Shown here piece by piece: positions 1-34,586 of a stretch of DNA of 34,586 nucleotides; the first letter of the stretch is position 1, and each line of letters starts with the position of its first letter. Source of the stretch: Waterburya agarophytonicola KI4. Its GTDB lineage: Bacteria > Cyanobacteriota > Cyanobacteriia > Cyanobacteriales > Xenococcaceae. The position numbers were made by a program, and so were the translations under genes. The notes under the pieces were generated by a model. That model was not told the origin of the DNA, did not search any database, and saw nothing but the letters and a program-made list of their open reading frames with translations. The stretch covers positions 1 through 34,586 of the forward strand of contig NZ_JADWDC010000051.1 in the NCBI RefSeq assembly GCF_020640915.1, given 5' to 3'.

Positions 1-26
1 ATCATTAGCTATGATTCATATTTGGA

Positions 27-260
27 TTAATAAATTATTAGTGGGATAGGTTCATTGCTTGCCCATTGGATTGCAGTCTCAACCGAGTCTAAAATAGCAC
101 CATTACAATAGTTTTCGAGTATTGCCCAATATCTTTCAATTTGATTGTACTTGCTATGATAGGAAGGATAGTAAATTAGTCGAATTTTGACATCAATACT
201 CTGGGACAACTCGACCATACGTTTGATAAATTGAGTTCGGTTACTTCTAGTTACTGCTTT
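27..260 (-). pseudogene. ISAzo13-type transposase remnant (C-terminal fragment)
   Basis: The minus frame is open from a stop at about 261-263 down to the stop at 27-29. It reads as the tail of a DDE transposase catalytic domain of the ISAzo13 family. The recognisable part is IRLIYYPSYHSKYNQIERYW followed by ILENYCNGAILDSVETAIQW. In that family the E of the N-x-IE-R-x-W block is the third catalytic acid. Most of the protein, including the first two catalytic Asp, is missing, and the C-terminus is cut short after SNEPIPLIIY. An internal ATG at 216-218 gives a 63-aa reading frame, but the similarity continues upstream of it (RTQFIKR), so this is a fragment and not a short gene. I see no inverted repeats bounding an intact element. 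The family call rests on remembered motif patterns. Confidence 0.75.
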
Positions 261-366
261 TCAAGTCCCTAATAAAAGGTTGTAGATTTAAGCAGCGATC
301 GCCTAAGACGAATACTAAAAAAAGATATGGCTCAAGAATAAGCATTTGAAGAGAGTTATATCGTAC

Positions 367-386
367 GGGCGAATAATCATTCGCCC
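367..386. repeat. Palindromic repeat (GGGCGAAT-aatc-ATTCGCCC)
   Basis: This is a perfect 8-bp inverted repeat with a 4-nt spacer, 14 bp upstream of the gluconokinase start. GGGCGAAT/ATTCGCCC palindromes of this kind are dispersed repeats in many cyanobacterial genomes (recalled knowledge). The position just before a start codon could affect translation, but that is inference. Confidence 0.7.
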
Positions 387-400
387 CACAGGGAAATAAT

Positions 401-2924
<2,524 letters not shown>

Positions 2925-2926
2925 AA

Positions 2927-5086
2927 TTAAAATTTTACTCCATCTTCTTGTAACTTCCTAAATGGATCGAGGAAGAAATCAATCACGCGACGCTGACGAA
3001 TAATCACTTCCGCCGTAGCAGTTTGACCAGGAGTTAGCTCAATTTTCTTGGTTCCATCGAGTATATAAGGCTTGTCCAATTCTACTTCTAGTTCGTAAAT
3101 TTCTTGTTTTCCTTGGGGAGTATCGGTGACTTTAGAGTCGGGAGAAATAGAAACCAATTCACCGTCACTTACACCATAATCCTGAAAAGGATAGGCATCA
3201 AACTTGATCTTAACGGGCATTCCTTTGGTCAGAAATCCACTGTCGGTAGGAGGAATCTGCGCCTTGAGAATTAGAGTAGAGTCTTGAGGTGCAATTTCAA
3301 TCACTCTGTCTCCTGGTTGAATTACCGATCCTTTGCCCCTAGCAGCAATATGAAATACCGTACCATCAGCAGGAGCGACTATTTGCCGTTGTTTTAACTC
3401 AAACTGACTCGATTCGATTTGCTTGTTAGTTTGAGCTAATTCAGTGTCGACTGCAACAATCTGGGTTTTTAGCTCTTGGAGTTGTTCTTCTGCTTGCAGT
3501 ATTTCCCTTTTTCCTGAAGATATACCACCTTGATTGCTATTTCTACGCTCGTCTACTCGCAATGCTGCTTGTTTGATTTCTGCATCTGAGTTTTTAATCA
3601 AATTTTCGTAACTGCTTTGTTGTTCTTGTAAGCGAGAGCGAGATTGTTCGACTGCGGAATTGGCTTGAATCAAAAGTTCTTGATTTTCTTGGGCTTGTTG
3701 CTGGATTTCTAGAAAACGATCTTGAGAAATCACACCCTCTTGATAGGCTGCTTCGAGACGCTTGGATCTTGCTTGAGAGCCTGCTAAAGCTAATTGTGCT
3801 TGTTTGCGAGCAGCTATGCTGGAATTGATTTCTTGCTTTACTTGTTCTATTTGGGCTAATTTTTCGTTCTTTTGAGATTGATACAAAGCTTTGAGGGTAT
3901 CGAGATTTTGTTGTGCTTGGGCTAGCTGAGAATCACTTTCTAGCGATCGCGAATTGTTTTCTTCATTAATAGTATTAATCGCTGTTCTAGCTCGATCTTG
4001 TCTTAGTTCTAACTGGCTTAATCTTTCCATTAAGCCCGATCGCTTGTCTTTTAGTTGTTCTAGTTCGGAATTGACTATTTCCGAACCTAATTCGGCTAAA
4101 ATAGCTCCTTTCTTGACTTTATCCCCTTCTTTAACATTTATTCCTTTGATTTTTGCTCCTACAGGTGCGTCTAATTGAATTACCTTGTCTTTTGGTTCTA
4201 ATCTTCCCCTAGCAGTACCTGTTTGATCGACTTTGGTTAGAACCGACCAGGGTATGATAATCCCCGTACCAATTATCAAACAATAAAGTAAACCCCTCGT
4301 CCAAACACGGGGTAAGGCATCCATCAAATCTTTAGTAGCAGCAGACCAATCTTCTTTTTCTTCTATAACCGCAGGTAACGGAGCCGTTGCAGCGGGAACA
4401 ATGGCTGAATTTTGAGTGATTAGAGCAACACTTTCGCTTTGAGCTGTTTCTACTGTTTGGGGAGGCGAACTTTGGAGAGGGGCTTGTAACTTGGTGTCGT
4501 CTGTTATCTTTGATTTATCTGATGTAACCCGATCTAGAAATTCTCTAACCTCTTCTACACTCTCGTAATTCTGGTTATTTTCATAAATTTGAGATGGAGT
4601 ATTTTCAATTAATTCCAGAGGATCGCTGGGAATAGGAAGCTGTAATTTAGTATCGTCCGATCTATCTGATGTCACTGTATTGAGGACGCTTTTGACTTCT
4701 TCTGTAGAAGAATTTTTAATCAAAAATCCACTCGCTCCCAAACTCAATGCTTGATTGATTTTCCCCAATCGATTGCTATGGGTAAATACGATTGTTTTAA
4801 CTTCGGCAAAATTATCATAAATCTTTTTAACTAAAGCAAAACCATTGATTTCTGGCACATCAAAATCAATGATTACAATACTAGGTAGAAAATTCTTAAT
4901 TACCTCAAAGGTGGCTAATTCGGTATGTACCGAGCCAATTATTTTAATATGTGGTTCTGGTTTGAGTTGACTTTTAATTAATTCGCTACTCAGGCTTTGA
5001 TGGTCGACAATGAGAATGCGAATTTCGGTTTTTTTTTGATTAGCTAGGTTAGCAGGGGAATTGGAATTGGAATTGGAAGATGACAT
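2927..5086 (-). CDS. Receiver-domain/HlyD fusion, type 1 secretion adaptor
   Basis: A 719-aa protein joining an N-terminal response-regulator receiver domain (about 21-140) to a HlyD-type periplasmic adaptor (about 285-700). HlyD proteins bridge an inner-membrane ABC exporter to an outer-membrane TolC channel. In the receiver, Asp74 is at the phosphoacceptor position, with Thr102 and Lys124 at the switch and conserved-lysine positions. One of the usual N-terminal acidic pair is replaced by His (VDHQ, Asp28-His29). A low-complexity linker (about 141-255) contains a degenerate duplication. One membrane helix follows at about 264-284, then the first biotinyl/lipoyl-like half, a long Gln/Glu-rich coiled coil (about 345-575), the second half with VAPADGTVFHIAARG, and a beta-barrel. 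It lies 40 bp downstream of the ABC exporter gene, in the same direction. The receiver should face the cytoplasm and the rest the periplasm. I am confident of both domains; their functional coupling is inference. Confidence 0.9.
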   Translation of the reverse strand: MSSSNSNSNSPANLANQKKTEIRILIVDHQSLSSELIKSQLKPEPHIKIIGSVHTELATFEVIKNFLPSIVIIDFDVPEINGFALVKKIYDNFAEVKTIVFTHSNRLGKINQALSLGASGFLIKNSSTEEVKSVLNTVTSDRSDDTKLQLPIPSDPLELIENTPSQIYENNQNYESVEEVREFLDRVTSDKSKITDDTKLQAPLQSSPPQTVETAQSESVALITQNSAIVPAATAPLPAVIEEKEDWSAATKDLMDALPRVWTRGLLYCLIIGTGIIIPWSVLTKVDQTGTARGRLEPKDKVIQLDAPVGAKIKGINVKEGDKVKKGAILAELGSEIVNSELEQLKDKRSGLMERLSQLELRQDRARTAINTINEENNSRSLESDSQLAQAQQNLDTLKALYQSQKNEKLAQIEQVKQEINSSIAARKQAQLALAGSQARSKRLEAAYQEGVISQDRFLEIQQQAQENQELLIQANSAVEQSRSRLQEQQSSYENLIKNSDAEIKQAALRVDERRNSNQGGISSGKREILQAEEQLQELKTQIVAVDTELAQTNKQIESSQFELKQRQIVAPADGTVFHIAARGKGSVIQPGDRVIEIAPQDSTLILKAQIPPTDSGFLTKGMPVKIKFDAYPFQDYGVSDGELVSISPDSKVTDTPQGKQEIYELEVELDKPYILDGTKKIELTPGQTATAEVIIRQRRVIDFFLDPFRKLQEDGVKF

Positions 5087-5126
5087 GATACTAAAACTTG
5101 ATTAATTTTGTAGAGATCGTTAGATT

Positions 5127-8100
5127 TTATGATTTTTGAGTTACCGCTAGTTGTTGCTGATTGAGGTAGAAATAGTGTCCTTGCTTATTCATCAGCTCGT
5201 CATGAGTTCCATGTTCTACCAGCACTCCTTTATCCAATACTAAAATTTGGTCTGCTTGACGGATAGTAGAAAGGCGGTGGGCGATAATAATTGTGGTGCG
5301 GTCTTGAATAATTGCATTGAGGTTGTTCTGAATTATTCTTTCTGATTCTGCATCCAAACTACTGGTCGCTTCATCTAAAATAAGCAATCGGGGGTTGCCT
5401 AATAAGGCTCTGGCGATCGCCAGTCGTTGACATTGACCTCCAGATAGCGATCCGCCTCTTTCCCCTACCAGGGTTTCGTATTTCAAGGGTAGCTTTTGAA
5501 TAAATTCATCTGCACCAGCTTGTTCGGCTGCTGCTCTAATTTCTTCTAAACTAGCTTCGGGATGCTTAACGCTGATATTTTCCCGAATTGTCCCCCCAAA
5601 TAAGAAGTTAGCTTGATCTACTACTCCCACCTGACGGCGCAACGAGGCAGAAGAGACATTAGCCAGATCGTGACCATCAACGAGTATTTTTCCTCCCGTG
5701 GGAGTATATAAAGATAAAATCAGTTTGGCTAAAGTACTTTTTCCCGATCCGCTACGACCGACTAAAGCGATCGTTTGTCCTGCTTTAACCTCAAAATTCA
5801 GATTTTCAATTACATTAGCTTTATCATCGGGATGATAGCGAAAGCTTACGCTTTGGAAACTTATGCGACCCTCGATCGCTGGTAATATCTGTCTGGGGTG
5901 GACTTGCCAATCTTCTTCAGGTTCGGCTTCTAAGACATCGTTAATTCTTTCAATGGAAATAATTACTTCTTGGAGTTGATTCCACAATACTGCTAAACGT
6001 TGGAAGGGACTAATTACATTACCTAACAGTATATTAAAGGCAATTAACTGTCCTACAGTAAGTTGCTCTTGAATGACTTGCCAAGCACCAAACCACAATA
6101 CGGCAGTAGTCGCTATTACCTGAATTGTAGAACTGATTACCTGAACTTTGTTGCCGATGATCTGCCCGCTAAAACCTTTTTTAACTGCTTTGTTTAAATA
6201 TTCTTCCCAACGCCAGCGCACGCGGTTTTCTACCGCCATTGATTTGACGGTGGCGATACCCGAAAATGCCTCAATTACATAGCTTTTCTCTTTTGCCGAT
6301 GCGGTAAAGATATCCCGCGATATTTTTTGTAAAAACGGCGTAGCCACCAAAGCCAAGATAAAGAAGGGAGGGACAATAACTAATGCCAGTAATGCCATTT
6401 GCCAGCTATACCAAAACATTAAGCCGACATAGATAAAGATGGTAATGAAATCTAAAAAGATCGAGAGTGCTTCCCCTGTTAAAAAGTTTTGAATTTTTTG
6501 ATTTTCTTGTAACCGCGCTACTATATCTCCTACATAGCGGGATTCAAAAAAGCTGAGGGGTAGTTTAAAACTATGTCTGACAAACCCTACAATCAAAGAA
6601 ACGTTAACTTTTTGGGATACGTGGTCTAATAGATATTGTCGCAATCCCGTAATCGCTACCCTAAATAAACCAAACAGCAGCAACCCCATCCCGACTGCCA
6701 TTAAAGTAAGGCTGCTGCGCTGCACTACTACTTTATCTAACAATAACTGGGTTAATAAGGGCGTTACCAAACCAAATATTTGAATAACAATTGAAGCGAC
6801 TAACACCTCGGTTAAAACTACAGTATGGGGTTTTAATAACTCCATAAATCGCCAAATGGGAAAACTCGAACCTTTTCCCTCATCTAGCCAACCAGTAGGT
6901 TCGAGTAACATAGCATAACCAGTCCATCCTGCTTGAAACTCTCGATGAGTCAATACTCTTGGTCCCATAGCAGGATCGGAGACAATGACGTGCTTTTGAT
7001 TGATTTCAAAAACGACAATATAATGGTTATTTTCCCAATGAGCGATCGCAGGTAGTTTTTGCTCGGCAAATTTGTCTAAAGTAGCTTTGATCGGTCTTGT
7101 AATAAAACCAATGCTTTCGGCTGCAAAAGCTAATCCCCTCAAGGTCGAACCGTTACGATTGACGTTGGCTAAATCTCTCAAGCGATTTAAACTAAAGTTT
7201 TTTCCCCAATACTGTCCGATCATTAACAGACAAGCCGCACCACAGTCCGTAACGCTTTGTTGAGCGTAGTAGGGATATTTTTTGGTAATACGCTGCCATA
7301 GATGACCGACTTTTTGTTGGGGATTGGGAAAATAGTCTTTTTGCTCTCGTTTGGGTGCTTGTTTTTCTGGAGTTGTATTACTCGGAAGGTCGATCGCGGG
7401 GACTGCCTGGAATTCGATCGGTGCAATGATTTCGCTACGCTCAACTAAGGAGTTTTCTGCTGCAACTGTTCCCCCCGATCGAAATCTATTTAGTTCAACA
7501 GAGTATAATCTTACTGCATTCCTGTTTTCATAACTAAGGGTATATAATTCAGTCCGTTGATTGACCTGCCAGAATTTTTGAACTTGGGATTGAATGGGAA
7601 AGTATATACTCCCCGCAGCTACTTTTTCTCCGTCTTCGTCTTCTATTTCCCCCGTCCTAATTAGCCACAAATATGCTTCGGACAGGGAAGCGGATAATAG
7701 TTGACCTTGATTGAGATTGTTCCTTTCTAATAAAGGAATTATTGGTTTGAGTCTTTCTAAAGAAATGCTTTTTAATTCGGATGTCTGACGACACAAGAGA
7801 AGCAATTCTTGAAATAAGGCTTGTTGTTTTAAATGTTCTCCTAGTTGGGAGTCTTTTGTTATGAGTTTTTCTAATAATGTTCCTGGAACAAAAGCTAATT
7901 GAAGTTTAAAGGAAGCCCTAGCAACATAAGGACGAAATGATTCTTGGGGAAATAGGGTTAATTCTCCAAAAGAAGATCCTTCGTTTAAAGAGGTTAATAG
8001 TTGACCCCCAGCATTAAATAATCTAACTTTCCCTGCCAAAATTAGATATATTCCTGGAGTAGATCGGCTAGATTGCCAGAATTGTTTGCCGATAGATGGT

Positions 8101-8228
8101 TCGACTAGCTGTATTTGGGGCGTGTATTGGTTTAATTCTGATTGTGATAAAGATCTGCCTAAAGTTTGTTGTAATTGCCCGATTAATTGTTGTCGAACAT
8201 TAGCTTGCGATCGAGAACCTGTGTACAT
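5127..8228 (-). CDS. C39 peptidase-ABC exporter with cNMP-binding domain
   Basis: A 1033-aa bifunctional exporter. Residues about 40-140 resemble a cyclic-nucleotide-binding beta-roll (LAGKVRLFNAGG, SSFGELTLFP). A C39 peptidase domain spans about 315-445, with Gln324, catalytic Cys329 in DCGAAC, His402 and Asp418, so it should be active and cut leader peptides, classically after a double glycine. Transmembrane helices occupy about 460-730. The nucleotide-binding domain has Walker A GRSGSGKST at 824-832, signature LSGGQ at 928-932, Walker B LLILDE at 948-953 and the switch His in AHR at 983-985. The protein sits in the inner membrane and should pair with the HlyD fusion encoded 40 bp downstream. 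An HTH gene lies 59 bp upstream. The layout resembles cyanobacterial HetC-like and SunT/HlyB-like transporters. Substrate unknown; no leader peptide gene was found nearby. Confidence 0.93.
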   Translation of the reverse strand: MYTGSRSQANVRQQLIGQLQQTLGRSLSQSELNQYTPQIQLVEPSIGKQFWQSSRSTPGIYLILAGKVRLFNAGGQLLTSLNEGSSFGELTLFPQESFRPYVARASFKLQLAFVPGTLLEKLITKDSQLGEHLKQQALFQELLLLCRQTSELKSISLERLKPIIPLLERNNLNQGQLLSASLSEAYLWLIRTGEIEDEDGEKVAAGSIYFPIQSQVQKFWQVNQRTELYTLSYENRNAVRLYSVELNRFRSGGTVAAENSLVERSEIIAPIEFQAVPAIDLPSNTTPEKQAPKREQKDYFPNPQQKVGHLWQRITKKYPYYAQQSVTDCGAACLLMIGQYWGKNFSLNRLRDLANVNRNGSTLRGLAFAAESIGFITRPIKATLDKFAEQKLPAIAHWENNHYIVVFEINQKHVIVSDPAMGPRVLTHREFQAGWTGYAMLLEPTGWLDEGKGSSFPIWRFMELLKPHTVVLTEVLVASIVIQIFGLVTPLLTQLLLDKVVVQRSSLTLMAVGMGLLLFGLFRVAITGLRQYLLDHVSQKVNVSLIVGFVRHSFKLPLSFFESRYVGDIVARLQENQKIQNFLTGEALSIFLDFITIFIYVGLMFWYSWQMALLALVIVPPFFILALVATPFLQKISRDIFTASAKEKSYVIEAFSGIATVKSMAVENRVRWRWEEYLNKAVKKGFSGQIIGNKVQVISSTIQVIATTAVLWFGAWQVIQEQLTVGQLIAFNILLGNVISPFQRLAVLWNQLQEVIISIERINDVLEAEPEEDWQVHPRQILPAIEGRISFQSVSFRYHPDDKANVIENLNFEVKAGQTIALVGRSGSGKSTLAKLILSLYTPTGGKILVDGHDLANVSSASLRRQVGVVDQANFLFGGTIRENISVKHPEASLEEIRAAAEQAGADEFIQKLPLKYETLVGERGGSLSGGQCQRLAIARALLGNPRLLILDEATSSLDAESERIIQNNLNAIIQDRTTIIIAHRLSTIRQADQILVLDKGVLVEHGTHDELMNKQGHYFYLNQQQLAVTQKS

Positions 8229-8287
8229 GATTTAAAGCCAACATTGTTTTTTATAAAAGCGAAGCGGAAAATTAAATTTGAATTAAA

Positions 8288-8926
8288 TTAAATTAAATAA
8301 AAAGGACTAAAGCTGATTTTTTGAGGTTGCCTGTCCCCTTGAAGATTGCGAATCACAATATTGGATTTGCTCGATCGCTCTGGTTTTTGTAGCTTATTAT
8401 TTTGAGTCGGAGACTTTTCTTCTGAATTGCGAGAATGACGGGTTGATAATCCCATTTGCTTGAGCAAGCGGTTAACATGACGTTCGCTGACTTCTATCCC
8501 CAATTCTTGTGCTAAATGTTTGCTCAACCAGCCAGCCGTCCAACGTCGAAAAGCATAGCCAAAATCGCGAGGACTCTGAGTTACTAAGTCTCTCAAGCGA
8601 TTGAGGTATTTTTCATTAACTGTTTTTGGTCTACCGATAGGGAGATCTTTCCAGCGATGAGCATTTCCTGATTGAGCTATATGAGTCCAGTATCTGGCTG
8701 TCTCGTGGGAGCAATTTAACGCGGAACATATTTGAGTCTGAGAATGACCCCGATCTGCCAGTAACATGATTTCAATTCGTCTGCGATATTCTGGTCTGAG
8801 ATTGGTCTTGAGTTTCTCTTTTAGTAGTTTTTGTTGAAATGGCGAGAGTAATTGCTCGTTGTTCTTGGGTTGAGATGGTGAAAAGCTGGACTCAAAGTCG
8901 TTAAATTGAGATTGTTGGCTATACAT
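8288..8926 (-). CDS. IS630-type helix-turn-helix protein, first gene of exporter block
   Basis: A 212-aa protein built on the DNA-binding half of an IS630/Tc1-like transposase and lacking the DDE catalytic half. Residues about 35-80 form one helix-turn-helix (RRRIEIMLLADRGHSQTQI, then CSHETARYW). Residues about 95-165 form a second winged-helix unit ending SERHVNRLLKQMGLS. The remaining tail of about 45 residues is polar and basic. It is encoded just upstream of the C39 exporter on the same strand, so a role as a domesticated transposase-derived regulator of the exporter genes is plausible. That is inference from layout. It could instead be a truncated transposase. Against simple decay: the frame is intact, the tail is not catalytic-domain sequence, and the neighbouring genes are intact. 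No inverted repeats are visible at its ends. Confidence 0.75.
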   Translation of the reverse strand: MYSQQSQFNDFESSFSPSQPKNNEQLLSPFQQKLLKEKLKTNLRPEYRRRIEIMLLADRGHSQTQICSALNCSHETARYWTHIAQSGNAHRWKDLPIGRPKTVNEKYLNRLRDLVTQSPRDFGYAFRRWTAGWLSKHLAQELGIEVSERHVNRLLKQMGLSTRHSRNSEEKSPTQNNKLQKPERSSKSNIVIRNLQGDRQPQKISFSPFYLI

Positions 8927-9420
8927 GATATGAGTTTTTCCTCTAACAATTTTCTTGGTTTGTCGAAAAATTTCAACTTATCAATACGATTAATAACCTT
9001 TACTCTAACGATTGGTACTCGGGCAATGACAAGATAAAGATACTTTCTCCCGATCCCTCAAATTGCTCGCGCGCTTTAGTAATGGTCTTTTTATATCGTG
9101 TAAGTTACTTTTTATTCTTCCCTACAAACTAAATAGTTGTCTTTTCATACCTCATATACGAAGTTTACACTCCGTTTATGCACCTTTTTTGGGCGAAAAA
9201 GCATCTTCATCAAATTTTTAAAAATCCCAGACTATCTATGAAGAGGAGATGAAGTGAGATTGTTTTATTTGTAAAGTTAAGTTGAATATAAACTATGGGT
9301 TACATATTTTTTTAATATTTTATGCTGATTTTTATCAGCTTTTCTGCTTAATTTTTCATGTTTTGGTTACTTTTGCTACTTTTTTGTGTTTCAAAATTAA
9401 ATTAATGAAACATTTGAAAT
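8927..9420. other. Gene-free stretch upstream of the exporter block
   Basis: 494 bp of AT-rich sequence between the minus-strand HTH gene and the end of the next minus-strand gene. It must hold the promoter of the HTH/ABC/HlyD block. A purine-rich AGAGGA lies about 14 bp before the HTH start on the minus strand, a little far for a ribosome binding site. I see no tRNA, no convincing hairpin terminator and no small gene with coding character. A 34-codon frame at 8930-9034 on the plus strand has no support. Confidence 0.5.
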
Positions 9421-9888
9421 TTATAAAAATCTACTCAGATCGAATTCTTCTTCGTCAGTTTCAGGAGCAAATCTTTCTGTGTTGAGAATTAAAACCAGTC
9501 TTTCGGTATAATCTACTGCACCACGCAATTCATGAGCTAGTTTTTCTAAACCACCATTGGCATATTCTTCAAAAATTTTAATTTTTGTGGTTTGAACGAT
9601 CGCATCTTTAGTAGATAAAATTTCAATATCTTGGGTATCTGTCACTGCAATTAATTCAATAAGGCGATCGTATCCACGAGAAATGAATATTTCTAAACTA
9701 ATAGGTGCGGGTTCGGTTTGAGATATTTCTTTTAAAGGGACTCGCTTTTGATATTTTGCTCCCAAACTAGCAGCAAACGCCACTATATCGGCATAGGTTT
9801 GAAACGCTCCCGTCGATCCTTTGGTATCTAGTAGTTTTTGAACTAATTCTGCTTTATCTTTGGCTACTTTAATACGGGGAAGAGGCAT
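9421..9888 (-). CDS. DNA phosphorothioation-associated protein 4-like
   Basis: A 155-aa protein resembling the family called DNA phosphorothioation-associated (dnd system-associated) protein 4. Matching features are the basic N-terminus followed by a helix with KDKAELVQKLLD, the IVAFAASLGAKYQKRVPL block, then EIFISRGYDRLIELIAVTDT, KIFEEYANGGLEKLAHELRG and the closing AVDYTERLVLIL. The very acidic EIFEEYANGG-type region is the hallmark I rely on. In other genomes this family sits next to dnd/dpt sulfur-modification or restriction genes and its biochemistry is not established. Here no dndA-E or dptFGH gene is present in the window, so it is an orphan. It is divergent from a small HTH gene starting 118 bp away, with a perfect palindrome between them. 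The call is from recalled family sequence; moderate confidence. Confidence 0.68.
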   Translation of the reverse strand: MPLPRIKVAKDKAELVQKLLDTKGSTGAFQTYADIVAFAASLGAKYQKRVPLKEISQTEPAPISLEIFISRGYDRLIELIAVTDTQDIEILSTKDAIVQTTKIKIFEEYANGGLEKLAHELRGAVDYTERLVLILNTERFAPETDEEEFDLSRFL

Positions 9889-9958
9889 GGTTTTAAGGAA
9901 GGAGTAACAAGTAACTTTTTAGTGCTGCTAAGGACATTTTATAGCTATCCCGTGAAAC

Positions 9959-9986
9959 ATGTGTCAAAATCAAAACTCTGACACAT
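9959..9986. promoter_or_regulatory. Operator-like palindrome ATGTGTCA-N12-TGACACAT
   Basis: A perfect 8-bp inverted repeat with a 12-bp spacer, placing the half-sites 20 bp apart centre to centre, or about two helical turns. It lies 20 bp upstream of the small HTH gene and about 70 bp from the start of the divergent phosphorothioation-associated gene. This position and geometry suit a dimeric repressor site controlling one or both genes. Related half-sites recur at 11296, 11720 and 11791. A transposon-end remnant is the alternative. Confidence 0.5.
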
Positions 9987-10006
9987 AATGAGGATTATTA
10001 AACTCG

Positions 10007-10261
10007 ATGCTGATTGATGGAGAAAAATATAGTTACAAACAGTTGATGGAAGAAACGGGTTTATCGAGGAGTACTTTACACCGACGCATTAATGCTTTAA
10101 AGGAATCTGGCGTTCCTCTAACTATGGGTGCGATCATTAATTTTCCTACTACTTGGGCATTTCACGATCGGGAAGGAAATTTTTATTCTTCTAAAACTGA
10201 CTATGCGGTTAAGAAGAATATTCCCTACTATGAAATGTTTAAAAAGAGCGAGGAGTCTTAA
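10007..10261 (+). CDS. Small helix-turn-helix protein
   Basis: An 84-aa protein with a clear helix-turn-helix at residues about 9-34 (YKQLMEETGLSRSTLHRRIN). This is the pattern of small transcriptional regulators and of recombinase- or excisionase-type DNA-binding modules. The remainder contains an aromatic-rich beta-like segment (AFHDREGNFYSSKTDYAVKK) that I cannot assign to a family. The ATG start is 20 bp downstream of a perfect ATGTGTCA/TGACACAT palindrome, which suggests autoregulation. It diverges from the phosphorothioation-associated gene and converges with the exported-protein gene that ends 18 bp beyond its stop. Function beyond DNA binding is unknown. Confidence 0.65.
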   Translation: MLIDGEKYSYKQLMEETGLSRSTLHRRINALKESGVPLTMGAIINFPTTWAFHDREGNFYSSKTDYAVKKNIPYYEMFKKSEES

Positions 10262-10279
10262 AGGATACACCTTTTTATC

Positions 10280-11212
10280 TTATTTCCGAATAACCTCTCT
10301 GGGAGAGCAAAGATCTGTCTTGAAATCTCGATTTTCCCAATCTTGTTGAAAATCAGAGGTGTACTGCATGAAGCATTTTGCCCCTCTATATTCTAAAACG
10401 CTGTCGTCTTGATATGTCACATCCAGCCATATATTATTCATCACTTGTAAATGAGAACCCAAAATTTGTCGTCCCTTCTTTTCGTATACAACAACTTCCC
10501 TGGGATTATCTTGAAAGTAATTCAAATTATCGTTGTATATCGTACAAGATCTAATTTCACTAGGATTTTCTATCTCAATTCCATAATTTGCTAGTGCCAA
10601 ATCTATACAAATAGATCTGTCTGGTACAGGAAAAGGAAATAAGATGTCGATCGAATTGCAATCAACTCCATCGGCATTGCACCCACGGAAAGTAAAGTCA
10701 CTATCAAGCTGAAGGAAAGTTCCATCTTCTTTTGTAGAAAATAAAATTTTCCCCTCAAAAACCTCTGAATTGTCTTTCCACCACATTTCATCAACTTGAT
10801 CGATTACAAGTGGTTTTTTTCTCTCTTCCAATAACAAGAAAGCTTTCATGCCGATTTTTATTTGACCTTTATTCAGATCGCAAGTTATTTTTCGAGGTAA
10901 GAGATAAGAACCTTGTTTGGCAAGGGCAAGAACAGGAAAAGCATTAGCTTCCTTTGATGGTATGAGAAGTTCATCGTTTGGTTGATTCCAAAAAAATCCT
11001 TTCCCAAAAGCCATAATAAACGGTCGAGTCAAGTTAGGATTTGATAGTTTAGGCAGAGGTTTTTGTATTTGTGCAAAATAGTATCTTTCAACTTCTTGGC
11101 ACTTGGCATAAGTAGCCTCAGCGCGGGTTTGTTGGGCAAAAGCCATCGGAGTTGCCCAAAGCCAACTAAGACTCAAGATAGCTGCCAGCAAGGAAATTCG
11201 CAGAATTTTCAT
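10280..11212 (-). CDS. Exported Cys-rich protein of unknown function
   Basis: The likely start is the ATG at 11210-11212, giving a 310-aa precursor whose first 26 residues (MKILRISLLAAILSLSWLWA then TPMAFA) form a standard signal peptide with cleavage after AFA. An upstream ATG at 11242 would add ten residues in front of the signal and is less likely. The mature protein has eight cysteines, consistent with disulfide bonds in the periplasm or outside the cell. It has no obvious membrane anchor, lipobox or catalytic motif. Sequence character is a beta-rich soluble domain with many aromatic residues. I do not recognise the family. It converges with the small HTH gene and diverges from the NUDIX pseudogene. 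Confidence 0.75.
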   Translation of the reverse strand: MKILRISLLAAILSLSWLWATPMAFAQQTRAEATYAKCQEVERYYFAQIQKPLPKLSNPNLTRPFIMAFGKGFFWNQPNDELLIPSKEANAFPVLALAKQGSYLLPRKITCDLNKGQIKIGMKAFLLLEERKKPLVIDQVDEMWWKDNSEVFEGKILFSTKEDGTFLQLDSDFTFRGCNADGVDCNSIDILFPFPVPDRSICIDLALANYGIEIENPSEIRSCTIYNDNLNYFQDNPREVVVYEKKGRQILGSHLQVMNNIWLDVTYQDDSVLEYRGAKCFMQYTSDFQQDWENRDFKTDLCSPREVIRK

Positions 11213-11331
11213 AATCAACTCTATTGGTTTGATGTTCTTCATTCAAAGGTACTTCCAAACTTACATTGGAATCAATTAGGTATGAAAAAATATTTTGTGT
11301 CAAAATTAAATAATTGAAACAAAAAGAGATT

Positions 11332-11719
11332 ATGAATGTTCGTATTGCGATCGCAGAATATAGCAACCAAAAACACGCAGAGAAGATTGTTTTTTTACTT
11401 GATCGCTATGTTAAAGATAATTTTTGGACTTTTCCTGGGGGGAAGAGTTGAATTAGGTGAACTAGTCAAGAAGCTCTGGTAAGGGAGCTTAAAGAGGAAT
11501 TAAACGCGGATATAGAGTATCGTTTGTTTGCTTTGGTTGGTAGAGAATTTTTTTGAATATAAGTACCAGCAATATCATGAAATTGCTTTTTATTATTTAA
11601 TGCAGTTTCCAGCCTGATCGCAATACCCAAACAAAGAAGAATCTTTCTTGGGTGTAGAAGAGTACAATCATCTGGAGTTTAAACAGAGATCGACCTTTTT
11701 TGTATCAAATTTCAAATAA
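11332..11719 (+). pseudogene. NUDIX hydrolase pseudogene with several frameshifts
   Basis: No single frame is long, but reading across frames rebuilds a NUDIX hydrolase. From ATG 11332 the sequence reads NVRIAIAEYSNQKHAEKIVF and then DNFWTFPGG, before a stop at 11449. Removing one G from the GGGGGG run (about 11438-11442) continues as GRVELGE. A second shift near 11461-11464 restores xSQEALVRELKEELNAD. Together these give a full NUDIX box, G-x5-E-x7-REL-x-EE-L. A third shift near 11545-11555 gives ENFFEYKYQQYHEIAFYYLM, and a fourth near 11615-11620 gives QYPNKEESFLGVEEYNHLEF, ending at the TAA at 11717-11719. At least four frame changes make sequencing error unlikely. The intact ancestor would be about 125-130 aa. 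The start overlaps no other gene. Confidence 0.8.
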
Positions 11720-12416
11720 TGACACATTAGACAAATCCGTTTTTTGATATGCTAGCGAAGATTGATTTTTAAATCGAGTCTTTTTATTTTATGTGTCATA
11801 AATTTAATTGTGAGACAATAATAGACTCGTTCTTTCGACGACATATTAATTAGTTTTAACGATAAAATACCAATTAATTTGTAAACAAGCTTGGCGGACA
11901 ATCGCGATCACAAATACAGCCAATGAGTCGAGATGATGGCATATTGCCAAAGTAATTTGACTGAGTAATAGTGGAAAAAACTAGCAAGCTCAATAACTGT
12001 ATATTCTTTGCATTTATTTCCCTGGAATAAAAAAACTTTATATTTCAATATCTAGAGTAGAAAAAATAATCATACTTTTAATACAAACTGAAAACCAGTT
12101 TCACTAGTGTTGCGATCGCAATTAAACTCAAATAAAACTAGAATGTAATTCTCAAAAATAGCTAATCCTCATATACATAATTATTCTCCCGAAAATCATA
12201 CTCAAAAGGCAAATAAGCAAAAAAAGAGAAACTTCGGTTACAATCGCTATATATGTTGTGGCGATTATATTTTTATCTATATTTTGGAAGTAAAATCTTG
12301 AAAAGCTTATGTATCAAAGTACAATCTTACATCCGATAACAGTAATTATCGGATGTACAACAAAAACGTTTACAACGTCCACATCGTTGAGCAGCAAAAA
12401 TAATCGAGAGAGCTAA
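11720..12416. other. Gene-free AT-rich stretch in the accessory region
   Basis: About 700 bp with no reading frame that looks coding. It holds inverted TGACACAT (11720-11727) and ATGTGTCA (11791-11798) motifs matching the palindrome at 9959-9986, one HIP1 octamer near 12113, a small AAACTG/CAGTTT stem near 12085-12105 and a strong 12-bp hairpin at 12328-12357. I found no recombinase remnant, although the gene that follows belongs to a recombinase-associated type. Confidence 0.5.
12328..12357. promoter_or_regulatory. Perfect 12-bp inverted repeat upstream of the DUF6262-like gene
   Basis: TACATCCGATAA, a 6-nt spacer (CAGTAA), then TTATCGGATGTA, ending 59 bp before the start at 12417. There is no T-tract on either side, so it is not a typical terminator. 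It could be an operator, a 5-prime-UTR hairpin or a recombinase site. The sequence shows the structure only. Confidence 0.6.
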
Positions 12417-13010
12417 ATGTCAAACAAACAAATAGCAGCACTGACGATCGCTAGTCAACAAAAACAAAAAATAGCATTAGCTAGAACAGAAGAAGCTATA
12501 GAATATTTAATCGAAAATAACTTTAAAATCACCGTAAGATCTGTAGCCAAGACAGCGGGAGTTTCTGTTAGTTATATATATAAATATCCAGAATTAGCTT
12601 ATAAAATTCAAACCCTTAGAGATCGACAGAAATATAATTTAGATAGCGAGAAATGTTTGCCATCCAATATAAATCAACAACTCAAAAAACTAAAATCGGA
12701 AAAAATAGAATTAATCGGAAAAATAGAAGAATTAAACAATTATATAAATGCCATTGAAGAGAAAGGAAAATCATTGACTAAGCTACAAATAGAGAACCTC
12801 CAATTGCAGACAGAGAACCAGCAATTAAAGCAAGAATTAGAATATATCAAACAAAATTTACACAAGACCAGAAGCTTTATTTTAAGCCAGGGTTACGATA
12901 CCCAAGATGAAGTTGTAATGGAAACGAGAAAAAGAGTAGTGCAAAAAATAACATCAGAGAACACAAAAGTAATTAAAACAATTCGGAAAGAGTTCAAAAA
13001 AGAAATTTAG
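12417..13010 (+). CDS. DUF6262/Tn554 TnpC-like coiled-coil protein, orphan
   Basis: A 197-aa protein with an N-terminal HTH-like unit (about 25-70: AIEYLIENNFKITVRSVAKT, then AGVSVSYIYKYPEL). A long Leu/Glu/Lys/Gln coiled coil follows (about 85-150) and a basic C-terminus. The order VRSVAKTAGVS-SYIYK-PEL plus coiled coil matches small proteins (DUF6262, TnpC of Tn554-type elements) that sit next to pairs of tyrosine recombinases and assist their transposition. No recombinase lies on either side: upstream is about 700 bp of non-coding DNA, and downstream is a convergent phosphatase gene. It may be the last survivor of an element or a stand-alone regulator. Family call moderate, orphan status certain within the window. 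Confidence 0.62.
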   Translation: MSNKQIAALTIASQQKQKIALARTEEAIEYLIENNFKITVRSVAKTAGVSVSYIYKYPELAYKIQTLRDRQKYNLDSEKCLPSNINQQLKKLKSEKIELIGKIEELNNYINAIEEKGKSLTKLQIENLQLQTENQQLKQELEYIKQNLHKTRSFILSQGYDTQDEVVMETRKRVVQKITSENTKVIKTIRKEFKKEI

Positions 13011-13085
13011 TAATGACAAATATAATATGTAAAAAAATTATTGAAGTTTTTAAATATATAGTTCTTTCAAGCTGCACACACATTA

Positions 13086-13835
13086 TTATGCTCGTTTCCG
13101 CATTCTACGAGAAATAACTCTAGAAGAATCAACTTTAGCGATCGCTTTTCTGAGGGGCAAAATACGAATTCGACCATCAAAGGTATTTGCTTGATAAACC
13201 TTTTGCCGATTGAGGTCTAAAGCTGTCATCCAACCACTATTATGATGATACGCACCAGTTTCGATATCCAACCATCCCTTACCCGCAGCTATTTGTCCTG
13301 GTTGCACTCCTGGGAGAGTAAAAGTAATAGTATGTCCCGTCACAATCAATTTATCTTTGAAGAAAGCCTTGTTGCTGCTGTGAAAATCTTCTCTAATCCA
13401 ACAAAATTGTTCTGCACCTTGCTGCTGTAGAGGAACATCAGGATTTACCCCTGCATGAACTAGCCAATAGTCGCCCAAATCGTAATATAACGGTAGGTTT
13501 TTCATCCAATCAATATGTTCTTGGGGAATTTTGCTATCATAGCTGGCTACTGTGGCATGACCGCCACTATACAACCAGCCCTGATATAGTTCGATGGATA
13601 CCTCTGGACCGCCAACTACGTCAAGCATCATCTCTTCATGATTTCCTCGAAGACACTTAAACTGATTGCGCATCACAAAATCTACTACCTGCGCACTTTT
13701 TGGTCCTCGATCAATCAAATCGCCAAGAAAATAAATCTCATCGTTACTATTTGGTGAAATTGAATTTAACAATGCAACTAGAGTGTCATAGTGTCCGTGT
13801 ACGTCACCAATGACAATTCGGCGATTATGGCTCAT
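13086..13835 (-). CDS. PPP-family metallophosphatase (serine/threonine phosphatase-like)
   Basis: A 249-aa calcineurin-like phosphoesterase of the PPP/PrpA/ApaH type. The metal-binding signature is complete: GDVHGH near the N-terminus, GDLIDRGP about 30 residues later, GNHE, a later His in WLVHAG, and VTGHT. These hold two metal ions in the active site. Substrates in this family range from phosphoproteins to diadenosine tetraphosphate, and the sequence does not decide between them. The start chosen is the ATG at 13833-13835 (MSHNRRIVIGDVHG), which places the first motif at the usual distance. Longer starts at 13895 or 13859 would add 20 or 12 residues with no conserved look. It diverges from miaE across about 180 bp. 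Confidence 0.88.
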   Translation of the reverse strand: MSHNRRIVIGDVHGHYDTLVALLNSISPNSNDEIYFLGDLIDRGPKSAQVVDFVMRNQFKCLRGNHEEMMLDVVGGPEVSIELYQGWLYSGGHATVASYDSKIPQEHIDWMKNLPLYYDLGDYWLVHAGVNPDVPLQQQGAEQFCWIREDFHSSNKAFFKDKLIVTGHTITFTLPGVQPGQIAAGKGWLDIETGAYHHNSGWMTALDLNRQKVYQANTFDGRIRILPLRKAIAKVDSSRVISRRMRKRA

Positions 13836-14017
13836 GTTAGATGGTTTGACAATGTGCATATCAACAATTCTTTTGACTACTCGATAATTCTTCAAATAAT
13901 AGAAGCAAATTGTTAACTTACTAGTAAGTATTCCCGATTAATTGCGGATAATAACTATATCTGAAGTTTGATTTTAGATCGATCGCTCAAAGAAACGTTA
14001 CTAAGTATAAAAGAACA

Positions 14018-14632
14018 ATGACAAATCGGGTAGCTGCTTCAACCACGATCTCCACTATAAAAATTTTGCAACAGCCATCCAATCCTGCTTGGATCGAACA
14101 AGCGATCGCCAATTTGGATACGGTTTTGTTAGATCACTCCCATTGCGAACGCAAAGCAGCAGGAGTGGCAATCAATCTCATGTTTCGTTATCCCTCTCAT
14201 CATAAACTAGTCCGCCAACTAACAGCGATCGCTCGGGAAGAATTAGAGCATTTTGAACTGGTCAATCAATGGTTAGAAAAAAGAAAGATAGCCCTTGCAC
14301 CCCTTAACGCCCCTCCTTATTTTACTAAATTAAAATCCCAAGTTCGTCATGGCGAACCAGAACGCCTGATCGACTCGTTACTACTGTCAGCGATTATTGA
14401 AGCCCGTTCTCACGAAAGATTGGGTCTGATTGGAGATCGCTGTCCCGACCCAGAATTAGGCAAATTTTACCGCAGTTTGATGGCATCAGAAGCCCGCCAC
14501 TATGGAGTTTATTGGCTACTAGCCGAACATTATAGCGATCGCTTTACTATCGAAAGCCGTTTGGCAGAATTAGGCGAGTATGAAAGCAATATCTTGAGTA
14601 CTTTGCATCACGAACCGAGAGTACATAGTTAA
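14018..14632 (+). CDS. miaE: tRNA 2-methylthio-N6-isopentenyl adenosine-37 hydroxylase MiaE
   Basis: A 204-aa diiron monooxygenase of the MiaE family, which hydroxylates the isopentenyl side chain of ms2i6A at position 37 of tRNAs reading UNN codons. The ferritin-like four-helix bundle ligands are visible: Glu in HCERKAAG, the EExxH in REELEHFE, Glu in IIEARSHE and the final ExxH in ASEARHYG. Length and order match the family. It needs prior modification by MiaA and MiaB, neither of which is in the window. The ATG start lies about 180 bp from the divergent phosphatase. Nothing odd in the reading frame. Confidence 0.93.
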   Translation: MTNRVAASTTISTIKILQQPSNPAWIEQAIANLDTVLLDHSHCERKAAGVAINLMFRYPSHHKLVRQLTAIAREELEHFELVNQWLEKRKIALAPLNAPPYFTKLKSQVRHGEPERLIDSLLLSAIIEARSHERLGLIGDRCPDPELGKFYRSLMASEARHYGVYWLLAEHYSDRFTIESRLAELGEYESNILSTLHHEPRVHS

Positions 14633-14759
14633 GCAATTAGAAGAGACTGATTTGTCTAACAATCATCAATTGTGGCGATTTTTAGCAACACTAGGTAAAA
14701 ATCCAATATAATAGCTTAAATTAATATAAAGTTTGTTTAGTAATTAGAGTTTTTGTGCA

Positions 14760-14798
14760 TATCGAATATGACAACAAACAAAACTGTTATATTCGATA
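14760..14798. promoter_or_regulatory. 14-bp inverted repeat before the GGDEF gene
   Basis: TATCGAATATGACA and TGTTATATTCGATA, with an 11-nt spacer. The arms pair over 14 positions with one G-T wobble. It ends 60 bp before the cyclase start and about 130 bp after miaE. No T-tract follows, so an operator or 5-prime-UTR structure is more likely than a terminator. Function is not shown by the sequence. Confidence 0.5.
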
Positions 14799-14858
14799 CA
14801 AAATTGACATTAATTTACTTATTTCTATTCAACAACCACTTATTTAACTAAAACTGGA

Positions 14859-16406
14859 ATGGTGAATACAAAAGCTTTAAAGCTACTGTTGGTTGAGGAT
14901 AATTTAACTGATGCTCGTTGGATTGGCGAAATCCTAAAAGAATATAATTATCAAAAGTCTGATGTTAGGCACGTTAAGAAAGTTACAGAAGCCATAGACA
15001 GCCTAGAACGAGATGACTTTGATGCCATTTTGTTAGATTTATCTCTTCCCGACAGTCAAGGAATAGAAAGCTTAGAGATTTTCCAGCAAAAAGCACCCCA
15101 ATTACCAATTCTCATCTTAACGGAAACTAATGACCCTACTATTGCCCTTCAATCTCTTCGTCAGGGAGCGCAAGACTATCTTGTTAAAGGTGAATTTGAG
15201 GGAAAAACTTTAACTCGTTCGATTCAATATGCCATCGAACGTCAACGGATCGAATTCAATATTCGCCAACAAGCATTAATGAAAAAAATGCTGGATGAAA
15301 TTCGTAACTCGATCGACCTCGAAACAATCTTAAAAACCACTATTGATGAAATTCAAAAATTTCTCAATACCGAACAAGTATTGATTTATCGTTACGAATC
15401 AGAACAATCTGAAGATATATCAATTGTTGCTTCTTCTTTAGATACGGAGTCAGCCCAGACAACCATAGATCGCTTTATTTCCGCTATCAATGAATCTTCC
15501 CTAGACTCGATTGTCTCCCAATCAATTTCTGTTCGAGCAGTAGAGAGTACGGGAGTCGATCTGTTACCTCCAAGCTTAATTCAAGATCTTCAAGCCGTTA
15601 GTTCTTATTTAATTTTACCTATTTGGCTGAAGGAATCGGTGGATTGTGTTTATGAAGATTTAACTCATCCCATAGTCTTACAAGACAATGCAGAAGAAAC
15701 AAAAGAAGGATTGTGGGGGATGCTAATTGCTTATAACACCACCACCCCTAGAAAATGGCAAGACTGGGAAATAAACTTTTTACAGAAATTGACAACTCAG
15801 GTTACTATTGCAATTCAGCAGTCCCAAATATGCTGTCGATTACAAACGGCAAATCAACAATTACAACAGCTAGCTATTTTAGACGGGTTAACCAACATCG
15901 CCAATCGACGCTACTTCGATCTGGTTTTAAATAAAGAATGGCAGCGATTGAGCAGGGAACAAAAACCATTGTCTTTAATTTTGTGCGATGTAGATCGTTT
16001 CAAAGCCTATAACGATCTCTACGGTCATCAACAAGGCGATCGCTGTTTGCAGAAAATAGCCAAAATATTACGCCAATCCACCAGAAGACCAGCAGATTTA
16101 GTTGCTCGTTATGGAGGAGAAGAATTTGCCATAATTTTACCCAATACAGAGGCTCAAGGTGCATTATTTATCGCTCAAACTATCAATCAAACATTAGCTA
16201 AGGAAGAATTACCCCATCAAAAATCTGGCGTGAGTAAATACGTTACCTGTAGCATGGGTATTGCTACCACGATTCCCAATTCAAAACAGTCCTTTACTCA
16301 AATAATTGAAAGTGCAGACAAGCTGCTGTATCGAGCCAAAAATTCAGGGCGCAATCAAGTTGCAGTTGGTCCTGTAGACAGTTATCAAGAAATGAATATC
16401 AAGTAA
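14859..16406 (+). CDS. REC-GAF-GGDEF diguanylate cyclase
   Basis: A 515-aa signalling protein that should make cyclic di-GMP from two GTP. Domain order: an intact receiver (about 8-125; Glu13/Asp14, phosphoacceptor Asp60, Thr88, Lys110), a GAF domain (about 150-325) and a GGDEF domain (about 335-505). The active-site loop is GGEEF at 419-423, a functional variant. The inhibitory site RxxD is present as RPAD at 410-413, five residues before GGEEF, so product feedback is expected. The GAF has no obvious bilin-attachment Cys motif of the cyanobacteriochrome type, so light sensing is not supported. No histidine kinase is encoded nearby. A strong inverted repeat lies upstream. Confidence 0.94.
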   Translation: MVNTKALKLLLVEDNLTDARWIGEILKEYNYQKSDVRHVKKVTEAIDSLERDDFDAILLDLSLPDSQGIESLEIFQQKAPQLPILILTETNDPTIALQSLRQGAQDYLVKGEFEGKTLTRSIQYAIERQRIEFNIRQQALMKKMLDEIRNSIDLETILKTTIDEIQKFLNTEQVLIYRYESEQSEDISIVASSLDTESAQTTIDRFISAINESSLDSIVSQSISVRAVESTGVDLLPPSLIQDLQAVSSYLILPIWLKESVDCVYEDLTHPIVLQDNAEETKEGLWGMLIAYNTTTPRKWQDWEINFLQKLTTQVTIAIQQSQICCRLQTANQQLQQLAILDGLTNIANRRYFDLVLNKEWQRLSREQKPLSLILCDVDRFKAYNDLYGHQQGDRCLQKIAKILRQSTRRPADLVARYGGEEFAIILPNTEAQGALFIAQTINQTLAKEELPHQKSGVSKYVTCSMGIATTIPNSKQSFTQIIESADKLLYRAKNSGRNQVAVGPVDSYQEMNIK

Positions 16407-16488
16407 TTCAGATTGACTTTGAGCGATCGATAACGCACTCTTAGATAGAATCTGGAGTAGACACAATTTTTTTGATAGAACAATAATA

Positions 16489-17082
16489 ATGGACATTTGG
16501 TTTAGACCTTTAGTATGGATGGACTATCGCTTGGAAGTATTGCTAGCGGTAATTGTTCCCTTCGTTTTATTGATTTGGGCTTTATTCGCCAAACAAGAAG
16601 CCATGGAAAAACTGCTGATTATTTACTGGCGAGTTGCCAGTTTGTTGATGATTACAGTTTATTTATTAATTCCTGACTGGAAAGTTGGCTTTATTAGTGG
16701 TTTTGCGGCTAGAGTTTTAATTGCTATTTCTTTGTGGTTTTGGGTCGATCTCAATGAAGAAATTCGAGACATACCCCAAAATCTATTCAAACTAGTATTT
16801 ACTTCTTGGCGTTGGGCGATAACTGGTTATTGCGTATTAGGCGCGATCGCTAAATCTATTTTTCTTCCCTGTGGCTTATCTAGTAACAAAGTAGCAAGTG
16901 ACTTTTGCCAAGTATGGTTAGAAGCCCCCGAAGCTTATCGCAGTTTGTTTCACAACAAACCAGGAAACGAAGGAGTTTTGGGCTTTATGGGTGCAGTTGG
17001 TTTGGTTATTTATATTATTTATTTGGCCTATTTTGTTTTAATTCGCCTTGGCAAACAAGGACGATCTGCCCTCGAACAATAA
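16489..17082 (+). CDS. DUF3177-type integral membrane protein
   Basis: A 197-aa polytopic membrane protein with about five hydrophobic segments (residues near 16-34, 43-60, 66-85, 105-125 and 163-185). Landmarks are the N-terminal DIWFRPLVWMDYRLE, the WFWVDLNEEI loop and the KPGNEGVLGFMGAVGL segment. This matches my recollection of the cyanobacterial family DUF3177, whose function is unknown. The start at 16489 gives the hydrophobic core the normal N-terminal distance. The next gene begins shortly after or overlaps its 3-prime end in the same direction, so the two are probably one transcript. Confidence 0.75.
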   Translation: MDIWFRPLVWMDYRLEVLLAVIVPFVLLIWALFAKQEAMEKLLIIYWRVASLLMITVYLLIPDWKVGFISGFAARVLIAISLWFWVDLNEEIRDIPQNLFKLVFTSWRWAITGYCVLGAIAKSIFLPCGLSSNKVASDFCQVWLEAPEAYRSLFHNKPGNEGVLGFMGAVGLVIYIIYLAYFVLIRLGKQGRSALEQ

Positions 17083-17107
17083 TTTCAATCATTTTAAGCA
17101 AAACTAT

Positions 17108-17443
17108 ATGGACAAGGCTTGCCTTGTCTCTTCTGAAAATATGCCCGAATCAATTGGTTTGCGTTTAGAACAATACACTCTCAAGCGCAGACAAGAAGTA
17201 TTAATTGTCGATCTAGAAACTGCTACTGGCGAACTAGATAGAGTCACTATCTTTGCTGGATTTTCTAGTTCTTTGATGAAAGCAACCAATTTTGACCCCG
17301 ATGTCCCTGTTATAGCTGCTGATTCCAAAATAATTTCCGTCGATCGCCTGACAAGTCCTTACGATCCTAATAATCCACAATATATCGAATCTGGATTGAC
17401 TGGAGATGCCATAGAAAATATCTTGCAAGAATTAGGTCTTTAA
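17108..17443 (+). CDS. Conserved cyanobacterial protein of unknown function
   Basis: A soluble protein of about 110 aa. The part that looks conserved begins with IGLRLEQYTLKRRQEVLIVD and continues with IFAGFSSSLMKATNFDPDVP, DRLTSPYDPNNPQYIESGLT and a C-terminal helix. I recall similar short proteins in many cyanobacteria, possibly the family DUF7734, but cannot name a function. Start choice is uncertain: ATG 17048 would overlap the upstream membrane-protein gene by 35 bp, ATG 17108 avoids overlap, and ATG 17141 starts just before the conserved part. No signal peptide or membrane segment. Confidence 0.7.
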   Translation: MDKACLVSSENMPESIGLRLEQYTLKRRQEVLIVDLETATGELDRVTIFAGFSSSLMKATNFDPDVPVIAADSKIISVDRLTSPYDPNNPQYIESGLTGDAIENILQELGL

Positions 17444-17631
17444 AGCTCAATCTAGTTGTATTTCCGTAAAAATAGCTCCTTTTTTCCCAAAATAAAAAAT
17501 TATCGCTTAAATTATTGGGTAGATGTGTTAGAAATTACAGCAAAAAACTGATTTAGTAGTACAATTCTTTCAATCTTATAAAAAATTTTGATAGAACAAA
17601 AATACTAGTGCAATTCAATTATTTTAAAACT

Positions 17632-17636
17632 AGGAG
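17632..17636 (+). promoter_or_regulatory. Ribosome binding site deciding the glmM GTG start
   Basis: AGGAG ends 9 nt before the GTG at 17646. In that frame a TAG at 17631-17633 blocks any longer start, and the GTG at 17644 runs straight into TGA. GTG 17646 is therefore the start. Confidence 0.7.
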
Positions 17637-17645
17637 CATATTGGT

Positions 17646-19046
17646 GTGAGTAATTTAGCAACCAGTTTTAATCCCAAAAAACTACCTAAAACTCCCTTAT
17701 TCGGCACGGATGGAATTCGGGGTAAAGCAGGAGATATTTTAAATGCGTCTTTTACAGTTCAGTTGGGTTATTGGGCGGGAAAAGTTTTAGAAGAAGCAGC
17801 TAATAACTCTGGACCAATTATCATCGGACAGGATTCTCGTAATTCTAGCGATATGTTGTCATCAGCGATCGCAGCGGGGTTGACTTCTGCGGGGTTGGAA
17901 GTATGGAATTTAGGCTTGTGTCCGACTCCTTGTGTGGCTTCTCTTGCTGGTGATAGCGAAGCCATAGGAGGAATTATGATTTCTGCCAGTCATAATCCTC
18001 CTCCAGATAATGGGATTAAATTTTTTGGTAACAAAGGAACTAAATTAGCCGATCCTCTCTCCCAAAAGATCGAATATCATCTCAGAAATAGTCAGGTGCA
18101 GGATGCAATTAATCCAATCTGGGGCAAACGGTATCATCGTCCAGAATTAGTTGGGGAGTACGTAAAAATGTTAGGGGCATCTTTGCCCCAAAATATCAGT
18201 TTTAAAGGAATGCGAATTGTCTTAGATTTAGCTTGGGGAGCTTCGGTAAAAGTTGCACCTGCTATATTTAAGCAGTTAGGGGCAGAAGTAATTAGTCTGA
18301 ATCAATCGGCTAATGGCGATCGCATTAATGTTAATTGTGGTTCGACTAACCTAGAATCACTCCAGCAAGGAGTCAAAGAATACAAAGCAGATCTAGGATT
18401 TGCCTTTGATGGAGATGCCGATCGAGTCATGGCAATAGATAGCAAAGGTAGAGTGATTGACGGTGATTACATTTTATATCTTTGGGGCGATCGCCTAAAA
18501 CAAGAAGAACAATTACCAGACGATTTGATTGTGGCTACCGTAATGGCAAACTTAGGTTTTGAAAGAGCTTGGGAGGCTAAAGGCGGTAAGATGCAGCGCA
18601 CCAAAGTAGGAGATCGCCACGTACAGGCAGCTATGTGGAGTACGGGGGCAATGCTTGGTGGGGAACAATCGGGACATATCCTTTGTCACCATCATGGAGT
18701 TTCGGGAGACGGTATTCAAACCGCTTTACATCTAACTGCGTTGGTATGTCAGTCAGGAAGCTCTTTAACCGAATTAGTCGACAATAGTTTCCGCACCTAT
18801 CCCCAAATTCTAAAAAATGTACGGGTAGAAGATCGCGAACGTCGCAGTAAATGGCAAGAATGCGAAGCCGTACAAAATGCGATCACTCAAGCCGAAGCTG
18901 CTATGGGCGATCGAGGACGTATCTTAGTTCGCGCTTCGGGTACAGAGCCTTTGATTCGCGTGATGGTGGAAGCAGAAGATCGGGAATTAACTAGCTATTG
19001 GACGGAAAAATTAGTTCGCGTCGTAGAAACCAATCTAGCTGCATAA
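17646..19046 (+). CDS. glmM: Phosphoglucosamine mutase GlmM
   Basis: Converts glucosamine-6-phosphate to glucosamine-1-phosphate in the cytoplasm, the second dedicated step toward UDP-GlcNAc for peptidoglycan and other envelope sugars. The 466-aa protein has the four-domain alpha-D-phosphohexomutase layout. The catalytic phosphoserine loop [16 protein letters not shown] has active Ser115. The Mg-binding loop DGDADR is at 255-260. The sugar-binding GEQSGH is near 340, and the C-terminal phosphate-binding loop is [12 protein letters not shown]. It starts at GTG 17646 with a good ribosome binding site. A strong bidirectional hairpin terminator follows. Its metabolic partner glmS is about 10 kb downstream in the same window. 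Confidence 0.95.
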
Positions 19047-19055
19047 TCAGTAAGC

Positions 19056-19095
19056 AAAAAGAAGGGCGATCAATATTGCGATCGCCCTTCTTTTT
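19056..19095. terminator. Bidirectional terminator between glmM and oxidoreductase
   Basis: AAAAAGAAGGGCGATC and its exact reverse complement form a 16-bp stem with an 8-nt loop, flanked by A-runs on one side and T-runs on the other. It sits between two convergent genes and should stop transcription from both. The stem contains HIP1-type GCGATCGC sequence. Confidence 0.9.
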
Positions 19096-19110
19096 ATTTT
19101 TGCCTCAACT

Positions 19111-20118
19111 TCAAACTTTATACCGTTGACCGATTGACTCTCCAGCAGCTATGGCTGAAGTTACTGCTCCTTCTACAGTAGAAGCGACAAAAGCGTCTCC
19201 TGCCATGATTAATGGTAATTCTAGGAGGGTTAAAAAGGGTTGATTATAAAAAGCCTTGGGCGAGAGATAACGCCAGCGATGTACTTCATATTTAATTACG
19301 GAGGAATCGAGGTAATCTGCTGCTGCTGTGACCAATTTATAGGCAATTTCCGCATCATCACTATCCCAATAGTAATTACTAAAATCAGCAGTGCCATGAA
19401 GCGTCACCCCATAACCATAGGGAGAAATACCTTTTTGATGATTATCCCCCAGCCAAGCCAGATATTCATTTTCTAAAATCATTCCTCCTGGTGCGGGGAT
19501 ATTACTGGGTTTCTCTAACAAAGCTAAAACAGTAATGCAGCGATCGTATTCAATTTGTTCTAAAGAGAATCTCTCTTCCAAAGGTAAAGGTATAAAAGAA
19601 GCATCTAATAAAGACAAAGATTCGGGTATAGAAGAAGTCATCACCAACATATCTCCTTGATATTGTTGATCGCCTTGAGTTTCTACCAACCATTTTTTTT
19701 CGTAGCTAATCTCGTTCGCTTTAGTATCAGTGCGAACATCCAAATCTTGGGCTAAATGTTGGGCAATACCGCTCATCCCATTAATACCGCAGTAGCGAGG
19801 TTTGCCATCTTCCTTCCCTTGAGCAAAACCCCGAGACCATTGCTTGATGACATTATGCTCTAACCAATCATCTACCCAAACTTGAAATTGAGGACTGTCA
19901 ACGCTGAAATATTGAATGCCACAATCGAAAATGCCCACTATAGAATTTTCCGCGCTGATGGTACGAGTCGCTAAACGGCCGCCGATTTCGCTATTCTTAT
20001 CCAGTACTATCGTCTTGATTCCCTTACGTTGCAAAACAGTAGCGATAATTAATCCTGTAATACCGCTACCGATAATAATACAGTCAGAATTTATAATTTG
20101 TAGATTGCTACTGGACAT
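19111..20118 (-). CDS. Renalase-like FAD-dependent oxidoreductase
   Basis: A 335-aa flavoprotein with an N-terminal Rossmann dinucleotide fold (IIIGSGITGLIIATVLQRKG, then about residue 40 LDKNSEIGGRLATR). A C-terminal FAD-contact segment, MAGDAFVASTVEGAVTSA, completes it. The GGRLATR motif and overall size match the NAD(P)/FAD-dependent renalase/amine-oxidase-like family common in cyanobacteria. Renalase-type enzymes oxidise isomeric forms of NAD(P)H; the true substrate here is not shown. No signal peptide is evident, so it is probably cytoplasmic. It follows the GH13 gene by 118 bp on the same strand and ends at the glmM terminator. Confidence 0.85.
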   Translation of the reverse strand: MSSSNLQIINSDCIIIGSGITGLIIATVLQRKGIKTIVLDKNSEIGGRLATRTISAENSIVGIFDCGIQYFSVDSPQFQVWVDDWLEHNVIKQWSRGFAQGKEDGKPRYCGINGMSGIAQHLAQDLDVRTDTKANEISYEKKWLVETQGDQQYQGDMLVMTSSIPESLSLLDASFIPLPLEERFSLEQIEYDRCITVLALLEKPSNIPAPGGMILENEYLAWLGDNHQKGISPYGYGVTLHGTADFSNYYWDSDDAEIAYKLVTAAADYLDSSVIKYEVHRWRYLSPKAFYNQPFLTLLELPLIMAGDAFVASTVEGAVTSAIAAGESIGQRYKV

Positions 20119-20236
20119 TGTTTAAAGTTTTGACTTTAAGTACATTAAATCATTTTTTTTACTTTACCTCCATCAATTGTTAATCAGGGTTTGATCGCTT
20201 TTAATAATGATGCAGTTCAAATTTAGTACTTATCTC

Positions 20237-21886
20237 CTATTGCACGAAAACTTGTGCTTCATATTCAGGTAAATCAATCATAATTTGACCATTACCCGCT
20301 TCAAGATCGTAATTACCAGTCCACTCATGCCAAGTGCCATCAGCAGGAAAATTAGGTACGGCATAGCCAGCTAAGTATTGGTCTGAGAAGTTAGCAATTA
20401 CCACTACACGAGAACCTTGATCGTTCCAACGAACATAAGCAATTACCTTAGATTCGGGATCTTCGTGGAAAAATTCGATATTTGGGGTATATAGGGCATG
20501 ATTGTTTTTACGTAAATTAATTAAGCCTTTAAAATGAGCGAGCAGATGCTGGTTGTCTTCTCCCGCTAATAAAGTCCAATTGATTTTACTTGCTTCTTGA
20601 TTGAGTGGATTGTAGTCGCCAAACTCTTGACCCATCCACATCATGGGAATACCCACCGCAGTCATCAGCAGTACTGCGCCCAATTTAACTCGCTTGAAAG
20701 CAGCTTCGCCAACAATACCCCGTTCCCCTAGTTCAACCATGATTCTTCTATGGTCGTGATTGCTGAGATAATTGACTACGTTGGTTGCACCCATAAAGCC
20801 GCCACGTTTGCAATCAATCACATCTTTTAATTCTTCTGAATCGTAGCGATCGCCACATATTTGAGCCGTAATGTTAGCATAGAAGCTATAGTGCCAACAG
20901 CCATCCATTGGGCCATCAATATTGGTGATGGAAGGATCTTCAGGGATATTTTCGGCAATATTAATAAAAGGCTTCATTCCCGCCTCTTCTTTAGCTTTAT
21001 TGACAATCCAATGTAGGAAATCGTAGTTATTAATCTGTCTGGTTGCATCGTAGCGGATACCATCGATATGATATTCATTAATCCAGAAACTTACGTTGTC
21101 ACCGACATATTTCCAAGCGGGTTTTAGATCTAGATTTTCGTCGTATTTTTCATAATTAAATTCAGGTCCCCAACTATTGTCAGAATCGGTAGGAGAATGG
21201 TGATACCAATAGTCGTGGTCGATCTGGGTTAAGGGACATTCAGTATTGGAATGGTTATATATTCCATCTACTATCACTCTAAGTCCTTTACTATGACACT
21301 CATCAATTAGATGCTTGAGTTGATAGGTAGTTCCATAATTAGATTCCGCTGCAAAGAAGTATTGCGGACTGTAACCCCAACTATAAGTGCCAGGATTTTC
21401 TTTGACTGGCATCAATTCGATCGCATTAATGCCCAATTCTATTAGGTAATCTAGTTTGTCAATCACGTTTTGATATTGACCTTTGCCATCAGGATCGCCT
21501 TCTCCCCCTGAAAAATCACCAATATGAAGCTCGTAAATAACTAATTCATGGTCTGGGGGTAATGGTTTGTCGTCGTGCATCCAGACATAGGTATCCACAA
21601 TTGCTTTACCATCTTTAACGGTAATTGTGCCATTTTGGCTTCCAGGGTCAATATTGACTGCGTAAGGATCTACTACTTCGATCCATTCATCCTTTTCTAA
21701 AAACCAACTCAAAGAACGAACTCTAAACTTATACTGATGCTCTCCATCTTTTAGTTCGACTTTGGTTCTAAAATAACCATCGTCACCCTTTTGCATATCT
21801 ATGGGTTGCCAATCGGAAAAAGAACCAACAACAGCAGCCTCTTTATTATATGGAGCAAATAACTTAAATTCTATTGAGTTCGTCAT
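20237..21886 (-). CDS. GH13 alpha-amylase-family enzyme with N-terminal CBM48-like domain
   Basis: A 549-aa glycoside hydrolase family 13 protein acting on alpha-1,4-glucans. Residues 1-95 form an immunoglobulin-like CBM48/E-set domain (APYNKEAAVVGSFSDWQPID). The TIM barrel shows the four GH13 regions: DGIYNH at 207-212, GIRYDAT with nucleophile Asp280, acid/base Glu312 in IAENIPED, and NHD with Asp378. A short beta domain ends the protein. It is shorter than a normal cyanobacterial branching enzyme GlgB (about 760 aa) and lacks the extra N-terminal domain, so I prefer a general alpha-amylase or branching-type call. No signal peptide, so it probably acts on internal glycogen. Confidence 0.9.
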   Translation of the reverse strand: MTNSIEFKLFAPYNKEAAVVGSFSDWQPIDMQKGDDGYFRTKVELKDGEHQYKFRVRSLSWFLEKDEWIEVVDPYAVNIDPGSQNGTITVKDGKAIVDTYVWMHDDKPLPPDHELVIYELHIGDFSGGEGDPDGKGQYQNVIDKLDYLIELGINAIELMPVKENPGTYSWGYSPQYFFAAESNYGTTYQLKHLIDECHSKGLRVIVDGIYNHSNTECPLTQIDHDYWYHHSPTDSDNSWGPEFNYEKYDENLDLKPAWKYVGDNVSFWINEYHIDGIRYDATRQINNYDFLHWIVNKAKEEAGMKPFINIAENIPEDPSITNIDGPMDGCWHYSFYANITAQICGDRYDSEELKDVIDCKRGGFMGATNVVNYLSNHDHRRIMVELGERGIVGEAAFKRVKLGAVLLMTAVGIPMMWMGQEFGDYNPLNQEASKINWTLLAGEDNQHLLAHFKGLINLRKNNHALYTPNIEFFHEDPESKVIAYVRWNDQGSRVVVIANFSDQYLAGYAVPNFPADGTWHEWTGNYDLEAGNGQIMIDLPEYEAQVFVQ

Positions 21887-22133
21887 AATTTTTACAATAT
21901 TCTAAAGCAATTATTGGAGTATTACCGCTATATTTGCAACCATATAAAAAGTGGTTCTTACAAAACATCTACCAAGAGGATGAGTCTAAAAACAATGTCA
22001 AGTTTTTGTTACTAATATTTATTTAGCTCTAATCTAATTGGAATTAGTAATTATAAATCAATCTTTCGGTAGACGATCCGATTTGTAACTCAAGATATCT
22101 TAGTAATAAGTTTAGAATAAAACAATAATTAAG

Positions 22134-22316
22134 ATGAGTATTGAAGATAGAATTAAGGCTACTGCCAAAAATGTCGAAGGGAAAGTACAAGAGACAGTAG
22201 GAGAAGTTACGGGAAATCCTCAAGATGAAGCTGAAGGAAAAGAAAAACAAGCAGAAGCTCAGGTTCAGCATAGCGTTGAAAATGTTAAAGATAATATCAA
22301 AAAAGCAATTGATTGA
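22134..22316 (+). CDS. CsbD-family stress protein
   Basis: A 60-aa, highly charged, helix-forming protein with the CsbD signature: MSIEDRIKATAKNVEGKVQE followed by GEVTGNPQDEAEGKEKQAE. CsbD proteins are small general-stress proteins (sigma-B-controlled in Bacillus) with no known enzymatic role; they look partly disordered. Length is normal. It is transcribed away from the GH13 gene and is followed by a hairpin with a T-run. Confidence 0.92.
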   Translation: MSIEDRIKATAKNVEGKVQETVGEVTGNPQDEAEGKEKQAEAQVQHSVENVKDNIKKAID

Positions 22317-22354
22317 TCAAATCAATTAATTCTCAAGCTTAATAAATGTTTGTG

Positions 22355-22384
22355 AAAAGGTTGGGCTGACCTGACCTTTTTTTT
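22355..22384 (+). terminator. Terminator after the CsbD gene
   Basis: AAAAGGT and ACCTTTT arms, extendable by one wobble pair, enclose about 12 nt. The second arm runs into eight T residues. It lies about 40 bp after the CsbD stop. Confidence 0.65.
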
Positions 22385-22474
22385 CTGTTCGAGTAATTAA
22401 ATATTTTCGACATTTTGATATAATCATTAAACCCTAAACCGAGATTTCTCAATCTCAAATATAGTTACTGGACA

Positions 22475-24814
22475 TTGAACTCGTCACCATCAGTTTTTGA
22501 ATATTTACCAAAAATACAAGACTTGCCTTTAATTTTGGCAGGCCCTATTTTACGTCGTACAGAATCAGACAGGGTCACAGTCTGGTTGGCTTTAAAAGAA
22601 TCGCGATCGCTTCGGTTGGAAATATATGAAACAGAGAATAATGGGACGATAATTGGCGATGTCGTACTCGAAGGCAGAGGGGACACAATTAAACTAGGAA
22701 AACATCTACACATACTCACCCTCACTGCCCAAAAAAATACAGGCAAATTACTGCAAACTGAAAAGATATATGCTTACAATGTCTATTGTAATCATCATCA
22801 TGACCAGACTAAAAAGAGCGATCGCTATAGCCTGATTGACGATCTTAAAACTAGTATCTATAGTCTGAGTTATTTTGCCCATCAACTACCAACATTTTCT
22901 CTACCCCCTCAAGATCTCAACCACTTAAAAATCATTCACGGTTCGTGTCGCAAGCCCCACGGAGGAGGCAAAGATACTCTATCTTATGTTGATAACTTAA
23001 TCTTAGAATCGGCACGATCTGCTACAGAAAGACCTCACCAGTTATTTCTTACGGGAGATCAAATATATGGCGATGATGTTGCCGATCCTATTTTATGGCT
23101 AGCTCAAGGCGTGAGTAAGCTGCTATTTGGCTGGTCGGAAGAATTACCCCTCGTGTCTGGATCGATTTCCTCTGACGATCTTCTTCCTGGTCAACGCACC
23201 AAAATTGCCGAAATTGAGGGGGGACTGACGGCAATGCTAGTAGATACCCCCGAAGAAGCGAAAAGCCACTTAATGAGCTTTGGCGAATATGCTGCTGCTT
23301 ATCTTCTGGCTTGGTCTCCCGTATTTATTCCCGCCCAGTTTCCCACTGGCAGAAGTCTCTTTAAAGACAGCAAGCAGGGTCGCAACTGGCAGCAAGAAAT
23401 TAAGGATATTAAGAGCTTTGTTCGGGATCTCAACTACGTTAGAAGGGGACTGGCAAATATCCCTGTATATACCATTTGTGACGACCACGATATCAGCGAT
23501 GATTGGTATCTTAATCGAGAATGGTGCGATCGCGTTTTAGGCAAACCTCTGGGCAAACGTATTATTCAAAATGGGATCTTGGCTTATGGATTATTTCAGG
23601 CTTGGGGTAATACACCACAACACTTTGAGCCAGGTAAGCCAGGAAAAAAACTCTTACATTATGCATCTCAATGGCTGGCTTCCCAAGGAAAAGATGAATT
23701 AGCAAAACTAGAATGCGATCGCTATTTGGGCATTCCTGCTACTGATGCGTCCACAGGAAAACCCCAACTCGAATCAGATGAAAATGTGATGATTCTGGCG
23801 CGAGACAGTCAAGCTATTCCCTGGCACTACACGATTAATGGCAACAATCATGAGGTCATTGTTTTGGATACTCGTACTTGGCGCGGTTATCCCATCGAAG
23901 CAGAAAAAGGACTCGCCCCCCCCATGTTACTCAGCCCCAAAGCTTTTAAACAACAATTGGAAGTTCCTTTAAGCCAAAGTAAATCGACCATAGAAGCCAC
24001 GATAATTGTTTTACCCACCAACTTGATAGCATTGAGTATTATTGATCGCATTCAGCAAATTGAATTAAAACGCGATCAAGTATTTAACAGTGATGTAGGA
24101 GATTCGTGGAATTTTCACACCGCTGCTTTCGCTCAATTCCTGCTTACTCTCTGCCAACAGCGTCGCCGTGTAATTATTCTCTCAGGAGATATTCACTATA
24201 GTTGTGCGGTACGACTTTCTCATTGGTTTTACGATTCATCAGAAGGTTCGGTTTTAGTACAGTTAACCTCTAGCGCAATAAAAAATTCCGAGGTTGCTAC
24301 TCGTTTGGCACATACTAAACTCAAATCTTTGTTTCCAGAAAAAACTAAGGCTTGGCTGGGATGGAATCAGCCTTTAAAAATTGAACAAATTACCAAACAC
24401 AACCAAAAGCAAAAATATCTTAATTCGGTAAATTCTCTTCCCGACTGGCAATACCGCGTTGAATGGTGCAAAAGACAACCCGCACAATCTTTATCCTGGC
24501 AAAAACTTTCTCCGAAACTTACACCAAAAGGATATAGTGCATCCGATCTTGCTACCCCTAATATCTGGCAAAAAACTATTACTGGTTTATTTTTATGGCT
24601 ATGGCGTAATCGCTGGCTACAAGAAGGTTCGGAAGTAATCGGCAGAAATAATCTGAGTTTGGTGAGGTTTGATTGGTCAACCAATAAAACAGTCATTCAA
24701 GAAACTTATTGGCATCCTCCTTGGAACGATCGCAGTACAGTCAAAAGTAGTTACGTAACATCCTTGGAAATAGATCCTTTACCAAAAGTAAATAGTAGGC
24801 TAGGAACAAAATAG
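22475..24814 (+). CDS. PhoD-like metallophosphatase
   Basis: A 779-aa protein related to PhoD-type alkaline phosphatase/phosphodiesterases. The N-terminal part (LILAGPILRRTESDRVTVWL) resembles the beta-rich PhoD N-domain. The catalytic core shows HGSCRKPHGGG, LTGDQIYGDD, CDDHDISDDW and SGDIHYSCA, which supply metal ligands in this superfamily. No signal peptide or Tat motif is seen at the N-terminus, so it may be cytoplasmic, unlike secreted PhoD. The start is TTG 22475; no ATG lies upstream of the conserved region in frame, and the N-domain similarity starts about 17 residues in. Its last 15 bp overlap the end of the convergent receiver gene. Natural substrate unknown. Confidence 0.85.
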   Translation: MNSSPSVFEYLPKIQDLPLILAGPILRRTESDRVTVWLALKESRSLRLEIYETENNGTIIGDVVLEGRGDTIKLGKHLHILTLTAQKNTGKLLQTEKIYAYNVYCNHHHDQTKKSDRYSLIDDLKTSIYSLSYFAHQLPTFSLPPQDLNHLKIIHGSCRKPHGGGKDTLSYVDNLILESARSATERPHQLFLTGDQIYGDDVADPILWLAQGVSKLLFGWSEELPLVSGSISSDDLLPGQRTKIAEIEGGLTAMLVDTPEEAKSHLMSFGEYAAAYLLAWSPVFIPAQFPTGRSLFKDSKQGRNWQQEIKDIKSFVRDLNYVRRGLANIPVYTICDDHDISDDWYLNREWCDRVLGKPLGKRIIQNGILAYGLFQAWGNTPQHFEPGKPGKKLLHYASQWLASQGKDELAKLECDRYLGIPATDASTGKPQLESDENVMILARDSQAIPWHYTINGNNHEVIVLDTRTWRGYPIEAEKGLAPPMLLSPKAFKQQLEVPLSQSKSTIEATIIVLPTNLIALSIIDRIQQIELKRDQVFNSDVGDSWNFHTAAFAQFLLTLCQQRRRVIILSGDIHYSCAVRLSHWFYDSSEGSVLVQLTSSAIKNSEVATRLAHTKLKSLFPEKTKAWLGWNQPLKIEQITKHNQKQKYLNSVNSLPDWQYRVEWCKRQPAQSLSWQKLSPKLTPKGYSASDLATPNIWQKTITGLFLWLWRNRWLQEGSEVIGRNNLSLVRFDWSTNKTVIQETYWHPPWNDRSTVKSSYVTSLEIDPLPKVNSRLGTK

Positions 24815-25294
24815 CTTACCCTGGTTGCAGCCAGAGTTCGAGGTGAATTTTAACCAGCGGAAAAGAGAGGGAGAAAAGAACGATTGGGGTAAATAGTGTC
24901 TAATTTTCTTGGTTAAATCGTCAATGGAATAAGGCTTTTCTAGATATTCATCGCAGCCAGCAGCAAAAGCGCGATCGCGTTCTTTGGTTTTAACCAACGC
25001 TGATATTGCCACTATGGTCATATTTTTAGTGGATTTTTGTTTTTTAAAGCGTTCGATTAGTTCAAAACCATTAAAATCGGGTAAAACTAAATCCAAAAGT
25101 ACCAAATCGATTTTATAATTGGTAGCCAAGTCTAAAGCATCTCTTGCGTTAGTAGCAGTAACAAAATTATATTTCAAAAAAATTAAGATGTGAGACAGAA
25201 GCAGTAAATTATCTCGATCGTCTTCCACAACTAAAATTATCGGAACATTAGAATCTGCTAACCGAATTCTGCGATCGTTTTGTGTTACGTTCAT
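24800..25294 (-). CDS. Single-domain response regulator
   Basis: A 164-aa protein that is essentially one receiver domain (about 18-135). Acidic residues Glu24/Asp25/Asp26, phosphoacceptor Asp68, Ser98 at the switch position and Lys120 are all present, so it should be phosphorylatable. The tail of about 30 residues is basic and aromatic with no output domain. Proteins of this sort pass phosphate in relays or bind a partner kinase (CheY/Spo0F/PatA-like). No kinase gene is near. The 3-prime end overlaps the convergent PhoD-like gene by 15 bp, so part of the tail could reflect a drifting stop codon. Confidence 0.9.
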   Translation of the reverse strand: MNVTQNDRRIRLADSNVPIILVVEDDRDNLLLLSHILIFLKYNFVTATNARDALDLATNYKIDLVLLDLVLPDFNGFELIERFKKQKSTKNMTIVAISALVKTKERDRAFAAGCDEYLEKPYSIDDLTKKIRHYLPQSFFSPSLFRWLKFTSNSGCNQGKLFCS

Positions 25295-25593
25295 TTTTTA
25301 TATTTATTATGGGTATAAAAAGACGCAATTGTGCAGCGAACAATAGACGCTGACCATAAATTGGATCGTTTGGTCGATCTGTATATCTAAATATTCTTTG
25401 TCTTATAAGTTTTTTGAGAGAAAGAACAATTAGAGGAGCGATCGCTATGAGAATCTACTCCTCCATCCTATACCAACTTATGGTTTTTCAGCATTAAAAA
25501 TTAATAACCTTCTGGGCAAATATCTATCTTTGACTAGAGAAATAATTTGATAATTAGAGCTAATATATAGCCTGTTTATTTACTAAATTACTC

Positions 25594-26922
25594 ATGAAAA
25601 ATATTATTGAAAAAGCTATTGACTTAAAGCAAAAATTAATTGATTTTGTTTACGATGCAGAAGACGAGATAGCAGTTGCTTTGGAAACCTATGCCTTAGA
25701 AAAAGGTAAAAAAAATAGTTATGGTATCAAGCAGCAAAACATAACTATCGATCTTTTTGTTACTGATGGACGAATAAACAATCAGACTCCCCTAGATATA
25801 TTTTTAGCTTCCACTGAGGATCTCAATACTGAAGAGCGAGGGATTATTCAGCGATGGCAAAATAACTTTATCGGTTTGTTTGAAATTCAAGTCATAGCCA
25901 ACGAATCTTATCAGTTAATGAACTGGCTAACTGCTAAAACTTATAAAGTTTGCGGTCATTCTCAAATTACAGCCAAAGAAACTCAAAGATGGCAGCCTGG
26001 AGAAATTATTTTGGCTATTATTGCACCAATCAATGAGTTTGAATGGTTCTTTTTTAGCGATCGCATTATTAAGGGTAGATTGAGTCAGCCAAAATTAGCG
26101 GTAGCAATTGGTGAATTTCGCGATAGTTATCCTGAATTTTTGTATGCTGATGCCCCAGAATTATTAGAGCAAGCTTGGTCTTCTGTAGCCTTATATCATC
26201 AAGAGTTTGTCGATTATTTTGGCAGTGATAGTTTAACTTTACCAGGCTATAAATTAAATCAAAAAATTGGCGAACTCCAACAAAGAATCAGCGAACAAAA
26301 ATTAAAAGATGCGGGTATTGATAGTAATAAATCTTTGTCACAAATGCTATCGGAATCAAACACAAACGAAGCGGATTTTACCGAAACAGCTAGTGATTTA
26401 GGTGTTGATACTAAAGCTATCGATAACATAATTAAAAATCAAAATAAACTATCGATGGTAACTCCTAAAGTGAATTTACCTCCAGAAATAAAGCAAGCTG
26501 AAAATGTCACGGTATTTTCTCATCCACAATGGGGGCAAATATTTTTGCCCAATTTCAATAAATTTATCGATTTATTAAATCAAGAAAATATCTTGGAAGC
26601 AGAGTTAGATACATCTCTTAAATATATAAAAAAATATCTCGAACAACCAGAAGCTAGCTATTATATTTGGCAGCAATTAACACAAAACTATGCCCATGAT
26701 CTAGAAGTTTTACTACAAAAATACACTCAAAAAAATGATTTTCATTTAGAGCGCGATCTAGATAGTTTATTACTCGAATACAATAAACTATCCAAACCAA
26801 AATTACCTGCGATCGCCAGCGTTCCCATTCACCTTAACAATCTGTTTGAAACAGCAGTAGCTCAAGTACAAAAAAACAAATCTAAGCATAAAAAGCAAAA
26901 GCAAAAAAAAGGATTTTCCTAA
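25594..26922 (+). CDS. Conserved protein of unknown function, Lys-rich tail
   Basis: A 442-aa soluble protein that I do not recognise. The N-terminal half (1-210) is a mixed alpha/beta region with WQPGEIILAIIAPINEFEWF and FYFS-like aromatic patches. Residues about 215-275 are polar and helical. The C-terminal half begins with FSHPQWGQIFLPNFNKFIDL and is mostly alpha-helical. The last 15 residues are almost all Lys and Gln (KNKSKHKKQKQKKGFS), a possible nucleic-acid or acidic-surface contact. No signal peptide, membrane helix or catalytic motif was found. Codon use and HIP1 content are like the neighbours, so it looks like a resident gene. About 300 bp of upstream DNA is free of genes. Confidence 0.75.
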   Translation: MKNIIEKAIDLKQKLIDFVYDAEDEIAVALETYALEKGKKNSYGIKQQNITIDLFVTDGRINNQTPLDIFLASTEDLNTEERGIIQRWQNNFIGLFEIQVIANESYQLMNWLTAKTYKVCGHSQITAKETQRWQPGEIILAIIAPINEFEWFFFSDRIIKGRLSQPKLAVAIGEFRDSYPEFLYADAPELLEQAWSSVALYHQEFVDYFGSDSLTLPGYKLNQKIGELQQRISEQKLKDAGIDSNKSLSQMLSESNTNEADFTETASDLGVDTKAIDNIIKNQNKLSMVTPKVNLPPEIKQAENVTVFSHPQWGQIFLPNFNKFIDLLNQENILEAELDTSLKYIKKYLEQPEASYYIWQQLTQNYAHDLEVLLQKYTQKNDFHLERDLDSLLLEYNKLSKPKLPAIASVPIHLNNLFETAVAQVQKNKSKHKKQKQKKGFS

Positions 26923-26930
26923 ACAAAAAA

Positions 26931-26954
26931 AGAGACGTTACTAATAACGTCTCT
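26931..26954 (-). terminator. Terminator for the GlsB gene (minus strand)
   Basis: AGAGACGTTA-ctaa-TAACGTCTCT, a perfect 10-bp stem with a 4-nt loop. On the minus strand it is followed by a run of seven T residues, about 55 bp after the GlsB stop. On the plus strand it lies 8 bp past the 442-aa gene but has no T-run, so it mainly serves the minus strand. Confidence 0.8.
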
Positions 26955-27007
26955 AGTATGGTAATTATGAAGGAATATAAAGAATCTAGAATTTACTGCG
27001 TCTTATA

Positions 27008-27283
27008 TTATGCAGCGCGACGAGTTAATAGACCCCAAATAAAGATCAATAGCATTGCACCCAATACGGCAAAGATAATGCCAGGAAGAGTTAACGCACC
27101 TGCTGAGGCTGCTGCTGCCCCCGAACTACCTAATAGTGCTTGACCTACATAACCCCCAACTAATGCGCCCAAAATACCCAATCCCATAGTGGCTAAAATA
27201 CCACCACCTTGATGACCAGGATAGATTAATTTTGCTAATGCACCTGCAATTAATCCTAATGCTAACCAAGCTAAAATACCCAT
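27008..27283 (-). CDS. GlsB/YeaQ/YmgE-family stress membrane protein
   Basis: A 91-aa, glycine- and alanine-rich membrane protein with three predicted helices: residues about 3-18, 26-48 and 62-84. Family-typical motifs are LALGLIAGALAKLIYPG, the GGGILATMGLGILGALVGGY glycine zipper, and a short basic C-terminus (TRRAA). The family is linked to general stress and transglycosylase-associated phenotypes, but its activity is unknown. It has its own terminator downstream and a large imperfect hairpin upstream. Hsp20 is encoded upstream in the same direction but is separated by another terminator. Confidence 0.9.
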   Translation of the reverse strand: MGILAWLALGLIAGALAKLIYPGHQGGGILATMGLGILGALVGGYVGQALLGSSGAAAASAGALTLPGIIFAVLGAMLLIFIWGLLTRRAA

Positions 27284-27361
27284 ATCTTGCTCCTAAATTT
27301 TAAATTATATATTTGTGTAAATGTTCTTTGAACTAATAGCTACTAGCTATGAAGAACATTC

Positions 27362-27402
27362 AAGATAACGCCATTACCTTAAATTGGTAATGCTGTTATC
27401 TT
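27362..27402. repeat. Imperfect long hairpin upstream of the GlsB gene
   Basis: AAGATAAC pairs with GTTATCTT, and inside it ATTACC pairs with GGTAAT, separated by a small internal mismatch. No strong T-run follows on either strand. It could be a 5-prime-UTR structure of the minus-strand gene or a degenerate repeat. Confidence 0.5.
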
Positions 27403-27512
27403 TCTGTTGTAATAATAGTATCTATTTTCTATCAGTAATTCCTCTATCTAATAGGGTATTTTTAGTATCTATCAAAGTAAGTAGATCGATTTAGTCGGTT
27501 AATACCAGAAAA

Positions 27513-27540
27513 AACCAGCCATACTCTTATATAGCTGGTT
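27513..27540 (-). terminator. Terminator after the Hsp20 gene
   Basis: AACCAGC and GCTGGTT arms with a 14-nt loop. On the minus strand the second arm is followed by TTTT. It starts about 18 bp after the Hsp20 stop. Confidence 0.7.
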
Positions 27541-27558
27541 CGACCAAACAACCTGAAA

Positions 27559-28008
27559 TTATTGATTAGATAAGTTGACTTTGACAACCTTATTTTTTTC
27601 TGCCTCTGCTTTAGGCAATGTTAAATACAAAATACCGTTTTTATATTCAGCTTTTACTTCAGTATTTTGTATGGGTAAGGGTAGAGTAATCACTCTTTTA
27701 AAAGAACCATAACGGAATTCCGATCGAGTTTTAGCTTTATCTTCCGCTGCTACTTCAGACTTGCGATCGCCTGAAATGGAAACACTTTTAGCAGTGGCTT
27801 CAATTTCAATCTCGTCAGGTTGCATGCCTGGCAATTCTAACTTAAGAATCAAGGCCTCTTCAGTTTCAGTAAGTTCGGCTGCGGGATACTTAGAATAATC
27901 ACCAAACCTTACTCCATTAGCAGGAGTTAAAACTTCATTAAACATACGGTTAATCTGATGTTGAACAGAGTCCATTTCTGCCCAGGGACTATAACGTACA
28001 ATTGCCAT
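27559..28008 (-). CDS. hspA: Small heat shock protein Hsp20 (alpha-crystallin family)
   Basis: A 149-aa ATP-independent holdase that protects unfolding proteins and, in cyanobacteria, thylakoid membranes. The N-terminus (RYSPWAEMDSVQHQINRMFN) is the usual Hsp20 arm. The alpha-crystallin domain spans about 45-140, with ILKLELPGMQPDEIEIEAT and the closing strand YKNGILYLTLPKAE. The C-terminal IXI motif is weak, read here as VVKVNL. Length is typical. It has its own terminator. No CIRCE inverted repeat is obvious in the 170 bp upstream. Confidence 0.95.
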   Translation of the reverse strand: MAIVRYSPWAEMDSVQHQINRMFNEVLTPANGVRFGDYSKYPAAELTETEEALILKLELPGMQPDEIEIEATAKSVSISGDRKSEVAAEDKAKTRSEFRYGSFKRVITLPLPIQNTEVKAEYKNGILYLTLPKAEAEKNKVVKVNLSNQ

Positions 28009-28182
28009 AATTTATAATATCTCCGATGAATTTATGCTTTTTATTTTTTAGCTTTGATATCATCTTAGTTAAAATTCGTTATGGCTGTAAGTGTGGTTTA
28101 TTGCCCTTATTGGTGGCGTTTTCTGCCCGAACAAATATTTAGAGAAAACCGAATCTTTTAGCAAATAAATGTTAATCCAAAC

Positions 28183-28830
28183 CTAATTCTCAATCGGTCT
28201 TAAGATCGCTCTTGCCAAACCACCATCGCCGTCTTTAAGCTTAATTGGTAGACAAATCAGTTCGTATTCCCCTGGCTCAACTTTAGATAAATCCAAACCT
28301 TCGATCGCCCAAATTCCAGAACCCAATAAAGCGTGATGTACGTCAATTACGTTTCCTTCATAGCCACCCACCGATAAATAGTCAACTCCTACAGTACGAA
28401 CTTTTTTTTTCGCCAGATATTTAGCTGCATCTGTAGCAATATGAACAAAATCTTCGACAAAACTATCCGATTTCAAAGCATTATTGCTATTTTGAGTTTT
28501 AAATAAGATTCTTTCTCCCGCTTGAATATCGTGGGGTTCAATCTCTGCAATGGTAATCTGTTTGGGGTCTTTAATTTCAATTACTCTAGCTTTTCCAATA
28601 GTTGCATCCAAGGGCATTCGGTCTATACCTATACCCCCTTTAATAAAGTGGTTGATGCCATCTACATGAGTACCCGTATGAGTGCCAATAGTCATTTTAG
28701 AAACATTACACACATCTCCGTGCGCCAAACACTGGCTGGGTTCGACGCTAACGGCAGGATTATCTGGCCAGTAGGGCATTCCAGGGTGTATAGTCAAAGA
28801 AATATCGATCCATTTATCTGATTGGGTCAT
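28183..28830 (-). CDS. Cyclase-family metal-dependent hydrolase (kynurenine formamidase-like)
   Basis: A 215-aa protein of the cyclase/KynB superfamily. Metal and catalytic residues are in the N-terminal HPGMPYWPDNP and the core motif GTHTGTHVDGINHF (HxGTHxD). C-terminal motifs are GVDYLSVGGYEG and LLGSGIWAIEGLDLSKVEPG. Members hydrolyse cyclic amides or N-formylkynurenine; no kynurenine or polyketide genes are nearby to decide the substrate. Cytoplasmic, no signal. It diverges from glmS across about 225 bp that also holds a small open frame. Confidence 0.88.
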   Translation of the reverse strand: MTQSDKWIDISLTIHPGMPYWPDNPAVSVEPSQCLAHGDVCNVSKMTIGTHTGTHVDGINHFIKGGIGIDRMPLDATIGKARVIEIKDPKQITIAEIEPHDIQAGERILFKTQNSNNALKSDSFVEDFVHIATDAAKYLAKKKVRTVGVDYLSVGGYEGNVIDVHHALLGSGIWAIEGLDLSKVEPGEYELICLPIKLKDGDGGLARAILRPIEN

Positions 28831-28850
28831 ATCCTCTATTTTTGGTATTG

Positions 28851-28994
28851 GTGAATGAGGATGAAAGAAGAGGTAAGGTCAATTTTCTTATTCCTCGTTC
28901 CTTATCCTATACCTTTGCTGGTTTTGATTCGAGTTTAGAAGGCTGGGCTTTGGCGATCGCTTTACAAGAAAGACTAAAAAAACAAATATTTTAG
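28851..28994 (+). CDS. Possible small ORF upstream of glmS
   Basis: A GTG-started 47-codon frame whose second half, FAGFDSSLEGWALAIALQER then LKKQIF, looks like an amphipathic helix and includes a HIP1 site. It ends 62 bp before glmS. It could be a small protein, the eroded tail of a lost gene, or chance. No family recognised and no clear ribosome binding site. Confidence 0.25.
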   Translation: MNEDERRGKVNFLIPRSLSYTFAGFDSSLEGWALAIALQERLKKQIF

Positions 28995-29056
28995 AAATTT
29001 TTGGTCTAGACTAGAGGCGATTAAACAATTTTATTGATATAAGTACTTACTAAATT

Positions 29057-30940
29057 ATGTGTGGAATTGTTGGCTATATTGGCACTCAAGCAGCAACAGA
29101 AATATTAGTAGCAGGTTTAGAAAGATTAGAATACCGAGGTTATGATTCTGCGGGGGTGGCAACAGTTGATGAAGGAAAGATTAGTTGCGTTAAAGCCAAA
29201 GGGAAACTTTTTAATCTAAGAGCAAAAATAGAACAATCAGAATACAAAGGGCAATTAGGTATTGGGCATACTCGTTGGGCAACTCACGGAAAGCCAGAAG
29301 AACATAATGCCCATCCGCACTTAAATACCGATGGGACTTTAGCAGTAGTGCAAAATGGCATTATTGAAAACTACTTAGAACTAAAAGAAGAATTAGTTAG
29401 TAAGGGAATAGAATTTCGCTCAGAAACCGATACAGAAGTTATTCCTCATCTAATTTCCGTATTTTTGCATAGTTCTAGCTCGTTGATGGAAGCGATTCAA
29501 AAAACAATCGATAGATTGGAAGGTGCATTTGCGATCGCTGTAGTCCATGCCGAGAACCCTTACGAACTAATAGTAGCTCGCCAACAAGCCCCTTTAGTAT
29601 TAGGTTTTGGACAAGGAGAATTCTTCTGCGCTTCCGACACCACCGCCATCCTTCCCTACACCCGCACTATTCTTAACCTAGAAAACGGCGAAATAGCAAA
29701 ACTTACTCCTTTAGGAGTGGAAATGTATACCTTCTCAGGCGATCGCATTTCTCGCTTCCCCCGCACCCTAGATTGGAATCCCACCCAGGTAGAAAAACAA
29801 GGTTTCCGTCACTATATGCTCAAGGAGATCTACGAGCAACCTGCGGTAGTTAGAAGCAGTTTAGACACCTATATCAATCTTAATTGGCACGCGGACGAAA
29901 ATCCCGATTATAGCCCCGTCAATATCGGTTTAACTCCCGATATGACCGATAATTTAGAGCATATTCAAATCGTAGCTTGCGGTACTAGTTGGCACGCTGC
30001 ACTTGTAGGTAAATATCTCCTCGAACAAGTTGCAGGTATTCCCACCACCGTCGATTATGCTTCCGAGTTTCGCTACTCCCCCAAACCAGTGATTCCCAAC
30101 ACCCTAACCATTGGAGTTACCCAGTCAGGAGAAACAGCCGATACCATTGCAGCCCTAGAATCAGAAAGAGCAAGAAGAGTTAATTTAGATCCCAAATATC
30201 ACGCTCGATTACTGGCAATTACCAACCGCGCCGAAAGTACTATCGCTCAAATATGCGATTGCATTATCGACACCCAAGCAGGTATAGAAATCGGCGTAGC
30301 TGCCACTAAAACCTTTGTGGCACAAACTATGGGTTTCTACTTCTTAGCCTTAGATTTAGCTTATCGCCGTCAAGCAGTATCCAATCAACGGATCAGTGAA
30401 ATAGTTGAAGGGTTGCGCCAAATACCCAGTCAGATAGAAACCATTTTAGACACCCAAGCTGATGCGATCGAAGAATTGGCACACCACTTTACTAATGAGA
30501 CGGAAGACTTTATCTTTATTGGGCGGGGTATCAACTTCCCCATTGCCCTGGAAGGTGCATTAAAACTCAAAGAAATCTCTTACATCCATGCAGAGGCATA
30601 TCCCGCAGGGGAAATGAAACACGGACCGATCGCTTTACTGGATAATAAAGTACCAGTAGTAGCAGTCGCCATGCCTGGCAGCGTCTATGATAAGGTAATT
30701 TCTAATGCCCAGGAAGCCAAAGCTAGAGATGCTCGTTTAATTGGGGTAACTACTGCTATGAATGCCACGGAAGCAGGACATACTTTTGATGATATTTTAA
30801 CCGTACCGGAGGTAGATGAAATTGTTTCTCCTGTCTTGGCGGTTGTGCCTTTGCAGATCTTGTCTTACCACATTGCAGCGATTAAGGGGTTAGATGTGGA
30901 TCAGCCCAGAAATTTGGCGAAAAGTGTTACTGTTGAGTAA
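29057..30940 (+). CDS. glmS: Glutamine-fructose-6-phosphate aminotransferase GlmS
   Basis: Makes glucosamine-6-phosphate from fructose-6-phosphate and glutamine, the entry step to UDP-GlcNAc. The 627-aa protein has the N-terminal nucleophile Cys2 (MCGIVGYIG), glutaminase motifs RWATHGKP and QNGIIENY, and two SIS sugar-isomerase domains with ACGTSWHA, TQSGETADT and the C-terminal GMKHGP-type segment. The C-terminus DQPRNLAKSVTVE is the highly conserved part whose codons form the recognition site for TnsD of Tn7-like transposons. A Tn7-like end starts 23 bp after its stop. No terminator lies between glmS and that end, so readthrough into the element is possible. No glmS ribozyme was recognised upstream. 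Confidence 0.97.
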   Translation: MCGIVGYIGTQAATEILVAGLERLEYRGYDSAGVATVDEGKISCVKAKGKLFNLRAKIEQSEYKGQLGIGHTRWATHGKPEEHNAHPHLNTDGTLAVVQNGIIENYLELKEELVSKGIEFRSETDTEVIPHLISVFLHSSSSLMEAIQKTIDRLEGAFAIAVVHAENPYELIVARQQAPLVLGFGQGEFFCASDTTAILPYTRTILNLENGEIAKLTPLGVEMYTFSGDRISRFPRTLDWNPTQVEKQGFRHYMLKEIYEQPAVVRSSLDTYINLNWHADENPDYSPVNIGLTPDMTDNLEHIQIVACGTSWHAALVGKYLLEQVAGIPTTVDYASEFRYSPKPVIPNTLTIGVTQSGETADTIAALESERARRVNLDPKYHARLLAITNRAESTIAQICDCIIDTQAGIEIGVAATKTFVAQTMGFYFLALDLAYRRQAVSNQRISEIVEGLRQIPSQIETILDTQADAIEELAHHFTNETEDFIFIGRGINFPIALEGALKLKEISYIHAEAYPAGEMKHGPIALLDNKVPVVAVAMPGSVYDKVISNAQEAKARDARLIGVTTAMNATEAGHTFDDILTVPEVDEIVSPVLAVVPLQILSYHIAAIKGLDVDQPRNLAKSVTVE

Positions 30941-30963
30941 AATAACTGCTGTTTGCTAACTGT
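30881..30963 (+). other. attTn7-like target site at the 3-prime end of glmS
   Basis: The final glmS codons (PRNLAKSVTVE, TnsD recognition region in Tn7) plus 23 bp of spacer up to the element end. In Tn7 the insertion point is about 25 bp past glmS. If insertion makes a 5-bp duplication, as Tn7 does, the copy here is predicted to be ACTGT at 30959-30963, with its partner beyond the right edge of the window. Confidence 0.75.
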
Positions 30964-30971
30964 TGTGGAGT

Positions 30972-31040
30972 GACAATAAAGTTGGTAACTTTACAACAAA
31001 GTTAGTAACTTAAGAGAAATTAACAATAAAGTCAGTAACT
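30972..31040 (+). repeat. Three TnsB-binding-site-like direct repeats
   Basis: Repeats at 30972-30990, 30992-31010 and 31022-31040 share the pattern ACAAyAAAGTyrGTAACT. The first two are nearly contiguous and the third is 11 bp further. A weaker fourth copy may lie near 31048-31066. Tn7 TnsB sites share the GACAATAAAGT core and a conserved AACT end. The tnsA start is 43 bp past the third repeat, so TnsB binding here could also repress the tns operon. Confidence 0.82.
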
Positions 31041-31083
31041 GAAGCTGTACAATCATAGTAATCTTGTATTGTGCAGTTTTCTC

Positions 31084-31899
31084 ATGTCTAGAAGCAGATA
31101 CGATTGGACGACCGCTAAGTTTGAGCGGTATGTTAAGGAAGAACGAGGTAAGGGTAGAGGAAAATACTACAAGCCTTGGATAACTATTCAAGATTTTCCC
31201 TCTGTAGGAAGAGCATCGCGATCGCCTGGATGGAAAAGCGACCGTATCCATCATTTGATGTCAGATTGGGAATCAAGACTCTTCTATATATTTGAGTGGT
31301 GTCAGGAAGTACAAGATATCAGGGAGCAATATCCTCTACTAGATCTGGATTTGGCAATGGAAATTGCGAAAGAGATGGGAATTGAATATCCAGTAAATAG
31401 GAAAAGTAAGACACCCTATGTGTTGACTACTGATTTTATGTTGACAGTCCAACAGGGTAAGAAACCCGTTCAAATTGCTCGTACATTTAAAACTACTAAA
31501 GATCTTGGTAAGAAAAGAACCATCGAAAAATTGGAATTAGAGAGACGTTACTGGCAAAAGCACAATATTGATTGGGCGATCGTTACTGAACAGGAGATAT
31601 GTAAAATTTTTGCATCCAACATCCAATGGGTTCATCCTGATTACCATTGGAAATTATCGGAAGAGCAAAATAATGAAAACTGTTATTTCTTCAGCAACAT
31701 TCTCAAAGAAAGGTTGAATAGCAGAAAATTTAAAATTAGTACCATTACAACTACATTAGACAACGATATGGGTTTTGAGATTGGGACTTCTTTGTCTCTC
31801 TTTAAACATCTAATTGCTCGGCGAGAAATTATTGTAGATATGTTTCAGTCAAAAATAGCAGACCGTCTTGCAGCAAATATCATTAAAGAAATTATATAA
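31084..31899 (+). CDS. tnsA: TnsA transposon endonuclease
   Basis: A 271-aa homologue of Tn7 TnsA, the restriction-enzyme-like subunit that cuts the 5-prime ends of the element and, with TnsB, makes cut-and-paste transposition possible. Similarity is direct: YVKEERGKGRGKYYKPWITI matches the Tn7 N-terminus, followed by RIHHLMSDWESRLF, DIREQYPLL, TTDFMLT and KLELERRYWQKHNIDWAIVT. Catalytic Glu63, Asp117 and Lys136 are present (Tn7 Glu63, Asp114, Lys132). The residue two before the Lys is Thr, where Tn7 has Gln130. Start ATG 31084 gives Tn7-like length; an ATG at 31069 would add five residues. Its stop is 19 bp before tnsB. TnsA and TnsB are separate proteins here, not fused. Confidence 0.95.
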   Translation: MSRSRYDWTTAKFERYVKEERGKGRGKYYKPWITIQDFPSVGRASRSPGWKSDRIHHLMSDWESRLFYIFEWCQEVQDIREQYPLLDLDLAMEIAKEMGIEYPVNRKSKTPYVLTTDFMLTVQQGKKPVQIARTFKTTKDLGKKRTIEKLELERRYWQKHNIDWAIVTEQEICKIFASNIQWVHPDYHWKLSEEQNNENCYFFSNILKERLNSRKFKISTITTTLDNDMGFEIGTSLSLFKHLIARREIIVDMFQSKIADRLAANIIKEII

Positions 31900-31918
31900 A
31901 CAAGGTCGATTTTTACTA

Positions 31919-34165
31919 ATGCTATATGTTAATGATTTAGTTGAATGGGTTAATGATACAGAAGAAACAAAAGTTGAGAGAATAATTTGGATAGACGAAA
32001 ACTATGTCCTTGCTTTTGTCTTTGATATTAATACTAATAAAGGCGTACCTCATGCTAAAAGAATAAGTGAAATTGAAGATGCGATTGAAGAAGGCACGGC
32101 TATACAATTAAAGTCAGATCCTTGGTTGAGAATAGTCACGGAAGACAATTTATCTGAGAAAGAAATAGAAATTAGAGATAAAATTTGGAAAATTATCGCT
32201 CTTATAGTAGAACAAGAACCAGAAGTATACGATCGCAAGCTTAGAGGCTCTTTAGTTAATGAAGCGATCGCCAAATCTACAGATAAAATTGCCAAAAAAA
32301 CTATCTACGGTTATCTCCGAAAATATTGGCAAAGAGGAAAAACCAAAAACTCTTTGCTTCCCGACTATTCTAATTCAGGTGGCAAAGGTAAAACTAGAAA
32401 AGCTAGTAACAGTATCAAGCGTGGGCGACCAAGAAAGTATAAAAAAGTCGCAGAAATAGGTGAAGGAATCAATATAACAGAGGAAGACCTCAAAATTTTC
32501 AGAATTGCTATCTCCAAATTTTACAACAATCGTAAAGGCAACTTTTTAACTACCGCTTATGAATTAATGCTTAAAGACTACTACAGCGAAGAAACAGTAT
32601 ATGACGAGCGCGGAGTTAGAAAATCGGTATTAATTCCCCCAGATAAACGACCGACAATCAGGCAGTTTCGCTATTGGTACGACAAAGAGCATAAACCAGA
32701 TATCAAGAAAACTGTTAGTTCGAGAAGAGGAAGCAGAGCTTTTGCGCTAAAACATCGAGCCATTACAGCTACATCTAAACAAGAAACAATTGGTCCTGGT
32801 TCTCGCTATCAAATCGATGCCACAATAGCTGATGTTTATTTGGTTTCTAAATATAACCGTAACTGGATAATTGGCAGACCAGTCGTGTATCTAATCATTG
32901 ACGTATTTAGCCGAATGATTACAGGTGTATATGTTGGTTTAGAAGGACCTTCTTGGCTGGGAATGATGATGGCTTTGGTTAATGCAGCTACCGACAAAGT
33001 TAAATATTGTGCTGAGTACGGAATTGAAATTACTCCAAAACAGTGGCAAGTTCATCACGTACCAGAAGTAATTTTAGGCGATCGTGGAGAGTTAGCAGGA
33101 AAAAATGTGGAAACTTCGATTAATAACTTGGGAATTCGTATTGAAAATGCAGCACCCTATAGAGGAGATCAAAAAGGCATTGTTGAAAGACATTTTAAAA
33201 CCATGCACGGCAGGGTCAAACCATTTATTCCTGGTTACGTAGATGTCGATTTTACTCAAAGAGGAGGTAAAGATTATCGTTTGGATGGCAAGTTAAATTT
33301 AGACGAATTTACGAAAGCAATTATTTATTTAATATTAGAACATAACAACAATCACTATCTCAACGATTATCAGCGCGACACAGAAATGATTGTAGATGAT
33401 GTCGAAACCGTACCAAAAGAATTATGGCAATGGGGAATTGCTAATCGTTCGGGAAGATTAAAAACATTTCCTGAAGATATTGTCAAACTTAACCTAATGC
33501 CTTCGGGAAGAGCGACTATTACAGCTAAAGGTATTAAATTTAAAAAGCTTCACTATACCTGTGAAAAAGCAAGAAGAGAGCAGTGGTTTGAAAGAGCTAG
33601 AAGTGGAACGCTTGGCAAAAACCAAAAATATTTGGATATCTCATACGATCCCAGACAACCAGAATATATTTATATCCGTTCTTCTGATGGCAAAGATTAT
33701 GAAAAATGTTCGATAATCGATTTTGAAGCTAGATATACAGGCAAAACTTGGGAAGAGATAGAGTATTTACTAGTTTACGAGCAACTGCAAAAGCAGAAAT
33801 ATAAAGGGAAAGAAACACAAACCAAAGTCAATCTAATGGCAGAGTTTGAAAATATTGTCGAGCAAGCAACAGCTTCAACAGATGCCGTTCTAGATAAGAC
33901 TATAAGTAATAGTAAAAAAGTTAAAGGAATTAGAGATAATCGCGCATTTGAAAAGGAAAAGCGCAGAGAAGATGAAGCTTTTGAATTGAGTAAAGACGAA
34001 TTGCCTAGTTCTGTTGATCGGATAGAAGAGATATCTGAATCTAAACCAAAAACTGTGTCTGACAATACTTTATCTGACCAACCCAAACAAAAAACCAAAT
34101 CTTTCAAACGCAAAAAGTTAGAAGCATTAAAAAGAAACAGATTAAGAAGATCTATTGAAGACTAA
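31919..34165 (+). CDS. tnsB: TnsB transposase (DDE)
   Basis: A 748-aa Mu/Tn7-type transposase that binds the end repeats, cuts the 3-prime ends and joins them to target DNA. The catalytic triad is Asp300 (YQIDAT), Asp388 (LGDRGE) and Glu423 (GIVERHFK). The spacings of 88 and 35 residues equal those I recall for Tn7 TnsB. N-terminal DNA-binding segments include a GRPRK AT-hook-like motif near 170. The C-terminal about 120 residues are charged and Lys-rich (ending KKLEALKRNRLRRSIED) and should contact TnsC. The start chosen is ATG 31919 after the tnsA stop; an ATG at 31868 would overlap tnsA. tnsC starts 11 bp later. HIP1 is present near 32263. Confidence 0.95.
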   Translation: MLYVNDLVEWVNDTEETKVERIIWIDENYVLAFVFDINTNKGVPHAKRISEIEDAIEEGTAIQLKSDPWLRIVTEDNLSEKEIEIRDKIWKIIALIVEQEPEVYDRKLRGSLVNEAIAKSTDKIAKKTIYGYLRKYWQRGKTKNSLLPDYSNSGGKGKTRKASNSIKRGRPRKYKKVAEIGEGINITEEDLKIFRIAISKFYNNRKGNFLTTAYELMLKDYYSEETVYDERGVRKSVLIPPDKRPTIRQFRYWYDKEHKPDIKKTVSSRRGSRAFALKHRAITATSKQETIGPGSRYQIDATIADVYLVSKYNRNWIIGRPVVYLIIDVFSRMITGVYVGLEGPSWLGMMMALVNAATDKVKYCAEYGIEITPKQWQVHHVPEVILGDRGELAGKNVETSINNLGIRIENAAPYRGDQKGIVERHFKTMHGRVKPFIPGYVDVDFTQRGGKDYRLDGKLNLDEFTKAIIYLILEHNNNHYLNDYQRDTEMIVDDVETVPKELWQWGIANRSGRLKTFPEDIVKLNLMPSGRATITAKGIKFKKLHYTCEKARREQWFERARSGTLGKNQKYLDISYDPRQPEYIYIRSSDGKDYEKCSIIDFEARYTGKTWEEIEYLLVYEQLQKQKYKGKETQTKVNLMAEFENIVEQATASTDAVLDKTISNSKKVKGIRDNRAFEKEKRREDEAFELSKDELPSSVDRIEEISESKPKTVSDNTLSDQPKQKTKSFKRKKLEALKRNRLRRSIED

Positions 34166-34176
34166 TAAATTAAATT

Positions 34177-34566
34177 ATGGACACGATTGATATTCCAAAT
34201 GGCGTAGAAGCAACTGTAGCGGTATATCGCGACCACAAACTGCCTGAATATGCTGCTAATCCAATGATTCAAGCATTACCTCATTTGATGACTGAGGATG
34301 AATTTTTGGAATCTGTAATAGTGATGCCCAACTTCTCTCCTGAAGAAAAATTTTTGAAGCCTCATTTAAGAACTCATTGTGTTGAAAGATTATCCAGATA
34401 CTTCGATCCCATAAATAAAACTACGCAATTACATCAAGCCATTAGTGTCTTACTAATGCAGGGTTATTTAGCACGAAATATTCTTAAACCTCAATATGCT
34501 CGTCGTGCTAATCAAATTTATCAAGCAATTCAACCCACCTTCCGCACGTCAAAATGTATTATTTAG
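34177..34566 (+). CDS. tnsC: TnsC N-terminal region, frame closes early
   Basis: The frame encodes 129 residues matching the N-terminus of Tn7 TnsC, the AAA+ regulator linking target selection to TnsAB. The match includes AVYRDHKLPEYAANPMIQAL, then HLRTHCVERLSRYFDP, then LHQAISVLLMQGYLARN (Tn7: [34 protein letters not shown]). A full TnsC is about 550 aa. Here a stop at 34564-34566 falls before the Walker A loop expected some 25-35 residues later. One alternate frame, that of the ATG at 34554, is still open at the window end, so a frameshift near 34535-34550 could explain the break. The other alternate frame stops at about 34575. Either tnsC is inactivated, split, or carries a sequencing error. 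Confidence 0.85.
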   Translation: MDTIDIPNGVEATVAVYRDHKLPEYAANPMIQALPHLMTEDEFLESVIVMPNFSPEEKFLKPHLRTHCVERLSRYFDPINKTTQLHQAISVLLMQGYLARNILKPQYARRANQIYQAIQPTFRTSKCII

Positions 34567-34586
34567 AGTTTCATAAAATCAGTCAT

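Follow-up and report, generated by a model that had tools for sequence, protein, structure and literature searches.

AvCAST and Tn7743 are type I-B1 CRISPR-associated transposons (CASTs). In PMC11406308 this type is a close relative of Tn7 found in cyanobacteria only, in which TnsD leads to glmS and TniQ acts with Cascade; a TnsD of the glmS type is usual, but some I-B1 elements go without TnsD. According to PMC11406308 and PMC10293859, TnsA and TnsB act at the transposon ends, and TnsC connects them either to TnsD, for homing to glmS, or to TniQ with Cascade, for RNA-guided insertion. A working member of the family uses TnsA and TnsB to cut and join the ends and TnsC to link them to one of two target selectors: TnsD, which sends insertions to the 3' end of glmS, or another TniQ, shorter than TnsD and acting with a type I-B Cascade, which sends them to sites matched by a CRISPR RNA. 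A TnsA-TnsB fusion is assigned in PMC11406308 to types I-B2 and I-D, the I-B2 elements being described with fused TnsAB and a tRNA-targeting TnsD; the element studied here has, in contrast, separate TnsA and TnsB and lies at glmS.

The window, that is, the whole stretch of DNA analysed (34,586 nucleotides), is the entire contig C73 of the draft genome of Waterburya agarophytonicola KI4, a cyanobacterium of the Xenococcaceae (5.1 Mb in 149 contigs, with a stated completeness of 99.98%). Since the window is the whole of C73, the element can be traced only through other contigs. It is, with high confidence, the glmS-proximal end of a type I-B1 CAST that has since decayed. Its features are the following.

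29057..30940, plus strand: glmS, the host gene, with the attachment site on its 3' side (open reading frame of 627 aa, aligned in relatives)
30941..30963, no strand: spacer of 23 bp from the glmS stop to the transposon end (from the sequence)
30964..31040, plus strand: Tn7-type transposon end beginning TGT, with terminus TGTGGAGTGACAATAAAG from 30964 and three repeats (from the sequence and the similar ends of relatives)
30975-30990, 30995-31010 and 31025-31040: end repeats 1, 2 and 3, related to each other
31084..31899, plus strand: tnsA, 271 aa from ATG, intact (PF08722 and PF08721 above cut-off; PDB 1f1z)
31919..34165, plus strand: tnsB, 748 aa from ATG, intact (Tn7 TnsB, PDB 7pik)
34177..34533, plus strand: tnsC, codons 1-119 (the other part of the gene is at L005:53-1390, contig C20)
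34528..34533, no strand: ATTCAA, target-site duplication of an insertion sequence (IS) in tnsC (recurs at L005:53-58)
34534..34586, no strand: one end of an IS present in multiple copies, with inverted repeat CCCACCTTCCGCACGTCA; it breaks the contig (from its copies in the genome)

The insertion lies just downstream of glmS, as is expected of an I-B1 element. The initial annotation had placed a Tn7-type terminus 23 bp after the gene, and this was confirmed, the terminus beginning at 30964; its assignment to a cyanobacterial Tn7-like element inserted at attTn7 is supported by the 23-bp spacing, the structure of the end and the tns genes. Among the 33 loci with an aligned glmS end, a count that takes in the window and three further genomes, TGT is located 23-26 bp past the stop codon in 32, with L099 as the exception, and chance is therefore no issue for the glmS-adjacent end. 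Comparable ends start 25 bp after glmS in L068 and 24 bp after it in L069. The three repeats are probable TnsB sites, and the final five bases of the spacer, ACTGT, would correspond to the target duplication on this side, the partner of which was not found. Host DNA of the far side was looked for in the own genome with the 1.5 kb that follow glmS in G070, a genome of the same genus with no TnsB match at E 1e-60, and five short weak matches were obtained.

Separate TnsA and TnsB proteins of the Tn7 lineage are encoded next to this end, as indicated by Pfam and PDB matches and by the TnsB tree described below. The tnsA product matches Tn7 TnsA (PDB 1f1z) with E 2.2e-43. At its key positions the 24 cyanobacterial rows of the alignment, window included, hold E in 24, D in 23, T in 24 and K in 23. 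The window has T at the position of Tn7 Q130; T or S occupies it in all 39 rows that cover it, so that the substitution is typical of the group rather than a sign of damage. The tnsB product matches Tn7 TnsB (PDB 7pik) with E 1e-123, and D317, D405 and E440, in the numbering of an alignment of five sequences, are invariant in all five, with the spacing of the DDE triad of Tn7. The proposed succession of tnsA, tnsB and tnsC in Tn7 order holds as to the order and to the integrity of tnsA and tnsB; of tnsC, the window has only codons 1-119, after which the IS end begins.

The contig ends at position 34586 because its final 53 bp belong to one end of an IS that is present in multiple copies. They recur with 98-100% identity at six places (C140, C110, C148, C138, C125 and C96), and the inverted repeat CCCACCTTCCGCACGTCA is present at these and also at C16, C131 and C20. 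Contig C20 starts with the opposite end of the IS, followed by ATTCAA and then, in frame, by the rest of tnsC with its Walker A stretch; this second piece (L005:53-1390) matches Tn7 TnsC with E 1.1e-67. The junction is covered by both alignments in 17 loci of relatives; in 16 of them the overlap between the tnsC pieces is exactly 6 bp, and in L102 it is 9 bp. An overlap of 6 bp is what the target duplication predicts, and we therefore infer that C73 and C20 almost certainly join across one copy of the IS. The TnsC ATPase expected next to tnsB in an I-B1 element is, accordingly, present in two pieces split by that IS.

Past tnsC, C20 carries tniQ, cas6 and cas8, in this order. The short TniQ of RNA-guided targeting is encoded by a gene split by an IS with two open reading frames matching DUF4096 and DDE_Tnp_1 (IS4/5-type transposase); PF06527 is found in both halves, which were aligned to the 313-aa TniQ of L049. 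The cas6 product is recognized by TIGR02807 (E 3.9e-61) and the cas8a1 product by TIGR03485 (E 1.4e-90). The cas8 gene is cut near residue 339, close to L005:5083, by a multicopy sequence found also at a terminus of each of the contigs C38 and C119, and in the alignment with Cas8 of L069 it stops at residue 307 of 495. Of the type I-B (MYXAN-like) Cascade set cas6-cas8-cas7-cas5 that an I-B1 element would have, C20 thus supplies cas6 and a cut cas8. No cas3, cas1 or cas2 was found among the scanned proteins of C20 and C27, a further contig considered below. With Tn7 the element shares homologues of TnsA, TnsB and TnsC and the glmS site, and it differs in having tniQ, cas6 and cas8 after tnsC. 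Tn7 is not known to have a Cascade. Compared with type I-B1, as drawn from the family description of PMC11406308 rather than from the AvCAST sequence, the element is alike in its separate tnsA and tnsB, glmS site, type I-B Cascade genes (cas6 and a cut cas8), cyanobacterial host and Tn7-type end, and unlike in that tnsC, tniQ and cas8 are interrupted and cas7, cas5, an array, TnsD and the far end were not found.

Relatives were collected with a profile of five TnsB sequences, which gave 37 loci in named genomes, 20 cyanobacterial and 17 from Bacillota. Within the fetched stretch, glmS is present in 11 of the 17 Bacillota loci and in 18 of the 20 cyanobacterial loci; L073 and L077 are without it, so that members of the cyanobacterial clade do not always lie at glmS. 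Cas matches were found in 13 of the 20 cyanobacterial loci, some of the seven negative ones ending within or soon after the transposase genes, versus none of the 17 Bacillota loci. The full cyanobacterial order is glmS, end, tnsA, tnsB, tnsC, tniQ (about 313 aa), cas6, cas8, cas7 and cas5, with tnsD (about 446 aa) later. It is complete through tnsD in L049, L072, L076 and L097, and the stretch from tnsA to cas5 follows glmS in L049, L069, L072, L076 and L097 among others. In L049 an array is located between cas5 and tnsD; L077 has inverted cas genes, and L092 a short cas8 and no cas7 match. TnsB at E 1e-60 or better was found in 8 of 386 genomes drawn from the phylum, W. agarophytonicola KI4 being one of them. 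At a different locus, in Myxacorys californica WJT36-NPBG1 (L079, 10001-12756), a further tnsB, which is only partial, comes immediately after the tnsB that follows glmS; the fetched flank gave no cas matches.

The TnsB tree has 38 rows, since L100, L102 and L103 of the 41 loci (below 450 aa) were dropped. A branch with support of 100/100 parts the 22 cyanobacterial from the 16 Bacillota rows, several of the latter having long branches of which the program warns. The window pairs with L068, from a Xenococcaceae metagenome-assembled genome (MAG), and forms with L068, L069, L070 and L096 a clade of five, both with 100/100. The four Xenococcaceae MAG elements are like the window in TnsB clade and landing site, and the end sequence of L068 is nearly the same; they are unlike it in that each is damaged or cut in a different way. 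In L068 a deletion has removed the last part of tnsC and the first part of tniQ, in L069 tnsA is frameshifted, and L096 runs out at the edge of its contig. In L070 tnsC is frameshifted, cas8 and tnsD are both cut, and neither cas7 nor cas5 gave a match. The frameshifts of L069 and L070, both in metagenome assemblies, may be errors. The window adds a decayed I-B1 copy from the Xenococcaceae branch; of the five copies inspected there (window, L068, L069, L070 and L096), every one is damaged or cut short by the end of a contig. The known working of these transposons is left unchanged by it.

The guess that the element is a CAST with a Cascade module in its cargo, made from the first 3.6 kb of raw sequence, is supported by tniQ, cas6 and cas8 after tnsC on C20, as in the relatives, so that a CAST proved recognizable from that much sequence. 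Other parts named in the initial annotation did not turn up. For a second TniQ or glmS-type TnsD in the glmS-adjacent element, the TniQ-family search of the whole assembly returned two proteins only, one encoded by the split tniQ of C20 and the other by C27. An array in the element's own cargo was not found either, the search of the genome for the C27 repeat leading only to C27. A left end with matching repeats was missing from end, repeat and cluster searches of the genome: the 27-base end, with up to 3 mismatches, has one occurrence in the whole genome, and the 19-base repeat, with up to 3 mismatches, has 18 matches versus 10 for a reversed control pattern, 15 of the 18 falling outside the window on 15 different contigs. 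A search for repeat clusters in 102 partly overlapping entries of the own genome gave no further transposon end; it detects the known ends in the window, L068, L069 and L070 and misses the more divergent end of L049, so that a strongly diverged far end could escape detection. For a second cas7, the whole-assembly search with L069 Cas7 found only the Cas7 of C27 (44%); a family model scores these Cas7 proteins below its cut-off. In the part of the genome covered, cas5 was seen only on C27. The dual-pathway equipment of type I-B1 is incomplete here because a glmS-type TnsD, a second cas7, another array with the C27 repeat and the far end were not found.

Contig C27 (L004, 429-4578) carries tniQ, a CRISPR array, cas5, cas7 and a piece of cas8. 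The array, at L004 1537-2083, has eight 36-base repeats and seven spacers of 34-41 bases. Its TniQ matches that of PmcCAST, a type I-B2 CAST, with E 3.7e-98, and a TniQ of this kind with array, cas5, cas7 and cas8 is what an I-B2 element would bring. Identities to an element on a Gloeothece plasmid are 53% for TniQ, 53% for Cas7, 42% for Cas8 and 61% for Cas5; versus the I-B1 relative L049 there is no TniQ match, and the values are 47% for Cas7, 31-32% for Cas8 and 57% for Cas5. C27 is thus most likely the remnant of a separate type I-B2 CAST. The likeness between the glmS-adjacent element and type I-B2 (PmcCAST) consists in related Cascade proteins, the C27 element being itself of the I-B2 kind. 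No TnsAB fusion or tRNA-gene site was found on C27, and the protein in the transposase position of the Gloeothece plasmid element, a predicted transposase and at most a candidate TnsA-TnsB fusion, had no match in 87 stretches of the own genome (1.06 of 5.1 Mb). The best match of the seven spacers in the fetched own contigs (about one fifth of the genome) and the relatives has E 0.01 and 16 matching bases, and there was none in phage. Their sole plasmid match (E 4e-3) falls between tniQ and cas5 of the CAST-like Gloeothece plasmid element, at a site that shows C27-like repeats.

These findings bear on other readings of the locus. A plain Tn7-like transposon, homing through TnsD only and devoid of CRISPR parts, would resemble the Bacillota relatives, all 17 of which are without cas matches in the fetched flank, and would agree with the lack of a cas gene among the open reading frames at the end of the window; however, a short CAST-type tniQ, cas6 and cas8 come directly after tnsC on C20, which the shared target duplication joins to the window, and the reading is highly improbable. 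Another reading is that in the assembly, a draft of 149 contigs, the junction of glmS and transposon or the link to C20 is an artefact. This is extremely improbable, for glmS lies ahead of tnsA in 18 of 20 loci from other cyanobacterial genomes, and a proper inverted repeat together with a duplication of 6 bp is seen at the IS break.

The relation of C27 to the glmS-adjacent copy allows two further readings. C27 holds exactly the genes absent from C20, and both contigs break within cas8, as would be seen if C27 were the far half of the same element, which would then be nearly complete. The two cas8 pieces, however, overlap in model positions (2-293 for C20, 165-309 for C27) and differ in sequence, and the C27 proteins are closer to I-B2 (PmcCAST TniQ, Gloeothece element) than to the I-B1 locus L049, so that this is very unlikely. 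As the main reading, C27 continuing C20 was discarded for the two different overlapping cas8 sequences and the TniQ of I-B2 kind. Alternatively, the I-B1 copy at glmS, which keeps an intact TnsA, TnsB and right end, might use the TniQ and Cascade of C27, with the C27 array, in trans for its movement or targeting, or an IS might have fused the two elements into a hybrid CAST; two CAST types in one genome would then share parts, a prospect to which we give only a very slight chance.

For the preferred reading, a decayed I-B1 copy at glmS, a history can be proposed. Its arrival would most likely have been through a TnsD reading glmS, which position and distance fit. Its genes were broken later: tnsC by one IS after codon 119, tniQ by a different IS, and cas8 near residue 339 by yet another multicopy sequence. 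The part beyond this break (the end of cas8, cas7, cas5, array, TnsD and far end) would then have been lost by deletion, or be missing from the assembly or in its gaps. The glmS-adjacent copy is very probably immobile, and RNA-guided transposition by it unlikely, because tnsC, tniQ and cas8 are interrupted and TnsD was not found.

The least ordinary of the findings is that a single genome has remnants of both I-B1 and I-B2, and this genome can serve to study whether CASTs of these types keep each other out, take each other's place or assist each other. Among the titles and abstract openings covered no report of both CAST types in one genome was found, which is weak evidence. An apparent type I-B2 CAST with an array is located on Cy782202 (L194, 7718-16742), a conjugative plasmid of Gloeothece verrucosa PCC 7822. 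Its layout is like that of C27, with cas6, a 775-aa DNA-binding protein in the transposase position and an ATPase in addition; in the record the cas genes are named, one protein is assigned to the TniQ family, and those in the transposase and ATPase positions are given as DNA-binding and ATP-binding. At the start of C27 (L004, 2-346, minus strand) lies a fragment of a BrxE-like protein (PADLOC BrxE, E 2.3e-23), perhaps BREX defence cargo of the I-B2 element. Finally, at the edge of contig C99 (L015, 51-554) there is a short piece of tnsB, 82% identical to that of the window and adjoining a sequence, probably an IS end, that is also located at the end of C27; this piece is the trace of another I-B1-like copy.
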